Shown one piece after another: positions 1 to 64,000 of a stretch of DNA of 64,000 nucleotides. The number at the start of each line of letters is the position of its first letter. The first letter of the stretch is position 1. A program made the position numbers and the translations under genes. Source of the DNA: Nonomuraea polychroma (GTDB lineage Bacteria > Actinomycetota > Actinomycetes > Streptosporangiales > Streptosporangiaceae); contig NZ_SAUN01000001.1 in the NCBI RefSeq assembly GCF_004011505.1, positions 6,351,501 through 6,415,500 of the forward strand. The letters are read 5' to 3'. The notes beneath the pieces were generated by a model, which was not told the DNA's origin, did not search any database, and saw only the letters and a list, made by a program, of their open reading frames with translations.

Positions 1-358
1 CGCGCGGGATCCAGGTCCACTCCGTCACCCGCAGCCGCCGGGCCAGCGCCGCCGCCTCCAGCGCGAGCGGGCGCAGCCCTTCGTTCTTGATTTTCCAGCG
101 GCCCGCCATCTGCTCGATGACCAGCTTCGAGTCCATGCGCACGGCCACCGGGACGCCCTCGCCGCCGAGCCGGAGCACAGCCTGGAGGCCGGCGATCAGC
201 CCGCGGTATTCGGCGACGTTGTTGGTGGTGACGCCGATCGCCTCCGCCGCCTCCGCCAGCACCTGACCGTCCGCGGCGTCCGTGACCACCGCGCCGTAGC
301 CGGCCGGCCCGGGGTTGCCGCGCGAGCCGCCGTCCGCCTCGATGACGTACTGAGTCAC
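1..358 (-). CDS. RNase H domain protein, N-terminal part (cut by window edge)
   Basis: The first 119 residues read as a ribonuclease HI fold, which cleaves RNA in RNA-DNA hybrids. The metal-binding acidic residues are visible: D9 in EADGGSRGNPGPA, E50 in NNVAEY and D76 in RMDSKLV. In actinobacteria this domain is commonly fused to a C-terminal phosphoglycerate-mutase-like acid phosphatase, but that part would lie beyond base 1, so the fusion is only an expectation. The GTG start shares GTGA with the stop of the upstream zinc-ribbon gene, which points to translational coupling in one operon. Partial because of the window edge, not broken. Confidence 0.9.
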   Translation of the reverse strand, partial: MTQYVIEADGGSRGNPGPAGYGAVVTDAADGQVLAEAAEAIGVTTNNVAEYRGLIAGLQAVLRLGGEGVPVAVRMDSKLVIEQMAGRWKIKNEGLRPLALEAAALARRLRVTEWTWIPR

Positions 359-1095
359 AGCCCGGACTCTGCCGTGCGTACGAGGATGCGGCGGCACTCG
401 TCGCAGCGGAGCACCTCGTCGTGAGGGGCGGCCTTGATGCGATTCATCTCGGCGATGGACAGGGCCACCTTGCAGCCCTGGCACCGGCCGCCGCGCAGCA
501 TGGCGGCGCCCACGCCGTATTGGGCCCTGAGCTTCTCGTAAAGCGCCAGCAGGTCGGCAGGGATCTCGCCGACGACGGCGGAGCGTCGGCCCTGGACCTC
601 GGCCGCCTCCTTGTCGATCTCGTTGAGCGCGGCGTCACGCCGGCCCTCCGCGGCGGACACGACAGCGGCCACCTCGTCACGCTGCGCCACCAGGTCGGTC
701 ACCTTGGTGTCCGCGGCCTCCCGGCGTTCCATGATCTCCAGGACGATCTCTTCCAGATCGCCCTGGCGCTTCTGCAGCGAGGCGATCTCGGACTGCAGGC
801 TCGCCAGGTCGCGCGGCGAGGTCACGGCGCCGGAGTCGAGGCGCTTTTGGTCACGGTCGGCGCGTGTGCGCACCGCGTCCACGTCGCTCTCCGCCTTGGC
901 CTGCTCGCGGGCCAGGTCGCTGGCCTCGGTCTGGGCCTCGATGACCTGCGTGGCCAGCCTGGCGTACTGCTTCGACCGCTCGTCGATCTCGGCCAGCTCG
1001 GGAAGGGTGCGGCGGCGGTGGGCCAGCCGATCAATCACGGAGTCCAGCTCTGCCAGGTCGAGCAGTCTCTTCTGGGCTTCAGGGGCTGCTTTCAT
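355..1095 (-). CDS. Coiled-coil protein with C-terminal zinc ribbon (DUF164-like)
   Basis: A 246-residue protein made of a long helical, Glu/Arg/Ala-rich coiled coil (about residues 10-180) followed by a C4 zinc ribbon with CxxC pairs in RCQGCK and RCDECR. This is the build of the conserved actinobacterial family typified by Rv2229c; members are thought to be nucleic-acid-binding, but the exact role is not established. I place the start at the ATG at 1095 (MKAAPEAQ) because GAGG lies 9 nt before it and this avoids overlap with the upstream Nif3 gene; an ATG seven codons earlier (1116) is the alternative. It sits between Nif3 and RNase H, an arrangement I recall as common in actinomycetes. Confidence 0.85.
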   Translation of the reverse strand: MKAAPEAQKRLLDLAELDSVIDRLAHRRRTLPELAEIDERSKQYARLATQVIEAQTEASDLAREQAKAESDVDAVRTRADRDQKRLDSGAVTSPRDLASLQSEIASLQKRQGDLEEIVLEIMERREAADTKVTDLVAQRDEVAAVVSAAEGRRDAALNEIDKEAAEVQGRRSAVVGEIPADLLALYEKLRAQYGVGAAMLRGGRCQGCKVALSIAEMNRIKAAPHDEVLRCDECRRILVRTAESGL

Positions 1096-1097
1096 GA

Positions 1098-1907
1098 TCA
1101 ATATCCTCTTGTCCAAGCATCGGTGACCGTGGCGGAGACACGCGTTTCAACGGTAACGCCACTGGCGTGCAGGATGGACGCCGCGCTGTCCAGCCATGGC
1201 CACTCGGTGGCCCAGTGCGCGGCGTCGATCAGTGCCGGGCCGTCTGCCTCGATGAACTCGCTCGACGGGTGATGGCGCAGGTCGGCCGTGAGGAAGACGT
1301 CCACTCCGGCGGCCGCCGCCGTGCCGAGGAGCGAGTCGCCCGCCCCGCCGCTGACCGCCACGCGGCGTACCGGCCGGGACAGGTCGCCTGCCACGCGGAT
1401 CCCCCACGAGGTCCGCGGCAGCCCTTGGGCGGCCTGGGCCGCGAACTCGCCCAGCGTCGACGGCTCCGGCAACTCCCCGATGCGGCCCAGGCCACGCCAC
1501 GGGTCGTCGGCGAAGGGCTGGAGCGGCACCAGGTCGCCGGTCAGGCCGACGGCTCTGGCCAGCGCGTCCGACACGCCGGGATTGGCGACGTCGGCGTTGG
1601 TGTGGGCGGTGTAGAGGGCGACGTCGTTCTTGATCAGGCTGTGGACGAGCCGCCCCTTGGGGGTGGTCGCGGCCACGCTGGTGGTGCCGCGCAGGTAGAG
1701 AGGGTGGTGGGTGACGACCAGGTCGGCGCCCCACTCCAGGGCCTCATCGGCCACGGCCGCGACCGGGTCGACGGCGAACAACACCCGCCGCACCTTCTGG
1801 GCGGGGTCTCCACAGACCAGGCCGACCGCGTCCCACGACTCGGCCTGGGCGGGCGGGTAGGCCGCCTCGAGCACCTCGATCACGTCCGTCAACGTCACAG
1901 CAGCCAC
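1098..1907 (-). CDS. Nif3-like dinuclear metal-centre protein
   Basis: A 269-residue member of the Nif3/YbgI/YqfO family, hexameric proteins with a two-metal site, often labelled GTP cyclohydrolase type 2-like though the physiological reaction is unsettled. Family motifs are present: the His pair H67-H68 in VVTHHPL, the HTNAD segment, and a C-terminal H...E pair in DAAHWATEW. The length matches the short form without the PII-like insert. The GTG start has no Shine-Dalgarno sequence; instead TAGTCT (1914-1919, minus strand) lies 6 nt before it, which fits a leaderless transcript. It begins an operon with the zinc-ribbon and RNase H genes. Confidence 0.88.
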   Translation of the reverse strand: MAAVTLTDVIEVLEAAYPPAQAESWDAVGLVCGDPAQKVRRVLFAVDPVAAVADEALEWGADLVVTHHPLYLRGTTSVAATTPKGRLVHSLIKNDVALYTAHTNADVANPGVSDALARAVGLTGDLVPLQPFADDPWRGLGRIGELPEPSTLGEFAAQAAQGLPRTSWGIRVAGDLSRPVRRVAVSGGAGDSLLGTAAAAGVDVFLTADLRHHPSSEFIEADGPALIDAAHWATEWPWLDSAASILHASGVTVETRVSATVTDAWTRGY

Positions 1908-1913
1908 CTGCGA

Positions 1914-1919
1914 AGACTA
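1914..1919 (-). promoter_or_regulatory. Leaderless-type -10 element for the Nif3 operon
   Basis: TAGTCT lies 6 nt before the GTG start, matching TANNNT at leaderless spacing. Confidence 0.5.
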
Positions 1920-2015
1920 TCGGCACGCGGGAGGGGTTCGCGGGGCTCTGGAAGGGGTGTCGCCGGTACGGGGGTTCGGCGTACTGTAAGTGGATCCTGA
2001 CACGCGGAGGGCGGC

Positions 2016-3491
2016 ATGGCACCAAACGTCGCGATCGTTGGAGCGGGGTTCGGCGGTCTGTGCATGGCGATTCAGCTCGAAAGGGCGGGGATCCGCTCGT
2101 ACACCGTGTTCGAGAAGGCGCAGGACCTCGGCGGCACGTGGCGGGACAACAGCTATCCCGGGGCGGGCTGCGACATTCCCTCGCACTTGTACTCCTACTC
2201 CTTCGAGAAGTACGCGAGCTGGACCCGCCGTTACCCAGAACAGCCAGAAATCCTCGGATATCTAGAGCATTGCGCCGATAAATACGACATCAGGCGGAAA
2301 ATCCGCTTCGGTACGGAGGTGCGCCGAGCCGTCTTCCACGACTCCCAATGGCGGCTCACCACCGCCCCAGACGCCGGCGACGAGCGTACGGAGACGTTCG
2401 ACGTGATGGTCCTGGGAGTCGGGCAGCTCAACCGGCCCCGCCTCCCGGACATCCCGGGATTGTCGGATTTCACGGGTGTCTCCTTCCACTCCGCCCGCTG
2501 GAACCACGACCACGACCTCACCGGCAGGCGCGTCGCGGTGATCGGGAACGGATCGTCGGCAGCCCAGTTCGTCCCGCGCATCGCCGAGCAGGTCGAGCGG
2601 CTGCACGTCTTCCAGCGCACCCCCAACTGGGTGATCCCCAAGCCGGACGCCACGTTCGGACCGCTCCCGAGGCTCGCGTTCCGCTTCGTCCCCGGCCTCC
2701 AGCGGGCCTACCGCGAGTGGATCTACCGGTACGCCGAGGCCACCCTCTACCCCGCGCTCGCCCAGGGCTGGAGCGCCGGGCTGCTGAAGAAGCGGGCCCT
2801 GCGGCACCTGCGCGACCAGGTTCCCGACCCGGACCTGCGGGCCAAGCTCACGCCCGACTACCCGCCGGGCTGCAAGCGGGTCGTCATCGACAGCACCTTC
2901 TATCCGGCACTGGTCAGGGACAACGTCGAGGTGGTCACCGACAAGATCGTCCGGATCAGGCCGGACGGCGTCGAGACCACCGAGGGCCTGCGCGAGGCCG
3001 ACACGATCGTGTACGCGACCGGCTTCCTGAGCACCGACTTCCTGGCCCCGATGGAGATCGTCGGCCGCGGCGGCCGGTCGCTGCGGGAGCAGTGGGCCGG
3101 CAGGGCGGAGGCATACCTGGGCATCTCCGTGCCGAACTTCCCGAACATGTTCCTGCTGTACGGCCCGAACACGAATCTCGGCCACAACTCCATCGTCTTC
3201 ATGATCGAATGCCAGGTGAACCACGTCATGTCGTGCCTGCCGCACCTCACGGCACACGGCCCCATCGAGGTGCGGCCCGCGGCCATGGCGGCGTGGAGCA
3301 GGCAACTCGACGCGGCGATGGATCGGATGGTGTGGGGCGGAGGCTGCCAGAGCTGGTACAAGACGCCGGAGGGCCGCATCACGAACAACTGGCCCGGCCC
3401 GACGACGCTCTACCGCAGGCTGACGGCCAAGCCGCCGCTGCCCGCCTACCAGCCGGTCGCCGATCAAGCGGTGCGCGACGCCGGGCTATGA
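2016..3491 (+). CDS. Flavin-dependent monooxygenase, Baeyer-Villiger type
   Basis: A 491-residue FAD/NADPH class B monooxygenase. An FAD-binding GAGFGG lies at residues 9-14, the substrate-side signature GTWRDNSYPGAGCD at about 40-53, and a second Rossmann motif GNGSSA at 177-182. The fingerprint that separates Baeyer-Villiger enzymes from other flavin monooxygenases, FxGxxxHxxxW, is present at 152-162 (F152, G154, H158, W162), although the next residue is Asn where Pro or Asp is usual. Such enzymes insert oxygen next to ketones or oxidise amines and sulfides; the substrate cannot be told. The ATG is preceded by a GGAGGGCGG-like ribosome binding site. Confidence 0.85.
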   Translation: MAPNVAIVGAGFGGLCMAIQLERAGIRSYTVFEKAQDLGGTWRDNSYPGAGCDIPSHLYSYSFEKYASWTRRYPEQPEILGYLEHCADKYDIRRKIRFGTEVRRAVFHDSQWRLTTAPDAGDERTETFDVMVLGVGQLNRPRLPDIPGLSDFTGVSFHSARWNHDHDLTGRRVAVIGNGSSAAQFVPRIAEQVERLHVFQRTPNWVIPKPDATFGPLPRLAFRFVPGLQRAYREWIYRYAEATLYPALAQGWSAGLLKKRALRHLRDQVPDPDLRAKLTPDYPPGCKRVVIDSTFYPALVRDNVEVVTDKIVRIRPDGVETTEGLREADTIVYATGFLSTDFLAPMEIVGRGGRSLREQWAGRAEAYLGISVPNFPNMFLLYGPNTNLGHNSIVFMIECQVNHVMSCLPHLTAHGPIEVRPAAMAAWSRQLDAAMDRMVWGGGCQSWYKTPEGRITNNWPGPTTLYRRLTAKPPLPAYQPVADQAVRDAGL

Positions 3492-3510
3492 GCAGGGCGA
3501 GCGCCCGCGA

Positions 3511-3516
3511 TAACGT
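3511..3516 (+). promoter_or_regulatory. Leaderless-type -10 element for the M19 dipeptidase
   Basis: TAACGT, 6 nt before the ATG at 3523. Confidence 0.45.
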
Positions 3517-3522
3517 CCAATC

Positions 3523-4551
3523 ATGACGCTTGCCCTGCACCAGCGTGCCGTCGTGGCCGACACGCACAACGATCTGCTGATGGCCGTCTCCGCCCGGCCG
3601 CCGCAGCAGTGGGCCTCGTTCTTCCGCGAGCGATGGTTGCCCCAGCTCCTCAAGGGCGGGGTCGATCTGCAGGTGCTGCCGGTCTTCATCGACGACCAAT
3701 ATCGGCCGGAGGGCGCGCTGCGGCAGACGCTGCGGATGATCGAGTGCGCGCACGTGCTCGCCGAGGCCAACGCCGACCACGTCCGCATCTGCCTCGACGC
3801 CGACGGCATCGACAGGACGCTCGCCGACGGCAAGATCGCCCTGCTGCTGGCGCTGGAGAGCATGCCGGGCCTGGACGCGAACGTCGAGCTGATCTCGACC
3901 ATGCACCGCCTCGGCGTGCGGGTGGCCTCCATCGCGCACTTCGGCCGCACGCCGCTGGCCGACGGCAGCGGCGAGGACGCCACGGGAAGCGGCCTGACCT
4001 CGCACGGCGTCGCCGCGCTGGCGGAGATGGAGCGGCTCGGCATGGTCTTCGACGTCTCCCACCTGGGCGCCTCCGGTGTGGCACACGTGCTGGAGCTGGC
4101 CACCAAGCCCGTGATGGCCACCCACTCCTCCGCACGCGCCCTGCGCGACCACCACCGCAACCTCACGGACGAGCAGTTGCGCGGGGTGGCCGCCACCGGA
4201 GGCGTGGTCTGCGTCAACTTCTTCGCCCCCTTCCTGGCCGAGCGCGAGGAGGACATGACCCTCGACCGCCTGCTCGACCACATCGAGCACATCGCCGAGG
4301 TCGCCGGCATCGACCACGTGGGCCTCGGCCCGGACTTCATCCGCGAGGTCATGGAGGACCTGACGCCGCCGTGCTGCGAGGACGTGTTCTCACGGGGCGT
4401 GAACCCGAAGTCCGCGGTGCCAGGCCTGGAGGGCCCGGCCGGCCTGCCCATGGTCACCGAGGGCCTGCTCGCCCGCGGCCTGCCGGAGAAGGACGTCATG
4501 AAGATCATCGGGGAGAACGTGCACCGGTTCTTCGGCGAGCTGCTGGCCTGA
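3523..4551 (+). CDS. Membrane dipeptidase family (peptidase M19)
   Basis: A 342-residue zinc dipeptidase of the renal dipeptidase family, within the amidohydrolase fold. Metal-site signatures appear in order: HxD at H15/D17 (ADTHNDLL), a Glu in LALESMPG, a His in the MATHSSARALRDHHRN segment and the C-terminal Asp in HVGLGPDF. Members hydrolyse dipeptides, sometimes with D-residues. No signal peptide or anchor is visible, so the bacterial protein is probably cytoplasmic. It starts 31 bp after the monooxygenase stop and has its own leaderless-type -10 element, so it can be transcribed separately. Confidence 0.88.
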   Translation: MTLALHQRAVVADTHNDLLMAVSARPPQQWASFFRERWLPQLLKGGVDLQVLPVFIDDQYRPEGALRQTLRMIECAHVLAEANADHVRICLDADGIDRTLADGKIALLLALESMPGLDANVELISTMHRLGVRVASIAHFGRTPLADGSGEDATGSGLTSHGVAALAEMERLGMVFDVSHLGASGVAHVLELATKPVMATHSSARALRDHHRNLTDEQLRGVAATGGVVCVNFFAPFLAEREEDMTLDRLLDHIEHIAEVAGIDHVGLGPDFIREVMEDLTPPCCEDVFSRGVNPKSAVPGLEGPAGLPMVTEGLLARGLPEKDVMKIIGENVHRFFGELLA

Positions 4552-4593
4552 TCGGCGGCGCAAACCTCCGACCAGGCCAGGACGCGAACGCGG

Positions 4594-4995
4594 CTAGACG
4601 AGCGGGCTCAGGGCCCTGTCCATCGCGCAGGTGTTGGAGAACTCCTGGTGGTACGCGACCGGCCGGCCGTGCCAGACCCCGCGCACCTTGACCTGGACCG
4701 GTTGATAGACCATCGGGCAGGCGCCGGGATTGACGTCCAGGCGCTCGATGTGCCCGTCGACTGCGCGCAGCGCGTCGCACACCGCGGCCGGACGCGGGTG
4801 GCCACCCTTGTCCGGGTCGCACATGAGCCGCATCGCGTACGCGCCGCCACCGCCGTCGGGAGTGACGGAGATGTGCAGTCTCGCGGCCGCGACGGCGGCG
4901 CCGGCGGGATGTGTGCCGGACGGTGCGGACAGGAACGCGGCGACGCAGATCCCGAGCGCGGCCGTCCTGCGGGCGGCGGTGAGCCCGAAGTTCAT
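4594..4995 (-). CDS. Secreted subtilisin-inhibitor-like (SSI) protease inhibitor
   Basis: A 133-residue precursor with an N-terminal signal peptide (about residues 1-34) and an SSI domain. The four disulfide cysteines are C59, C73, C93 and C123, in the pairs expected for SSI (59-73 and 93-123). The reactive loop ACPMVYQP gives P1 Met95 and P1' Val96, as in the founding inhibitor, so a subtilisin-like serine protease target is likely. The C-terminus ends in ...SPLV instead of the aromatic VFxF-type tail common in the family, a small truncation. AGGGGGG before the ATG is a clear ribosome binding site. Convergent with the dipeptidase gene. Confidence 0.9.
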   Translation of the reverse strand: MNFGLTAARRTAALGICVAAFLSAPSGTHPAGAAVAAARLHISVTPDGGGGAYAMRLMCDPDKGGHPRPAAVCDALRAVDGHIERLDVNPGACPMVYQPVQVKVRGVWHGRPVAYHQEFSNTCAMDRALSPLV

Positions 4996-5018
4996 GGAAA
5001 CCCCCCTGCTTTACGGGT

Positions 5019-5033
5019 GTCCCGACGTGGGAC
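5019..5033. promoter_or_regulatory. Small inverted repeat in a divergent intergenic region
   Basis: GTCCC-GACGT-GGGAC, a perfect 5-bp inverted repeat with a 5-nt centre between the SSI and acetyltransferase genes. It could be an operator; short enough that chance is possible in GC-rich DNA. Confidence 0.25.
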
Positions 5034-5123
5034 GACACACCCATGGATACTACAGACAGTGATGGGATCATGACTGAAGGTGGGTGGCCGTTTCATCGCG
5101 GCGGCACGGCCACAATGGGGGGC

Positions 5124-5909
5124 ATGACCAGGCAGAGCAGCGAGGAAGCGGCGGCGAAGGCCGGCGTGGTGATCAGGGAGTTGCACGAGATCGACGAGTT
5201 CCGTGCGGTCTACCGGCTCTTCGATCACATATGGCACCCCGATCCGCACAATGCGCCCGTCTCCGTGGAGTTGATGATCGGGTTCGCGCACACCGGCAAC
5301 TACGTGGCCGGCGCCTTCGACGGGAGCACGCTCGTCGGCGCGTCCGTCGGGTTCCTGGCCGCCGGCCGGACGTTGCACTCGCACGTGACCGGCGCCGCCC
5401 AGACCGCCCGGGGCATCGGGTACGCGCTGAAGCTGCACCAACGGGACTGGTGCCGGGAGCGCGGGCTGAAGCGGATCACGTGGACGTTCGATCCGCTCGT
5501 ACGGAGGAACGCCCGGTTCAACCTCGTCAAGCTGGGCGCGATGCCGGAGGCGTACCTGGAGGACTTCTACGGGGCGATGGCGGATGCGATCAACGAGGGG
5601 GACGTGTCCGACCGGCTGCTCGCGGTGTGGCAGGTGACGCCGGAGGATCATGGTCCGGATGAGGCGCCCGTGGAGGCGTTGCCCGTCCTGCTGGCCTCCG
5701 AGGGCGAGCGGCCCGTCATCAGAGGGGTGCACGGCGACAGGTTGCTGGTGGGGACACCGCGAGACATCGAGGCGTTGCGGCGGACGGATCCGGCGGCCGC
5801 GAAGGAGTGGCGGACGGCGGTGCGGACCACGCTCGGCGGCCTCATGAGCGGCGGTGCACGGGTGGTGGGATTCACCGGCCGCGGAGAATACGTGATAGCG
5901 GTTAACTAG
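5124..5909 (+). CDS. GNAT-superfamily acyltransferase (COG3375-like)
   Basis: About 261 residues with a single GNAT-like domain; the segment around AQTARGIGYALKLHQRDW is the acyl-CoA pyrophosphate-binding region (G-x-G-x-A-L), followed by WTFDPLVRRNARFNLVKLG, a stretch characteristic of the COG3375 group of predicted acetyltransferases. Substrate unknown. Several in-frame ATGs exist; I chose 5124 because CACAAT lies 7 nt upstream, the same arrangement seen at many other starts here, and because the upstream residues look like non-homologous extension. Divergent from the SSI inhibitor gene. Confidence 0.75.
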   Translation: MTRQSSEEAAAKAGVVIRELHEIDEFRAVYRLFDHIWHPDPHNAPVSVELMIGFAHTGNYVAGAFDGSTLVGASVGFLAAGRTLHSHVTGAAQTARGIGYALKLHQRDWCRERGLKRITWTFDPLVRRNARFNLVKLGAMPEAYLEDFYGAMADAINEGDVSDRLLAVWQVTPEDHGPDEAPVEALPVLLASEGERPVIRGVHGDRLLVGTPRDIEALRRTDPAAAKEWRTAVRTTLGGLMSGGARVVGFTGRGEYVIAVN

Positions 5910-5974
5910 CTATTCCACGAGCGTTTCGGGTCTCTGTAATGTGACGGATAGGTAAGTCGAACAAGGAGATCCGC

Positions 5975-7411
5975 ATGGCGGAGTTCACCCCCACCGTTCC
6001 TGCGCGCGTCCTGCCCCCCGTCACCATCCGTGACCTGCCCGACCCACCCTCCTCCAAGTGGCGCATCATCGGCCCCGGCCTGGTGGGCGCCGGGGTCGGG
6101 CTGGCGTCGGGAGAGTTCATCCTCTGGCCGTACATCGCCTCACAAGTCGGGCTCATCTTCATCTGGGGAGCCGCGATCGGAATCCTCACGCAGTGGTTCC
6201 TCAACATGGAGATCGAGCGCTACACGCTGGCCACCGGCGAGACCGCGCTCACCGGTTTCAGCCGGATGTGGCGGCACTGGGGACTCGTCTTCGTGCTGAT
6301 GACGCTCGGTTCCAACCTGTGGCCGGGCTGGGTGACCAGCTCGGCGACCATGGTGAGTTATCTGACCGGCACGGGTGCGGACAGCGTGCGGTGGATCGCC
6401 ATCGGCATGCTGATCGTGATCGCGCTCGGTCTGACGCTGGCACCAGTGATTTACACCGCGCTGGAACGTGTGATCTTCGTGAAGATCGCGCTGGTGGCGA
6501 CGCTGATCCTGGTCGCCATCGCGGTCGCGATCACGGCCGAGAGCTGGGTCGAGCTCGGCAAGGGGCTCACCGTCGGTGCCGGGTTCCCGGTGCCGCCGCT
6601 GGACTTCGCGCTCCTGATGGGCGCCATCGCCTACGCCGGCGCGGGCGGCGGCCAGAACCTGTGCCAGAGCAACTGGATCCGCGACAAGGGCTTCGGCATG
6701 GGTGCGTACGTCCCGCGCCTGGTCAGCCCGGTGACCGGGCACGAGGAGGCGGCCGCGTCGACCGGCTTCCAGTTCGCGCCCACCAAGGAGAACCTGGCGC
6801 GCTGGCGGCAGTGGTGGCGCTTCGCGAACGTCGAGCAGGCATGGACGTTCGCGATGGTGTCGTTCGTGACGATCGCGCTCATGTCGATGCTGGCGTACTC
6901 CACCGTCTTCGGCAAGGAAGGGCTCGCCAACAGCATCACCTTCCTGAAGGCCGAGGGAGAGGCGCTGCAGAGCCTCGTCGGCCCCTGGTTCGGGGTGCTG
7001 TTCTGGCTGATCGGGGCGCTGGCACTGTTCGCCTCGGCCATGGGCATCGTCGACTACACCTCGCGGCTGGCCTCCGACACGATCAAGACGGTCTACCTGC
7101 GCGACAAGCCCATGTCGGTGAACAAGATCTACTTCTACACCGTCTGGGCGATGGTGCTGGTCGGGATCGGGATCCTGCTGCTGGGCTTCGACCAGCCGCT
7201 GCTCCTGCTGGTGTTCTCGGCGAGCTTCGCGGCCGTGATGATGTTCGTGTACTCGATCCTGCTGATCCGCCTGAACCGGAAGGCGCTGCCCGAGGCCATC
7301 AGGGTGCGCTCGTTCCGGCTGGGGGCGCTGATCTGGTCGGTGGCCTTCTTCGGCACGCTGACCGTGATCGTCGTCATTCAGCAGGCACAGAAGCTGCTCG
7401 GCGGGTCATGA
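5975..7411 (+). CDS. Divergent Nramp-family-like membrane transporter
   Basis: A 478-residue protein with about 11-12 membrane segments. The opening GPGLVGAGVGLASGEF and the sixth-helix region AYAGAGGGQNLCQSNWI align with TM1 and TM6 of the Nramp (SLC11) family of divalent metal transporters. However, the metal-binding TM1 motif DPGN is replaced by ASGE (residues 44-47) and the TM6 MPHN motif by GGQN, so the usual Mn/Fe ligands are missing. The substrate is therefore open: another ion or a non-metal solute. AAGGAG precedes the ATG by 6 nt. It stands alone between the acetyltransferase and the glyoxalase-like remnant. Confidence 0.7.
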   Translation: MAEFTPTVPARVLPPVTIRDLPDPPSSKWRIIGPGLVGAGVGLASGEFILWPYIASQVGLIFIWGAAIGILTQWFLNMEIERYTLATGETALTGFSRMWRHWGLVFVLMTLGSNLWPGWVTSSATMVSYLTGTGADSVRWIAIGMLIVIALGLTLAPVIYTALERVIFVKIALVATLILVAIAVAITAESWVELGKGLTVGAGFPVPPLDFALLMGAIAYAGAGGGQNLCQSNWIRDKGFGMGAYVPRLVSPVTGHEEAAASTGFQFAPTKENLARWRQWWRFANVEQAWTFAMVSFVTIALMSMLAYSTVFGKEGLANSITFLKAEGEALQSLVGPWFGVLFWLIGALALFASAMGIVDYTSRLASDTIKTVYLRDKPMSVNKIYFYTVWAMVLVGIGILLLGFDQPLLLLVFSASFAAVMMFVYSILLIRLNRKALPEAIRVRSFRLGALIWSVAFFGTLTVIVVIQQAQKLLGGS

Positions 7412-7432
7412 CGATCCTCTGAGGCCGCGGCG

Positions 7433-7438
7433 TAGGGT
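7433..7438 (+). promoter_or_regulatory. Leaderless-type -10 element for the VOC gene
   Basis: TAGGGT, 7 nt before the GTG at 7446. Confidence 0.45.
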
Positions 7439-7445
7439 CGGACAG

Positions 7446-7801
7446 GTGATCAACGGAGTGCACCTGATCCTTTACAGCCGCGACGCGGACGCCGACCGGG
7501 CGTTCCTCCGTGACGTCCTCGGCTGTCCGAACGTCGACGCGGGCGGTGGCTGGCTGATCTTCAAGTTGCCGCCCGCTGAGGTCGCCGTGCATCCCACGGA
7601 GGCGACCGAGACGCACCAGCTCTACCTGATGTGCGACGACCTGGAGCGCGCACGATGGCCGAGCTTCGGGCCAAGGGCGTGGAGTTCGCCGACCCGGTCA
7701 GCGACCAGGGATGGGGACTCCTCACGGCGATCATGTTGCCCGGCGGCGGACGCCTCGGGCTGTACGAGCCGCGCCACGCGACGGCGTACGATCTCGGCTG
7801 A
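7446..7801 (+). pseudogene. Frameshifted glyoxalase/VOC-family protein
   Basis: The first frame opens with a VOC half-domain (GVHLILYSRDADADRAFLRDVLG) and runs into MCDDLERA. The second half of the domain (MAELRAKGVEFADP ... LPGGGRLGLYEPRHATAYDLG, stop at 7799-7801) is in another frame. A GC duplication in the GCGCGCAC tract at 7646-7653 would account for the shift; without it the sequence reads DDLERTMAELRAKG and gives a normal protein of about 118 residues. Either a recent mutation or a sequencing error. The reading frame left open continues to 7844 with no family resemblance. Confidence 0.7.
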
Positions 7802-7802
7802 C

Positions 7803-7833
7803 TTGACCTCAACTTTGGTTGAGGAAGCACACT
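7803..7833 (+). promoter_or_regulatory. MerR/SoxR-type operator-promoter
   Basis: TTGACC (7803-7808) is followed by the inverted repeat CCTCAAC-TTTG-GTTGAGG (7807-7824) and a CACACT -10-like element (7828-7833), a -35 to -10 spacing of 19 nt. Dyads of this sequence inside an over-long spacer are typical of MerR-family activators such as SoxR. The ATG of the oxidoreductase follows 7 nt after the -10. No merR gene is adjacent, so the regulator would act from elsewhere. Confidence 0.65.
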
Positions 7834-7840
7834 CGGCCTC

Positions 7841-9661
7841 ATGAGAGTTGTCGAGGTGACGCAGTTCGGCGGGCCGGAGACCCTCCAGGTCCGCGAGGCG
7901 CCGGAGCCGGTCGCCGGGCCCGGGCAGGTCCTGATCGGTGTGTCGGCGGTGGACGTCATGTCCATCGACGCGCAGGTACGCAGCGGCTGGGGGCGTGAGT
8001 GGTTCGCCCATGAGCCGCCGTTCGTGCCGGGCACCGGCGTGGCCGGCCGCGTGCTGTCGGTGGGCGACGGGGTCGACGCCGGATGGGCAGGACGGCGGGT
8101 GGCCGCGCTGGTGCCCGGCGGCGGCTACGCCGAGCAGGTCGCCGCCGACACGGCGACCGTCGTCGCGGTGCCCGACGGGCTCCCCTCGTGGCGGGCGGCG
8201 GCGCTCGTGCAGGTGGGGCCCGCCGCGCTGAGCCTGATCGGGGCGGCCCAGCTGAAGCCCGGAGCGCGGGTGCTGGTCACCGGGGCCGGCGGGGCGCTGG
8301 GCCTGGTGCTCGTGCGGCTGGCGGCCGCCGCAGGGGCCCGGGTCACCGCCGCCGCGCACGGCGCGGCCAAGCGGGCCGCCGCACGCGACGCGGGCGCGGA
8401 CGAGGTGATCGACTATGCGGATCTGCCTGATCGCGGGTTCGACGTGGTCTTCGACGGTGTCGGCGGGGACGTCGGCGCAGCCGCGTTCCGGCTCGTCGGA
8501 CCGGGTGGCAGGTTCTTCGCCTACGGGGTGCCGAGCGGTTCGACCGCGGCGGTGGATCCGGCCGAGGCGGACCGGCGGGGCGTGCGCCTGGTCGGCATGG
8601 AGCAGGTCCAGCTCGCGCCGGACACGTTCCGGCGCCTGGCCGAGCGGACCATGGCGGAGGCGGCCGCCGGCCGGATCGGCACCGTCGTCGGGCTGGCCGT
8701 GCCGCTGGAGCGCGCCCGCGAGGCGCACGCCGCCCTGGCGGCTCGCGAGCTGGTGGGCAAGGCGATCCTGCTGGTCACCGCGCAGGCCGTGCGGTACCGG
8801 GCGCACGGCGGCCCCGAGGTGCTGGCGTTGGAGGAGATCCCGATGCCGCAGCCCGGCCCGGGCCAGGTGCGGGTGGCGGTCAAGGCGGCCGGCGTGAACG
8901 CCCTCGACTGGAAGATCCGCAAGGGTCTCCTGGGCACCCCGATCGACGGCCCGCAGAGCACCGGGATCGAGCTGGCGGGCACGATCGACGCGCTCGGTCC
9001 TGGCGTCGAGGGCCGGCGGCTGGGCCTGCCGGTGTACGGCCAGGTCCCGTCGGGGGCGGCGGCCACGCACGCGATCGCCGATGCGGACGCGCTGAGCGCC
9101 AAGCCGGACGACCTGTCGTACGAGGAGGCCGCCGCGCTCCCGGTCGCGGTCGAGACCGCCCACCGCACGCTGGACGCGCTCGGCGTGCGGAGCGGCCACA
9201 CGCTGCTGATCCACGCGGTCGCGGGCGGCGTCGGCCTGGCCGCCGCGCAGCTGGCCCGCGCGCGAGGGGCCAAGGTCGTCGGCACGGCGAGCGAACGCCA
9301 CCATGACTTCCTGCGCGGCCTCGGGGTCCACCCGGTCGTCTATGGCGAAGGGCTGAAGGAACGCCTCCCCGGGCCGATCGACCGGGTGCTGGACGCCTCC
9401 GGCAGGGGCGAGCTGGAGCTGTCCGTCGAGCTCACCGGCGACCCCGGCAAGGTGATCACGATCGCGGACCCGGTCGGCGCGGGCACGCTGGGCGTGCGGT
9501 TCTCCACAGGAGGAACCACCCGTCCCGCCGCGGACGGCGTGCGGGTGCCGGTCGCGGAGGTGGTCCCGCTGGAGCGGGCCGCCGACGCGCATCGCCGCAG
9601 CGAGGACGGCCACTTCCTGGGCAAGATCGTCCTCACCGCGGAAGCATTCTTGCCGCATTGA
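7841..9661 (+). CDS. Tandem fusion of two zinc-independent quinone oxidoreductases (MDR superfamily)
   Basis: A 606-residue protein made of two complete medium-chain dehydrogenase/reductase units. Unit 1 (1 to about 313) has the cofactor motif VTGAGGALGL at 147-155; unit 2 (about 316-606) restarts with AVRYRAHGGPEVLALEE, the usual beginning of an NADPH:quinone reductase, and has HAVAGGVGLA at 458-467. Neither unit shows structural or catalytic zinc cysteines. The usual family length is about 310, so this is a fusion or the result of a lost stop and start between two tandem genes. Probable role: NAD(P)H-dependent reduction of quinones or enones. Controlled by the MerR-type box just upstream. 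Confidence 0.82.
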   Translation: MRVVEVTQFGGPETLQVREAPEPVAGPGQVLIGVSAVDVMSIDAQVRSGWGREWFAHEPPFVPGTGVAGRVLSVGDGVDAGWAGRRVAALVPGGGYAEQVAADTATVVAVPDGLPSWRAAALVQVGPAALSLIGAAQLKPGARVLVTGAGGALGLVLVRLAAAAGARVTAAAHGAAKRAAARDAGADEVIDYADLPDRGFDVVFDGVGGDVGAAAFRLVGPGGRFFAYGVPSGSTAAVDPAEADRRGVRLVGMEQVQLAPDTFRRLAERTMAEAAAGRIGTVVGLAVPLERAREAHAALAARELVGKAILLVTAQAVRYRAHGGPEVLALEEIPMPQPGPGQVRVAVKAAGVNALDWKIRKGLLGTPIDGPQSTGIELAGTIDALGPGVEGRRLGLPVYGQVPSGAAATHAIADADALSAKPDDLSYEEAAALPVAVETAHRTLDALGVRSGHTLLIHAVAGGVGLAAAQLARARGAKVVGTASERHHDFLRGLGVHPVVYGEGLKERLPGPIDRVLDASGRGELELSVELTGDPGKVITIADPVGAGTLGVRFSTGGTTRPAADGVRVPVAEVVPLERAADAHRRSEDGHFLGKIVLTAEAFLPH

Positions 9662-9678
9662 CCGGCACACTGGGTGCC

Positions 9679-10635
9679 ATGCTGGAAACCTCCGCCCGCC
9701 TGCTCAAACTGCTCTCCCTCCTCCAGGCGCACCGCGAATGGTCAGGCCCCGAGTTGTCGGCCCGGCTCGGGGTCTCCACCAGGACGATCCGCAACGACAT
9801 CGAGCGCCTGCGCTCGCTCGGGTACCCCGTGCACGCCACGCCGGGGGTCGCGGGCGGCTACCGGCTGGGCGCGGGGGCCGCGCTTCCGCCGCTGCTGCTC
9901 GACGACGAGGAGGCCGTGGCGGTCGCGGTCGGGCTCGGCAGGGCGGCGGGCGGCGGCGTCGAGGGCATCGAGGAGACGTCGGTACGCGCCCTGGTCAAGC
10001 TGGAGCAGGTGCTGCCGTCCCGGCTGCGCCGCAGGGTGAACGCGCTGAACGCCTACACCGTGCAGATCCCCGGCAACGGCCCGTTGGTGTCCCCGGAGGT
10101 GCTGACCACGATCGCGAACGCGGCCCGCGACCACGAGCGCCTGCGTTTCGACTACACGGGCCACGACGGCGAGACCTCCGTGCGGAACGTCGACCCGTAC
10201 CGCCTGGTGCACCGGCGGGGCCGCTGGTACCTCGTGGGATACGACGTCGAGCGGCAGGACTGGCGGACGTTCCGGGTGGACAGGGTGAGCCTGCGCACGC
10301 CGGGCGGGCCCCGGTTCGTCCCACGGGAGCTGCCCGAGAACGGCGACGTGGCGGCGTACGTGGAGAAGGGCGTCAACACGGCCATGTGGCGTCACCGCGG
10401 CACGGTGCTGCTGCACGCCCCGGCCGAGCAGGTCGCCGCGCTGCCGCTCGGGCTGGAGGTGGAGCCGCTCGACGACTCGACCTGCCTGCTCAAGCTCGGC
10501 GGTGACGACCTGAACGGCATGGCCGTGTGGATCGGGTTCATCGGCGTGGACTTCGAGGTGCTCGACCCGCCAGAGCTGGCCGAGACCGTGCTGCAACTGG
10601 CCGAGCGTTACCGGCGGGCGGTCAGCGACCGGTAA
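9679..10635 (+). CDS. WYL-domain transcriptional regulator
   Basis: An N-terminal winged helix (SARLGVSTRTIRNDIERLRSLGYPV, about residues 20-45) is followed by a central WYL domain (VDPYRLVHRRGRWYLVGYD, about 172-190) and a C-terminal WCX-like extension. This is the common actinobacterial ligand-sensing regulator class. The ATG at 9679 is chosen over an in-frame TTG at 9658 because the latter overlaps the preceding stop and CACACT lies 7 nt before 9679, as at the upstream oxidoreductase. It may control its neighbours or itself; the target is not shown by sequence. Confidence 0.85.
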   Translation: MLETSARLLKLLSLLQAHREWSGPELSARLGVSTRTIRNDIERLRSLGYPVHATPGVAGGYRLGAGAALPPLLLDDEEAVAVAVGLGRAAGGGVEGIEETSVRALVKLEQVLPSRLRRRVNALNAYTVQIPGNGPLVSPEVLTTIANAARDHERLRFDYTGHDGETSVRNVDPYRLVHRRGRWYLVGYDVERQDWRTFRVDRVSLRTPGGPRFVPRELPENGDVAAYVEKGVNTAMWRHRGTVLLHAPAEQVAALPLGLEVEPLDDSTCLLKLGGDDLNGMAVWIGFIGVDFEVLDPPELAETVLQLAERYRRAVSDR

Positions 10636-10670
10636 GGCCCCGGTCAGCGCGCACCCGCACGCTCGAGGGC

Positions 10671-11786
10671 ATGAAGAACATGACGCAGGTCGCCGGCAGC
10701 GCGGGCGACTTCCAGCTCGTCCACCACGTCACGCTCACCGGGAGCCAGTTCGAGATCGGCCAGGCGCTCACCGAGGAGGCCCGCAGGCTCGGCTGGTCCC
10801 CCATGCCGGTCGATCCGGTCGTGGGCCGGGCCCGCAGGACCTGGTTCGAACGGCACTGGCCGCAGCAGCACGCCCGCATGGACGGCGCGGCGGCGGTCCT
10901 CGGCCTCGACCCCGACCAGGACGAGCTGGCCCTGGACGGCCTGAGCTTCGTCCCGGAGGGCTCGGGCTGCTCGGCCCTGTGGATCCCGCCGTCGGCGGCC
11001 ACGGACGGCCACGGCCGGGTGGGCCGCAACTACGACTTCTTCCCCTGGACCACCAGCGAGATCATGGGCGGCACCCCGCGGCCCGACGAGCTGCCGATGG
11101 CCTCCCGCCCCTACGTGATCACGACGGTGCCCGACGAAGGGCTGTCCTCGACCGTGATCACCATGAACGAGTTCGACGGCTGCATGGACGGCATCAACGC
11201 GGCGGGCCTCGCGGTCATGCTGCTGATCGCCGACTTCGAGACCGCGGCGCCGCCGGAGAACGTCTCGCCGCAGGTCGGGCTGGCCAGCGTGCAGCTGCCC
11301 CGGTTCCTGGTCGAGACGTGCGAGAACGTCGACCAGGCCAAGCAGGCGCTGCTGGGCGCCAAGCACTACGACTACGGCACGCCCCTGCATTACCTGGTGG
11401 CCGACGCGGGCGGGCAGGCGTTCGTGTGGGAGCGCGGCAAGGACGGCAGCGAGCACATCATCGACGTCGGCGACGGCCCGCTGTGCGTCACGAACCATCT
11501 GCTGCACCGCAACCCGGACCCGATGAACCTCCCCGCGGACAGCGAGGCGTCGTTCGGCACGTTCGGCCGGCTGCGCACCTTGTACGAGCGCAGCAAGGGA
11601 GCCACCCTGTCACCTCAGGACCTGCGGGACAGCCTGCGGGCGGTCGCGCAGGCCGAGGACCCCGCCGTGCCGTTCCGCACGTTGTGGAGCACCGTCTTCG
11701 ACACCGCCGACCGTACCCTGTCGACCCGCTTCTACCTGGGCGACGGCGGGCGCTACAGCGAGGAGCTGGTGTTCTCCGCCAGGTAG
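10671..11786 (+). CDS. C45-family acyltransferase/peptidase (self-processing Ntn hydrolase)
   Basis: A 371-residue homolog of isopenicillin N acyltransferase (peptidase C45, linear amide C-N hydrolase type). The Ntn nucleophile is C100 in EGSGCSALW; such precursors cut themselves before this Cys. GRNYDFFPW just after it matches the GxNxD motif of the family. The N-terminal segment (about 1-99) would be the released alpha subunit. Substrate unknown: amide or peptide bonds. The ATG at 10671 is preceded by CACGCT at 7 nt and a GAGGG stretch. Its 3' end overlaps the end of the convergent acyl-CoA ligase gene by 34 bp. Confidence 0.78.
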   Translation: MKNMTQVAGSAGDFQLVHHVTLTGSQFEIGQALTEEARRLGWSPMPVDPVVGRARRTWFERHWPQQHARMDGAAAVLGLDPDQDELALDGLSFVPEGSGCSALWIPPSAATDGHGRVGRNYDFFPWTTSEIMGGTPRPDELPMASRPYVITTVPDEGLSSTVITMNEFDGCMDGINAAGLAVMLLIADFETAAPPENVSPQVGLASVQLPRFLVETCENVDQAKQALLGAKHYDYGTPLHYLVADAGGQAFVWERGKDGSEHIIDVGDGPLCVTNHLLHRNPDPMNLPADSEASFGTFGRLRTLYERSKGATLSPQDLRDSLRAVAQAEDPAVPFRTLWSTVFDTADRTLSTRFYLGDGGRYSEELVFSAR

Positions 11787-13231
11787 GCGGCGCGCACCTT
11801 GGAGCGCGACAACTTGCCGGTGGGCGTGCGCGGCAGCTGCGAGCGGTATTCGATCACCTTCGGCTGCTTGAACCTGGCGATGCGGGGCCCGCAGTGCTCC
11901 AGCAGCTCGGCGGTGAGCTCGGGCCCCGGCTCGATCCCCTCGGCGGGCTGCACGAGCGCGACCACGTTGTGACCCCACTCCTCGTCGGGCACTCCGATGA
12001 CGGCCACGTCGGCCACCGCGGGGTGCTCGAGCAGGGCCGCCTCGATCTCGGCGGGGTAGATGTTCACCCCGCCGGAGACGATCAGGTCCGTCCGCCGGTC
12101 GCACAGGAACAGGTAGCCGTCCTCGTCCAGGTAGCCGATGTCGCCCGGGGCGTACCACTCCCCGCGCATGCTGGCGGCCGTCTTGGCCGGGTCCTTGCGG
12201 TACTCGAACGTGCCGAGGCTGGACTTGACGTAGATCATGCCGGGCTCGCCGGGCGGCAGTGCCTCGCCCGACTCGTCGAGGATCCTGACCTCGAACGTGG
12301 GCGCCGGCCGCCCCACGGTGCCCGGCTTGGCCAGCCACTCCTGGGGCTTGACGGCGAACGCGATCGTCGACTCGGTCGAGCCGTAGTACTCGTAGAGCAC
12401 CGGCCCCCACCAGTCCATGATCCGCTGCTTGACCGCGACCGGGCAGGCCGCGGCCGTGTGGATCACCTGGCGCAGGCTGGAGACGTCGTATTTGGCACGG
12501 ACGTCCTCCGGCAGCTGCAGCATGCGGTGGAACATGGTCGGGACCATCATCGCGTTGGACACCCGGTGCCGCTCGACGAGCTCCAGGATGTTGACCGGGT
12601 CGAACCGCGGCGCGATCACGACGGTGTGCCCGAGGTGCAGCGCGAACTGGGTGTGCGCGCAGGGCGAGGAGTGGTACATCGGCGAGGTCACCAGGTGCAC
12701 CTCGTCGCCCGGCTTGAGATCCACGACCTCGCCGAGGAACCACGTGTACAGCGGCACGATCGCCTCCGGCGGGGAGCCGGGCAGCGGCCGCTGCACGCCC
12801 TTGGGGAAGCCGGTGGTGCCCGAGGTGTACCACATCACCGCACCCATCGTGCGGTCCGGAGGTGTGTCCGAGGGCTGCCCTTCGGCCAGCTCCGCCGTGC
12901 CGGTCTCGTCGGTGACGACGACCTTGGCGTCGCAGTCCTGGAGGATGTACGCGATCTCGGACGCGGTCAGATGCCAGTTGATCGGCACGTAGTAGAGGCC
13001 GATCTGGCCGGTCGCCATCAGCATGATCACCGCGTCGATGCCGTTGGGCAGCACACCCGCCACCACGTCCCCGGAGCCGAGCCCGCGGGCCCTGAGCCCG
13101 TGGGACACCTGGTTGACCCAGGCGAGCAGCTGCCCGTACGTGGTGTGGGTGCCGTCGGCGTCGATCACGGCGAGGCGGTCGGGGTCGGCGGCGGCGATGG
13201 CGTAGAAACCGGGAATCTCGCTCAGGTCCAT
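11753..13231 (-). CDS. Acyl-CoA ligase (ANL superfamily, FadD-like)
   Basis: A 492-residue AMP-forming ligase. Motifs in order: YTSGTTGFPKG (ATP/phosphate loop), YEYYGSTES (A5), the YAPGDIGYLDEDGYLFLCDRR hinge region with D-R, SGGVNIYPAEIE, and the catalytic Lys in TPTGKLSR near the C-terminus. It converts a carboxylic acid to its CoA thioester. Third gene of an operon after two acyl-CoA dehydrogenases; its ATG overlaps the preceding TGA by one base (TGATG). The operon composition suggests beta-oxidation-like breakdown of a branched, cyclic or steroid-derived acid; this is inference from gene content. Confidence 0.88.
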   Translation of the reverse strand: MDLSEIPGFYAIAAADPDRLAVIDADGTHTTYGQLLAWVNQVSHGLRARGLGSGDVVAGVLPNGIDAVIMLMATGQIGLYYVPINWHLTASEIAYILQDCDAKVVVTDETGTAELAEGQPSDTPPDRTMGAVMWYTSGTTGFPKGVQRPLPGSPPEAIVPLYTWFLGEVVDLKPGDEVHLVTSPMYHSSPCAHTQFALHLGHTVVIAPRFDPVNILELVERHRVSNAMMVPTMFHRMLQLPEDVRAKYDVSSLRQVIHTAAACPVAVKQRIMDWWGPVLYEYYGSTESTIAFAVKPQEWLAKPGTVGRPAPTFEVRILDESGEALPPGEPGMIYVKSSLGTFEYRKDPAKTAASMRGEWYAPGDIGYLDEDGYLFLCDRRTDLIVSGGVNIYPAEIEAALLEHPAVADVAVIGVPDEEWGHNVVALVQPAEGIEPGPELTAELLEHCGPRIARFKQPKVIEYRSQLPRTPTGKLSRSKVRAAYLAENTSSSL

Positions 13232-14253
13232 CACAGCTCCAGCAGCTCGGCCAGGCGTGCGCGGTGGATGCGGGGCGGGCCCATCAGCACCTCGTCGGCC
13301 TTGGCCCGCTTGTAGAACAGGTGCGCGTCGTGCTCCCAGGTGAAGCCGATGCCGCCGTGCAGCAGCAGGTGGTCGCGGGCCACCTCGAAGCAGGCGCGTC
13401 CCACGTACGCCTGGGCGAGCGCGGCCGCGCCCGGCAGCTCGGCGGGTGACTCGTCGGCGGCCCAGGCCGCGTACCTGACGATGGACTCGGCCTGTTCGAG
13501 CTTGCAGTGCATGTCGGCGAGCTTGTGTTTGACGCCCTGATAGGAGCCGATGTAGCGGCCGAAGGCGACGCGGATCTTGGCGTACGCGACGATGGCGTCC
13601 AGCGCCGCTCGCATCACGCCGAGCTGCTCGGCCGCGAGCGCCACGCACAGCCGGTCGCCGATGCCCGTCTCCGGCTGCGGCCCGAGCACCCGGCACGGCG
13701 CGCCGTCCATGACCACCTGGGCCTGGCCGCGCGTGAGGTCGAGCGTCTCCAGGGCGGTCCTGGTCACGCCGGGGCCGGCCAGCTCGACGGCCACCATCAC
13801 GACGCCGCCGGCCGTCCGCGCCGGGGCCACCAGCACGTCGGCCTCCATGCCGCTGAGGACCTGGGCGAGCGTCCCGCGCACGGTGGCGCCGTCGCCGGCG
13901 ATCTCCTCGCCGGACAGCGTGGCCGTGATCCGGCCCTCGGCGATGCCCGTCAACAGCTCCTTGTCGGGCACCTTGGTCAGGGCGATCGCGGCGAACGTGG
14001 TGGCGAGGAACGGCCCCGGCAGCAGGGCCGCACCTGTCTCCTCCAGCGCGACGGCCAGGTCGGCCAGGCCCGCGCCGGCGCCGCCGTACTCCTCGGGAAC
14101 GATCAGCCCCGACAGGCCGAGCTCGCCGTTGAGCCGGGCGTAGACCCGCCGGTCGTAGCCCTGGCGGACCTTGGGGAGCGGCGAGGCGGTGCGCAGGAAG
14201 GAGCGCACGGACTCGCGCAGCTGCTGCTGTTCCTGGCTGAGTGTGAGTTTCAC
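13231..14253 (-). CDS. Acyl-CoA dehydrogenase, shorter partner subunit
   Basis: About 340 residues, clearly of the acyl-CoA dehydrogenase family (GLIVPEEYGGAGAGLADL; C-terminal LHGGIGFTWEHDAHLFYKRA). It is shorter than typical (380-400), as is one member of paired actinobacterial dehydrogenases (FadE28/FadE29 or FadE26/FadE27 types) that form alpha2beta2 heterotetramers. Starts at the GTG at 14253, overlapping the preceding stop as GTGA, so the two are coupled and probably made in equal amount. FAD-dependent alpha,beta-desaturation of an acyl-CoA is the expected reaction. Confidence 0.85.
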   Translation of the reverse strand: MKLTLSQEQQQLRESVRSFLRTASPLPKVRQGYDRRVYARLNGELGLSGLIVPEEYGGAGAGLADLAVALEETGAALLPGPFLATTFAAIALTKVPDKELLTGIAEGRITATLSGEEIAGDGATVRGTLAQVLSGMEADVLVAPARTAGGVVMVAVELAGPGVTRTALETLDLTRGQAQVVMDGAPCRVLGPQPETGIGDRLCVALAAEQLGVMRAALDAIVAYAKIRVAFGRYIGSYQGVKHKLADMHCKLEQAESIVRYAAWAADESPAELPGAAALAQAYVGRACFEVARDHLLLHGGIGFTWEHDAHLFYKRAKADEVLMGPPRIHRARLAELLEL

Positions 14254-15416
14254 GCCTGCGTCCCCACCTTCAGGTCCTTGAACGGCACGGTCTTGTCCAC
14301 CCGGGGCTCGGGCGGCAGGCCGAGCACCCGGTCGCCCACGATGTTGCGCATGATCTCGTTGGTGCCGCCGCCCAGCGCCATACCCGGAGCCAGGGAGATC
14401 GCCTGGGCGAGCGGGTGGCCGGCCAGCACGGACTCCGGCCCGACCAGTTGCGTGGCCACATCCGCCTGGAACAACGTGAGCTCGGCCAGCAGCAGCTTGG
14501 CCGCGCTGCCGCGGGCGCCGGGGAAGAGGCCGGCCTCGGTCTCCTGGGCCAGGCGCTGGTTGAACAGCGCGAGCGCGCGGCTGCGGATGTGCAGCTCGAC
14601 GAGCTGGTCGCGAACCAGCGGATCGCTGGTGTCCACGGCCTTGCGCAGCGCCTCGAACGAGGCCGGATTGTCCTTCTGCCCGCCCATGCCGACGCCGGCC
14701 GAGATCGACAGGCGCTCGTGCAGCAACGTCGTGACGGCCACGCTCCAGCCGTCGTTGACCTCGCCCACGCGGTGCTCGTCGGGGATCGTCACGTTGTCGA
14801 AGAAGATCTCGTTGAAGTTGGCCCTGCCCGACATGTCCTTGAGCGGCCTGACCGTCACGCCCGGGTGGTGCATGTCCACCACGAACATGGTGAGCCCCTT
14901 GTGCTTGGGCACGTCCACGTCGGTGCGGGCCAGCAGGAGGCCCCAGTCGGCGTGGTGGGCGACGGAGGTCCACACCTTCTGGCCGTTGACCACCCATTGG
15001 TCCCCGTCACGGACCGCCCTGGTCTGCAGGCTGGCCACGTCGCTGCCCGCGCCCGGCTCCGAGAAGAGCTGGCACCAGATCTCCTCGCCGCGCAGCAGCG
15101 GTCTCAGGAACCGCTCGCGTTGCGCGTCTGTGCCCCGGTCCATCACCGTCGGGCCGGTCATGCCGAGGCCGATCGAGAAGACGTACGTGGGGAGCGTGAA
15201 GTCGCGCGCCTCGGCGGCGAACGCGCGCTCCTCCGCCTGCGTCAGCCCCTGACCGCCCCATTGCTTGGGCCAGGTGATGCCCGAATAACCGGCGTCGTAG
15301 AGCTTGGCCATGAAGTGCTTGGCCCGGGTGATGGCGTCCCCCTCGGGCGGCTCGTCCGCCGGGACGTTTTCCTGGAGCCAGGCCCTGGCGGCACGCCGAT
15401 ACTCAGCAAGGTCCAC
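14250..15416 (-). CDS. Acyl-CoA dehydrogenase, longer partner subunit
   Basis: About 388 residues with the full family pattern: WPKQWGGQGLT, the FAD-contact segment CQLFSEPGAGSD, KVWTS, and the C-terminal GGGTNEIMRNIVGDRVLGLP. Together with the following shorter dehydrogenase it resembles heteromeric enzymes of steroid side-chain oxidation. I place the start at the GTG at 15416, because AAGGAGG lies 5 nt before it; a GTG nine codons earlier (15443) has no such site. First gene of the three-gene operon; a 159-bp promoter region separates it from the divergent histidine kinase. Confidence 0.88.
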   Translation of the reverse strand: MDLAEYRRAARAWLQENVPADEPPEGDAITRAKHFMAKLYDAGYSGITWPKQWGGQGLTQAEERAFAAEARDFTLPTYVFSIGLGMTGPTVMDRGTDAQRERFLRPLLRGEEIWCQLFSEPGAGSDVASLQTRAVRDGDQWVVNGQKVWTSVAHHADWGLLLARTDVDVPKHKGLTMFVVDMHHPGVTVRPLKDMSGRANFNEIFFDNVTIPDEHRVGEVNDGWSVAVTTLLHERLSISAGVGMGGQKDNPASFEALRKAVDTSDPLVRDQLVELHIRSRALALFNQRLAQETEAGLFPGARGSAAKLLLAELTLFQADVATQLVGPESVLAGHPLAQAISLAPGMALGGGTNEIMRNIVGDRVLGLPPEPRVDKTVPFKDLKVGTQA

Positions 15417-15473
15417 GTCGTCCTCCTTGGTATCAGTGTCCACTTACTTTAGTCAGGCGACCGCACCACGCAT

Positions 15474-15486
15474 AGAGCATTGCTCT
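15474..15486. promoter_or_regulatory. Inverted repeat upstream of the acyl-CoA operon
   Basis: AGAGC-ATT-GCTCT, perfect 5-bp arms, in the divergent region between the acyl-CoA operon and the histidine kinase. Candidate operator, weak evidence. Confidence 0.25.
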
Positions 15487-15575
15487 GTTGCTCTTTTAGC
15501 CGGATCTATCCCGAAATCTCCGCTAATTCGATGCAAAGCCACCTAGTGTGATCATCTGATTACGGGAGGATAGGA

Positions 15576-16763
15576 GTGATCGCACGGCTGACACGTTCCA
15601 TCCGCACGCGGCTGGCGTTGTTCGCCGGCGTCGCCACAGCGCTGGTCTGCCTGGTGTCGAGCTCGCTGCTGCTGTGGGCGGTGCACAGCACGGCCGTCGA
15701 CATCCGCAGGAACGAGGTGATCGGCGCCGCCCTGCGCGTGGTCCACTTGATCAAGACGGACGAGCTCCCCACCATCCTCTCCTTGGACCTGGAGGGACTC
15801 CAGGTCGTCGACGCGAACGGCCAGGTCGCGGCCTCGACGCCGAACCTCGCCGGCTCACCCCGCATGACCACAGTCATCCCCGCCCCGGACAACACCAACC
15901 GGATGAGCACGGTATGCGACCTGCCCCAGTTCTCCGGCGATTGCCACATCCTGATCACTTTGCGCGTGTACGAGCCGGAGGGCGACTGGATGGTCTACGC
16001 CTTCGGCTCCATGGTCCCCTGGTACGTCCATCCGGCGGTGCTCGGTGTCCTGGCCTGCACCTCCGTCGCGCTGGTCGCGCTGGCCTGGTTCGGGGCCTCC
16101 CGGGTGGTGGCCGGGACGCTCGCGCCGGTGAACGAGATCACCGAGCGGCTCTCCGAGATCACCGGCGGCGACCAGAGCATGCGCGTGCCCGTGCCCGAGA
16201 ACGCCGAGGAGATCAAGGCACTGGCGGAGACGGCGAATCGCACGCTCGCCCGGCTCGGGGACTCGATGGAGCAGCAGCGCAGGTTCACCTCCGACGCCTC
16301 GCACGACCTGCGCAGCCCGATCACCGCGATGCGCGCGGAGCTGGAGGAGGCCCTGCCGGCCACCGCCGAGGCCGCCAGGCCGCGCTCGAAACGGGTCCTC
16401 ACCACGCTGCAGCCCGGCGTGATCGTCATGGGAGACCGGCTCAGGCTGGCCCGCCTGCTGACGAACCTGCTCGACAACGCCGAGCGGCACGCCGAGAGCA
16501 CGATCGCCGTGACCGTCCGGCGGGACGGCGAGGCCGTGCTGGAGGTCCTCGACGACGGGGCGGGCATCGCCCCCGAACACCGCGAGGTCGTCTTCAGGCG
16601 CTTCGCCCGGCTGGACGCGGCACGCAATCGCGACGTCGGCGGCACCGGGCTGGGGCTGCCCATCGCCCGCCAGATCGCGGAGGCCCACGGGGGCACGCTC
16701 ACGATCGAGGACTCCGAGAGGAGTGCCCGATTCGTGCTGCGAATACCGACCAGAAAGGACTGA
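15576..16763 (+). CDS. Orphan sensor histidine kinase with shortened dimerisation domain
   Basis: A 395-residue kinase: TM1 (about 12-36), an extracytoplasmic sensor part, TM2 (about 151-172), a HAMP linker, the phospho-acceptor helix with H243 in SDASHDLRSP, and an ATPase domain with N-box LLTNLLDNAERH, DDGAGIAPEH and GGTGLGLPIA. Only about 50 residues separate H243 from the N-box where around 110 are usual, so the second helix of the dimerisation domain seems to be missing. No response regulator gene is next to it. It may be impaired or act with a partner kinase. GTG start with AGGAG-type sites upstream. Confidence 0.75.
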   Translation: MIARLTRSIRTRLALFAGVATALVCLVSSSLLLWAVHSTAVDIRRNEVIGAALRVVHLIKTDELPTILSLDLEGLQVVDANGQVAASTPNLAGSPRMTTVIPAPDNTNRMSTVCDLPQFSGDCHILITLRVYEPEGDWMVYAFGSMVPWYVHPAVLGVLACTSVALVALAWFGASRVVAGTLAPVNEITERLSEITGGDQSMRVPVPENAEEIKALAETANRTLARLGDSMEQQRRFTSDASHDLRSPITAMRAELEEALPATAEAARPRSKRVLTTLQPGVIVMGDRLRLARLLTNLLDNAERHAESTIAVTVRRDGEAVLEVLDDGAGIAPEHREVVFRRFARLDAARNRDVGGTGLGLPIARQIAEAHGGTLTIEDSERSARFVLRIPTRKD

Positions 16764-16777
16764 CGGGGCCCAAGAAC

Positions 16778-16811
16778 GGGTAATGAAAGGTTTTCGACCG
16801 TGCCATTACCC
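16778..16811. terminator. Inverted repeat after the histidine kinase gene
   Basis: GGGTAATG (16778-16785) and CATTACCC (16804-16811) are perfect 8-bp arms around an 18-nt loop, 15 nt after the kinase stop. It may end that transcript or serve as an operator for the following TetR gene. Confidence 0.4.
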
Positions 16812-16898
16812 TGATCAGGACGACGACCCGAAGGAGGAGCGGACCGACCAAAAAGCGGCAATCATGCCCGGTTTGTCCCATAAACACCAATGACTAGA

Positions 16899-16911
16899 AG
16901 TAAGAGTTACT
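16899..16911. promoter_or_regulatory. Putative TetR operator
   Basis: AGTAA-GAG-TTACT, a perfect palindrome ending 4 nt before the GTG start of the TetR gene, a position suited to autorepression. Confidence 0.4.
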
Positions 16912-16915
16912 CGCT

Positions 16916-17515
16916 GTGACGTCAGGTTTCAGCCGATTAAGGCGTGAGGATCTTCTCAAGACGGCCTGCGAGGTGATCGCGGAGCAGGGGTTCGGCCACA
17001 CCAGGACCATCGACATCGCCAGAGCCGCCGGCGTCAGCCAGGCCCTCCTCTTCTACCATTTCGAGACCAAGGAACGGCTGTTCGCGCAGGCCTTCACGTA
17101 TGCGGCCCGCCTCCACATGAACGCGCTCGACGACATCGAACGCTCCACGGGCACACCGCACCAACGGCTGGTCACCCTGCTCAGGCTCTGCTCCCCCGCC
17201 ATCCCCACGGAAGGCTGGCGGTTGTGGATCGACGCCTGGGGCGAGGCGATGCGCAGCCCGGAGCTGGAAGAGATCTCGCGGCGCATCGACACGCAGGGCC
17301 GACTGCTGCTGCGCGCGATCATCGAGGCCGGCGTGGAGTGCGGCGAGTTCGACTGCGGCGACCCCGACGGGGCGGCGTGGCGGCTCTTCGCCCTCATCGA
17401 CGGGTTCGCGATCCAGACGCATGTGCATCCCAAAGCACTGTCGCGGCGGCGCGTCAACGTGCTCATCCGCGAGGCGGCGGCGCACGAGCTCGGGGTGCCG
17501 CCGGAAAAGCTGTGA
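16916..17515 (+). CDS. TetR-family transcriptional regulator
   Basis: A 199-residue one-component repressor. The helix-turn-helix is near the N-terminus (TRTIDIARAAGVSQALLFYHFETKERLF, with the family YxHFxxKExL pattern). The C-terminal ligand domain has no recognisable specificity. A palindrome just before its start suggests autoregulation, and the next gene on the same strand, an AurF-like oxygenase, has a related spaced inverted repeat over its -10 region, so it is the likeliest target; the divergent acyl-CoA operon 1.5 kb upstream is another possibility. Confidence 0.85.
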   Translation: MTSGFSRLRREDLLKTACEVIAEQGFGHTRTIDIARAAGVSQALLFYHFETKERLFAQAFTYAARLHMNALDDIERSTGTPHQRLVTLLRLCSPAIPTEGWRLWIDAWGEAMRSPELEEISRRIDTQGRLLLRAIIEAGVECGEFDCGDPDGAAWRLFALIDGFAIQTHVHPKALSRRRVNVLIREAAAHELGVPPEKL

Positions 17516-17528
17516 CGCCTCCCTTTCC

Positions 17529-17556
17529 GAGTTATTGGACGCTGCATACAATACTC
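17529..17556 (+). promoter_or_regulatory. Promoter with overlapping inverted repeat before the AurF-like gene
   Basis: A TACAAT -10 (17547-17552) lies 27 nt before the start, with a weak TTTCCG -35 at 17-nt spacing. GAGTTATTG (17529-17537) and CAATACTC (17549-17556) form an imperfect dyad (one extra T) covering the -10, as expected for a repressor site. Confidence 0.4.
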
Positions 17557-17578
17557 GGCAAGGAGAGGAGTGCACGCG

Positions 17579-18568
17579 ATGACACCTGCACCGAGCACAC
17601 CTGCACCGAGCTCTACTGCCGCCAGGGAACGCGACGAGCGGGTCGCGAACCGCAGCGCCTACGAAGCGGTCATCGAACGCCTCTCGAAGGCGTCGGTCGA
17701 CAAACACTGGGAGCCGTACCGGGACATCCCGTGGGACGATCCGGAGTTCCTGGTGGACCCTGCCGACCCGCGGTGGGAGCTGCCCGAGGTGGACAAGCTC
17801 GGCGGCCATCCCTGGTACCGCAGCCGTCCTCCGGAGGTGCGCGCCACGATCGGGTTGTGGCGGGTGGCCACCGCCATGAAGATCGGGCTGCAGTTCGAGA
17901 ACCTGCTCAAGCGCGGCCTGCTCAACTACGCCTACCGGTTGCCGAACGGGTCGCCCGAGTTCCGGTACGTCTACCACGAGACCATCGAAGAGGGACATCA
18001 CGGGATGATGTTCCAGGAGTTCGTGAACCGTACCGGTCTGCCGATCCGCGGCATGCCGGGGCCGCTGTCGGCGGTCGCCCAGGTGGCGCCGTGGATCCCG
18101 CTGATCTCGACCGAGCTGTTCTTCGTGTTCGTGCTGGGCGGCGAGGACCCGATCGACCACGTGCAGCGCAAGGTGCTGAAGGACGGCCGGGCGCACCACC
18201 CGCTCGAAGAGACGATCATGCGCATCCACATCGCGGAGGAGGCCAGGCACATCTCGTTCGCCCGGCACTACCTGCGTGACCGGGTGCCCCGGATGCCCGC
18301 GTACCGGCGCTTCATGCTCGGCATCGCCGCGCCGATCGTCCTCGGCGTGATGGCCCGCATCATGCTGGCGCCTCCGCTCGCGATGATCAAGCACTTCAGG
18401 ATCCCCTCGAACGTGGTCTCCGAGGTCTACCTGCGCAACACGGCCGCCAAGAACGAGATCCGCGAGTCCGTCGGCAAGACACGGGAGCTGTGCGCCGAGC
18501 TGGGGCTGGTCAACGCGCTCACCCGGCGGATCTGGCGAGCCATGGGGATCTGGGCGGATCCGCACTGA
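17579..18568 (+). CDS. AurF-like di-iron oxygenase
   Basis: About 329 residues of the di-iron oxygenase family related to p-aminobenzoate N-oxygenase AurF. Two carboxylate/His iron-ligand helices are visible: YHETIEEGHHGMMFQEF (about 140-156) and IHIAEEARHISFARHYL (about 220-236), giving the ExxH-type ligand sets. Such enzymes are ferritin-like and use O2; in this genomic setting the substrate could be an amine or a lipid, which the sequence does not reveal. AGGAG lies 8 nt before the ATG at 17579; a GTG three codons earlier is possible. Follows the TetR gene by 63 bp. Confidence 0.72.
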   Translation: MTPAPSTPAPSSTAARERDERVANRSAYEAVIERLSKASVDKHWEPYRDIPWDDPEFLVDPADPRWELPEVDKLGGHPWYRSRPPEVRATIGLWRVATAMKIGLQFENLLKRGLLNYAYRLPNGSPEFRYVYHETIEEGHHGMMFQEFVNRTGLPIRGMPGPLSAVAQVAPWIPLISTELFFVFVLGGEDPIDHVQRKVLKDGRAHHPLEETIMRIHIAEEARHISFARHYLRDRVPRMPAYRRFMLGIAAPIVLGVMARIMLAPPLAMIKHFRIPSNVVSEVYLRNTAAKNEIRESVGKTRELCAELGLVNALTRRIWRAMGIWADPH

Positions 18569-18578
18569 CCGGCTTGGC

Positions 18579-18602
18579 GCGTTCCGGGCCCGGCTGGGAC
18601 GC
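18579..18602. terminator. Possible bidirectional hairpin between convergent genes
   Basis: GCGTTCC (18579-18585) and GGGACGC (18596-18602) pair over 7 bp with one G-U, loop 10 nt, between the oxygenase and methyltransferase 3' ends. Confidence 0.4.
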
Positions 18603-18603
18603 C

Positions 18604-19368
18604 TCAGGCGGGGGCGCGCCTGGCGATCAGGACCTCCGTCGCCTCCACGTGCTCCCACCTGCCTGACGGGTTGCTCGCGAGCAGCGCTTTCCGCACCGCG
18701 TCGGTGAACGCCTCCAGCCGGTCGCCGAGGTGGGCGGGGGCGGAGAAGGAGTAGGACAGCTGCAGGCCGATCACGGCGTCCAGGTCATAGGCGAGGCGGC
18801 GCTCGTACACGGTCGAGCTCAGGTCCCGGAAGGGCGAGGTCGCCAGCACGTCGTGATGGTGCTCGCCGGTCGCCTGGTAGGAGTTCGTGGCCCTCATCGG
18901 GCCCAGGCCGAACTCCGCGCGTACCCGCCGCATCGTGGGCTCCCATGGGTCCTCGCCGGGATCGCGGCCAGGGCCGACGAGCGCCACGACGCCGTCCGGC
19001 GGGAGCAGCTCATCGAGTTCGGCCAGCACCGTCCTGCGGTCCATCCAGTGGAACGACCTGCCCATGACCACGTGGTCGAACGGCGGCAACGTGCGCAGCA
19101 TCGTGGAGTCGCCGCGCAACCAGCGGATGTCGGGCACCTCCGCGGCCAGGCGCCTGCCCTCGGCGAGCATCTCCTCGTCCGGGTCGACGGCCGTGACCTC
19201 CCGGACGTGGCGGGCCAGCGGGATCGCCACCGTTCCTGGACCGCAGCCGAGGTCGAGCACACTGCTGTCCGGGCCGAACGTGGTGGCCAGGTGCTCGATG
19301 GCCTGCTCGCCGTGGCCGGCCCGGTATCTGGCGTAATACGGCGCCGCGCCGCCGAACAGGTCGGTCAT
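18604..19368 (-). CDS. SAM-dependent class I methyltransferase
   Basis: A 254-residue protein with the SAM-binding glycine loop LDLGCGPGT, the acidic loop VDPDEEM about 20 residues on, and the GDSTMLRTLPPFDHVVMGRSFHWMD region of the methyltransferase type 11/25 group. Substrate unknown, small molecule likely. The start at 19368 is chosen because TATGGT lies 7 nt upstream (leaderless pattern); an ATG four codons earlier lies within that element. Divergent from copC. Confidence 0.82.
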   Translation of the reverse strand: MTDLFGGAAPYYARYRAGHGEQAIEHLATTFGPDSSVLDLGCGPGTVAIPLARHVREVTAVDPDEEMLAEGRRLAAEVPDIRWLRGDSTMLRTLPPFDHVVMGRSFHWMDRRTVLAELDELLPPDGVVALVGPGRDPGEDPWEPTMRRVRAEFGLGPMRATNSYQATGEHHHDVLATSPFRDLSSTVYERRLAYDLDAVIGLQLSYSFSAPAHLGDRLEAFTDAVRKALLASNPSGRWEHVEATEVLIARRAPA

Positions 19369-19375
19369 GGGTGGC

Positions 19376-19381
19376 ACCATA
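19376..19381 (-). promoter_or_regulatory. Leaderless-type -10 element for the methyltransferase
   Basis: TATGGT, 7 nt before the ATG at 19368. Confidence 0.5.
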
Positions 19382-19390
19382 TACGGGTTC

Positions 19391-19409
19391 GGGACACGTC
19401 AGATGTCCC
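19391..19409. promoter_or_regulatory. Inverted repeat between methyltransferase and copC
   Basis: GGGACA-N7-TGTCCC, perfect 6-bp arms, 44 bp before the copC start and next to the -10 of the divergent methyltransferase. Candidate operator for either gene; if copper-responsive, the same word should precede other copper genes in the genome. Confidence 0.4.
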
Positions 19410-19452
19410 AGCGGTTTGGTTCGGAAGTTCGTTCGACGGAAGGCTTCAGCTT

Positions 19453-20193
19453 TTGAGGCGGCTACTGATGGTCCTGCTGCTCGCCTGCGTCGCGGTGGGG
19501 CTCCTCCCGCCCGCCGCCCACGCGCACAACGTGCTGATCGGCAGCGATCCCAAGGACGGGGCCACGCTGACGGCCTCGCCCGAGCGGGTGACGCTGCTGT
19601 TCGACCAGGCGGTGCGGCAGGGGTACGCGCAGGTGGGCGTGACGGGGGCGGACGGGTCCGCGTGGGCCGACGGGGAGGCGGTGGTCGCCGCCGAGCGCGT
19701 GTCCGTGAAGGTCAAGCCGTTGCCGGCCGGGGGGTCGTACGTGGTGGGGTACCGGATCCTGTCGGCCGACGGCCATCCGGTGACCGGGAAGATCACCTTC
19801 AGGCTGACCGCGGACGCCTCTGGTCAACCGTCCCCCAGCTCCGCCGCCACTGCACCCGGAACCACCGCCGGCGAGATCCCCCAGAGCTCCGGCGCCGACG
19901 CGTCCGGGGCCGGCACCGGGGAGGTCGCCGGAGACTCCAGCGCGGAGGCCACTGAGGCGGCGGCGAACGGCGGGGCCGGGATGGCCGTGGTGTGGATCGT
20001 GGGCGCGCTGCTGGTACTGGCCGCAGGCACGGCCGTGGCCCTACGCCGCGCTCCTTCGCCCCGCACCGCCCCGACCAGCCTCACCGCCCCGACCGGCCTC
20101 ACCGCCACCGCTCCGGGCGGCGAAGCCTACGCACCGGGTGGCAAGCCCGATGAGGCGGCGGGCGACGTGCAGGTGCCTAGGAGGCGGTCGTGA
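19453..20193 (+). CDS. copC: CopC-domain periplasmic-type copper-binding protein with C-terminal membrane anchor
   Basis: A 246-residue secreted protein: signal peptide (about 1-27, cleavage after AHA) leaving His at the new N-terminus, as in CopC proteins where the amino-terminal His binds Cu(II); the partner His is in SADGHPVTG. A Ser/Ala/Thr/Pro-rich spacer follows, then one membrane helix (AVVWIVGALLVLAAGTAVAL) and a short tail, so the protein is probably tethered outside the membrane. TTG at 19453 is preferred because GGAAGG lies 8 nt before it and it supplies the basic residues of the signal peptide; ATG 19468 is the alternative. Overlaps copD by 4 bp. Confidence 0.85.
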   Translation: MRRLLMVLLLACVAVGLLPPAAHAHNVLIGSDPKDGATLTASPERVTLLFDQAVRQGYAQVGVTGADGSAWADGEAVVAAERVSVKVKPLPAGGSYVVGYRILSADGHPVTGKITFRLTADASGQPSPSSAATAPGTTAGEIPQSSGADASGAGTGEVAGDSSAEATEAAANGGAGMAVVWIVGALLVLAAGTAVALRRAPSPRTAPTSLTAPTGLTATAPGGEAYAPGGKPDEAAGDVQVPRRRS

Positions 20194-21221
20194 CGGTCAG
20201 TGCTCCGCCTCTCCCCCGCGAGCGCGTCGGCGGCCGGCTGGTGGCCGGCGGGTTCGGGGTGTGCGCCGTCGTCGCGGCCGTGGCGGCGAGTTCGTTCACC
20301 GGTCAGGAGCCGGTGCCCGGCATTCCCCTGCCGGGTCCCCTCGTGTCGGCGGGCCTGCCGATCGTCCGGGTCCTGCTCGACGTGGCCGCCGTGGCGGTGG
20401 TCGGGCTCAGTCTGCTGCCGAAGCTGCTCGGGTTCGACGACCCCGAGCGTACGGAGCCGGTACTGCTCAGGGTGCGGCCGCTGGCCGTCATGGCCGCCTG
20501 GGCGTGGGCGATCTGCGCCTTGCTGACGATCGTGTTCCAGACGGCGGAGCTGAACCCGGGTGCTGTGCCGACGTTCGGGATGATCGCCGCATATGTCGGC
20601 GATGTCGGCACAGGCCAGGGCCTGCTGTTCAGTGCCGCATGCGCGCTGGCGGCGGCCGGCATCGGGCTGATGGCGGTGCGGTTCGGCGAGAAGGTGCCGG
20701 CCGAACTGCGGGTGATCGTGGCGCTGTTCGGGTTGCTGCCGATCCCCGTCACCGGGCACGCCGTGAACTCGGTCTGGCACGACCCCATCATGGTCTCGAT
20801 GGAGATCCACGTGATGGGCGCGGCGGCGTGGACCGGCGGGCTGGTGGCGACGGCCGTGTTCCTGGCGCCGCACAGGGAGCTCCTGGCCGTGGTGCTGCCG
20901 AAGTTCTCCAGGATGGCGACGGTGTGCCTGCTCCTGGTAGGCCTGTCAGGTCTGATCACCGGGCTGGGCACGATGGCGCTGACGCCGGGTGTGACGTTGC
21001 CCGGCGCGATCGTGACCAGCCCGTACGGAGTGCTGGTGGTGGTCAAGACGGTGCTGGTGGCGGCGTTGGTGCCGCTGGCCGCGCACATCCGGTTCCGTCT
21101 GCTCCCCGCCGTACGCCAGGGCCGGCCCACCGCCCTGGTGGGGTGGGCGGCGGCCGAGGCGTCCGTGATGGGACTGGCTTACGGGGTGGCGGTGGCGATC
21201 ACGCGGGCCTCCATCGTCTGA
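20190..21221 (+). CDS. copD: CopD-domain copper transport membrane protein
   Basis: A 343-residue integral membrane protein with about eight helices and the CopD-type segment MEIHVMGAAAWTGGLVATAVFL, containing the conserved His. It is thought to move copper across the membrane in concert with CopC. Starts at GTG overlapping the copC stop (GTGA), so the two are translationally coupled. Its 3' end overlaps by 43 bp the end of a convergent membrane-protein gene with repeated Asp/His motifs, which may belong to the same copper theme. Confidence 0.85.
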   Translation: MTVSAPPLPRERVGGRLVAGGFGVCAVVAAVAASSFTGQEPVPGIPLPGPLVSAGLPIVRVLLDVAAVAVVGLSLLPKLLGFDDPERTEPVLLRVRPLAVMAAWAWAICALLTIVFQTAELNPGAVPTFGMIAAYVGDVGTGQGLLFSAACALAAAGIGLMAVRFGEKVPAELRVIVALFGLLPIPVTGHAVNSVWHDPIMVSMEIHVMGAAAWTGGLVATAVFLAPHRELLAVVLPKFSRMATVCLLLVGLSGLITGLGTMALTPGVTLPGAIVTSPYGVLVVVKTVLVAALVPLAAHIRFRLLPAVRQGRPTALVGWAAAEASVMGLAYGVAVAITRASIV

Positions 21222-22357
21222 CGGTCGCGTCTCTGCGCGATCCACTCGACGGCCAGCCAAGCGGCCAGCAGGCCGAGCCCGGCCCAGAGGGCGGACGACG
21301 TGGCCAGGGGAGGCGCGCCCAGCAGCCCGTCCTGGCCCGTGGCGGCGCCGTACACCGGACCCATGACCGCGCTCTGCGCCATCAGCGTGCCGTACGCGGC
21401 GGCGGTGGCGCCGACGGCTCCCAGGACGGCGCGCGCCACCGGCATCCGTACCAGGAATGCGACGTCGACCAGGAGCCCGGCCACGATCAAGAAGAACGGC
21501 ACCGCCGACGGCGGGAACCCGGTGAACGTCAGCAGCGGCCAGATCAGCGTCCTGAACCCCACGTAGCCGGCGGCCACGAGGGTGGCCGCGCCGAACCTGC
21601 CGACGAGTAACCGCGCCACGACCAGCACCGACACCCCGGCCACCACCGCGTAGACCGGGTAGAGGAAGTCCGGCACGGGCAGGGCGAAGGCGGTCATCAT
21701 CATCCGGTCCACCGGCCGTCCCATCTGGTCGGCGGCGAACTGGAGCAGGATCGGCTCGGCGTAGGTGGCCCCGTTGTCCCAGGCGCCGATCGACAGGATG
21801 CCGTATTCCTGGTGCTGCTCGGGGAAGTGCACGTTTTCCAGGAAGAACGCGAAGAACGCCCCCAACACGACCGTACGTTCCCTGCCCGGGGGTGCTCCCA
21901 TGAACCAGCCGCGGATCACCCCGGCGATCATGAAGAACGTTCCAACGTACAACATGATGTGCGACGGGCTCCACGAGGTGATGTCGAGCCCGTTGACGCG
22001 GTGGTTGATCAGGTCGAGCGGGACCGCGACGAGGAAGATCCCGGTGCCCCACTGGATCGTCCTGAGCGCGACCTTGTCGACGCCGTAGCCGGTGTAGCCG
22101 TGGATGATCGTCAGTGCGAGTGCGAGGGCCGTGCCGGCGGAGTTGAGCAGGTGCGGCGGGGCGAGGTCGTCACGCAGCCACTTGAAGTGCCACGAGACGT
22201 CCCAGGCCGAGCCGAGCACCTTGAGCGTGAACGCCCCCAGCCAGCCGAAGTAGAGCACTCTGAACAGGTCCTGCGGCGTCTCGCGCCCCGCCTGGCCTCT
22301 GGTCCAGTACGGCAAGGCCCACTCTGCGGCCTTCTTGAACGATGCTGGAGACTTCAC
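21179..22357 (-). CDS. Polytopic membrane protein with duplicated D-x3-H...D...H motif
   Basis: About 392 residues and some ten membrane helices; I do not recognise a named family. Two similar blocks follow each other: WDVSWH ... DD ... PPHLL (D53, H57, D64, H69) and LDLINH ... LD ... SPSHIM (D115, H119, D125, H133), each followed by a hydrophobic helix, which suggests an internal duplication. A third His pair (ENVHFPEQHQE, H177 and H182) comes later. Clustered Asp/His near membrane surfaces fit a metal site, and the gene converges with copC-copD. Start uncertain: GTG 22357 has TAAGAT 8 nt upstream; ATG 22378 lies inside a long inverted repeat. Confidence 0.7.
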   Translation of the reverse strand: MKSPASFKKAAEWALPYWTRGQAGRETPQDLFRVLYFGWLGAFTLKVLGSAWDVSWHFKWLRDDLAPPHLLNSAGTALALALTIIHGYTGYGVDKVALRTIQWGTGIFLVAVPLDLINHRVNGLDITSWSPSHIMLYVGTFFMIAGVIRGWFMGAPPGRERTVVLGAFFAFFLENVHFPEQHQEYGILSIGAWDNGATYAEPILLQFAADQMGRPVDRMMMTAFALPVPDFLYPVYAVVAGVSVLVVARLLVGRFGAATLVAAGYVGFRTLIWPLLTFTGFPPSAVPFFLIVAGLLVDVAFLVRMPVARAVLGAVGATAAAYGTLMAQSAVMGPVYGAATGQDGLLGAPPLATSSALWAGLGLLAAWLAVEWIAQRRDRQTMEARVIATATP

Positions 22358-22365
22358 GGGAACGA

Positions 22366-22371
22366 ATCTTA
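22366..22371 (-). promoter_or_regulatory. Leaderless-type -10 element for the duplicated-motif membrane protein
   Basis: TAAGAT, 8 nt before the GTG at 22357. Confidence 0.4.
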
Positions 22372-22403
22372 CGGTCATCGCGGGGCCGGTCTGCGATGAC
22401 CGT
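22371..22403. terminator. 11-bp perfect inverted repeat (terminator and/or operator)
   Basis: ACGGTCATCGC (22371-22381) and GCGATGACCGT (22393-22403) flank an 11-nt centre. The right arm abuts the stop codon of the methyltransferase (22404-22406) and the left arm touches the -10 of the next gene, so it can be that gene's operator, the methyltransferase terminator, or both. Confidence 0.55.
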
Positions 22404-23201
22404 TCAGGTAGCCGGGGCGGCGGCTCGCAACGAGTACATGAGAGGGATCTTGGGCGCGCCATCCGGCAGGCGGTAGCCGGTGCCGTCGTCGGCCAACGTG
22501 GCGAAGCGGCGGAAGAGCGTGCGATCGTGCTCGTGCACGAACTCCACCCGCAGCCCGGCCGCCGCCACCGCGCTGACGACCTCGCCGAGACCGTGCTGGA
22601 ACTGCACGGAGGTCCGGTGCTCGGCCAGCTCGCCGCCGGTGTAGGTGTACGGCTCCTCCCAGACCTGTGGGCCACGGGCGAAGTAGTCGTGGGTGACCTT
22701 GGTGCCGGTCTCGTCGTCCAGGATGTCGGCGAACGGGTGGAACTCCGCGAGGTAGAGGAACCCGCCAGGCTTGAGGAGCGCGGCGACCGTCTCGGCCCAC
22801 CGGGTGAGGTCGGGGAGCCACACCAGGGCGCCGATGCCGGTGTAGACGACGTCGTAGGTCTCGCCGAGCGCCTCGGCCGCGTCGTAGACGTCAGCGGTGA
22901 CGAACCTCGCCCGGATGCCGCACCCGGCCGCGATCCGCCTGGCCTGGTCGATGGCGGCGGGCGAGAAGTCGAGACCGGTAACCTCGGCGCCGAGCCTGGC
23001 CCAGGAGAGCGTGTCCAGGCCGAAGTGGCACTGCAGGTGCGCCAGGCGGCGGCCGGACACGTCGCCCACCTCCGCGACCTCGAACGGCCTCAGAACGCTC
23101 CGGCCGCTCGCCGTGAAGTCCTCGACGTCGTAGAAGGCGCTGCTGACGTGGATGGGGACGCGCGCGTTCCAGTTGGCCCTGTTCGTCTCGAGGTAATCCA
23201 T
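22404..23201 (-). CDS. SAM-dependent class I methyltransferase
   Basis: A 265-residue protein beginning MDYLETNRANWNARVPIH, an opening typical of actinobacterial class I methyltransferases. The SAM loop region is LAHLQCHFGLDTLSWARLGA (degenerate LxLxCGxG, here QCHFGLDT), followed by VTGLDFSPAAI (acidic loop). Substrate unknown. TACGCT lies 8 nt before the ATG, again leaderless. Ends at a strong inverted repeat. Confidence 0.82.
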   Translation of the reverse strand: MDYLETNRANWNARVPIHVSSAFYDVEDFTASGRSVLRPFEVAEVGDVSGRRLAHLQCHFGLDTLSWARLGAEVTGLDFSPAAIDQARRIAAGCGIRARFVTADVYDAAEALGETYDVVYTGIGALVWLPDLTRWAETVAALLKPGGFLYLAEFHPFADILDDETGTKVTHDYFARGPQVWEEPYTYTGGELAEHRTSVQFQHGLGEVVSAVAAAGLRVEFVHEHDRTLFRRFATLADDGTGYRLPDGAPKIPLMYSLRAAAPAT

Positions 23202-23209
23202 GGCGCCCG

Positions 23210-23215
23210 AGCGTA
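23210..23215 (-). promoter_or_regulatory. Leaderless-type -10 element for the methyltransferase
   Basis: TACGCT, 8 nt before the ATG at 23201. Confidence 0.45.
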
Positions 23216-23247
23216 AAGGAGGGGCGGATCAGGGCGCCTCCGGTTAT

Positions 23248-23432
23248 TCATCGGGGGCGCAGGCGTACGGGGAGGTGTTTGAGTCCGTAGTTGGACGTAG
23301 GCGGCTCGGGGCGCCCGCGAGTTCGACGTCCCAGGAGAGCAGCTCACTGAAGATCGCGTGGAACTGGGCGCGGGCCAGGTGGGGCGCCGAGGCAGAAGTG
23401 CGGGCCGAAGCCGAAGCTGACGTGGTCGTTCG
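23248..23432 (-). pseudogene. Cytochrome P450 C-terminal relic
   Basis: On the minus strand the heme-binding signature PNDHVSFGFGPHFCLGA is readable from about 23432. After an extra C in the CCCC run the downstream family sequence HLARAQFHAIFSELL...DVELAG continues in a second frame, and the usual ending NYGLKHLPVRLRPR with stop (23248-23250) is in a third. Only about 60 residues remain of a protein that would be about 400 long; no substrate-binding or oxygen-binding helices are left. A decayed remnant between the methyltransferase and the thioesterase. Confidence 0.72.
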
Positions 23433-23511
23433 GGTGCGGGACTCTTCCCACTTGTCCACAGGACGGTTGCTCCGCGGCTCGCGGGGGCGGCCGGGCGTGC
23501 ATGATGAGCGC

Positions 23512-23919
23512 GTGACTCCCGAAGACGCAGAGGCGATGCTCCAGGACTACTTCGCCCCCTGGATCCAGCAGCTCGGATTGCTCGTGGAGGAGGTGGGCGA
23601 GCGCCATACGGTCGTGCGGCTGCCGTGGTCCGACGACCTGGCACGCGAGGGCGGCGGGCTGTCCGGCCAGGCGATGATGGCGGCCGCCGACACGGCCACG
23701 GCGCTCGCCATCGCCTCGGCTCGGGGCGAGTTCGTGCCGATGACCACGGTGCAGCAGTCCACGACGTTCCAGCGGCCCGTGGTGGGCAAGGACGTGCTGA
23801 TCGACGTCCGCATCACGAAACTGGGGCGCACCCTGGCCTTCTCGGAGATCACGCTCACGGCCGAGGGCAGCGCGGAGACGGCCGCCCGCGCCACGGCGGT
23901 CTACGCCATCCTGGGCTGA
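23512..23919 (+). CDS. Hotdog-fold thioesterase (PaaI-like)
   Basis: A 135-residue single-domain hotdog protein. The region REGGGLSGQAMMAAADTATALAIAS is the central helix with the family pattern (G-x-x-x-A-x-x-D), and VQQSTTFQRPVVGKDVLID forms the following strands. It would hydrolyse an acyl-CoA or aryl-CoA thioester. Start at the GTG at 23512, with CATGAT 6 nt upstream and no Shine-Dalgarno site; in-frame sequence before it overlaps the P450 relic and is not protein-like. Confidence 0.78.
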   Translation: MTPEDAEAMLQDYFAPWIQQLGLLVEEVGERHTVVRLPWSDDLAREGGGLSGQAMMAAADTATALAIASARGEFVPMTTVQQSTTFQRPVVGKDVLIDVRITKLGRTLAFSEITLTAEGSAETAARATAVYAILG

Positions 23920-24016
23920 CGTTGTGATCTTCGCGATTTCGCAGCTCAACAGCATCGGACGGCACACGGGCGACGCGGCGGCGAGCTCGTCTCAGGGATC
24001 TCTCAGGTGCGGAAAG

Positions 24017-24022
24017 TAGGCT
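24017..24022 (+). promoter_or_regulatory. Leaderless-type -10 element for the hydrolase-ABC fusion
   Basis: TAGGCT, 7 nt before the ATG at 24030. Confidence 0.5.
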
Positions 24023-24029
24023 CCTCGTC

Positions 24030-26993
24030 ATGAAGCGTGTGGCCGCGCTGGTAGCGGCACTCGCCCTCATCGGGGTGACGACGTGGCTGGTGTGGCCGTC
24101 GGATCCTGAGGTGCGGGCCCAGGACCAGAAGATAACCGTCGTCGACGGACCAGCCGACGACCAACGGATAGAGCTCGACACGACGTTCTTCCCGCCGCCA
24201 GGGGGCGGGAAGGCGCCTGCCGTGCTGATCGGCCACGGTTTCGGCGGAAGCAAGCAGAGCGTCAGGGAGCAGGCGATCCGCGTCGCGCAGGACGGCTACG
24301 CGGTGCTGACGTGGTCGGCGCGCGGATTCGGCCGCTCGACCGGCGAGATCGCGCTCAACTCGCCCGACTATGAGGTCAAGGACGTCAAGCAGCTGATCGA
24401 CTGGCTGGCCAAGCGTCCCGAGGTCCTGCTCGACGCCACGAACGACCCGCGCGTGGGCATCGTGGGAGGCTCGTACGGCGGCGCCATCGCCCTCATGACG
24501 GCGGCCCACGACCAGCGGGTCGACGCGATCGTGCCGCAGATCACCTGGTCCGACCTGGCCGACGCCCTCTTCCCCAACGCGGCCGTCCAGACTCCCTCGG
24601 CCACGACCACCACGAGCCAGGCCGCCTCGGCCACGACCACCGCCGCCGGCTTGGGACAGCCTGAGAGCGGCGTGTTCAAGCGCATGTGGGCAGGCATCTT
24701 CTTCGGTCAGGGCGTCTCACTGGAGAGCTTCGCGCTGCAGGGCCAGGGGCAGCGGCAGGCGGCCGCGCCGCTGACGCCCCAGCAGGCGCGCTGCGGCAGG
24801 TTCCTGCCGGCGATCTGCGACATCTACCAGCAGGTCGCCAAGGACGGAAAGGCCACACCGGAGGCCGTCGCCCTGCTGCGCAAGTCGAGCCCCATCACCG
24901 TGGCCGGCCAGATCAAGGCGCCCACGCTGCTCCTGCAGGGCCAGCGGGACTCGTTGTTCCCGATCAGCCACGCCGACGCCAACGCCAAGGCGATCGCCGC
25001 CGCCGGCACCCCGGTCAGCCTGGCGTGGTTCGACGGCGGGCACGACGGCGGCAACGGGGAGGCCGACTGGCTCTTCGAGCAGTCCTCGGCCTGGTTCGCC
25101 CGCTATCTGAAGGGCGACGGCTCGGCTCAGACGGCCTCGCCGGTCAGCGCCTTCACGGTGACGCGCGACGGCGGCCGCGACCCCGGCACGCGCCAGCGCA
25201 TCCGCCTGCACCCGGAGGCCGCCTCCTACCCCGGCCTCGCGGGCACCGACACCACGACCGTGGAGCTGAGCGGCCCCGAGCAGAGCATCGTCAACCCGCC
25301 CGGCGGCGCCCCCGCCTCCATCTCGACCGTGCCGGGCATCGGCGGCCTGCTGGGCGGCCAGAACACCGGCGGCATCTCGATCGACATGCCCGGCCAGAGC
25401 GCCGCGTTCGAATCGGCGCCCCTCACCGCCCCGCTCCAGCTGACGGGCAGCACCACAGCCAAGATCACGGTGTCGGGCAAGGGCGAGGCGACGCTGTTCG
25501 CGAAGGTATACGACGTGGCCGACACCACGCAGCCGCCGACCTTGCCCGCCGGGCTGGTGGCGCCCATCCGGGTGACGATCCCGGAGGGCGCAGGCAGCGT
25601 GGAAGCCACGATCACCCTGCCCGCCGTGGACCACCGCTTCGCCGTCGGCCACCGGGTCCGCCTGGTGGTGACCACGACGGACATGGGGTTCGCCACTCCT
25701 GCCGAGCCCGCCACCTATCAGGTGTCGCTGGCCTCCCCCGCCCTCGCCGTCCCGACGGTGCGCACGCTCGCCGCCCCGCCGGCCGGGGTCGCGTGGTGGG
25801 TGTGGGCGATGCCGCTGGCCGCCGTGGTGATCGCCGCCGCCCTGCTGGCGACCGGCCGCGCCTCGACCCTCGCGCCGGCAGGCGCCCGGGTGCGCCGCAG
25901 GGCCGTGCCCACAGCGGACGGCAGCCCGAACGGCCAGAAGCTCGATGCGCTCGATCTCAGCCCCAACGGCCAGACCCACGACACGACCGGCCACACAAAC
26001 GGACACGCGAAGGACGACACGATCGTCCGAGCGACCGGCAGCGCGAAGGACGACTCGGCCGGCCACGCGACCGGCAGCGCGAAGGACGACTCGGCAGGCC
26101 ACGCGACCGACACGACCGCACATGCGCCGCACGGCAGCGATGACCACGACGGGACGGGCAACGGGACTGGCGCGTCGCGGGATGTGCCCGCCGTCGTCAC
26201 CGCCCGAAGCGCCCACGACGACCCGCCCGCACAGGGTGGCGAGCCGGTGCCGCTGGAGATCAGGGGCCTGACGAAGGCTTACAGGAACGGGGAGCCGGCC
26301 GTCGACGGGCTGTCGTTCCGGGTCGAGAAGGGCCAGGTGCTGGGCCTGCTCGGGCCGAACGGCGCGGGCAAGACGACCACGATGCGGATGATGATGGGAC
26401 TCATCCGGCCGGACGACGGCGAGATCCGGATCTTCGGCGACCGGGTGACGCCCGGGGCGCCGGTGCTGTCCAGGCTCGGGTCGTTCGTCGAGGGACCCGG
26501 TTTCCTGCCGCACCTGTCCGGCCGGGACAACATCGAGCTCTACTGGGCCGCCACCGGACGCCCGGCCGCCGACGCGCACTTCGACGAGGCGCTGGAGATC
26601 GCGGGCCTGGGCAAGGCGCTGGAACGTGCCGTACGCACCTACTCCCAGGGCATGCGGCAGCGGCTGGCCATCGCGCAAGCCATGCTTGGACTGCCGGACC
26701 TGCTCGTGCTCGACGAGCCCACCAACGGTCTCGACCCACCCCAGATCAGGGAGATGCGCGAGGTGCTCAAACGCTACGCGCGCGACGGCCGTACCGTGAT
26801 CGTCTCCAGTCACATGCTCGCCGAAGTGGAGCAGACCTGCAGCCACGTCGTGGTCATGCACCGCGGCCGGCTGGTCTCCAGCGGGCCGGTGTCGCGGCTG
26901 CTCACGTCGGCCTCCGCTGGGGCCTCCACCGGCAATGGGCACGGGCCGCGGCTGGAAGACGTGTTCCTCGACCTCATTGGAGACAAGTCATGA
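24030..26993 (+). CDS. Fusion: membrane-anchored S15/CocE-type hydrolase and ABC transporter ATPase
   Basis: A 987-residue protein. Residues 1-22 form a signal anchor; 40 to about 360 an alpha/beta hydrolase with nucleophile S148 (GGSYGG), D307 (GQRDSLFP) and H338 (GGHDGG), followed by a jelly-roll domain as in X-Pro dipeptidyl-peptidase/CocE enzymes (about 370-570). One membrane helix (about 587-607) leads to a repetitive polar linker (about 610-735) and an ABC ATPase (Walker A GPNGAGKT 775-782, signature YSQGMRQR, Walker B LLVLDEPTNGLD). The predicted topology puts the hydrolase outside and the ATPase inside. The permease gene follows with a 4-bp overlap. Export coupled to cleavage is inference. 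Confidence 0.85.
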   Translation: MKRVAALVAALALIGVTTWLVWPSDPEVRAQDQKITVVDGPADDQRIELDTTFFPPPGGGKAPAVLIGHGFGGSKQSVREQAIRVAQDGYAVLTWSARGFGRSTGEIALNSPDYEVKDVKQLIDWLAKRPEVLLDATNDPRVGIVGGSYGGAIALMTAAHDQRVDAIVPQITWSDLADALFPNAAVQTPSATTTTSQAASATTTAAGLGQPESGVFKRMWAGIFFGQGVSLESFALQGQGQRQAAAPLTPQQARCGRFLPAICDIYQQVAKDGKATPEAVALLRKSSPITVAGQIKAPTLLLQGQRDSLFPISHADANAKAIAAAGTPVSLAWFDGGHDGGNGEADWLFEQSSAWFARYLKGDGSAQTASPVSAFTVTRDGGRDPGTRQRIRLHPEAASYPGLAGTDTTTVELSGPEQSIVNPPGGAPASISTVPGIGGLLGGQNTGGISIDMPGQSAAFESAPLTAPLQLTGSTTAKITVSGKGEATLFAKVYDVADTTQPPTLPAGLVAPIRVTIPEGAGSVEATITLPAVDHRFAVGHRVRLVVTTTDMGFATPAEPATYQVSLASPALAVPTVRTLAAPPAGVAWWVWAMPLAAVVIAAALLATGRASTLAPAGARVRRRAVPTADGSPNGQKLDALDLSPNGQTHDTTGHTNGHAKDDTIVRATGSAKDDSAGHATGSAKDDSAGHATDTTAHAPHGSDDHDGTGNGTGASRDVPAVVTARSAHDDPPAQGGEPVPLEIRGLTKAYRNGEPAVDGLSFRVEKGQVLGLLGPNGAGKTTTMRMMMGLIRPDDGEIRIFGDRVTPGAPVLSRLGSFVEGPGFLPHLSGRDNIELYWAATGRPAADAHFDEALEIAGLGKALERAVRTYSQGMRQRLAIAQAMLGLPDLLVLDEPTNGLDPPQIREMREVLKRYARDGRTVIVSSHMLAEVEQTCSHVVVMHRGRLVSSGPVSRLLTSASAGASTGNGHGPRLEDVFLDLIGDKS
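26031..26102 (+). repeat. Two tandem 36-bp repeats inside the linker of the fusion protein
   Basis: Units 26031-26066 and 26067-26102 differ at one base and encode ATGSAKDDSAGH twice; a partial third unit follows. In-frame, so the linker length can vary without breaking the protein. Confidence 0.85.
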
Positions 26994-27838
26994 CCGCCGC
27001 GCCGGGCTACGCGCCCCGCCGCACGCTGCCGCTGCGGGTGGAGATCATCAGGCAGTTCAAGCGGCGGCGGACGATGGTCATGTTCGGGCTGCTGCTGGCG
27101 CTGCCGTGGATCCTGGTGATCGCCTTCCAGTTCGGGCCGCAGTCCAGCGGTCAGCAGCAGTCGTCGCTGCGCATCTCGGACCTGGCGACGGCGAGCGGGC
27201 TCAACTTCGCGGCGTTCGCCCTGTCGGTGTCGGCCAGTTTCCTGCTGGTGGTGGCGGTCGCCCTGTTCTGCGGCGACACCGTCGCCAGCGAGGCCAACTG
27301 GTCGTCGCTGCGTTATCTGCTGGCCGCGCCGATTCCGCGGGACCGGCTGCTGCGGCAGAAGCTGATCGTGGCGCTGGGCTACTCGGCGGCGGCCGTGATC
27401 TGTCTGCCGCTGATGGCGCTGCTGGCGGGCACGCTGGCGTTCGGGTGGAACGACATCCAGGTGCCCGGCACGGGTGAGATGATCCCGGCGCTCGACGTGC
27501 TGCCGCGCTTCGGCATCGTGATCGGCTACGCCCTGGTGAGCCAGCTCGTGGTGGCGGCGCTGGCGTTCTTCATCTCGACCGTCACCGACTCGCCGCTGGG
27601 CGCGGTCGGCGGGGCGGTCGGGCTCTGGATCGTCTGCAACATCCTGCAGGCGGTCGAGGCGCTGGGCGTGCTGCGCGAGTTCCTGCCCACGTTCTGGAAC
27701 AACGCCTGGCTCGACGCCCTGGCGCCGGAGCTGGACTGGAGCGGCATGGCCAAGGGCGCTTCGGTGTCGATCACGTACGCGGCCATCCTGATCGCGGTGG
27801 CCTTCCGCCGCTTCCGCCGCAAGGACGTGGTCAGCTAG
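26990..27838 (+). CDS. ABC transporter permease (ABC-2 type)
   Basis: A 282-residue membrane protein with about six helices and an ABC-2-type layout: a basic cytoplasmic N-terminus (RRTLPLRVEIIRQFKRRRT), first helix, then SSLRYLLAAPIPRDRLLRQKL, a cytoplasmic segment often called the coupling helix in this family. It overlaps the stop of the hydrolase-ATPase fusion by 4 bp (ATGA), so the two subunits are co-produced and should form one transporter. Substrate unknown. A 301-bp GC-rich region follows, then a convergent two-component system. Confidence 0.85.
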   Translation: MTAAPGYAPRRTLPLRVEIIRQFKRRRTMVMFGLLLALPWILVIAFQFGPQSSGQQQSSLRISDLATASGLNFAAFALSVSASFLLVVAVALFCGDTVASEANWSSLRYLLAAPIPRDRLLRQKLIVALGYSAAAVICLPLMALLAGTLAFGWNDIQVPGTGEMIPALDVLPRFGIVIGYALVSQLVVAALAFFISTVTDSPLGAVGGAVGLWIVCNILQAVEALGVLREFLPTFWNNAWLDALAPELDWSGMAKGASVSITYAAILIAVAFRRFRRKDVVS

Positions 27839-28139
27839 CGGATCGCGGCGAGCGGGAGCGCGAGATCCGAGGGGCGCCCCGGCGGTCGCGCGGAGAGGGC
27901 GCCACCGCAACGGAAGCGCCCGGCCGACGGGCGCGCAGCGGCGGCAGTCGGCCGGCGCGCGGGCGGCCGGCACGCGCGCGGGCGGCCGGCACGCGGGCGG
28001 CGGCTGGCCGGCTGGGCGGGGTCGGTCGCAGAGGGCGGGCCGCACGGGGCGGGCGGCCCGTCCGTTCTCAGGCAGGGCGGGGTGTGGGCCGGTTGGTGGC
28101 TGCGGCCTCGAGCCCCGGCTCGGGCAGGGCGGGGGCCGG
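27839..28139. other. GC-rich intergenic stretch without a gene
   Basis: 301 bp of more than 75% GC between convergent genes. It holds two perfect tandem copies of a 19-bp unit, GCGCGCGGGCGGCCGGCAC (27955-27973 and 27974-27992), and further degenerate GGCCGG/GGGCGG words. No convincing open frame; presumably contains the terminators of both flanking operons. Confidence 0.6.
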
Positions 28140-28784
28140 TTAGTCAGTGTGGCCCAGGCCGGCGTCTCGGGCGCGGATGATGGCCTCGGCGCGGGAGGCG
28201 ACCTGGAGCTTGGCGAAGATGCTGGAGATGTGGTTGCCGACCGTCTTGGGGGCCAGCGAGAGCCGGGTGCCGATGAAGGCGTTGCCGTGGCCGGCGGCGA
28301 TCAGGCCGAGCACTTCCCGCTCCCGCGGCGTGAGCTCAGGGAACGGCTCGCCCGCGGGCCGGGGGGCCGTCAGGTGGCCGAGCACGCGGCGGGCCACGCC
28401 GGGCCCGAAGATCGCTTCGCCGGCGGCGACGGCGCGGATCGCGCGTACGATCTCGTCCTGTTCGGCGCCTTTGAGCACGTATCCGCGGGCCCCCGCGCGC
28501 ATGGCCGCGAACACGGACTCATCGTCCTCGTACATCGTCAGCATCAGCACCGCCACCCCCGGCGCGGCCGTGGCCACGTCGCGGGCGGCGTCGATGCCCG
28601 ACATTTCAGGCATCTGGATGTCGAGGACGAGGACATCAGGCGCCAGGGTGACCGCCGCCCGCACGGCTTCGCGCCCGCTGGACGCGGTCCCGGCCACTTC
28701 CATGCCCGGGACGGTGGACAGCAGGGCCGCGAGCCCGTCGCGGACCACTGGGTGATCGTCGGCGATGACGACGCGCAGCGTCAT
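28140..28784 (-). CDS. NarL/LuxR-family response regulator
   Basis: A 214-residue regulator: receiver domain (VVIADDHPVVRDGLAALL with the acidic pair, phospho-Asp in VLVLDIQMPEMSG, Thr in LMLTMY, Lys in YVLKGA) and a C-terminal LuxR helix-turn-helix (LTPREREVLGLIAAGHGNAFIG...KTVGNHISSIFAKL). The ATG at 28784 overlaps the kinase stop (ATGA), so sensor and regulator are translationally coupled. Its operon converges with the hydrolase-ABC transporter, a possible but unproven target. Confidence 0.92.
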   Translation of the reverse strand: MTLRVVIADDHPVVRDGLAALLSTVPGMEVAGTASSGREAVRAAVTLAPDVLVLDIQMPEMSGIDAARDVATAAPGVAVLMLTMYEDDESVFAAMRAGARGYVLKGAEQDEIVRAIRAVAAGEAIFGPGVARRVLGHLTAPRPAGEPFPELTPREREVLGLIAAGHGNAFIGTRLSLAPKTVGNHISSIFAKLQVASRAEAIIRARDAGLGHTD

Positions 28785-30793
28785 GGCGCCACCGCCACCG
28801 TCACCGCCAGCGGCAGCAACGCCACCACCCGTCCCCCGCCGCCGTCTCCCGGGCCCGCCTGGCAGGTGCCGCCGAGTTCCTCGGCCCGCTCCCGCATGGA
28901 CCGCAGGCCCACCCCCGGCCGCCACGCGCCGCCGCCCGCGCCGTCGTCACTCACCTCGACACGGAGGCGGTCCCCGAGCGTGAGGTCGACGCGGGCGGTG
29001 GTGGCACGGGCGTGCCGGGCGACGTTGTTCAGCGCTTCGGTGACGATGCGGTACGCGGCCACCTCCACGGCGGCGGGCAGCACGGCCAGGTGGCCGGAAG
29101 CGCGGATGCTGACGTCGAGCGACAGCCGTTCGGCCTGCTGCCGCAGCGCGCCCACCAGGCCGAGGTCGTCGAGCGCGGGCGGGCGCAGGCCGTACACCAG
29201 CCGCCTGATGTCCTCGATGGCCGACGTCACCTCGGCCCGCAGCCTGAGGAGCAGGTCCTTGGCTCGGGCGGGGTCGTCGGCGAGCACGTTCCCGGCCGCG
29301 TCGGCCTGGTACACCACGCCGGTGAGGGTGGGGCCGAGCCCGTCGTGCAGGTCGCGGCGGAGCCTGCGGCGCTCGTCCTCGCGGGCCACCACGATCTGCT
29401 CGCGGATCCGCTGCAGCTCTTCGGACAGGCCGGTGGCGTGCACGGCCACCGCCAGCGGCACGGCCAGCAGTTCCAGGACCTGGGTGTCGGCCACGGAGAT
29501 CGTCTTCTCCCCCGGCCGCAAGCCGACGATCAGCTCGCCCACGCGGTCGCCGCCGTAGACGAGGGGGATGGTGTGGAGGCGTTCGGGGGCGGTGCCGTAC
29601 GAGGTGCGTTCGACCACCGCTCCCCCGCTGTCACCGGCGTCGGCCGAGCGCAGCGCGGCGAAGGGCAGGCGCAGGACCGTGCACAGTGCGGCCACGGCTC
29701 CCGCCAGCCCTGGGGCCGGGTCGGCCAAGCGGCGGCCGATGCGTGACAGGGCGCGGGCCGGGTCGTCGCGGTAGCCGTACAGGAGCCGGTCGACGATCCG
29801 CTGCAGGCGTACCCTGACCGGGTTGAAGCCGACGGCGATGAGCACGGTGGCGAGCACCGAGTCTCCTGGCCCGGCACGGTCCAGGACGGCCACCAGCAGG
29901 GCGTAGACGGCGATCACGCCCGAGGTGAGCAGCGCGTACAGCACCGTCCGCGAGACGATCAGGCGGATGTCGAGCAGGCCGTGACGCAGGATGGCGACGG
30001 TGATCGCGATCGGGACGAGCGGGATGGCCAGCAACATCAGCACCGGCCCGGTCTGGAACACCCCCCACACCACCATGACCGCTGCGAGCAGCAGCACGGC
30101 GAGCAGGAGCCACAGGAGCTGACGGCGCTCCCGCTCGCCGCCCCGGCGGTAGCGAAGTCCCAGTCCGGCGAGGGCGGCCAGGACGAGTACGGCGCCGCGC
30201 ACCTCGGTCGCGGTCCAGAGCGCGGCCAGGTCGTCGTGGAAGGGGATGGTGAGATAGCCGACGACGTCCGAGCCGGGCGACAGGCTGCTCGGGGAGGCGC
30301 CCATCTCCAGGACGAAGAGCGGGGCGGTCACCACCGTCACGGGGACCAGCCAGATCCAGCGAGGGCCCGGCGGGCGGCCGTCGGGGAAGAGCAGGAGGAC
30401 GAGCGGCAGGCACAACGCGATCGACCACGGCCAGGAGTAGGCGGCGAACGTGGCGAGCGTCCGGGACGCGGCGGTGGCCCAGCCGTGGACCTCGCCGAAC
30501 GCCAGCAGACCCGCCCCGGCGGCAGTGCCGCCCTGTACTACGGCGGCGGCCAGCAGGAGCCAGCCGATGGGGTTGCGGGGACGATGCCAGGCGAGCAGGA
30601 CGCCGGCGCAGGCGAGGGAGAGGCCGATGGCGGAGTTCGTGACGATGAAGCTCTCGATGGCCGCCTCGAAGGTCGTTCCCGCTGCTATGGCGGCCGTCAC
30701 GCCGGTGACCGCCTCGGTCACCGCCACCGCGAACAGGCCCCAGGCCAGCACCTTCATAAGGGTCATGATGAGCGTTCGCGGAGCCCGGCGCAT
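28781..30793 (-). CDS. NarL-type sensor histidine kinase with multi-helix sensor
   Basis: A 670-residue kinase. The N-terminal 330 residues hold about nine membrane helices; a GAF-like cytoplasmic region follows (about 340-470), then a HisKA_3 domain with the phospho-acceptor in DERRRLRRDLHDGLGPTL and a HATPase (RIVTEALNNVARHARAT, VSDDGAGG, GVGLRSMRERAEELGG). Signal unknown, possibly membrane-related, because the sensor is almost wholly within the membrane. The ATG at 30793 is kept; ATGs 9 and 12 codons in are alternatives. Confidence 0.9.
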   Translation of the reverse strand: MRRAPRTLIMTLMKVLAWGLFAVAVTEAVTGVTAAIAAGTTFEAAIESFIVTNSAIGLSLACAGVLLAWHRPRNPIGWLLLAAAVVQGGTAAGAGLLAFGEVHGWATAASRTLATFAAYSWPWSIALCLPLVLLLFPDGRPPGPRWIWLVPVTVVTAPLFVLEMGASPSSLSPGSDVVGYLTIPFHDDLAALWTATEVRGAVLVLAALAGLGLRYRRGGERERRQLLWLLLAVLLLAAVMVVWGVFQTGPVLMLLAIPLVPIAITVAILRHGLLDIRLIVSRTVLYALLTSGVIAVYALLVAVLDRAGPGDSVLATVLIAVGFNPVRVRLQRIVDRLLYGYRDDPARALSRIGRRLADPAPGLAGAVAALCTVLRLPFAALRSADAGDSGGAVVERTSYGTAPERLHTIPLVYGGDRVGELIVGLRPGEKTISVADTQVLELLAVPLAVAVHATGLSEELQRIREQIVVAREDERRRLRRDLHDGLGPTLTGVVYQADAAGNVLADDPARAKDLLLRLRAEVTSAIEDIRRLVYGLRPPALDDLGLVGALRQQAERLSLDVSIRASGHLAVLPAAVEVAAYRIVTEALNNVARHARATTARVDLTLGDRLRVEVSDDGAGGGAWRPGVGLRSMRERAEELGGTCQAGPGDGGGGRVVALLPLAVTVAVAP

Positions 30794-30948
30794 AGGGGCG
30801 GACCCCCAGATCGGCCGGGAAGATCGCCCGGCCCGGCCAGGGGCGTGCGCCGTGCCGCGAGGACCGGTCTGCGGCCGACCATGAGCCTGCCCGGCCGGCC
30901 GAAGTCCTAGCCCTCGGACGGCCCAAGCCCTACTTCATGGGAGACATC

Positions 30949-31647
30949 ATGACCATCGGCTCCGCCGCCGTGCGGGTGCGTGACACACGAGCCTTCCGCC
31001 GCCGCGCTCTCGCCGTGCTCCTGCCGCTCGGCCCGCTGTGCGTGGCCGTCATCCGCACCGTCCTCCCCTACGGCACGACCGACGACGCCGCCGCCCAGCT
31101 GGCCGGGGTGGCGACCGGGCAGGGGGCACAGGGTGCGGTGCTCTGGCTGGTTCCGATCGCCGTTCTCACGCTGGTCCCGGCCCTGTTCGTGCTGACGCGG
31201 CTGGCGCTGCGCGGGGCACCGGTCCTGGCGATCATCGCGATCACCCTGGCTCTGCCCGGTTATCTGGGGATGGCCGCGCTCGGCGTCTCGGACGCCGCCG
31301 CGCTGGCCGCGGTGACGGCCGGGCTGAGCCCTTCGGACGGCACGGCGCTGCTGGAGGCGCTGGCGGCCCAGCCCGCCCTCTCGGTCTCCGTCGGCCTCTT
31401 CGTGCTCGGCCACGTCGTGGGCACCGTGCTGCTGGGCACCGCCCTGTGGCGGGCGCGGGTGGTCCCTGCCTGGGCGGGAGTGGCGCTGGTCGCCTCGCAG
31501 CCGCTGCACCTGGCCTTCGTGCTGACCGGCGCACCCAAGATCCTTGATGGGGGCGCGTGGGGGCTGACGGCGCTCGGGTTCGCCGCCGCGGCGCTCACGC
31601 TGGCCAGGATGAGCGATGAGGAGTACGAACCGCAGGCATGGCGGTGA
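30949..31647 (+). CDS. Hypothetical multi-pass membrane protein
   Basis: About 232 residues with six predicted helices and no recognised motif; the architecture resembles DUF4386-type membrane proteins, but I cannot confirm that. Start at the ATG at 30949, with GGGAG 5 nt upstream; an ATG four codons earlier is in frame. Divergent from the histidine kinase, sharing a 155-bp intergenic region, which is a common arrangement for a gene under control of the adjacent two-component system. Followed by a strong terminator hairpin. Confidence 0.6.
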   Translation: MTIGSAAVRVRDTRAFRRRALAVLLPLGPLCVAVIRTVLPYGTTDDAAAQLAGVATGQGAQGAVLWLVPIAVLTLVPALFVLTRLALRGAPVLAIIAITLALPGYLGMAALGVSDAAALAAVTAGLSPSDGTALLEALAAQPALSVSVGLFVLGHVVGTVLLGTALWRARVVPAWAGVALVASQPLHLAFVLTGAPKILDGGAWGLTALGFAAAALTLARMSDEEYEPQAWR

Positions 31648-31652
31648 GCGGT

Positions 31653-31684
31653 CCCCGGTTCCAGGACGACTCCTGGGGCCGGGG
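31653..31684. terminator. Bidirectional terminator hairpin
   Basis: CCCCGGTTCCAGGA (31653-31666), loop CGAC, TCCTGGGGCCGGGG (31671-31684): a 14-bp stem with two central G-U pairs in one orientation, lying between convergent genes. Confidence 0.8.
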
Positions 31685-31690
31685 CATCCG

Positions 31691-32143
31691 TCAGATGGCG
31701 CGGGAGAAGGTGACCAGGCGCGTGCCGGGGCCGTTGTAGTCCGGGACCGGGTCGCTCACCGTGAAGCCCATGCGGCGGTGGAAGGCGATGGACGCCTCGT
31801 TGACCGTCGAGGTTATGGCCTTGACGACGTGCCGGTCGTGGGCGCGGGCCAGGGCGAAGAAACGCTCGTACATCGCCCGTGCCAACCCTCCGCCTCGGGC
31901 GGCGGGAGAGACGCCGACGAAATGGATGTACGCCTCGTCCTCGGCCGACGGCGACAGGAAGCCGACGAGGAATCCCGCCATGCCCTCGGGGCCCTCGGCG
32001 ACCAGGCTCGTGCGGTGGAAGTGGTCGAGGAACAGCCTGGGCAGGGAGCTCAGGATGGGACGGCCCCACCACTCGTCGACCACGGCCGCCATGGCGTCGT
32101 AGTCGGCAGGGGTGGCGGGGCGCAACGCGTGGCCGGTCGGCAC
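31691..32143 (-). CDS. GNAT-family N-acetyltransferase
   Basis: A 150-residue acetyltransferase: LRPATPADYDAM at the N-terminus, the acetyl-CoA-binding motif VSPAARGGGLARAMYERF (Q/RxxGxG/A-like) in the middle and NEASIAFHRRMGF near the end, the classical GNAT B motif. Substrate unknown. I use the GTG at 32143, which lies 4 nt after the stop of a 42-codon gene; the two are likely one transcript and coupled. Confidence 0.8.
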   Translation of the reverse strand: MPTGHALRPATPADYDAMAAVVDEWWGRPILSSLPRLFLDHFHRTSLVAEGPEGMAGFLVGFLSPSAEDEAYIHFVGVSPAARGGGLARAMYERFFALARAHDRHVVKAITSTVNEASIAFHRRMGFTVSDPVPDYNGPGTRLVTFSRAI

Positions 32144-32147
32144 CGCG

Positions 32148-32276
32148 TCATTCCCAGTGCGGCGGTCTGTTTTCCACGAAGAAGTCGTCCGGGTCCTCGT
32201 CCGGGAGGTCGTCGCCCCAGCCCAGGTCCCTGTCGTCCGCCGTCTGCTCGGGGTAGAAATCTTCCACGGCTGACAT
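32148..32276 (-). CDS. Small acidic protein, 42 residues
   Basis: Begins MSAVEDFYPEQTADDRDLGW and ends FFVENRPPHWE; about a third of residues are Asp or Glu and there are several aromatic residues. The composition and ordered motif look like a real small protein, and the spacing to the following acetyltransferase (4 nt) is that of an operon. I believe similar short reading frames sit in this position in related actinomycetes, but cannot check. No function assigned. Confidence 0.6.
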   Translation of the reverse strand: MSAVEDFYPEQTADDRDLGWGDDLPDEDPDDFFVENRPPHWE

Positions 32277-32321
32277 GGTACCCAGACGGACAAACCAACA
32301 CCCGGTGTGTCCGCAGGTCCA

Positions 32322-32350
32322 GGGACATGTCGCGGCTGCGGCGGTACGAT
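32322..32350 (+). promoter_or_regulatory. Promoter for the STAND ATPase gene
   Basis: GGGACA (32322-32327) and TACGAT (32345-32350) are separated by 17 nt and lie about 40 nt before the ATG. Confidence 0.45.
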
Positions 32351-32388
32351 GCGGGGGCAGGTGTCGCCTACCCCTCGTGAGGCTGCCC

Positions 32389-34518
32389 ATGGCCACCCCT
32401 ACAGGCTGGCGGCGAGAAGGCAATCTGCCGGCGGAGCTCACCAGCTTCATCGGTCGTACGCGTCTCCTCGCCAACCTCAAACGGCACCTCGGTGATTCAC
32501 GCCTGGTGACCGTCACGGGCATCGGGGGTGTGGGCAAGTCGCGCACAGTGCTGCGGCTGGCCCACCAGGTGCGCGCTCAATACCTCGACGGCGTCTGGTT
32601 CGCCGATCTCGCCCGCCTGCAGGACACGGGCATGGTCAAGCACACCATCGCCTCGGCGCTGCGCATCGCCGACCAGTCCACGCGCGCGGAGTCCGAGACG
32701 CTGTCGGAGTGGGTGGGCGAGCGGGACATGCTGCTCATCATCGACACCTGCGACCGCGTGGTGTCGGGAGCCGCGGAGCTGGTGCAGGAGCTGCTCGAGG
32801 CCGCGCCCAACCTCAAGGTGCTGGCCACCAGCCGGCAGTCGCTGAACCTGCCCTACGAGCAGGTGGTCCCCGTGCCGCCGCTGCAGGTGCCGGGCGAGGA
32901 TCCGACGGAGACCTATTTCCTCAACGAGTCCGTGCAGCTGTTCGCGGCCCGGGCCGGGGCGAGCGTGCCCGAGTTCCAGCTCGACGAGGACAACATCAAC
33001 GCGGTGGCCGAGCTGTGCCGGCGGCTCGACGGCATCCCGCTGGCGATCGAGCTGGCGGCGGTGCGGCTGCGGGCGCTGTCGGTGGAGCAGATCCTGGGCC
33101 TGCTGGCCGACCGGTTCAGCCTGCTGGCCGGGGCCAGCCGTACGGCGCTGCCGCGGCACCAGACGCTGCGTGCGGCCATCGGCTGGAGCCATGAGCTGTG
33201 CGAGCCGGCCGAGCGGCTGCTGTGGGCGCGGTTGTCGGTGTTCGCGGGCGACTTCGAGCTCGACGCGGCGCGCTTCGTGTGCTCGGACGCGCGGCTGCCG
33301 CCCGGGCAGATCACCGACCTGGTCACCGGCCTGGTGGAGAAGTCGATCCTGCTGATCAGGAGCAGCCACGCCGGGGTCAGATACAAGTTGATCGACACCC
33401 TGGCGGACTACGGCGACGAGTGGCTGGACAAGCTCGGCGAGAAGGACCGGATGCGCCAGCGCCATCTTGAGTACTACCTGAGCCTGGCCGAGCGCGGCGA
33501 GGACGCCTGGTCGGGGCAACGGCAGATCTACTGGTTCGTCCGCATGCGCCAGGAGCACGACAACGTGCGGGTGGCGCTGGAGCATGCACTCAAGACGCCG
33601 GGCAAGGAGGTCCTGGCGCTGAACCTGCTGTCGTCGTTGTGGTTCATGTGGGTGTGCTGCGGCTTCGCCCGCGAGGGCCGCCTCTACCTCGAGCGGGCGC
33701 TGGCGGCCAACCCGGATCTCAGCAAGGAGCGTTGCAAGGCGCTGTGGGTGCTCTCGTACGTGCGCAGCGCCCAGGGAGACAGCGTGGGTGCGCGGGAGGC
33801 GGCCGAGACGTGCAGCACCGAGGCCGTCCGGGTCGGGGACTCCCGCGCCGTGATCCTGGCCTCCAAGATGCAGGGCACGGCCGCGATGCTGCAGGGCGAC
33901 CTCCAGAAGGCCAGCGCCCTGCTGGGCGTGGCGATCGAGTTCAACCCCGACAACAAGGAGCTCAACCCGGGGCTCCTCCCGGCCATCGTGGAGCTGTCCA
34001 TCGTCCTCACCACCCAGGGGGAGGTGAATGAGGCCGAGTCACTGCTGCAGGACTGCCTCCAGGTCTGCAGGGAGCGCGGCGAGCTGTGGCTGAGCTCGTA
34101 CGCGCACTGGGCGCTGTCGCTGCCGATGCTGGCGATGGGCAGGACGGACGAGGCGCTGCGCACCGCCTTGGAAGGGTTGCGGATCAAGCGTCACTTCCAC
34201 GACACCGTCGGCACACTGATGGTGCTCGAGACCGTCGCCAAGATCTACTCGACTCAGGGCGAGATCGAGCGCGCCTCGCGGCTGCTCGGGGCGCTGCATC
34301 AGAACTGGCGCTCCTCCGGCCTGCCCATGCTGGGCGCGCCTTTCCCCACGACAGAGCACGAGAAGTGCGTCCAAGAGTGCAAGAGGGCTCTCGGCGAGGA
34401 CGGCTACAAACTGGAATTTGAGGCGGGCGCAAAACTAGACCTGGACGAAGCGGTCACTCTTGCACAGGAAGACTTCGATACCCCACAGGGCTCAGACCGC
34501 AATAATTTCGGCTCCTAA
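32389..34518 (+). CDS. STAND-class ATPase with TPR-like C-terminus
   Basis: A 709-residue protein with a nucleotide-binding domain (Walker A GIGGVGKSR at 44-52, Walker B MLLIIDTCD at 114-122, sensor LATSRQSL, GxP motif LDGIPLAIELAA), a winged-helix-like region, and helical tetratricopeptide-type repeats over about residues 430-680. This is the signal-transduction ATPase build found in LuxR-type (LAL) and SARP regulators, but no helix-turn-helix is present at either end, so it may act through a partner. It lies 115 bp upstream of a terpene synthase on the same strand. Start ATG 32389 (MATPTGWRREGNLP). Confidence 0.8.
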   Translation: MATPTGWRREGNLPAELTSFIGRTRLLANLKRHLGDSRLVTVTGIGGVGKSRTVLRLAHQVRAQYLDGVWFADLARLQDTGMVKHTIASALRIADQSTRAESETLSEWVGERDMLLIIDTCDRVVSGAAELVQELLEAAPNLKVLATSRQSLNLPYEQVVPVPPLQVPGEDPTETYFLNESVQLFAARAGASVPEFQLDEDNINAVAELCRRLDGIPLAIELAAVRLRALSVEQILGLLADRFSLLAGASRTALPRHQTLRAAIGWSHELCEPAERLLWARLSVFAGDFELDAARFVCSDARLPPGQITDLVTGLVEKSILLIRSSHAGVRYKLIDTLADYGDEWLDKLGEKDRMRQRHLEYYLSLAERGEDAWSGQRQIYWFVRMRQEHDNVRVALEHALKTPGKEVLALNLLSSLWFMWVCCGFAREGRLYLERALAANPDLSKERCKALWVLSYVRSAQGDSVGAREAAETCSTEAVRVGDSRAVILASKMQGTAAMLQGDLQKASALLGVAIEFNPDNKELNPGLLPAIVELSIVLTTQGEVNEAESLLQDCLQVCRERGELWLSSYAHWALSLPMLAMGRTDEALRTALEGLRIKRHFHDTVGTLMVLETVAKIYSTQGEIERASRLLGALHQNWRSSGLPMLGAPFPTTEHEKCVQECKRALGEDGYKLEFEAGAKLDLDEAVTLAQEDFDTPQGSDRNNFGS

Positions 34519-34562
34519 CCCGTAAATACCGGCGCGATTGGACAAATTCTGGTCCGGGTACG

Positions 34563-34620
34563 CCCCACGAGAACGACATCTGTCCCGACGAGGGGGCATT
34601 TGCCACGGTTTCTCGTGGGG
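34563..34620 (+). promoter_or_regulatory. Long inverted repeat covering the terpene synthase ribosome binding site
   Basis: CCCCACGAGAA (34563-34573) pairs perfectly over 11 bp with TTCTCGTGGGG (34610-34620), loop 36 nt. The right arm contains part of the GGGGAGG Shine-Dalgarno sequence (34617-34623), 11 nt before the ATG, so the folded RNA could hold translation down. Confidence 0.6.
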
Positions 34621-34633
34621 AGGCTGCGCACTC

Positions 34634-35650
34634 ATGCCCGATATACCACCCGTATCCCTTCCCGACCCTTCCATCCCGTATCCGGCCAAGCTCAATCCCT
34701 TCGAGTCTGTGGCGGCCGAGCACACCATCACCTGGGCGCGGAGGTTGAGGCTCATCGAAGGCGAGACCGCAACCTCGCGCTTCGCAGGTGAGTCCTACTC
34801 CCGCCTCGTCGCGAGGCTCTACCCGGAGGCCTCGGTGCCGGTGCTCGCGCTGGCCGCGGATCTCAACAGCTGGTTCCACGTCTATGACGACCAGTTCGAG
34901 CTCGCCGAGGTGGGCTCCGACCCGGACCTGGCGCGGCGCATGGCGGACAAGTTCCGCGCGGTGCTGGACGGCGCACCGCTCGACGACACCGCAGGACCGA
35001 TCCTCCACGGCCTGGCCGACGTCCGTGACCGCATGCGCCTGCACGCCACCGCGCAGTGGTGGCACCGCTTCTCCACCCACCTCCAGGACTGCTTCGAGAC
35101 CGCCCAGTGGGAGGTGGACAACCGCACGAGGGGCCGGATCCCCGATCCCGACAGCTATGTCGAGCACAAGCTCAACATCGCCTACGTCCCGCCCTCGTTC
35201 GACCTCATCGAGCTCGCCGAGCAGTTCGAGGTGCCGGACGAGATCCGCGCATCGGCCCCGTACAGCACCCTCGTCCACGAGGCCGGGCACGTGGTCGTCT
35301 GCACCAACGATCTCATCGGCCTGCGTCGGGAGCTGCTGCAGGGCGAGTTCCACAATCTGGTCATCGTCTACTGGAAGGCCTTGAGCTGCCCGCTCCAGGA
35401 GGCCGTCGAGATGGTCAACCAGACGATCTCCGAGCGCATCGACGTCTTCGAGGCGGCCAAGGTGGACCTCCTGCGCCTCTTCGACGAGCTCGGCACCGAC
35501 CAGAACCGGCGGCACGGCACCCTGCGCTGCGTCATGGGGCTCGAGAACTGGATGCGCGGCTACCTTGACTGGGCCAAAGAGACGCGCCGCTTCGCCGACC
35601 CGGTGTTACGGGGGCAGGTCGCCGGCTTCCAGGGCGAGTTGGTCGACTGA
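34634..35650 (+). CDS. Class I terpene synthase
   Basis: A 338-residue bacterial terpene cyclase, normal for the family. The Asp-rich metal motif is DDQFE (D85, D86, E89), and the NSE triad is NDLIGLRRE (225-233), where the usual Ser at position 229 is Gly. The C-terminal Arg-Tyr pair appears as Arg-Phe (ETRRFAD). It should ionise farnesyl or another prenyl diphosphate to a cyclic terpene; the product cannot be read from sequence and the altered motifs may change metal binding. No P450 or prenyltransferase gene is next to it. Start at ATG 34634 behind GGGGAGG. Confidence 0.88.
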   Translation: MPDIPPVSLPDPSIPYPAKLNPFESVAAEHTITWARRLRLIEGETATSRFAGESYSRLVARLYPEASVPVLALAADLNSWFHVYDDQFELAEVGSDPDLARRMADKFRAVLDGAPLDDTAGPILHGLADVRDRMRLHATAQWWHRFSTHLQDCFETAQWEVDNRTRGRIPDPDSYVEHKLNIAYVPPSFDLIELAEQFEVPDEIRASAPYSTLVHEAGHVVVCTNDLIGLRRELLQGEFHNLVIVYWKALSCPLQEAVEMVNQTISERIDVFEAAKVDLLRLFDELGTDQNRRHGTLRCVMGLENWMRGYLDWAKETRRFADPVLRGQVAGFQGELVD

Positions 35651-35684
35651 ACCTCTGTCGACGGGGACAAGCCCTCTCTGTTCG

Positions 35685-36053
35685 CTAGAACACATTCTCC
35701 ATACCGACCATGCGGGCGGTGTCCACGGCCGAGGGCACGCCCGCATGGGGGTCGGCGCCCGCGTCGACCAGCGCTTTGACGACCTCCAGCTCCTTCTTGA
35801 ATACCGCTCCGGCCAAGGGCGTCTGGCCGCGGTCGTTGGGCCGGTCGACATCGGCGCCCAGCTCGATGAGCATCCGCACCGTCGGCGTGTGGCCGTAATA
35901 AGCTGCCAGCATCAGCAAAGTGTCACCTTTGCCGTTGGTCAGGTTCACCGGCACCCCAGCCTCGACGTACGCGCGCAGCGTCTCGGTGTCGCCCGCCCTG
36001 GCCAGGTCGAACATCCTGCCGGCGAACTCTTCCACCTCCGGGTCCCCGTCCAT
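35685..36053 (-). CDS. Ankyrin-repeat protein
   Basis: A 122-residue protein consisting of about three ankyrin repeats (GDTLLMLAAYYGHTPTVRMLIELGADV is the clearest, followed by GQTPLAGAVFKKELEVVKALVDAGADP). Ankyrin repeats bind other proteins; partner unknown. No signal peptide. The ATG at 36053 has CACAAT 7 nt upstream; an ATG three codons earlier is also in frame. Converges with the terpene synthase and diverges from the PAC2 gene. Confidence 0.85.
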   Translation of the reverse strand: MDGDPEVEEFAGRMFDLARAGDTETLRAYVEAGVPVNLTNGKGDTLLMLAAYYGHTPTVRMLIELGADVDRPNDRGQTPLAGAVFKKELEVVKALVDAGADPHAGVPSAVDTARMVGMENVF

Positions 36054-36175
36054 GCACCTCATTGTGCCCCGATAGGGTGCCCCCCACGGGCTCGCTCCGC
36101 CCCACCATGGAGGCGGAATCGTTCCGGCTCGCCATAGGTTCTGAGAGAAAGTACCTACGGAAAGGCTGTCCAACC

Positions 36176-37084
36176 GTGTTCGACCCGAAGGATCTCTACA
36201 CGCTCGCAGAAGACGCGCCCGAGCTGCATGATCCGGTGTTGCTGTACCACTTCGACGGCTTCGTCGACGCGGGCGGCGCCGGACGTCTCGCGCTGGGCCA
36301 CCTGCTGGCCGAGCTGGAGCACCGGGTCGTGGCGACGTTCGACGTGGACCGGTTGCTCGACTACCGATCACGCCGGCCCATCATGACCTTCGACACCGAC
36401 CGCTGGGTCGAGTGTGAGAGCCCCGAGTTGGCCGTCCATGTCATGAGGGACTCGACGGGGACGCAGTTCCTGGTGATGAGCGGGCCCGAGCCCGACCGGG
36501 AGTGGGAGCTGTTCACCAAGGCCGTGGGGACGCTGGCGACGCGGCTGGGGGTGAGCAAGCTGGTGACGATGCACGGCATCCCCATGGCGGTGCCGCACAC
36601 CCGGCCGCTGGGCCTGACGATGCACGCGAGCAGGCCTGAGCTAATAAATTCGCAAACGAGCGCGTTCGGGCGTGTCCAGGTGCCGGGGAGCGTGGCGGCG
36701 CTGATCGAGTTCCGGCTCGGGGCCGAGGGGCACGACGCGCTGGGCTATGCGGTGCACGTGCCGCACTATCTGTCGCAGGCCGAATACCCGACGGCCGCTG
36801 TGGCCGCGCTGGAGGCCGTGACGCGGGGGACGGGGCTGGTGTTCCCGATGGACGCGCTACGTGACGCGGCCCAGCGTACGAACGTGGAGATCGAGGAGCA
36901 GATCCAGGCCTCGGCCGAGCTGTCGACGGCCATCAAGGGGCTCGAGCAGCAGTACGACGCCTTCGCCGGCGGCGCCGACCGCGAAAACCTCATCGCCGAG
37001 TCAACCCCCATGCCGACGGGGGATGAACTCGCTGCCCAGTTCGAGCGCTTCCTCGCCGAGCGTGACGACCCCCAAAACCCGTAG
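36176..37084 (+). CDS. PAC2-family protein
   Basis: A 302-residue protein with the PAC2 fold pattern (LLYHFDGFVDAGGAGRLAL, VATFDVDRLLDYRSRRP, VSKLVTMHGIPMAVPHTRP). The family is named after a proteasome assembly chaperone; in actinobacteria, which carry proteasomes, the role is unproven. A C-terminal helical segment may be a coiled coil. GTG 36176 is chosen because family members begin near VFDPKDLY, and an AAAGG stretch lies about 11 nt upstream; the longer in-frame extension to 36062 is unlike protein. Confidence 0.82.
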   Translation: MFDPKDLYTLAEDAPELHDPVLLYHFDGFVDAGGAGRLALGHLLAELEHRVVATFDVDRLLDYRSRRPIMTFDTDRWVECESPELAVHVMRDSTGTQFLVMSGPEPDREWELFTKAVGTLATRLGVSKLVTMHGIPMAVPHTRPLGLTMHASRPELINSQTSAFGRVQVPGSVAALIEFRLGAEGHDALGYAVHVPHYLSQAEYPTAAVAALEAVTRGTGLVFPMDALRDAAQRTNVEIEEQIQASAELSTAIKGLEQQYDAFAGGADRENLIAESTPMPTGDELAAQFERFLAERDDPQNP

Positions 37085-37105
37085 AACCAATAGACGCCTT
37101 CTTGT

Positions 37106-37355
37106 TTTACGGCGGTGCCGAGCGGGCCGCCACCCGACGTACTTCGGCTGACGGCCCTCCAGGAACACGGCCTCTGAGCCCTTCACCCGCCGTTACAGAG
37201 CGCACAGCGGGCCCACCGCAAACCCAAAACCCCTATGGGTTTACGGCGGTGCCGAGCGGGCCGCCACCCGACGTACTTCGCCTGAGGGCCCTCCAGGAAC
37301 ACGGCCTCTGAGCCCTTCACCGGCGGGCCGCCGCTACGGAGCGCACAGTGGGCCG
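37106..37355. repeat. Direct repeat of about 110 bp, two copies
   Basis: Copy 1 (37106 to about 37214) and copy 2 (37240 to about 37355) start with TTTACGGCGGTGCCGAGCGG and match over the first 80 or so bases with two substitutions, then diverge with small indels before a shared GAGCGCACAG. Between them AAACCC (37220-37225) and GGGTTT (37237-37242) form a small hairpin. The copies fill the 298-bp gap between PAC2 and the oxidoreductase gene; no coding function is convincing in any frame. Possibly a genome-wide intergenic repeat or a duplicated terminator. Confidence 0.75.
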
Positions 37356-37370
37356 GCTAAGTGGTTTCGG

Positions 37371-37376
37371 TAGCCT
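37371..37376 (+). promoter_or_regulatory. Leaderless-type -10 element for the Gfo/Idh/MocA gene
   Basis: TAGCCT, 6 nt before the ATG at 37383. Confidence 0.5.
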
Positions 37377-37382
37377 GGGCCG

Positions 37383-38423
37383 ATGAGCGACATCCGGGTG
37401 GGGCTGATTGGTTACGGCGTTGCGGGGGCGGTCTTTCATGCGCCGCTGATCCAGGCCACTCCTGGGTTGACGCTGGCTGCTGTCGTGACCGGGAATGCCG
37501 AGCGGCAGGCTGAAGTCCGTGCTCGTTATGGGGCTGTCGGGCTGGGCGAGGTCGGGGAGCTTTGGGAGCGGTGTGATCTTGTGGTGGTCGCTTCGCCCAA
37601 CCGGACGCATGTTTCCCTTGCCGCGGCGGCCATCGAGCGAGGGCTGCCTGTTGTCGTGGACAAGCCACTGGCCAGGACCGCTGAGGAAGGGTGGGGGCTG
37701 GTGCGGCTGGCCAAGGAGCGGGGGGTCATGCTCACCGTGTTCCAGAACCGGCGGTGGGATGGCGACTTCCTCACGGTGCGGCGGCTGATCGGTGAGAGGG
37801 CGCTGGGCGGCGTGCGGCGGTTCGAGTCGCGGTTCGAGCGGTGGCGGCCGGTGCCCAAAGGCGGATGGCGGGAGTCCGGCGGCCCTGAGGAGGTCGGCGG
37901 ACTGCTCTACGACCTCGGGAGCCATCTTGTCGATCAGGCCCTTCAGTTGTTCGGGCCGGTGCGAGAGGTCTACTGCGAGAGTGACGTGCGGCGTGACGGG
38001 GTGGCCGCGGATGACGACACGTTCGTGGTGTTGACGCATGCCGGTGGGGTGCGCTCGCATCTGTGGGTCAGTTCCGTGGCGGCACAGCATGGGCCACGCT
38101 TTCGGGTGCTGGGCTCGGCGGCCGCGTACGTGAAGTACGGGATGGACGTGCAGGAGGAGGGGTTGCGGGCCGGGGTCGCGCCCGATTCATCCGGGTTCGG
38201 GGAGGACGACGAGGCGCGCTGGGGGGTGCTCGGCACGGACGACGAGCATCGCGTCGTGCGTACCGAACCGGGCGCGTACGGGGACTTCTACCGCGGCGTC
38301 GTGGCCGCGTTGCGGGACGGCACAGCGCCGCCCGTGGATCCGGAGAGCGCGGTCGAGGCGCTCTCCGTCATCGAGGCGGCGCGGATGTCGGCCGATCGGG
38401 GCATCGTCGTCCGGTTGTCCTGA
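37383..38423 (+). CDS. Gfo/Idh/MocA-family oxidoreductase
   Basis: A 346-residue NAD(P)-dependent dehydrogenase. N-terminal Rossmann motif GLIGYGVAGAVFHAPLI, the family EKPxA-type signature as DKPLARTAEEG (Lys in the catalytic motif), and the C-terminal domain with DLGSHLVDQAL containing the catalytic-region Asp and His. These enzymes oxidise sugars or related alcohols; the substrate is not predictable. Stands alone after the repeat region. Confidence 0.88.
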   Translation: MSDIRVGLIGYGVAGAVFHAPLIQATPGLTLAAVVTGNAERQAEVRARYGAVGLGEVGELWERCDLVVVASPNRTHVSLAAAAIERGLPVVVDKPLARTAEEGWGLVRLAKERGVMLTVFQNRRWDGDFLTVRRLIGERALGGVRRFESRFERWRPVPKGGWRESGGPEEVGGLLYDLGSHLVDQALQLFGPVREVYCESDVRRDGVAADDDTFVVLTHAGGVRSHLWVSSVAAQHGPRFRVLGSAAAYVKYGMDVQEEGLRAGVAPDSSGFGEDDEARWGVLGTDDEHRVVRTEPGAYGDFYRGVVAALRDGTAPPVDPESAVEALSVIEAARMSADRGIVVRLS

Positions 38424-38439
38424 ACGTCCGGCCGGCACC

Positions 38440-39231
38440 TCAGTCACGCAGGCGAGAGCGCAGGGCTTCGGTGTCGGTGGTCGTCCAGCCGTGCTGGGTC
38501 AGCCAGCCCATCGGGCCGCCGAAGCGGTCGTCCAGGACGCCCAGGAACTGCTCGATGTACTTCTCCCGCGGCTTGTGATCGTCCGCCGGCCTGGAATCCA
38601 GGTCGCCGCGGTAGGTGTCGCTGCCGCGCAGCCGCGTGAGGATCAGCTCCAGCCGCTCCCCCGTGGCGACATAGTCCTCCACGATGGCCTCTCTGGTGGC
38701 GCCGGCCACCTCGAGCGCCAACGCCGACAACACGCCCGTGCGGTCCTTGCCCGCCGCGCAGTGCACCAGCGCCGCCCCGTCGTCCAGCGCCATCGCGCGC
38801 AGGGCCGCCACCACCGCGGACGGGCGGTCACGCAGGTAGCCGAAGTAGAAGCCGGTCACCCGCAGCTCCTCGTCCATCACCCGCTCCGCCCACGGCAGCA
38901 CCCGGTCGCCGTCGATGGTGTCGGCCTCGACGTCGGTGTGCCTGCCTCCCTCGGCGAACAGCGTCAAATAGTGATGCCGCACCTCCGGCACCAAGGTCAG
39001 CGGGCCCGGGCCCTCAAGAGAAACCTCCGCGTTGGAGCGGAGGTCCACGACGTGCCGCAGTTTCAGCTCACCGACCAGGAGGTCCACGTCCCGCGGCGTG
39101 AGTCCCTGCAGATTGTCGGCGCGGAAGATCCGCCCGCGCCGAGTGACGCCGCCGTCACGCGTTGGAAGCCCGCCCAGGTCACGCGCGTTCACCGCGCCTT
39201 CCAGATCGATCCACCTCGTCATCTCGCTCAT
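38440..39231 (-). CDS. Tyrosine/serine protein phosphatase (DSP family, PTP-like)
   Basis: A 263-residue phosphatase of the bacterial Y_phosphatase3 group. The active site is HCAAGKDRTG (Cys nucleophile, Arg for phosphate) and the N-terminus has the family GAVNARDLGGLPTRDGGVTRRGRIFRAD pattern. Targets could be phosphotyrosine proteins or phosphoinositides as for the MptpB type. Start at 39231: TAGGGT lies 7 nt upstream; ATGs at 39234 and 39222 are alternatives. Confidence 0.88.
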   Translation of the reverse strand: MSEMTRWIDLEGAVNARDLGGLPTRDGGVTRRGRIFRADNLQGLTPRDVDLLVGELKLRHVVDLRSNAEVSLEGPGPLTLVPEVRHHYLTLFAEGGRHTDVEADTIDGDRVLPWAERVMDEELRVTGFYFGYLRDRPSAVVAALRAMALDDGAALVHCAAGKDRTGVLSALALEVAGATREAIVEDYVATGERLELILTRLRGSDTYRGDLDSRPADDHKPREKYIEQFLGVLDDRFGGPMGWLTQHGWTTTDTEALRSRLRD

Positions 39232-39238
39232 CATCTCG

Positions 39239-39244
39239 ACCCTA
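39239..39244 (-). promoter_or_regulatory. Leaderless-type -10 element for the phosphatase
   Basis: TAGGGT, 7 nt before the ATG at 39231. Confidence 0.45.
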
Positions 39245-39295
39245 TATGTCCGCCAAATATGAGCGGATTCGAGGTTCATAACGCAGCATGAACGT

Positions 39296-40168
39296 ATGGA
39301 TCCACGAGCTCTGCCTCCAAGGCTGGTGATCGATCCCTCGCTGCCCCCCGAGATCTCGGTAGAGCTGCGGTCGAGCCCGCACATCCTCCGCATGGCTCGA
39401 ACCGGCAAGCGAATGGACACTACGTACAACCCCGCCCTGCTGTTCGTGCTCCCCGGCTTTCTCTTGCTGACCTTCCTGGTGACCGACTGGAAGGGCGTTT
39501 TCGTGGCGAGTCTCGGCATCGGCATGATCGTGCTGCTCCGGTGGATGGCGTTGGACAGCTCCCATCGCACGACCAAACGAAGACTCCGGCTGGCGCAGAC
39601 GCACGCCGAGCACTACATCATGGCCGAGGACCTCGACTATCCCTGCCAGATGTTGTTGCGTCGCGCGCAGAACGCGGTCGAGGCGATACTCAACTCCAAG
39701 GTGCACCGGGCCGGCCTGATCGACAGCATCGACAACCAGGTGACGCTGCCGGAGGAGGTCTGGCAGATCGCGCAGCGGCTGCGCAAGTTGTCGTCCATGC
39801 ACGCCGAGCACGGCAAACTCATCCCCCGCGAGCTGCCGCCCGGCATGGAGGACGCGTTCAAGCCGTACACGACCGCGCTGGACGCGGCCTGGACGTCCTT
39901 GTCGCAGCGGGTGCGCCACCTGGAGAAGTACGCCAAACAGGTGATCAAGGCCGACAAGGTCTACCACACGCACAAGCGGCTGGAGGCGTTGGCCGCCAAG
40001 ACCCCGGAGTACCAGCAGCTGATCGCCGAGACGGTGCACGACCAGCACGCTCGCCAGCACATCAAGGAGCTGGCCGACCAGGCGGCGCACGCGCGCAAGA
40101 TGTTCGAGGAGAGCATCAGCCAGGCCAGGCTGGCGGCCGGAGAGCTGCTCAGGACCCCGCTCACCTAG
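39296..40168 (+). CDS. Hypothetical membrane-anchored helical protein
   Basis: A 290-residue protein I do not recognise. A cytoplasmic-looking N-terminus of about 45 residues is followed by two closely spaced hydrophobic segments (ALLFVLPGFLLLTFLV and VFVASLGIGMIVLL, about 47-81), forming a hairpin in the membrane, then about 200 residues of charged, Ala-rich helix with coiled-coil character and many His residues near the C-terminus (HDQHARQHIKEL). Could be a scaffold or part of a membrane complex. Divergent from the phosphatase gene. Confidence 0.65.
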   Translation: MDPRALPPRLVIDPSLPPEISVELRSSPHILRMARTGKRMDTTYNPALLFVLPGFLLLTFLVTDWKGVFVASLGIGMIVLLRWMALDSSHRTTKRRLRLAQTHAEHYIMAEDLDYPCQMLLRRAQNAVEAILNSKVHRAGLIDSIDNQVTLPEEVWQIAQRLRKLSSMHAEHGKLIPRELPPGMEDAFKPYTTALDAAWTSLSQRVRHLEKYAKQVIKADKVYHTHKRLEALAAKTPEYQQLIAETVHDQHARQHIKELADQAAHARKMFEESISQARLAAGELLRTPLT

Positions 40169-40181
40169 GCCGCTCGGCGCG

Positions 40182-40265
40182 TGCCCGCCGCACTCCGCCA
40201 CAGGTCCTTTCGGGAAGAGGGTCAAGTGGCAGCGGCGCCTGCCCGCCGCACACCGCCACAGGCCC
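40182..40265. repeat. Short direct repeat and hairpin after the helical protein
   Basis: TGCCCGCCGCACTCCGCCAC (from 40182) recurs with one change from 40240, and GCCCCTGAGGGGC (40262-40274) is a tight palindrome. Probably transcription-end structure between convergent genes. Confidence 0.35.
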
Positions 40266-40313
40266 CTGAGGGGCGTGCAGGTCGCTCGCGGGGTGCGCGG
40301 TGTGGGGGACAAG

Positions 40314-42869
40314 CTACGTGGAGGGTGTCGCGCGTCTGAGGAGTTCCAGGGTCCGGCGCATGCCGGCCTCGTTGCCCAGGCTGCGGTAGATGTCCCTGGC
40401 CTGCTCCAGCGGCCCCACGGCCGCCTGGCGCCCGCCCGCGTCCAGGTGCGCCTCGCCCAGGTAGCGCAGGCTCCTCGCCATCCACCACCGATCCTGCAGC
40501 TCCTCGAACCCCTGGACGGCGCGGCGCAGCTCCGCCTCCGACTCCGCCATCCGCCCCAGCCGGGCCAGCCCCCGGCCCGCCGACACGGCGTTGCGGGCCA
40601 CCCCCCACGAGTCGCCCAGAGCCACGAGGATCTCCTCGGCCCGCCGGACGTACTCCAGCTCGCGCAGCCCGTTGGCCGGGTCGCCGACCTCGCCGGCCGC
40701 CCGCAGGCAGCGGGCCTCCTCCCACAACTCGCCGCGTTGCCGGAACATCTCGGCCGCCCGGTCGAGGCTGAAGCCAGCCCGGGTGAAGAGGTGCGTCGCG
40801 ACCCGGTGGTCGCCCGCCGCGAGCTCGCCCCGCGCCTGCGCGGCCAGCACCTCACCGTAGACACGCAGCGTCTGGGCTTCGGAGTAACGGTTGCCCTCGC
40901 GTTTGAAGATCTCCAGCGCGTCCTCGAGCAGCTCCCTGGCCTCCTCGGGCCGCCGCTCGGCCATCCGCATCTCGGCCAGGTTGCGCTGGGTGCGGGCCAT
41001 CCACCACAGGTCCTCCTCACCCCTGAACGCGGTGATCGCCCCGATCAGGTAGTCCTGCGCGCGGTCCAGGTGTCCGTCGCTGAACAGCGTCATCCCGATC
41101 GTGCGCATGGACCTGGCCGCCCACCACGACTCGCCCAGCTCGGTGAAGGTCTTCAGGGCCAGCTGGGCCTCCTCCAGGGCCCGATCGCGCAGGCCGAGGC
41201 CGCCGTGCACGGAAGCGCTGTCGAGCAGGGCGATGGCCAGGGAGCGCCGGTCGCCGGACCGCTCGGCGGCCACGCAGCCGATCTCCGCGACGGCCTTCCA
41301 GTCGGCCCAGTAGGCGCGCAGGGAGTGGCACAGCGAGCAGAACGCCCGGGCCAGGCCCCACGTCAGCTCCCACATCTCCAGCTGCATGGCGAGGTTGATC
41401 ATGGCCAGCAGCGAGAGGCGTTCGGCGTTGAGCCAGTCGCCGGCCCGCAGCTGCCCGTCCGCGCTGGCGCGGCGCCCGCCCCGGCTCCAGTCCTGCGGCC
41501 AGCGGTTCTGCGCGGCCTCCTCGGCACGGCGGCGGTAGCCGTAGAGCACGCGCTCGATCGCGGCCCTGCGCCGCTCGCTCTCGTCCTGCTCGGTCAGCTC
41601 GGCGGCGAACACCCGGACCAGGTCGTGCAGCCGGTAGCGCATGGCGCCGGTCTGGTCGGTGCCCGAGCACTCGGCGAGCTGGGCGTCGATGAGCGCCTCC
41701 AGCTGGTCGGCGCCGTCGAGGCCGGAGATGTCGAGCAGCTCCCCCGCCACCCAGCCCTGCACGTCAGGGGCGGGCAGCGCGCTGAGCAGGCGCAGCAGGC
41801 GGCGCTGCATGCCGGTGCAGTCGTCGTAGCTGAGCTGCACCGACGCGCGCACGCTCTTGTCGACGGTCGGGGCCAGCTCCAGCTGGTCGAGGATGCGGCG
41901 CGTGTCGGCCAGCCGGCCGGCCATCTCGCGTAACGTCCACTGCTCGCGGGTGGCGAGGCGGCCGCCGCAGATGTTGATCGCCAGTGGCAGGTAGTCGCAC
42001 AGCCGCACGATCTCCTTGGCGGAGTCGAGGTCGTCGACGATCCTGGCGCCGCCACTCAGCCTGGCCAGCAGCTCCACGCCGTGCGCCTCGCTGAACGGGC
42101 CGAGCCGCGTGTCATGCGTGCCGTTCAGGAACAGCGGCGCGCGGGAGGTCACCAGCACCGCGCACCCCGGCTCGGCCGGGATGAGGGGCTTGACCTGGGC
42201 GGCGTCGTGGGCGTTGTCCAGGCCGATGAGGATCTTGCGGCCCTTGGTCCAGGTCAGCCAGAGCTTGCGTAACTCGTCCAGGCCGCCGGGGTCGGTGGTC
42301 AGGCGCACGTCCAGCGCGCGGAGGAAGCCGATGAGGACCTCGTCGGGGCGGACCGGGGCGTCGACGCCGCCGCGCAGGTCGGCGTAGAGCCGGCCGTCCG
42401 GGAACCAGTCCGCGACCTCCTGCCCGAACCTGGTCATGAGCGCCGACTTGCCCACGCCGCCGCGGCCGTACACGGAGACGACCAGGGGCGGGGAGAGGTC
42501 CGTGGCCTTGCGGCGGGCGGCGAAGACGTCACGCAGCTCGGCGAGGGCTTCGGCGCGGCCGGTGAAATGTTCTGGCACGGGCGGCCACTGGTCGGGCGCG
42601 ACACCGCCGGCGCCGCCGCCGCCGATCTCCGGACGTTTGGGCCGCGACTCGGTGGTGGCCCACGTGGCGAGCCCGACGAGGACGGCCGCCGCCAAGGTCA
42701 CGCCGACCTTGGCTACCGGTGGGATCTCCCACTCGACGGACGCCGCCAGCACGCTCGCCGCGGCCGCCGCCAGGCCCGCGGAGACGGATGCGGCCCACGG
42801 CACCTTTCTTCGGCGCTTCTTCGGCTTCTCTGGAAGATTGTCTGTCCTGTCAGACAGGTCCCCGGTCAA
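40314..42869 (-). CDS. Membrane-anchored STAND (NB-ARC) ATPase with TPR repeats
   Basis: An 851-residue protein: basic N-terminus, two membrane helices (about 25-45 and 53-72), an NB-ARC-type ATPase (Walker A YGRGGVGKS at 134-142, Walker B KILIGLDNAHD, sensor VLVTSRAPL, LPLAINICGG), a winged-helix-like region (MRYRLHDLVRVFAAEL) and about ten TPR-like helical pairs to the C-terminus, many with the repeated WW(M/A)AR motif. It has the build of a signalling ATPase whose repeats sense a partner. The start codon is TTG with AAGGGGG 6 nt before it. No effector domain is visible. Confidence 0.8.
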   Translation of the reverse strand: MTGDLSDRTDNLPEKPKKRRRKVPWAASVSAGLAAAAASVLAASVEWEIPPVAKVGVTLAAAVLVGLATWATTESRPKRPEIGGGGAGGVAPDQWPPVPEHFTGRAEALAELRDVFAARRKATDLSPPLVVSVYGRGGVGKSALMTRFGQEVADWFPDGRLYADLRGGVDAPVRPDEVLIGFLRALDVRLTTDPGGLDELRKLWLTWTKGRKILIGLDNAHDAAQVKPLIPAEPGCAVLVTSRAPLFLNGTHDTRLGPFSEAHGVELLARLSGGARIVDDLDSAKEIVRLCDYLPLAINICGGRLATREQWTLREMAGRLADTRRILDQLELAPTVDKSVRASVQLSYDDCTGMQRRLLRLLSALPAPDVQGWVAGELLDISGLDGADQLEALIDAQLAECSGTDQTGAMRYRLHDLVRVFAAELTEQDESERRRAAIERVLYGYRRRAEEAAQNRWPQDWSRGGRRASADGQLRAGDWLNAERLSLLAMINLAMQLEMWELTWGLARAFCSLCHSLRAYWADWKAVAEIGCVAAERSGDRRSLAIALLDSASVHGGLGLRDRALEEAQLALKTFTELGESWWAARSMRTIGMTLFSDGHLDRAQDYLIGAITAFRGEEDLWWMARTQRNLAEMRMAERRPEEARELLEDALEIFKREGNRYSEAQTLRVYGEVLAAQARGELAAGDHRVATHLFTRAGFSLDRAAEMFRQRGELWEEARCLRAAGEVGDPANGLRELEYVRRAEEILVALGDSWGVARNAVSAGRGLARLGRMAESEAELRRAVQGFEELQDRWWMARSLRYLGEAHLDAGGRQAAVGPLEQARDIYRSLGNEAGMRRTLELLRRATPST

Positions 42870-42902
42870 CGAACACCCCCTTATGAGGGTGATTCAAGCC
42901 GA

Positions 42903-42932
42903 TGGGGTACGGCCCGCGCCAGCCGTACCCCA
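42903..42932. terminator. Terminator hairpin after the M6 protease gene
   Basis: TGGGGTACGG (42903-42912), loop of 10 nt, CCGTACCCCA (42923-42932): a perfect 10-bp stem starting 10 nt after the protease stop. No T-run, as usual in actinobacteria. Confidence 0.75.
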
Positions 42933-42941
42933 GGCTTTCCG

Positions 42942-45038
42942 CTACAGACCGATCACGTGGCAGGTGGCGGTCATGGTCTTGGTCGGGTCGCTCTCCGAGG
43001 TGGCGGTGAGCTTGACCCTGGCCAGCCGGTCGCCGCCGGACTCGCGGACCGCGTTCACGGTCACGAGCGCCTGCTTGCCGAATGCGACCGAGGCGAGCGC
43101 GTTCGGCACCTGCGTGGTCCAGCCCTTGCCCTGGACCTCGGCCTTGAGCCGGTAGACGTCGGAGTCGAGGTAGGCGCTGACGTCCTCCGGATGCTGACCC
43201 TGCGCCGGGGCCGCCTTACCGGTGTTGAACAGCGGGAACGTGCAGGAGGAGATGTTCGTGCCGGCGGGGACGCCGGCCGCGGGGAGCAGCTTGACGCCGC
43301 GTCGCTGCGGGCCCGAGCCGTCGAGCGAGCGCACGGCGACCGTGTAGGACAGCTCACCCTCGCGGTTCCGCTTGACGTCGGTGATGTAGAAGTGCAGGCG
43401 GTTGGCCGCGTCGACGAACTCGTACTCGCTGCCCGAGTCGGTGCCCGCGTGGAAGAGGGCGTCGGACAGCTGCCGGTAGTCGCCGATCGTGATGGGCACC
43501 TTGGTGCCGTCCGGCAGCACGTAGTCGGTCATGCCGATGTCCTGCGGGTTGGCGTCGATCACCCACTCGAACGGGGCCCGGTCCTGGTTCTTGGTCTTGG
43601 CCAGGAGCACGCCGGAGTCGGGGGTGAAGGAGTCGGTGCCCATGCGGTCCACGACCTCGACCGTGTAGTTCTCGTAGCCGCCGCCGTCGCAGAGCGGATC
43701 GGCCGCGACGCACGAGCTCTTGTCGCCGGTGTCGAAGGAGATGTTGATCCCGGCCAGCTCGTCCTGGCCCGGCTGCACGGCCCGCGCCAGGACCTTGGCG
43801 GTGACCAGGCCGGACTCGTCCAGCGCCTCGCGCGACAGGCGCAGGACGTTCTGCTCGTCGACCATCTCCAGCTTGATCTTGTTGCGGAGCATGTGCTGGG
43901 CGCCCATGGACGCGCCGCCGGTGGGCGGGATCAGCCAGCGTGAGTGCGGGCCGCCGGGGCCGTTGAAGCTGCCGCGGCTGAGCATCTCCCAGATGCCGGT
44001 GTACGCCCGCTTGGGCGGCACGGCGTACGGGTTGTTGTAGTTGTCGGCGATGCCCATGATGTGGCTCAACTCATGGGCGTAGACCGCCATGCCGGAGCTC
44101 TCGGCCTGGACCGAGTCGACGCCGAAGCGGGCGTTGGGCCAGAAGTTGGAGCCGGCCTGCCAGGAGGTCCACTCGACGTAGCGGGTCCTGGACCAGTTGG
44201 TCAGGTTGGGGTCGGGCGGGCCCCACTCGTCCGGCACGTCCTCCTTGGTGGGGAACTTCATCATGCCGAACTCCTGCCACGTGGACGATTCGTCCTGACC
44301 GGCGCTCAGGTAGAAGACGAAGTCGAACTGCGCGGCCACGTCCGGGCCGACGGCGGCGAGCCAGGCGGCGTTGCCGTCGGTACGCAGGTTCCTGGTGCAG
44401 GTGTCGCCGGCCGGGCAGGCGTCCCGCTGGTACTCCATGGCGTACTCGTGGTCCTTGCCCGGCATCGTGTACGGGCCGAACCCGGTGAGCTCCACACCGA
44501 AGCGACCGCCCGAGTCCTCCATCCAGTACTCGTGGATGGTGTGGCCCTTGTTGAGCTCGTTCGGGGTGTTGAGGAAGTCCTGGTAGAACTTGGCGACCTG
44601 GTCGCGCGGGATGTCGTGGGCCTCGGCGCTCGGGTTGGCGTATATCGTCGAGCCCTTGGGCTGGGTGACGACGAACGGCTGGTTGGGATAGTCCAGCAGG
44701 ATGAGCGCGCCCTTGAACGTGCGCTTCGACCCCTTCACCGCGGGGTCGTTCCAGTTGGTGCCGGGCGGCTTCTTGTAGTCCGCCCACGTCATGTTGTCGG
44801 GATTTTCCCAGTTCTGCGGGTCGATGGGCTGGATGCCGCCCGCGGGGCGGCCGCGCAGCGTCTGGGCGTCGAGCGGGGTGTCGCTCTGCCAGGGCTGCGT
44901 TTGCGGCCAGTGGTCTCGCCGCCATGGGTGCTCAGGATCGGCAGGGGGTGCTGCGGAAGCAGGGGTCGCCAGCAGGCTCACCGGGATCATCACGATGGCC
45001 GCGGCTAACCCCATCAGCAACTTCTTCGGGGCATTCAC
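42942..45038 (-). CDS. Secreted M6-family metalloprotease (immune inhibitor A-like)
   Basis: A 698-residue precursor with a signal peptide ending ATPASA. The zinc motif is HELSHIMGIADNY at about 322-334, the metzincin-like HExxHxxGxxD of the M6 family, preceded by a propeptide-like region and followed by long beta-rich C-terminal domains. It should degrade extracellular proteins. The GTG at 45038 is used since it places the basic residues (NAPKK) directly before the hydrophobic core; the in-frame extension to 45158 has no signal-peptide character. A TATACC element lies 8 nt before the GTG. Confidence 0.88.
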   Translation of the reverse strand: MNAPKKLLMGLAAAIVMIPVSLLATPASAAPPADPEHPWRRDHWPQTQPWQSDTPLDAQTLRGRPAGGIQPIDPQNWENPDNMTWADYKKPPGTNWNDPAVKGSKRTFKGALILLDYPNQPFVVTQPKGSTIYANPSAEAHDIPRDQVAKFYQDFLNTPNELNKGHTIHEYWMEDSGGRFGVELTGFGPYTMPGKDHEYAMEYQRDACPAGDTCTRNLRTDGNAAWLAAVGPDVAAQFDFVFYLSAGQDESSTWQEFGMMKFPTKEDVPDEWGPPDPNLTNWSRTRYVEWTSWQAGSNFWPNARFGVDSVQAESSGMAVYAHELSHIMGIADNYNNPYAVPPKRAYTGIWEMLSRGSFNGPGGPHSRWLIPPTGGASMGAQHMLRNKIKLEMVDEQNVLRLSREALDESGLVTAKVLARAVQPGQDELAGINISFDTGDKSSCVAADPLCDGGGYENYTVEVVDRMGTDSFTPDSGVLLAKTKNQDRAPFEWVIDANPQDIGMTDYVLPDGTKVPITIGDYRQLSDALFHAGTDSGSEYEFVDAANRLHFYITDVKRNREGELSYTVAVRSLDGSGPQRRGVKLLPAAGVPAGTNISSCTFPLFNTGKAAPAQGQHPEDVSAYLDSDVYRLKAEVQGKGWTTQVPNALASVAFGKQALVTVNAVRESGGDRLARVKLTATSESDPTKTMTATCHVIGL

Positions 45039-45197
45039 GGATCGACGGTATAGACGTTGTCGAGGGAGATCAATGAACGGGCCCCGCCGGTCTCTCCGGA
45101 GGCTACTTACCTCGGGATTTGCCTGGTTCGACCTAATTGATTCCCTGGCGTCGCTCACGTTTAATGCCCTGAAGGGTCAATCCGACGGGGAGTGCTG

Positions 45198-46247
45198 ATG
45201 CCCTCTGCAAAGACGCGTGCTGGACCGACGGCAAGACGGCCTGCCCGGCCGATCCCAGGACAGCGCGGGTCTGCGCCGATCGTGCTCCACTCCGCGCCGC
45301 TCGTGCTCCCCGTGTGCGACGAGCCCATCCGCGACGGCGCCGTGGTGATCAGGGGCGATCGGGTGCTCCAGGTCGGCGTGCGGGGCGAGCTGCTCTCGTG
45401 CTTTCCCGTCACCGAGGAGCGCCGGTGGCCGGGGATGATCGTGGCGGGACCGGTCGACGCCTGTTCTGTCGTGCCCTCTGCGGCGTTGGGCGTGACCGCG
45501 CGGGCGAGTGTGATGGCGGACGTGGCCGATCCCGCGGTGACACGCGGCATCGCGTACGTCGAAGTGCGCGCCGCCAGCGAGGAGGAGTGGGAGGAACGCG
45601 AGCGCGACGCCGTCATCACGGCCATCCGGGAGGTCGAGCGGCCGTACGCGGTGGGGATCGCGGCTCGCACCAGGAACCCGCACGTGCTGGAGGACGTGGC
45701 CGTGCTGGCCAGGACGTTCGGGCTGCGGCTGCTGGCCGATCTGGACCGGCACTCCCCCGCCGAGCTGGACGAGGCCGGCGTGCTGGGGCCGTTGTGCCAC
45801 GTCATCTGCTCGCGGCCGCTCGATCCCGGCGAGCGCAAGCTGCTCCGGCTGCGCGAGACCGTGGTCGCCCTGTGCCCGCCGGGGACGTCGTCCGCGACCG
45901 ACGTGCTGGCCCTGCTGGAGGAGGGGAACCCGCTCGCCCTCGGCACCGGGACAACGGATTCTGAGGCGGCGGGCACCGGGCCGCTCGGGCTGGCGACCGC
46001 CATCAGGCGGCACGTGCGCGAGCTCGGGCTGCGGCCCCGAGGGCTGGATCGCCGGCTGGTCGAGGCGGCCACGATGGGCGGCGCCAGGGCGCTGGGCATG
46101 GATCGCGGGCCGGGCCGGATCGGGTCACTGGGCCCCGGCGCCCGGGCCGACTTCGCCGTCTTCGACGCACGCGGCCGCTACCCGTACGCCGCGCTCCTGG
46201 GCGGGCCGCCCTGCATCGGCACGGTCGTCGGCGGCGTGGAACGCTGA
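45198..46247 (+). CDS. Amidohydrolase-fold protein lacking the usual metal ligands
   Basis: A 349-residue protein with the frame of a metal-dependent amidohydrolase (aminofutalosine deaminase / imidazolonepropionase-like): N-terminal beta-sandwich strands (VVIRGDRVLQVG), a TIM-barrel core and C-terminal MGGARALGMDRGPGRIGSLGPGARADFAVFD, which is typical. However, the HxH motif expected after the first barrel strand is absent (VAGPVDACSVV), the HC in the HC-x-L site is changed (CHVICSRPL) and the late metal Asp occurs in a shifted GTGTTDS. It may be an inactive regulatory paralog. ATG 45198 has GGGGAG 5 nt upstream. Confidence 0.72.
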   Translation: MPSAKTRAGPTARRPARPIPGQRGSAPIVLHSAPLVLPVCDEPIRDGAVVIRGDRVLQVGVRGELLSCFPVTEERRWPGMIVAGPVDACSVVPSAALGVTARASVMADVADPAVTRGIAYVEVRAASEEEWEERERDAVITAIREVERPYAVGIAARTRNPHVLEDVAVLARTFGLRLLADLDRHSPAELDEAGVLGPLCHVICSRPLDPGERKLLRLRETVVALCPPGTSSATDVLALLEEGNPLALGTGTTDSEAAGTGPLGLATAIRRHVRELGLRPRGLDRRLVEAATMGGARALGMDRGPGRIGSLGPGARADFAVFDARGRYPYAALLGGPPCIGTVVGGVER

Positions 46248-46259
46248 AGGCCTCCACAG

Positions 46260-46685
46260 TCACCTGAACTGGCGGTCCACCACGCTCAGCAGCTCCCTCA
46301 GCTGATCACGCTGCTCCTCCGACAACACCGCGAACAACTCCTCGCCCGCCAGCCTGCGGGCGTCGCGCGCCCGCCCGGCGGCGGCGCGCCCCTCAGGCGT
46401 GATGACGACCAGCGTGGAACGGCGGTTTCCTGGATCGACCTGCCGGCGCACCAGCCCCGCCTCCTCCAGCGCGTCCACGACGGGCGTGAGGGACCGCGGC
46501 ACGATCCGCAGCTCCTCGGCCAGTCGCACCATCCGCAGCGGGTGCTCGGGCCCGGCATCGGCGAGCACGCGCAACGCCCGCGCCTGGCTCGGGCTGAGCC
46601 CGAGCGGGACCAGCCGCCGCACGTAGCCGTGCCGCAGCCGCCTGCTCACCAGGTGCAAGAGCTCCGCGAGCTCCCTTTCCTCCAT
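46260..46685 (-). CDS. MarR-family transcriptional regulator
   Basis: A 141-residue winged-helix regulator: LGLSPSQARALRVLADAG, RMVRLAEELRIVPRSLTPVVDALEEAGLVRRQVDPGNRRSTLVVIT is the recognition helix and wing with the DxRR-like DPGNRR turn. Divergent from an ABC exporter gene 68 bp away, an arrangement in which MarR repressors usually control the transporter and themselves in response to a toxic compound. The ATG has TAAACT 6 nt upstream (leaderless). Confidence 0.9.
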   Translation of the reverse strand: MEERELAELLHLVSRRLRHGYVRRLVPLGLSPSQARALRVLADAGPEHPLRMVRLAEELRIVPRSLTPVVDALEEAGLVRRQVDPGNRRSTLVVITPEGRAAAGRARDARRLAGEELFAVLSEEQRDQLRELLSVVDRQFR

Positions 46686-46691
46686 GCCATA

Positions 46692-46697
46692 AGTTTA
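46692..46697 (-). promoter_or_regulatory. Leaderless-type -10 element for the MarR gene
   Basis: TAAACT, 6 nt before the ATG at 46685; the region between it and the ABC exporter (AT-rich for this genome) probably also holds the MarR operator. Confidence 0.5.
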
Positions 46698-46753
46698 GCC
46701 GGAACAAATATGAGTTAACCTCTGTTTGAGTCGACATCTGAAAGGAGAACCAC

Positions 46754-48487
46754 TTGGCGGAGGAACCACGGGCGCCGCTGCGGCGCATCATCACGCTGTT
46801 CCGCGCCTACCGTGGCCGCCTGGCCGTGGTGGGCTCTCTCATCCTGCTCGCCTCGCTCGTGTCCCTCGCCCAGCCGTTCCTGCTGCGCGAAGTCCTGGAC
46901 GTGGCGATCCCGTCCAGGGATGCCGGGCTGCTGGCGCTGCTCGCCCTCGGCATGATCGCGGTCGCGGTCACCACCAGTGTCTTCGACGTGCTGCAGACGC
47001 TGATCTCCACCACGATCGGCCAGCGGGTCATGCACGATCTGCGCATCGCGGTGTACTCGCACCTGCAGCGCATGTCGCTGGCCTTCTTCACCCGCACCAA
47101 GACCGGCGAGGTGCAGTCGCGCATCGCCAACGACATCGGCGGCATGCAGCAGGTCGTCACCTCGACCGCCTCCTCCCTGGTCTCGAACCTCACCACCGTG
47201 ATCGCCACGATCGCCGCCATGGCCGCGCTCGACTGGCGGCTGACCGTGATCTCGCTCCTGCTGCTGCCGGTGTTCGTGTGGATCAGCCGCAAGGTGGGCA
47301 CGGAGCGCAAGCGCATCACCGCCGAGCGGCAGCGCAAGCTGGCGAAGATCGCCTCGATGGTGCAGGAGTCGCTGTCGATCAGCGGCATCCTGCTCGGCCG
47401 CACGATGGGGCAGGCCGCCGGGCAGACCGAGCGCTTCGGTCGGGCCTCGGACGAGCTGGCCGACCTCGGGGTGCGCATGAGCATGGCAGGGCGCTGGCGG
47501 CAGTCGTCCATCCAGATCATCATGGCCGCGATGCCCGCGATGATCTACTGGGCCGTCGGCTACACCGGCGCGATCTCCGTCGGCACGCTGGTGGCGTTCA
47601 CGACGTTGCAGACGAGCCTGTTCCGGCCTGCGGTGTCGCTGCTGCGGCTGGGCGTCGAGGTGCAGACCTCGCTGGCGTTGTTCGGCCGCATCTTCGAGTA
47701 TCTGGACCTGCCGGTGGACATTCACCCCGGCGCCCGTACGCTCGATCGGGTGCGCGGCGAGGTGCGCTTCGAGAACGTCGACTTCTCCTACGGCGAGAGC
47801 CCCACGCTCACCGGCGTGGACCTCGTCGTCCCGGCCGGCACAAGCCTCGCCGTCGTGGGCGAGACGGGCGCGGGCAAGACCACGCTCAGCTACCTGCCAC
47901 CCCGGCTCTACGACGTCACGGGCGGGCGGGTGACGATCGACGGGGTGGACGTGCGGGAGCTGACGTTCGAGACGCTGAGCGCGACGGTCGGCGTGGTCGC
48001 GCAGGAGACTTACCTGTTCCACGCCTCGATCGCGGACAACCTGCGCTTCGCCCGCCCGGAGGCCACGGACGAGGAGCTGGAGGCGGCGGCGCGGGCCGCG
48101 CGCATCCACGATCACATCGCGGCGCTGCCCGACGGCTACGACACGCTGGTGGGCGAGCGCGGCTACCGGTTCTCCGGCGGTGAGAAACAGCGCCTCGCCA
48201 TCGCGCGCACGCTGCTGCGCGACCCGCCGGTGCTGATACTCGACGAGGCCACCAGCGCGCTGGACACGCAGACCGAGCGGGCCGTGCAGGAGGCGCTCGA
48301 CGCGCTGGCTCGGGGCCGCACCACGATCACGATCGCGCACCGCCTGTCCACCGTGCGCGACGCCGACCAGATCGTCGTGCTCGACCACGGAAGGATCGTC
48401 GAGCGCGGTACCCACGACGAGCTGATGGCGCGCGGCGGCCACTACGCGGCGCTCGTGAGCAGGGACTATCCCGCAGAACTAGTTTGA
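46754..48487 (+). CDS. ABC exporter, fused membrane and ATPase domains
   Basis: A 577-residue half-transporter: six membrane helices (about 20-290, TTIGQRVMHDLRIAVYSHLQRMSLAFF is the typical coupling region) and a C-terminal ATPase with Walker A GETGAGKTT, Q-loop VAQETYLF, signature FSGGEKQRLAIAR and Walker B LILDEATSALD plus the H-loop IAHRLSTV. Works as a homo- or heterodimer to pump out lipids or drugs; no second half-transporter is adjacent, so a homodimer is likely. TTG start with AAGGAG 6 nt upstream. Probably repressed by the divergent MarR. Confidence 0.92.
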   Translation: MAEEPRAPLRRIITLFRAYRGRLAVVGSLILLASLVSLAQPFLLREVLDVAIPSRDAGLLALLALGMIAVAVTTSVFDVLQTLISTTIGQRVMHDLRIAVYSHLQRMSLAFFTRTKTGEVQSRIANDIGGMQQVVTSTASSLVSNLTTVIATIAAMAALDWRLTVISLLLLPVFVWISRKVGTERKRITAERQRKLAKIASMVQESLSISGILLGRTMGQAAGQTERFGRASDELADLGVRMSMAGRWRQSSIQIIMAAMPAMIYWAVGYTGAISVGTLVAFTTLQTSLFRPAVSLLRLGVEVQTSLALFGRIFEYLDLPVDIHPGARTLDRVRGEVRFENVDFSYGESPTLTGVDLVVPAGTSLAVVGETGAGKTTLSYLPPRLYDVTGGRVTIDGVDVRELTFETLSATVGVVAQETYLFHASIADNLRFARPEATDEELEAAARAARIHDHIAALPDGYDTLVGERGYRFSGGEKQRLAIARTLLRDPPVLILDEATSALDTQTERAVQEALDALARGRTTITIAHRLSTVRDADQIVVLDHGRIVERGTHDELMARGGHYAALVSRDYPAELV

Positions 48488-48514
48488 TTCAATTTTAAAC
48501 GTGTGTTGCCTCAC

Positions 48515-48549
48515 ATTCCGGCAGGACCGGAATCCGTTCGCCGGAACGG
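48515..48549. terminator. Two adjacent hairpins after the ABC exporter
   Basis: ATTCCGG-CAGGA-CCGGAAT (48515-48533) is followed at once by CCGTTC-GCCG-GAACGG (48534-48549), both perfect stems; together they may end the exporter transcript or regulate the next gene. Confidence 0.6.
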
Positions 48550-48591
48550 TGCGTTGGACCCCCCGGCGAATCTTCAAGGCAAGGACATGTT

Positions 48592-49845
48592 TTGTCTCTG
48601 ACTTCCTCCACGTTCAGAGCCCTGCGTCATCATAACTACCGGCTCTGGGCAGGAGCGGACATCATCTCCGTGACCGGCACCTGGATGCAGGTGCTCGGCC
48701 TCAACTGGCTCATCCTCGAGATGACGGGCTCGGCGACCAGCGTCGGGCTCAGCCTCGTCATGCAGGCGCTGCCGACGTTGTTGCTGGGCATGTGGGGCGG
48801 GGCCCTGGCGGACCGGCTGCCCAGCCGGCCGGTCGTGATCGCCGCGCAGCTCGCGCAGGCCGCACTGGCGGCCGTGCTCGCGACCATCGTCGTGACGGGC
48901 GTCGACTCCGTGGTGCCGATCTACGCGGTGGCGCTGGCGGGCGGCGTGGTGACCGCACTGGGCGGTCCGGCGCTCGGCCGGTTCGGAGCCCAGGTCGTGC
49001 CCCCTGCCGACCTGTCGAACGCGATGGCGCTCGGCTCCCTCCTGAGCTCGGCCGGCCGCATCCTGGGCATGAGCCTGGCCGGCGTGCTGCTGCCGGTCAC
49101 CGGGAACACCGGCCTGTTCGTCATCAACGCGACCAGTTTCTTCGTGGTGATCGCGGCGGTGGCGGCCATGCGGCGCAAGGAGTTCCACCCGCTCGCCGCC
49201 GCCGAGCGGCAGCCGGGCGCCGTACTCGAAGGGCTGCGGTACGTCCTGCGCACCCCCTGGCTGCTCGTGGTGCTGGCGCTGTGGTTCGTCTCGGGCAGCG
49301 TCGGCCGCAACTACCAGGTCACCATGGCCGCGATGAGCGCCGGCCCTCTGGAGGCGGGCGCCGGCGGGTACGGCCTGCTGTCCACGGTGTTCGCCGTCGG
49401 CACGGTGCTCGGCGGCTTCCTCGTCGCCGCGAGGCCGCACTTGACGATCCGGCTGCTGCTGATCACCGCGTTCGCGATCGGGGTGGCGCAGGCACTGAGC
49501 GGGCTGATGCCGGAGTTGTGGTCGTTCGCGGCGTTGATGTTGCCGATCGCGGCCGGCGCGGTGACCCTCGACACCACCGTCTCGGCACGTGCGCAGCTCG
49601 ACAGCCCCGAGCCGATGCGCGGCCGGGTCATCGCCGCGCTGTCCATCGTCAGCGCCGGATCGGGCGCGCTCGGCGGGCCGCTGCTGGGCCGGCTCAGCGA
49701 CACGCTCGGGCCGCGGCTCGCACTGGAGATCGGCGGCGTGGCGTGCGTGGCGGCGTCGCTGCTCGCAGCCGTGGCGCTGGCCAGGCTCTCCGGCCGGACG
49801 ATCAGGCAGGCCGCCCGGCTGCGCCCCCGTCTCGAGCAGGCCTGA
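48592..49845 (+). CDS. MFS exporter (DHA3/EntS-like)
   Basis: A 417-residue, 12-helix major facilitator of the DHA3 drug/siderophore exporter group: opening TFRALRHHNYRLWAGADIISVTGTWMQ, the loop 2-3 motif GALADRLPSRPVV and the mid-protein PEPMRGRV segment typical of this branch. Substrate unknown; proximity to a MarR-controlled ABC exporter suggests toxic-compound efflux. Start is the TTG at 48592 with AAGGA 6 nt upstream; an ATG at 48588 is out of frame. Confidence 0.85.
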   Translation: MSLTSSTFRALRHHNYRLWAGADIISVTGTWMQVLGLNWLILEMTGSATSVGLSLVMQALPTLLLGMWGGALADRLPSRPVVIAAQLAQAALAAVLATIVVTGVDSVVPIYAVALAGGVVTALGGPALGRFGAQVVPPADLSNAMALGSLLSSAGRILGMSLAGVLLPVTGNTGLFVINATSFFVVIAAVAAMRRKEFHPLAAAERQPGAVLEGLRYVLRTPWLLVVLALWFVSGSVGRNYQVTMAAMSAGPLEAGAGGYGLLSTVFAVGTVLGGFLVAARPHLTIRLLLITAFAIGVAQALSGLMPELWSFAALMLPIAAGAVTLDTTVSARAQLDSPEPMRGRVIAALSIVSAGSGALGGPLLGRLSDTLGPRLALEIGGVACVAASLLAAVALARLSGRTIRQAARLRPRLEQA

Positions 49846-49891
49846 CCCCAGGGCGAGTAACCCCTGACCTGATTTGCTTTACATGCGGTCC

Positions 49892-49929
49892 TATAGTTAA
49901 CCTGTAAGTGTAGTTGGAGGTTAGCTATA
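49892..49929 (+). promoter_or_regulatory. Long operator-like palindrome before hsp20
   Basis: TATAGTTAACCT (49892-49903) and AGGTTAGCTATA (49918-49929) are inverted copies matching at 11 of 12 positions with a 14-nt centre. It overlaps a TATAGT -10 and a CTGATT -35 lies 17 nt upstream (49869-49874). It differs from the HspR box (CTTGAGT-N7-ACTCAAG), so the MerR-like regulator downstream may use another site. Confidence 0.6.
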
Positions 49930-49956
49930 AGGCCACCAGCAGCAGGAGGTTCGGAA

Positions 49957-50388
49957 ATGCTCTTGACTTCGATCGACCCGTTCTTCCAGGAATTCGAGCG
50001 CCAGTTCAACCGCCTGGCTCAGCAGACCTTCGACGTCGGCGGAGCGGTCATGCCCATGGACGGGCTGCGCCGCGAGGACGACGTGCTCCTGCGCTTCGAC
50101 CTGCCCGGCATCGACCCTGAATCCATCGAGGTCACGGTCGACCGCGGCGTCCTCAGCGTCAGCGCACATCGCGAGGAGGAGGTCGCCGAGAACGAGCGCC
50201 TCTTCGTACGCGAGCGGCCCATGGGCACGTTCACCCGGCGCGTCTACCTCTCCGAGCACCTCGACAGCGACCAGATCGACGCCGGTTACGCCAACGGCGT
50301 GCTGACCGTTCGCATCCCGGTGCTGGAGCGGGCCAAGCCGCGCAAGGTGGAGATCCACAAGGGCGAGACGAAGGCCATCAAAGCCTGA
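49957..50388 (+). CDS. Hsp20/alpha-crystallin small heat-shock protein
   Basis: A 143-residue chaperone: short N-terminal arm (DPFFQEFERQFNRL), alpha-crystallin core starting at LRREDDVLLRFDLPGIDPE, and the conserved GVLTVRIPV motif near the end. It holds unfolding proteins as an oligomer during heat or other stress. AGGAGG lies 7 nt before the ATG. Upstream is a long palindrome and the next gene encodes a MerR/HspR-like protein, so the pair probably forms an autoregulated heat-shock operon. Confidence 0.93.
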   Translation: MLLTSIDPFFQEFERQFNRLAQQTFDVGGAVMPMDGLRREDDVLLRFDLPGIDPESIEVTVDRGVLSVSAHREEEVAENERLFVRERPMGTFTRRVYLSEHLDSDQIDAGYANGVLTVRIPVLERAKPRKVEIHKGETKAIKA

Positions 50389-50401
50389 CCGGGACGGTGA
50401 C

Positions 50402-50431
50402 CGGGGGCGGGCGCGGCTGGGTCCGCCCCCG
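50402..50431 (+). terminator. Hairpin between hsp20 and the MerR-like gene
   Basis: CGGGGGCGG (50402-50410) and CCGCCCCCG (50423-50431), a perfect 9-bp stem with a 12-nt loop. Probably reduces read-through so that less regulator than chaperone is made, or protects the hsp20 mRNA end. Confidence 0.65.
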
Positions 50432-50449
50432 AACCATGAGGAGATCATG

Positions 50450-50761
50450 ATGCCCGATCTGCCGTTCGACGACGAGCACGCCCCTCTCTACTCCCTCGGA
50501 CAGGTGGCGGAAATGCTCCAGGTGCAGCAGGCCTACCTGCGGCGGCTGGACCGGCACGACGTGATCAGCCCGAGCCGGTCGAGCGGCGGTCAGCGGCGCT
50601 ACTCCCGCCGCGACATCATGACCGTCCAGCACGTCACGCGGATGGCCGAGGAAGGCATGACGCTCATCGCCATCCGGCGCATCCTCGAGCTCGAGCGGGA
50701 GCTCGCCGCGCTCCGCCAGGAGCTGAGGGAGGCCCGGGCACGCCTCGGCGAGTCCGAATGA
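50450..50761 (+). CDS. MerR-family HspR-like regulator
   Basis: A 103-residue regulator with an N-terminal MerR winged helix (PLYSLGQVAEMLQVQQAYLRRLDRHDVISPSRSSGGQRRYSRRDI) followed by a short coiled-coil helix (ILELERELAALRQELREARA). It is shorter than usual HspR. HspR normally represses chaperone genes together with DnaK; here it follows hsp20, so it likely represses that operon. The second of two tandem ATGs (50450) is preferred, since GAGGAG lies 6 nt before it; 50447 is only 3 nt away. Confidence 0.82.
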   Translation: MPDLPFDDEHAPLYSLGQVAEMLQVQQAYLRRLDRHDVISPSRSSGGQRRYSRRDIMTVQHVTRMAEEGMTLIAIRRILELERELAALRQELREARARLGESE

Positions 50762-50791
50762 CCGCCGCCCCTCCGGGTAGCAGTGGTCACC

Positions 50792-51370
50792 ATGGCAACC
50801 GACGTCATCACTCTGATCACCAAAGACCACAGGACCGTTGAGTCCCTCTTCGAACGGCTGAAGAAGCAGCAGGGCGACCAGAAGGCCACCGTGGCCGAGC
50901 TGCATGCGCTCCTCATCGCCCACGCCCGCGCCGAGGAGGACCGGGTCTATCCAGGCATCGACGCGCACCACAGCGTCGAGGAGCACAAGCAGGCCGAAAT
51001 CCTCCTCGACGCGCTCGTCAGGTCGCAGCCGGGGACTCCGGAGTTCCGCAAGACGCTGGAGGAGCTCATCACCTCCGTCACGCACCACGTCGAGGAGGAA
51101 GAGAGCAAGATCCTCCCCGCCCTGAAGAAGTCGGCCGGCGAGAAGCGGCTGAAGGAACTCGGCAAGGCGTTCCAGGAGCGCAGGGCGGAGGAGCTGAAGG
51201 CGCTCAGCGTCCCCAAGCAGGCCAAGCCGACCGGAGTCCCCAAGCAGGCCAAGCCGTCCGGCGCGACCAGGGCCGAGCTGTACGAGCAGGCCCAGAAGGC
51301 CGACATTCCGGGCCGATCCCAGATGGGCAAGGAAGAGTTGGCCGAGGCTCTGAGGCACGCCAAGTCCTAG
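50792..51370 (+). CDS. Hemerythrin HHE-domain protein with C-terminal helical module
   Basis: A 192-residue protein: a hemerythrin-like four-helix bundle with His/Glu ligands in TKDHRTVESLF, ELHALLIAHARAEED, HHSVEEHKQAE and SVTHHVEEEES, expected to bind a di-iron centre and sense O2, NO or peroxide. A Lys/Pro linker with two 9-residue repeats follows, and then a module RAELYEQAQKADIPGRSQMG with the look of a small Rho-N/SAP-like fold that often binds nucleic acid. Starts at ATG 50792. Part of the stress block downstream of hsp20. Confidence 0.82.
   Translation: MATDVITLITKDHRTVESLFERLKKQQGDQKATVAELHALLIAHARAEEDRVYPGIDAHHSVEEHKQAEILLDALVRSQPGTPEFRKTLEELITSVTHHVEEEESKILPALKKSAGEKRLKELGKAFQERRAEELKALSVPKQAKPTGVPKQAKPSGATRAELYEQAQKADIPGRSQMGKEELAEALRHAKS
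51209..51262 (+). repeat. Two tandem 27-bp repeats in the linker of the hemerythrin gene
   Basis: Units 51209-51235 and 51236-51262 encode VPKQAKPTG and VPKQAKPSG; nearly identical DNA, in frame. Confidence 0.85.
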
Positions 51371-51403
51371 GATTTCGGGCCGCTCCCTGGGTAGGGGGCA
51401 CAT

Positions 51404-51727
51404 ATGACCGAAAAACCTCCGAACCGGTACGGCATGAGTGATGAGCAGGCGATCGAGGTCAGCGAGTGGACCGACGATCTCGGGCTCCATCATGAAGTCG
51501 TCGAGGACGACCCGCGGCGCAGGGACACGCTCGACGAGCGGCTGCGCCGCGAGGCCCCGGACCGGCTCCGCCAGCCCCGTCCCAAGCACCGGCTGACCCA
51601 GCCTGACGCGGGCCTGGAGCCGGACGTCGAGGACGAGGAACTCGGCGAGGACTGGGGCGACGACGACTCGGACCTGTCGGCCGAGGAGCGGGCGGTCCGC
51701 ATCGATCCCGGCGAAGGCCTCAGGTGA
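51404..51727 (+). CDS. Small acidic DUF5709-like protein
   Basis: A 107-residue hydrophilic protein rich in Asp, Glu and Arg with no membrane segment. The DTLDERLRREAPD segment and the C-terminal LSAEERAVRIDPG match my memory of the actinobacterial DUF5709 family; function unknown. GGGGG lies upstream of the ATG. Its 3' end overlaps the end of the convergent HAD gene by 8 bp. Follows the hemerythrin gene by 33 bp and may be co-transcribed. Confidence 0.6.
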   Translation: MTEKPPNRYGMSDEQAIEVSEWTDDLGLHHEVVEDDPRRRDTLDERLRREAPDRLRQPRPKHRLTQPDAGLEPDVEDEELGEDWGDDDSDLSAEERAVRIDPGEGLR

Positions 51728-52373
51728 GCCGCCGCGCCGCGGGCAGGACGGCATGCAGGTCGTCGACGACCACGTCGGCGGTCGCGGCTTCCGGGCGCGC
51801 GGCGTGCAGGTAGCCCCACGGGCCGCGGCGCAGCAACGCGGTGCGCATGCCCGCCCGCGCCGCCGGTAGTACGTCGTTGTCGAGCCGGTCCCCCACGTAC
51901 AGGATCTCTGCGGGCTCCCGTCCCGCGACCGCGGCCACTTTGGCGAAGAACTCCGGCTGCGGCTTCTCCACGCCCCAGTCCTCGGAGGTGTGCACCGAGT
52001 CGGCCGGCAGGTCCATCGCGACCAGCGCCTCGTAGGCCCGGCGCGGCTGGTTGCCCGCGATGATCACCTGGTATCCGGCCGCGCGGAGCTCTGCCAGCGC
52101 CTCGCGCACGTCCGGGTAGAGGTCGCCGGCGTCGAAGCGGTTACGGAGGCCGTCCGGGTCGTCACGCTCCCAGGCAGCCTCCTCCGCGCTCAGGTCGAAG
52201 CCCGGCCGGACGAGCTCGAACGCGTCCACGTGCGGACGGTCGAGCGCGGCCATACCGCCGAGCGCGCCCATCAGCACGAAGCTGCTCACGCCCAGCCGCT
52301 CGGCCCAGCGCGACCAGATCCGCGTCTCGTCGATGAGCGTCTCCCCGACGTCGAACACCACAGCCTTGATCAT
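51720..52373 (-). CDS. HAD-superfamily hydrolase
   Basis: A 217-residue haloacid-dehalogenase-like phosphatase: motif I VVFDVGETLIDE (nucleophile Asp; the second Asp is replaced by Gly, as in the dehalogenase-type members), motif II IIAGNQPRR (Asn instead of Ser/Thr), motif III Lys in GVEKPQPEFF, motif IV VGDRLDNDV. A cap domain lies between motifs I and II. Substrate unknown. Start ATG 52373 (MIKAVVFD) behind GGGGGG. Confidence 0.82.
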   Translation of the reverse strand: MIKAVVFDVGETLIDETRIWSRWAERLGVSSFVLMGALGGMAALDRPHVDAFELVRPGFDLSAEEAAWERDDPDGLRNRFDAGDLYPDVREALAELRAAGYQVIIAGNQPRRAYEALVAMDLPADSVHTSEDWGVEKPQPEFFAKVAAVAGREPAEILYVGDRLDNDVLPAARAGMRTALLRRGPWGYLHAARPEAATADVVVDDLHAVLPAARRLT

Positions 52374-52409
52374 CGATCCCCCCGCTTGAACCTGTTTCAG
52401 CTCAGTTCT

Positions 52410-52432
52410 TCGGGCACCAGGTGAAAGCCCGA
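52410..52432 (+). promoter_or_regulatory. Hairpin in the leader of a small open frame
   Basis: TCGGGC (52410-52415), 11-nt loop, GCCCGA (52427-52432), perfect 6-bp stem 25 nt before the ATG at 52458. May be part of a structured leader; I do not recognise a riboswitch class. Confidence 0.35.
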
Positions 52433-52457
52433 CAACTACCGTAAGGGGGATTTTTTC

Positions 52458-52560
52458 ATGCAACCGGAGCGTGACGCGAAGGACCGCCGGTTCGACCACG
52501 AGCGCATCCCCGCAGTTCTTCGTCCAGGAGGCGTTCAGCGTGCCGGCGTGAGCTCGTTCT

Positions 52561-52571
<11 letters not shown>
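52458..52571 (+). CDS. Possible 37-residue small protein
   Basis: An ATG with a strong AAGGGGG site 8 nt upstream opens a 37-codon frame (starts MQPERDAKDRRFDHERIP, ends SSFFRG), basic and without hydrophobic segment. The FDHERIP stretch recalls the FDRERIP of catalases, so it may be a relic; the resemblance is short. The stop overlaps the end of the convergent hrpA gene by 11 bp. Supported by the ribosome binding site and the hairpin before it, not by recognised homology. Confidence 0.35.
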
Positions 52572-56430
<3,859 letters not shown>

Positions 56431-56514
56431 ACTGCTTCAAGGATATTTGAGCTCCGCTTCCCCGGAGCCAACGGCCCATCGTGCACCACCGGCCGAGCTC
56501 GGCGCATCCCAATT

Positions 56515-57231
56515 TCAGGGGCGTGCCGCCAGGGCCGCGCCGATGATGCCCGCCTCGTTCTGCAGGGCGGCGGGCACGACCGGCGTGCGGAGCGTGATGT
56601 GCGGCAGGAACTTCTCCGCCTTCTTGCTCGCTCCCCCGCCGATCACGATCAGCGACGGCGAGAACAACATCTCGACGTGCTCCAGGTATTCCTGCACCCG
56701 CTCGGCCCACTTCTCCCAGCTCAGGTCGTGCTCTTGGCGGGCCCGGTCCGAGGCCCGGTGCTCGGCGTCCTTGCCGTGCAGCTGCAGGTGCCCCAGCTCG
56801 GTGTTGCGCACCAGCGTCCCGTCCGTGAACAACGCGCTGCCGATCCCCGTGCCGAACGTCAGCACGAGCACGGTCCCCCGCTGCTCGCGCCCGCGGCCGA
56901 AGGTCATCTCGGCCACGCCGGCCGCGTCGGCGTCGTTGACCACGCTCGCGCCGCCGAACAACCCGGCCGCGTCCATGCCGATCCACGAGCGGTCGACGTT
57001 GGCGGCCGACAGCACGACACCGTCCATGACGACGCCGGGGAACGTCACACCGACCGGACCGATCCAGTTGAAATGCTTGACGATCGACGCCACCACGTCA
57101 GCCACGTCATCCGGGCTCGACGGCTGGGGTGTCGGAACGCGCAGGCGCTCCTCGGCCAGCCGGCCCGCCTCGGTGTCCACGGGGGCGCCCTTGATCCCCG
57201 AGCCGCCGATGTCGATGCCCAACACGTTCAT
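56515..57231 (-). CDS. ppgK: Polyphosphate glucokinase
   Basis: A 238-residue ROK-family sugar kinase: N-terminal GIDIGGSGIKGA phosphate loop, VGVTFPGVV, the catalytic Asp in VVNDADAAG, LTFGTGIGSALF, and the C-terminal IVIGGGASKKAEKFL, a segment characteristic of the actinobacterial polyphosphate/ATP glucokinase. It phosphorylates glucose using inorganic polyphosphate. Missing the ROK zinc site, as in PpgK proteins. Start ATG 57231 with AGGG upstream; a hairpin lies just before the ribosome binding site. Divergent from the secreted TIGR03118 gene. Confidence 0.9.
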   Translation of the reverse strand: MNVLGIDIGGSGIKGAPVDTEAGRLAEERLRVPTPQPSSPDDVADVVASIVKHFNWIGPVGVTFPGVVMDGVVLSAANVDRSWIGMDAAGLFGGASVVNDADAAGVAEMTFGRGREQRGTVLVLTFGTGIGSALFTDGTLVRNTELGHLQLHGKDAEHRASDRARQEHDLSWEKWAERVQEYLEHVEMLFSPSLIVIGGGASKKAEKFLPHITLRTPVVPAALQNEAGIIGAALAARP

Positions 57232-57243
57232 GCTTTCCCTCTC

Positions 57244-57260
57244 CCCCGCGTGACGCGGGG
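57244..57260 (-). promoter_or_regulatory. Hairpin in the ppgK leader
   Basis: CCCCGCG-TGA-CGCGGGG, a perfect 7-bp stem ending 12 nt before the ppgK ATG and bordering its purine-rich ribosome binding site. It may affect translation. Confidence 0.4.
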
Positions 57261-57352
57261 AAACTCTTGTACCGATATTTCCGACACCCGGCTGAACCGG
57301 TCTCCCGCCCTCCGCGTATCTCGCGTCACAAGCGCTAACTAGGAGGCAACGG

Positions 57353-58498
57353 ATGCGGCCACGCATCATCACACTCTGCGCTGTTGCGGTCGTCTTGGGA
57401 GCGACTCTCACCACTCCCGCACACGCCACCACCAGGACTCGTTTCGACGTCATCCCCCTTGTGTCGGATGTTCAGGGCAAAGCCCCGGTCACCGACCCCA
57501 AGGTCGTCAACCCGTGGGGCCTGGCCATGGGCAAGACACTATGGGTCTCCAACACGGGCACCGGCACCGCCACCGTCTACTCCGGCACGGGCAAGAAGGA
57601 GCAGACCGAGGTGTGGATCCCCGGCGGAGCCCCCACCGGCCAGGTGTTCAACCCCGGCGAAGGCTTCACCGTGAAGGGCAAGCCCGCCACGTTCATCTTC
57701 TCCAGCCCGAGCGGCGCCATCACCGGCTGGAACGCCGAGGTGGACCCGAAGAACGCGATCATCGCGGCGTTCACCCGCGGCGCCGACTACAAGGGCCTGG
57801 AGCTCGTCGAGACCGAAGACGAGGCATTCCTGCTGGCCGCCGACTTCGCCGGCGGCCGCATCCACGCCTTCGACGAGGACTTCCGGCGCATCCGCCTGGC
57901 CCGCTGGCAGTTCCATGACAGCTCTCTGCCCGACGGCTACCACCCCTACAACGTCGCGGTGGCCAACGGCAACATCTGGGTGTCGTACGCGCTGCGCGAC
58001 CCGGCCACCGGCAAGCCGGTCTTCGGCAGGGGCAAGGGCTTCGTCAGCCGCTTCAACGCCTCCGGCCGCCTGACCGGCCGCATCTCCCGGACCGGGCTCA
58101 ACGCCCCCTGGGGCCTCACGGCCGCGCCGCAGGGCTGGGGCCCGTACGCCGGCTCGCTGCTGGTCGGCAACTTCGGCGACGGCACCGTGCACGCGTACAA
58201 GCAGGGCCGGCACCTCGGCTCGCTGCGTGACTCCAGCGGCAAGCCGATCGTGCTGCCGGGCCTGTGGGACCTGGAGCCGGGCACCGCGGCCACCGGCGGC
58301 GAGAAGGCCCTGTGGTTCTCCGCCGGCATCGACGGCACCAAGCACGGCCTGATCGGCGTCATCGCCCCACAGGGCACGAAGCCCACCTCCACCGGGACGG
58401 GAGCCCCGTCGGCTACGCCGACGCACCCCTCCGGCCACAAGTCGAGCGCCCCAGCTACCCAGCCGCCCTCCCAGAACAACCCTTACGGCGGGTACTGA
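57353..58498 (+). CDS. Secreted TIGR03118-family protein
   Basis: A 381-residue exported protein with a signal peptide (about 1-26, cleavage near AHA) and the pattern of the TIGR03118 family: VVNPWGLAMGKTLWVSNTGTGTATVY near the start, GAITGWNAEVDP, YHPYNVAVANGNIWVSYA, and LNAPWGLTAAPQGWGPYAGSLLVGNFGDGTVHAY. The repeats suggest a beta-propeller; function unknown. The C-terminus is a Pro/Thr/Ser tail ending NNPYGGY. AGGAGG lies 6 nt before the ATG. The pair of strong hairpins that follows ends the transcript. Confidence 0.85.
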   Translation: MRPRIITLCAVAVVLGATLTTPAHATTRTRFDVIPLVSDVQGKAPVTDPKVVNPWGLAMGKTLWVSNTGTGTATVYSGTGKKEQTEVWIPGGAPTGQVFNPGEGFTVKGKPATFIFSSPSGAITGWNAEVDPKNAIIAAFTRGADYKGLELVETEDEAFLLAADFAGGRIHAFDEDFRRIRLARWQFHDSSLPDGYHPYNVAVANGNIWVSYALRDPATGKPVFGRGKGFVSRFNASGRLTGRISRTGLNAPWGLTAAPQGWGPYAGSLLVGNFGDGTVHAYKQGRHLGSLRDSSGKPIVLPGLWDLEPGTAATGGEKALWFSAGIDGTKHGLIGVIAPQGTKPTSTGTGAPSATPTHPSGHKSSAPATQPPSQNNPYGGY

Positions 58499-58516
58499 CC
58501 GGCGCTCTCGCGCCGT

Positions 58517-58566
58517 CGCCCCCGGCCAGGCGAGGAGCGCAGCTCGCCGGCAGAAGGCCGGGGGCG
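58517..58566. terminator. Long stem-loop after the TIGR03118 gene
   Basis: CGCCCCCGGCC (58517-58527) pairs with GGCCGGGGGCG (58556-58566) over 11 bp; the loop can form a smaller inner stem (GGCGA/TCGCC). Confidence 0.7.
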
Positions 58567-58580
58567 GCGGTCCACCTGAC

Positions 58581-58616
58581 GTTTCCGGCGCGGTTGGCGC
58601 GAGCCGCGCCGGAAAC
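58581..58616. terminator. 13-bp perfect terminator stem between convergent genes
   Basis: GTTTCCGGCGCGG (58581-58593), loop of 10 nt, CCGCGCCGGAAAC (58604-58616). The stem sits 18 nt from the HAD gene's stop and its A/T ends can serve both directions. Confidence 0.8.
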
Positions 58617-58634
58617 AACCACGTGCGCATCGCG

Positions 58635-59213
58635 TCAGCCCAGCACCGCCGCCAGGTCCTGAATCGTCCGGTAGTGGACGCCGGTCATGCCGAGCGCCCT
58701 GGCCGCCTCCACGTTCGGGAGCCGGTCGTCGACGAACAGGCAGCTCTCGGGCGCGACCCCGGCGCGCTCGGCGGCGATCTCGTAAATCCGCCGGTCCGGC
58801 TTGGCCACGCCGACCCTGGCGCTGCTGACCAGGTCGTCGGCGAAGTAGGTGAGCCCCAGACGGTCGAGGTGCTCCTCCACCGTGTCCATGGCGTTCGTCA
58901 CGATGATCACGGGAACGTGCTGCTGTGCCCTGGCCAGCAGCTCCCTGACCTGCTCGTCCACCCAGAACGGCACCTCCATGAACTCGGCGACGGCCTGGCG
59001 TGCGCGGTCGTCCCCGCCGAGGGCGGCGACGATCGCCTCCGCCCACTGCGCCTCGGTGACCTGGCCGAGTGTGGGAGGCAGGATCAGCTCGGGGTCGAAA
59101 GCGGTCTTCATGAGGGGCAGTCCGTAGCGAGCCTCGATGTCGGCCTGGACGGCGTGGTCGAAGTGGCGCAGCACGCCATCGAGGTCAGTCAGAACCGCGG
59201 CAAAGGGGATCAC
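58635..59213 (-). CDS. HAD-superfamily hydrolase
   Basis: A 192-residue phosphatase-like protein: motif I VLTDLDGVLRHF (both Asp present), motif II VIIVTNAMD (Thr), motif III GVAKPDRRIYEIA (Lys) and motif IV LFVDDRLPNVEAA (Asp pair). The small helical cap between I and II marks subfamily I, as in beta-phosphoglucomutase-like phosphatases. Substrate unknown. The GTG at 59213 is chosen because the family begins just before the DLDG motif; the seven codons before it are unlike protein. Confidence 0.85.
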   Translation of the reverse strand: MIPFAAVLTDLDGVLRHFDHAVQADIEARYGLPLMKTAFDPELILPPTLGQVTEAQWAEAIVAALGGDDRARQAVAEFMEVPFWVDEQVRELLARAQQHVPVIIVTNAMDTVEEHLDRLGLTYFADDLVSSARVGVAKPDRRIYEIAAERAGVAPESCLFVDDRLPNVEAARALGMTGVHYRTIQDLAAVLG

Positions 59214-59321
59214 AGCCCTACATTCTCGCAGCACTGAGCTTTTCGCGTACCGCTGACGGTGCTGGAGCGATCGGCCGCACTACCATCTCCGAGACAGGAT
59301 TCGGTATCGGAACGGTAGGGC

Positions 59322-60140
59322 ATGAACGATCACCGGCTGCCACGTGAGCTGTGCCAGCTGTTCCCCGACGGCGGCGCGGGCCGCGTGTTGCCCGCCGCCC
59401 TGCCCCCGGGTGACGTGGTCTGGCCCGATCCCGGGTACACGCGGCAGGGCGAGGCGGCCAGGCCGGCGTTCTGGATGAGCGAGGAACCGGCGAGCGGTGA
59501 GGACTGGGCTCGCCTGCGCGCCTGGCATCCGCAGAGCGGGTTATGGCCGGTGCTGCTGGACGAATCGGCGCAGCCCTGGGCGGTCGGGCAGGTCGTGCCG
59601 GATGATCCCCGCCAGATCGACCACTTCACCGCCGAGGGATTCATGACCGAGGTGTGGCAGGAGTGGGTGAGGCAGATGCCGCAGGACGCGCTCGACGAGC
59701 TGGAGCCGTACGGCGCGATCTGCCCGGGCCCGGCGCCGCCCGGCGTGCTGAAGGCCGACCCGGAGAAGGTCGCCGACTGGTACGCCGGCGAGCTCGCGGC
59801 CAGGGGCATGCCGCTCGGTCTGGTCGCCGCGAGCCGGGGCGCCGACGCGCTGGCGGTCATGGGCTGGCAGGGCGCGCTGCACCACAACGAGTGGATGGTG
59901 CCGATGGCGGCCGTGGTGCGCAGCTGGGAGGACAGGTTCGGGGCGCGGGTGGTGAGCGTCGGGTTCAACACGCTGGACCTGAGCGTGGCCGCGCCGCCGG
60001 TCGATCGCGAGCACGCGTTGCACGTGGCGGCCGAGCACTGGACGTTCTGCCCCGACAACGTCGTCCAGGGCCCCGGCGATCTCCAGGGGTACGCCGACCA
60101 GATCATCGGGGGACACGCCTGGTCGTTCTGGTGGGACTGA
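59322..60140 (+). CDS. DUF4253-domain protein
   Basis: A 272-residue soluble protein. The C-terminal half holds the DUF4253 pattern: VAASRGADALAVMGWQG, WEDRFGARVVSVGFNTLDLSVAAPP, EHALHVAAEHWTFCPDNV and the AWSFWWD ending. DUF4253 proteins are frequent in actinomycetes and of unknown function, sometimes suspected of belonging to contact-dependent or immunity systems; nothing here decides that. A GGTAGGG site precedes the ATG. Confidence 0.82.
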   Translation: MNDHRLPRELCQLFPDGGAGRVLPAALPPGDVVWPDPGYTRQGEAARPAFWMSEEPASGEDWARLRAWHPQSGLWPVLLDESAQPWAVGQVVPDDPRQIDHFTAEGFMTEVWQEWVRQMPQDALDELEPYGAICPGPAPPGVLKADPEKVADWYAGELAARGMPLGLVAASRGADALAVMGWQGALHHNEWMVPMAAVVRSWEDRFGARVVSVGFNTLDLSVAAPPVDREHALHVAAEHWTFCPDNVVQGPGDLQGYADQIIGGHAWSFWWD

Positions 60141-60171
60141 TTTTTCGCGTTTTACGCTACCTTTAGCTCTC

Positions 60172-61689
60172 GTGTCCTGGGGAGATCTCACGCCGGAGTT
60201 ACTCCACTCCTCCGTCTGGGCCGACGAGCTGGTGGAGGCGGCGGGCATCCCCGTCTACGACATGCCGCTGGTGTCGGTGGGCGGCGGGCTGGGTTCGTTC
60301 ACGCTCGTGGACGTGCTGCGCATTCGCGGCGTGGCGGCATCGGCCATGCGGGTGTTGTCGACCAGCGACTCGCCCTGGCAGACCTGGGAATACCTCACCC
60401 GCGTCTCGCAGCTGCCCGCCCACGAGCGCATCCGATCCGACGCGAGCGCGCGGCCCGACAACATCTGGGGCTTCCCGTCGTACGCGGTGCAGGAGGCGTG
60501 GACGGAGCGCTCGGTCAAGCCGCTGCTCCAGGTCCTCACCGAGCCGATCCTGGCCGACTTCTACGCGCCGAAGGCCGGGATGGTCATGCAGACCGTGCGG
60601 CGGGAGGCCGATCGCATCGGCTACTGGGAGATGCTGGCCAAGGGCCAGGTGCGCATGGTCAGGAAGCGGCTGGGCGGCGGCTACTTCACCGTGCTGACGC
60701 CGCCGGCGGGCGTCGCGCAGACGAAGCGGGTGGTGCTGCGCTCCCATTACGTGCATCTGGCCGTCGGCTATCCGGGGCTGAAGTTCCTGGACGACCTGCA
60801 GGAGTTCCGGCAGCGGCAGGGCGAGCGGTATCGCGTCGTCAACGCGTACGAGCCGCATGAGCACGTCTACGACCAGCTGCGGAAGCGGCCCGGCGTGGTG
60901 GTCGTGCGCGGCGCCGGGATCGTGGCCTCGCGCGTGCTGCAGCGGCTCATGGACGACAGGGAGCGGTACAACCTGCGGACGCAGATCGTCCACCTCTTCC
61001 GCACCTACGTCGCCGGGCCGCACGGGCCGCATCCGTTCATGCGGCGCAAGGGCGGCGACGGCTGGGCCTACCAGGCGTTCACCATGCCGAAGTCGGCGTT
61101 CGGGGGGCAGCTGAAGGCCCAGTTCCGCAAGGCGCCCCCCGAGCGGCGGGCCCAGCTGGCCGCGCTGGTCGCCGGCACCACCACCCCCAAGCTCGCCCGC
61201 TGGCAGGACCAGATGCACCGCGCCAGGCAGGGCCGTTGGTACCACCCCGTCCAGGCCGTGGTCGACCGTATCGACCAGCAGCCCGACGGCCTGCTGGTCA
61301 CCCACACCCGCAGCGCGAACTCGGCAGCCATGCAGTACGTGTCCGACTTCATCATCGACTGCACCGGGCTCGAGGCCGACATGCCCGAGCACCGGGTGCT
61401 GGACGACCTGCTCAAGCACGGCGGCGCGCGGCCCAACAAGGCGGGCCGGCTGGCGGTCGGCCCGAACTTCGAGGTGCTCGGCGCGGAGAGCGGGCACGGC
61501 GTGCTCTACGCCTCCGGCGCGGCCACCGCGGGCAACCACTTCCTGGCCGTGGACAGCTTTCTCGGCATGCAGACCGCGGCCCTCGACATCGCCGACGACC
61601 TGGCCGGCCGCGGGTTCTGCAAGGGGCTCGGCCCCGCCAGGTCGGTGTCCCAGTGGTTCAAGTGGGCGGCGAACAGGAGGCTCGCTTGA
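60172..61689 (+). CDS. FAD/NAD(P)-binding oxidoreductase-like protein, uncharacterised
   Basis: A 505-residue protein with two nucleotide-binding Rossmann motifs: SVGGGLGSFTLVDVLRIRG near the N-terminus (about 36-54) and VVVRGAGIVASRVLQRL (about 243-259), plus a C-terminal FIIDCTGLEADMPEH and YASGAATAGNHFLAVDSF, where flavoproteins contact FAD. This resembles monooxygenases or dehydrogenases of the FAD-NAD(P) two-domain type, but the central part is unfamiliar. GTG start with TACCTT 8 nt upstream. The next gene overlaps its stop by 3 bp, and an MFS carrier follows, so the three form an operon. Confidence 0.65.
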   Translation: MSWGDLTPELLHSSVWADELVEAAGIPVYDMPLVSVGGGLGSFTLVDVLRIRGVAASAMRVLSTSDSPWQTWEYLTRVSQLPAHERIRSDASARPDNIWGFPSYAVQEAWTERSVKPLLQVLTEPILADFYAPKAGMVMQTVRREADRIGYWEMLAKGQVRMVRKRLGGGYFTVLTPPAGVAQTKRVVLRSHYVHLAVGYPGLKFLDDLQEFRQRQGERYRVVNAYEPHEHVYDQLRKRPGVVVVRGAGIVASRVLQRLMDDRERYNLRTQIVHLFRTYVAGPHGPHPFMRRKGGDGWAYQAFTMPKSAFGGQLKAQFRKAPPERRAQLAALVAGTTTPKLARWQDQMHRARQGRWYHPVQAVVDRIDQQPDGLLVTHTRSANSAAMQYVSDFIIDCTGLEADMPEHRVLDDLLKHGGARPNKAGRLAVGPNFEVLGAESGHGVLYASGAATAGNHFLAVDSFLGMQTAALDIADDLAGRGFCKGLGPARSVSQWFKWAANRRLA

Positions 61690-62105
61690 TCCCCACGCTG
61701 GCCGGGCGCGTGCAGACCCGGCTGTTCGTGCTGGCCACGGTGGGCGCGGTGCTGACCGCCCTGCTCACCCTGCTGCTGCCGATGTCCTTCGCCGACGCCT
61801 ACCTCGTGCTGCTGGCCGTCGCCCTCGTCGGCGTCGGCTGGGAGCTGCTGTACCACCTGCTCATGCAGTTCCGCTGGGACAAGGACTGGCCGACGATGTT
61901 CGGGCTGGTCACCGCCGTGCCGGAGGGGCTGGTCATGTGGGTGCTGCTGGACGCCGGCCTGGTGCCGGGCGTCCAGGGGCCGCTGTCCTGGTGGGCGTTC
62001 GCGACCATGTTCGCCGTCGTCTGGCTGGGCCAGTGGCTGTTCGTGAACGGCCCCATGCGGGTGCTGTTCGTCAAGTGGCGGCTTCGGGGTGGCCGCCTGT
62101 TGTGA
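61686..62105 (+). CDS. Small four-helix membrane protein
   Basis: A 139-residue protein with about four membrane helices (RLFVLATVGAVLTALLTLLLP and three more) and a conserved-looking stretch WELLYHLLMQFRWDKDWPTMFGL in the first cytoplasmic loop. No named family recognised. It starts at TTG overlapping the FAD-protein stop (TTGA), so it is coupled to it, and is followed 19 bp later by an MFS carrier. Possibly a partner of one of these. Confidence 0.6.
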   Translation: MIPTLAGRVQTRLFVLATVGAVLTALLTLLLPMSFADAYLVLLAVALVGVGWELLYHLLMQFRWDKDWPTMFGLVTAVPEGLVMWVLLDAGLVPGVQGPLSWWAFATMFAVVWLGQWLFVNGPMRVLFVKWRLRGGRLL

Positions 62106-62124
62106 TCGATCGAAGGGGGAATTC

Positions 62125-63726
62125 GTGGGCGGGGTCGCGTTAGCTCGTCCGCTGTACTTCTGGCTGGGCACACTGGCCATCGTCGCGGGGGTGGTGCTGC
62201 ATCTGCCGATGTACCTGCACGGCGCGGACACGCATTACCGGCTGGCCGGGATGCCGATGGACCTGCCGATGACGATCGGCATGGTGCTGATCGTCGTGGG
62301 GCTGGTCGTCACCGCGTACGGTCTGGTGCCGCCTGGCGCGTTCACCGCCAAGCCGGCCGGGGAGGTGCGGGTGCGCGCGCTCGACGACGCGCGGATGCGG
62401 CCGGCCCACATCGGGCTCATCGTCGTCATGTCCGTCGCCGTGGTGATCGACGCCATGAAGCCGATCACGCTCGGCTTCGTCGCGCCCGGCATGGCCAAGG
62501 AGTACGGGCTGAAGTCCGCGCTCAACCCGGGCGGCGAGCTGCCCGTCGCGCTGCTGCCGCTGGCCGGCCTCACCGGGACCGTGCTCGGCTCGCTGCTGTG
62601 GGGGTGGATGGGCGACAAGATCGGCCGCAAGCCGTCGATCCTGTTCGCCGGCGTGCTGTTCATCGGCACCGCCATCTGCGGCGTCATGCCGGACTTCGAG
62701 TGGAACCTGGCCATGTGCCTGGCCATGGGACTGGGCGCGGGCGGCATGTTGCCGATCACGTTCTCGCTGCTCGCCGAGACGATCCCGCCCCGGCACAAGG
62801 GCTGGGTGATGGTGCTGATCGGCGGCAACCTGGCCGTCGCCTACCTGGCGGCGAGCTGGCTGTCGGCCGCGCTGGTGCCGGAGTTCTCCTGGCGGGTGCT
62901 GTGGCTGGTCGGCCTGCCGACCGGCGTCTTCCTGATCCTGCTCAACCGTTTCATCCCCGAGTCGCCGCGCTTCCTGTTCGCGCACGGCCGCGACGACGAG
63001 GCCCGGGCGATCATGTCCAGGTACGGGGCCGCCGCGGTCTCCGCCGAGGACGTGGAGCGGGTCGCGGACGAGCACGACGGCGGCTACTCACGGCTGTTCC
63101 GCCGCCCGTTCACCGGGCTCACGGTGGCCGTGGTCATCCTCGGCCTGAGCATCGGCCTGGTCACGTACGGCTTCCAGTTGTGGATTCCGTCGAACCTGCA
63201 GCGGCTCGGCCTCGACCAGCAGACCGCCGACCGCGCGCTACGCGACTCGACGCTGCTGGGCCTGCCGCTGATCTTCGTCTCGGCCGCGATGTACGGCCTG
63301 TGGAGCGCCAAGAAGACGATCATCACACTCTCGGCGCTGGTCGGCGCGGCCCTGCTGGTCCTGTCGTTCTCGGGCGAGACCCTGGCGCAGGACCGCACAT
63401 GGCTCTACGTGGTGCTGGCCGGTCCGATCGTAGGGACGGCGGCGATCGCGGCGGTCCTGGCGGCCTACAGCTCGGAGATCTACCCGACCCGGGTCCGCTC
63501 GCGCGGCTCGGGGTTGTCGGCCGGCGTCGGCAAGTTCGGCGGCGTGGCCGTCACCGGCGTGCTGGTCGCGGGCCCGTTCATAGGCATGGGGGCACCCTCC
63601 ATCGGCACGACCGCGCTGCTGGGGGCGGTGCCCCTCGTGCTGGCGGTGCTGGCGGTGCTCGCGTTCGGCGTCGAGCCGGCCAAGAGCCCGGCCGGCGAGC
63701 CGGCCGAACTCCCGGCCATGCCCTGA
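62125..63726 (+). CDS. MFS transporter with two extra N-terminal helices
   Basis: A 533-residue carrier. Two N-terminal helices (YFWLGTLAIVAGVVLHL and MTIGMVLIVVGLVVTAYG) and a basic loop precede a 12-helix major facilitator of the sugar/organic-acid type: loop motif GWMGDKIGRKPSI, PESPRFLFAHG in the mid-protein linker, and EIYPTRVRSRGSG before the last helices. The two-helix extension is unusual for this family. GTG start with AAGGGGG 7 nt upstream. Third gene of the set with the FAD protein and the small membrane protein; substrate unknown. Confidence 0.82.
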   Translation: MGGVALARPLYFWLGTLAIVAGVVLHLPMYLHGADTHYRLAGMPMDLPMTIGMVLIVVGLVVTAYGLVPPGAFTAKPAGEVRVRALDDARMRPAHIGLIVVMSVAVVIDAMKPITLGFVAPGMAKEYGLKSALNPGGELPVALLPLAGLTGTVLGSLLWGWMGDKIGRKPSILFAGVLFIGTAICGVMPDFEWNLAMCLAMGLGAGGMLPITFSLLAETIPPRHKGWVMVLIGGNLAVAYLAASWLSAALVPEFSWRVLWLVGLPTGVFLILLNRFIPESPRFLFAHGRDDEARAIMSRYGAAAVSAEDVERVADEHDGGYSRLFRRPFTGLTVAVVILGLSIGLVTYGFQLWIPSNLQRLGLDQQTADRALRDSTLLGLPLIFVSAAMYGLWSAKKTIITLSALVGAALLVLSFSGETLAQDRTWLYVVLAGPIVGTAAIAAVLAAYSSEIYPTRVRSRGSGLSAGVGKFGGVAVTGVLVAGPFIGMGAPSIGTTALLGAVPLVLAVLAVLAFGVEPAKSPAGEPAELPAMP

Positions 63727-63732
63727 CCTGAT

Positions 63733-64000
63733 TCACGGAATGCAGGCCACGGCACCGTAATTGCCGGACGAACTCGGATCTTCGAGGCAGGCGGTGTCGT
63801 GGCCGTTCGGCCGCCATTCCGGGACCCACACCAATCCCGGATCCACCAGCGCCAGACCCTCGAGCAACGCCTCAACCTCCTCCCGGGCGCGAATCGCGTG
63901 CCCGGGCAGCGTCATCGCCAGCAGCTCATGAATGGCCGGCAACAACTCCGCGGGAATCGCGTCGAACGTGGTCTGCAGCAATGACAGATAACTGCCTTCC
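63733..64000 (-). CDS. S-adenosyl methyltransferase (DUF574 type), C-terminal part
   Basis: The last 88 residues of a protein cut by the window edge. EEVEALLEGLALVDPGLVWV followed by PEWRP and a GNYGAV ending is the usual C-terminus of the actinobacterial SAM methyltransferases of PF04672; the SAM-binding motifs would lie beyond base 64000. The frame stays open to the edge (LLQTTFD preceded by EGSYLS), so it is incomplete only because of the window. Confidence 0.8.
   Translation of the reverse strand, partial: EGSYLSLLQTTFDAIPAELLPAIHELLAMTLPGHAIRAREEVEALLEGLALVDPGLVWVPEWRPNGHDTACLEDPSSSGNYGAVACIP

Follow-up and report, generated by a model that had tools for sequence, protein, structure and literature searches.

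What is an unnamed polytopic membrane protein with two Asp/His-rich blocks doing beside copC and copD? The question is raised by a gene in the window, a stretch of 64,000 nucleotides from the genome of the soil actinobacterium Nonomuraea polychroma (GCF_004011505.1; NZ_SAUN01000001.1, positions 6,351,501 to 6,415,500), an assembly of 11.5 Mb in a single contig. The reading frame was counted from a GTG codon at 22357 and ends with a TAA stop at 21179-21181; an in-frame ATG at 22378, seven codons 5' of the GTG, is another possible start (Table 1). The closest named relatives of the gene are those of Nonomuraea, where it was present in 35/36 genomes of the genus examined, and its own genome holds one copy (E<=0.001). 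A Pfam search with the protein gave no family at E<=1, an NCBIfam search gave nothing near a cut-off (the one match, of 13.8 bits, fell well short of its cut-off of 35), and a sequence search of the PDB gave no match at E<=10. In particular, no match to Pfam CopC or CopD was obtained (E<=1), whereas the neighbouring genes do match these families. The family is unnamed in the libraries searched, Pfam and NCBIfam, and no description of it was found in titles and abstract openings of the open-access literature.

Table 1. Positions of the target gene, its motif blocks, neighbouring genes and the partners of longer relatives. Numbers without a locus handle are window positions.
Feature	Position	Strand	Remark
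Target gene, 392-aa polytopic membrane protein with doubled D-x3-H...H block	21179..22357	-	
Block 1, residues 53-69 (D53, H57, R62, D63, H69)	22151..22201	-	
Block 2, residues 115-133 (D115, H119, G123, D125, P131, H133)	21959..22015	-	
copD-like gene	20190..21221	+	Pfam CopD E 7.1e-14
copC-like gene	19468..20193	+	Pfam CopC E 6.4e-23; runs into copD
AurF-type (p-aminobenzoate N-oxygenase) gene	17570-18568		Pfam E 3.2e-94; near copC
987-aa ORF	24030-26993		S15-type peptidase/esterase part fused to ABC ATPase
Long-form relative with beta-sandwich (residues 420-530)	L083:289-2064		
Lipoprotein-like gene and ~440-aa membrane protein after long form (example)	L147:8994-9404 and L147:9404-10738		
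Loci with lipoprotein-like gene and ~440-aa membrane protein	L143, L145, L147, L148, L149, L152, L155, L163, L165		

The target family is broad. A search with the target alone produced matches in 12/149 genomes of the phylum, and a profile built from 11 distant members (A2) matched in 46/396 actinobacterial genomes, the own genome being included in both counts. Most relatives are about 600 aa long; in them the same membrane region precedes a beta-sandwich (residues 420-530 or so) and a final helix. The short group, to which the target belongs, and the long group were aligned over 243 columns with a probability of 98.3%. Structural neighbours of the long-form beta-sandwich in VIA-align were Ig-like and expansin-like domains, and also the copper proteins CrdA of H. 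pylori and FetP of E. coli (Z 6.6-7.0). At nine loci, eight in family f4 and one in f57, a small lipoprotein-like gene and a gene for a membrane protein of about 440 aa come next after the long form. The lipoprotein has HVH and ELH conserved in 8 aligned sequences and looks cupredoxin-like by eye; the ~440-aa protein belongs to no Pfam family. In one genome (G361, with the loci L161 and L149) a long form occurs together with a divergent member of 486 aa, and this divergent member is the family's closest to PmoC. No long-form relatives were found in the viral contigs searched.

The residues of both blocks (D53/H57/D64/H69 and D115/H119/D125/H133) and of a further His pair (H177/H182) were located where the preliminary description had placed them. 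When the profile of residues 29-93 was compared with that of residues 94-158 using hhalign, a probability of 94% was obtained (E 1.4e-7, score 37.0); the highest score among 200 window-shuffled controls was 22.5, and 0/200 reached 37.0. The two blocks are an internal duplication, as had been supposed from their appearance. The pattern [DN]x3Hx(8-12)PxH, present twice at a distance of 40-110 aa, occurred in 153/159 family ORFs versus 2/8587 other ORFs of the same loci and in 0/200,000 shuffled versions of the target sequence. The double motif is far from chance.

Conservation was counted in two alignments. The short-form alignment comprised 81 rows, namely the target and 80 homologues (the best 80 of 175 found), and the distant alignment comprised 41 rows, free of redundancy and all from taxa other than Streptosporangiaceae. 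Each of the 157 family frames taken as the best of its locus satisfied the double D-x3-H filter, which therefore removed no row before the count. D53, H57, R62, D63, D64, H69 and H86 as well as D115, N118, H119, G123, D125, T127, P131 and H133 were invariant in 81/81 short forms. Ten of the positions, D53, H57, R62, H69, D115, H119, G123, D125, P131 and H133, were also invariant in 41/41 distant rows. The expected invariance of the Asp/His residues of the two blocks was thus borne out at every position but D64, whose conservation is limited to the short forms. The part of a conserved second Asp in block 1 is played by D63 instead: it is Asp in 81/81 short forms, and among the 41 distant rows it is Asp in 35 and Glu in 6. 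H86, H177 and H182 were likewise not kept across the distant rows. His was found at position 177 in 56/81 and at position 182 in 72/81 short forms, and both columns were gaps in nearly all 41 distant rows. Because of this poor conservation, the further His pair that had been pointed out falls outside the core.

An AlphaFold2 model of the target (mean pLDDT 88.1, pTM 0.88) placed each block in a helix-loop-helix at one membrane face. Block 1 lies at the end of helix 29-60, in the loop and at the start of helix 67-89, and block 2 correspondingly between helices 95-122 and 131-154. The N-terminus, the loop between helices 4 and 5 and the C-terminus carry a net positive charge and both motif loops are neutral, so that the motif loops probably lie on the outer side of the membrane. 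The suggested placement at the membrane face agrees with the model, the outer side being deduced from the loop charges. D53 and H57 would lie one helical turn apart with H69 at the start of the next helix (putative site 1), and D115 and H119 likewise with H133 (putative site 2). From such a set of one Asp, one His and a His of the next helix, one metal ion per unit is plausible.

The target gene is convergent with copC-copD, as had been noted, and its end overlaps that of copD by 43 nt. The likely start of copC is the ATG at 19468; the listed ORF is longer. In Streptosporangiaceae, CopD was found within the fetched stretch at 79/80 and CopC at 75/80 short-form loci, all of them close relatives (best 80 of 175). 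CopD was missing at L032, a locus truncated by a contig end. The CopC misses at L016, L027, L032 and L033 were contig-end cuts, and L081 was a true miss by the same test. The methyltransferase, TetR, thioesterase and AurF genes of the window occurred at only 21 to 31 of the 80 loci, and an ABC unit at 77/80, inverted in several. As other neighbours were lost or inverted and CopD was kept, copCD is the steadiest partner in Streptosporangiaceae. An AurF-type gene lies near copC in the window itself, and a match to the 987-aa ORF was present near the target gene at 77/80 loci.

The association did not extend to the distant relatives. No CopC or CopD was found near the family gene in 40 carrier genomes, many of which are fragmented assemblies; the smallest distance was about 37 kb (G325). 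A plasmid copy in Mycolicibacterium vanbaalenii JOB5 adjoins CopC, and the same stretch has a Caa3_CtaG-type assembly factor. A Pfam survey of the distant loci, which covered 121/167 listed neighbour proteins, revealed MerR regulators (5/62) and a multicopper oxidase (1/59) and no constant partner. The rough gene picker used for neighbours missed the family gene in 2/33 loci, and at no fewer than two loci it took a different gene as its centre (L149, which was excluded, and L151, which was retained). The expected recurrence of copC/copD was hence confirmed for the short forms and failed for the 40 genomes with distant relatives. The copC/copD neighbourhood might accordingly be no more than linkage inherited in one bacterial family and say nothing about function. 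The close kinship of the 80 loci and the lack of adjacency in the distant relatives speak for this explanation, but the loss or inversion of the other neighbours, set against the retention of CopD in 79 loci, and the distant plasmid copy beside CopC make it rather unlikely. Since CopC and CopD adjoin the target, copper is the probable metal. It had been the first guess; the longer relatives lack the link. According to PMC6189053, the pmo/amo operons of some bacteria, including methanotrophs, can encode CopC and CopD.

A known counterpart of the double D/H motif, new in this analysis, appears to be the CuC site of the methane-oxidising enzyme pMMO. The preliminary description knew of no named family with such a layout; Pfam and NCBIfam indeed have none, but block 1 agrees with the CuC motif found in PmoC/AmoC, subunit C of the copper membrane monooxygenases (CuMMO). 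The CuC ligands of PmoC are Asp156, His160 and His173 according to PMC7584546 and PMC12576850, and in the latter Arg165 makes contact with a water of CuD, where the active site has been proposed to lie. PmoC/AmoC sequences from the PDB and from plasmids read D-x-x-W-H-x4-R-D-T-x-F-T-P-x-H. In the target, D53 is followed by H57 (+4), R62 (+9), D63 (+10) and H69 (+16), and in PmoC D156 is followed by H160 (+4), R165 (+9), D166 (+10) and H173 (+17). D53/H57/R62/D63/H69 thus correspond to the CuC triad D-x3-H-x12-H with R and D after the first His, the His-His gap being x11 in the short form and 11-14 across the family.

Profile comparisons were consistent with this correspondence. With small alignments, hhalign against PmoC was weak (22.8% with the long and 3.0% with the short group) but nevertheless placed motif on motif. 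A deeper family profile scored 33.8 (27.8%) against the PmoC profile; of 501 reversed or shuffled PmoC profiles none reached this value, the best scoring 29.3. Block 1 matched the CuC unit with 76.7% and 0/100 nulls as high, and block 2 matched it with 1/100 nulls as high. When, in an independent direction of comparison, 8746 ORFs were searched with the PmoC profile with filters off, the best 15 of 688 scored were all family members, representing 10 distinct genes of which some had been fetched twice or three times. The top ORF was L161 (E 0.0048), and the target ranked 151st of 688 and was aligned away from the motif. With a CuC sub-profile, the family took all of the top 20 places among the 8746 ORFs (counting genes that had been fetched more than once), and each of the twelve alignments viewed sits at block 1. 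On L161, the best member, Pfam AmoC gave E 0.17 and 0.093 (11.7-13.4 bits against a cut-off of 26.7) and was outranked by a weak match to Pfam FixH (E 0.0095). No AmoC match was obtained in the own genome of the target at E<=10. As the target itself has no Pfam AmoC match and is aligned off the motif by the PmoC profile, the link to PmoC runs through its relatives.

The likeness of block 2 to the CuD site is suggestive only. The CuD ligands of PmoC, as given in PMC12576850, are Asn227, His231 and His245. Block 2, with D-x3-H-x13-H, has exactly the CuD spacing N-x3-H-x13-H with Asp for Asn. The units are 62-86 residues apart in the family and 71-74 in PmoC, and the double motif was present in 12/13 PmoC. 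Single HMMER alignments spanned both units in L161 and L167, with His placed on His231 and His245. The profile of block 2 was not significantly similar to the CuD unit (20/100 nulls as high), and of the top 20 ORFs for a CuD sub-profile 4 were family members, none aligned at block 2. PmoC itself was also considered as an internal repeat. Comparison of its N-terminal and C-terminal parts gave no profile support, and that of its CuC and CuD units gave 22/100 nulls as high, so that only the spacing pattern hints at a repeat.

The models were also compared with known structures, as had been proposed earlier. Foldseek returned nothing at E<=0.001 for the target or for a 592-aa relative (pLDDT 87.3, pTM 0.89) against the PDB, and nothing at E<=0.001 against viral models. 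VIA-align ranked the PmoA chain 7s4l_B first for the target (Z 10.5, rmsd 4.4, 181 residues, model residues 154-384), followed by the unrelated chain 4akk_A (Z 10.1). For the long form, seven PmoA/AmoA chains held ranks 1-7 with Z 11.2 to 9.9 and the next row had 7.8, values that are within reach of helical bundles by chance. The best-fitting long-form chain was 9cl6_B (rmsd 3.0 over 168 residues); 3rfr_B was taken as a PmoA/AmoA chain on the strength of 3rfr_J. The PmoA registers differed, covering residues 154-384 in the short and 44-391 in the long model, and most rmsd values were 4.4-7.3. As the VIA lists hold the best chain per entry among the top 1000 of Foldseek, the absence of PmoC from them is uninformative. 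Kinship with PmoA was not borne out by sequence, the hhalign score of 16.5 being equalled or exceeded by 23/150 shuffled profiles; PmoC and PmoA were not significantly similar to each other either (14/150 nulls as high). The predicted fold points to the same enzyme as the motif, via a different subunit, and leaves homology unsettled.

Partner genes of a CuMMO were looked for in the carrier genomes. PmoB was present in 0/41, with detection in 3/3 genomes that carry the operon as a positive control, AmoC above the cut-off in none of 16, and pmo genes nowhere in the scanned neighbourhood in the window. In the genomes and the neighbourhood covered, the family is not encoded with subunits A and B (xmoCAB). 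Among 198 actinobacterial genomes sampled, three had PmoC above the cut-off; all three also carry PmoA and PmoB (L093-L095, L252-L254) and are from family f18. Viral contigs of IMG/VR encode many PmoC, with 127/183 candidate stretches confirmed and the best 80 kept (L169-L248).

These results bear on the main rival to a role in copper handling, an oxygen-activating enzyme. The protein could be an orphan copper oxygenase or oxidase: oxygen would be activated at the CuC-like sites for the oxidation of a small or lipid-like substrate in the membrane, no PmoB would take part, and in the longer relatives copper or electrons would come from the fused beta-sandwich or from a cupredoxin-like lipoprotein encoded separately. 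The invariance of the ligand set and of the second-shell residue R62, the equivalent of PmoC Arg165, would suit such an enzyme, as would the CuMMO subunits as top fold neighbours and the HVH/ELH lipoprotein and ~440-aa membrane protein after the long form (8 f4, 1 f57). Since PmoB is absent from the carrier genomes, the CuD unit is not matched significantly and no redox or substrate gene consistently adjoins the family gene, an oxygenase is judged rather unlikely, at about one chance in four.

A membrane metalloprotein for zinc, iron or manganese, with a CuC-like motif acquired by convergence, is less probable still. In its favour, sets of Asp and His ligands can serve several metals, linkage to copper genes is missing in the longer relatives and the PmoC match is local to the motif. 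Against it, the residues D, H, R, D, P and H all match at the spacing of PmoC, none of the 501 nulls scored as high, and CopC/CopD were retained where other neighbours were lost or inverted. That the family is a single-chain, PmoB-less CuMMO outgroup with CuC-type sites in both halves, itself a copper oxygenase, and that its layout is ancestral to CuC and CuD of PmoC and perhaps to the PmoA fold, is the least credible of these proposals.

The most probable reading (about 0.6) is that the target is a stand-alone, two-site membrane copper protein that is remotely related to, or closely mimics, CuMMO subunits; it is supported by the duplication, the invariance of the residues, the motif match to CuC and the gene neighbourhood. 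Copper binding by the target is likely. One metal ion would be bound at the outer face by each of two helix-loop-helix units that arose by internal duplication. In their construction the units seem to follow the CuC site of PmoC/AmoC; the protein itself is probably distant kin of the CuMMO membrane subunits, rather than a mimic, and would operate without PmoB. In Streptosporangiaceae it would most likely act alongside CopC and CopD in receiving copper outside the cytoplasm or handing it on, and copper handling with these proteins is the task of first choice.

The identity and origin of the active site of pMMO, CuC or CuD in PmoC, have long been debated, and pMMO is hard to handle because of its three subunits. 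If the reading of the target as a two-site copper protein is true, a stand-alone protein with two CuC-like sites in culturable actinobacteria would be a simpler object for the study of sites of this kind, and could serve as an outgroup in tracing the origin of the copper monooxygenases. Even if copper handling is its only task, a conserved, unnamed family of membrane metalloproteins in Actinomycetota has been recognised.

Among known systems, CopC and CopD (PF04234, PF05425) are the constant neighbours of the short form, and the target has no match to either. The PmoA/AmoA family (PF02461) provided the best-scoring solved chains for both AlphaFold2 models but has no significant sequence similarity to the target family, and the registers differ between the models; D/H/H ligand sets are not known as a feature of PmoA. 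From PmoC/AmoC (PF04896) the target family differs in its greater length, the lack of PmoA/PmoB genes and scores below the Pfam cut-off, in a His-His gap of 11 in the short form versus 12, and in the Asp of block 2 where the CuD unit has Asn. With PmoC/AmoC, block 1 shares D-x3-H-x4-R-D...P-x-H at a helix-loop-helix, as in CuC, and in either protein the (D/N)-x3-H...P-x-H unit occurs twice, at a distance of about 60-85 residues.
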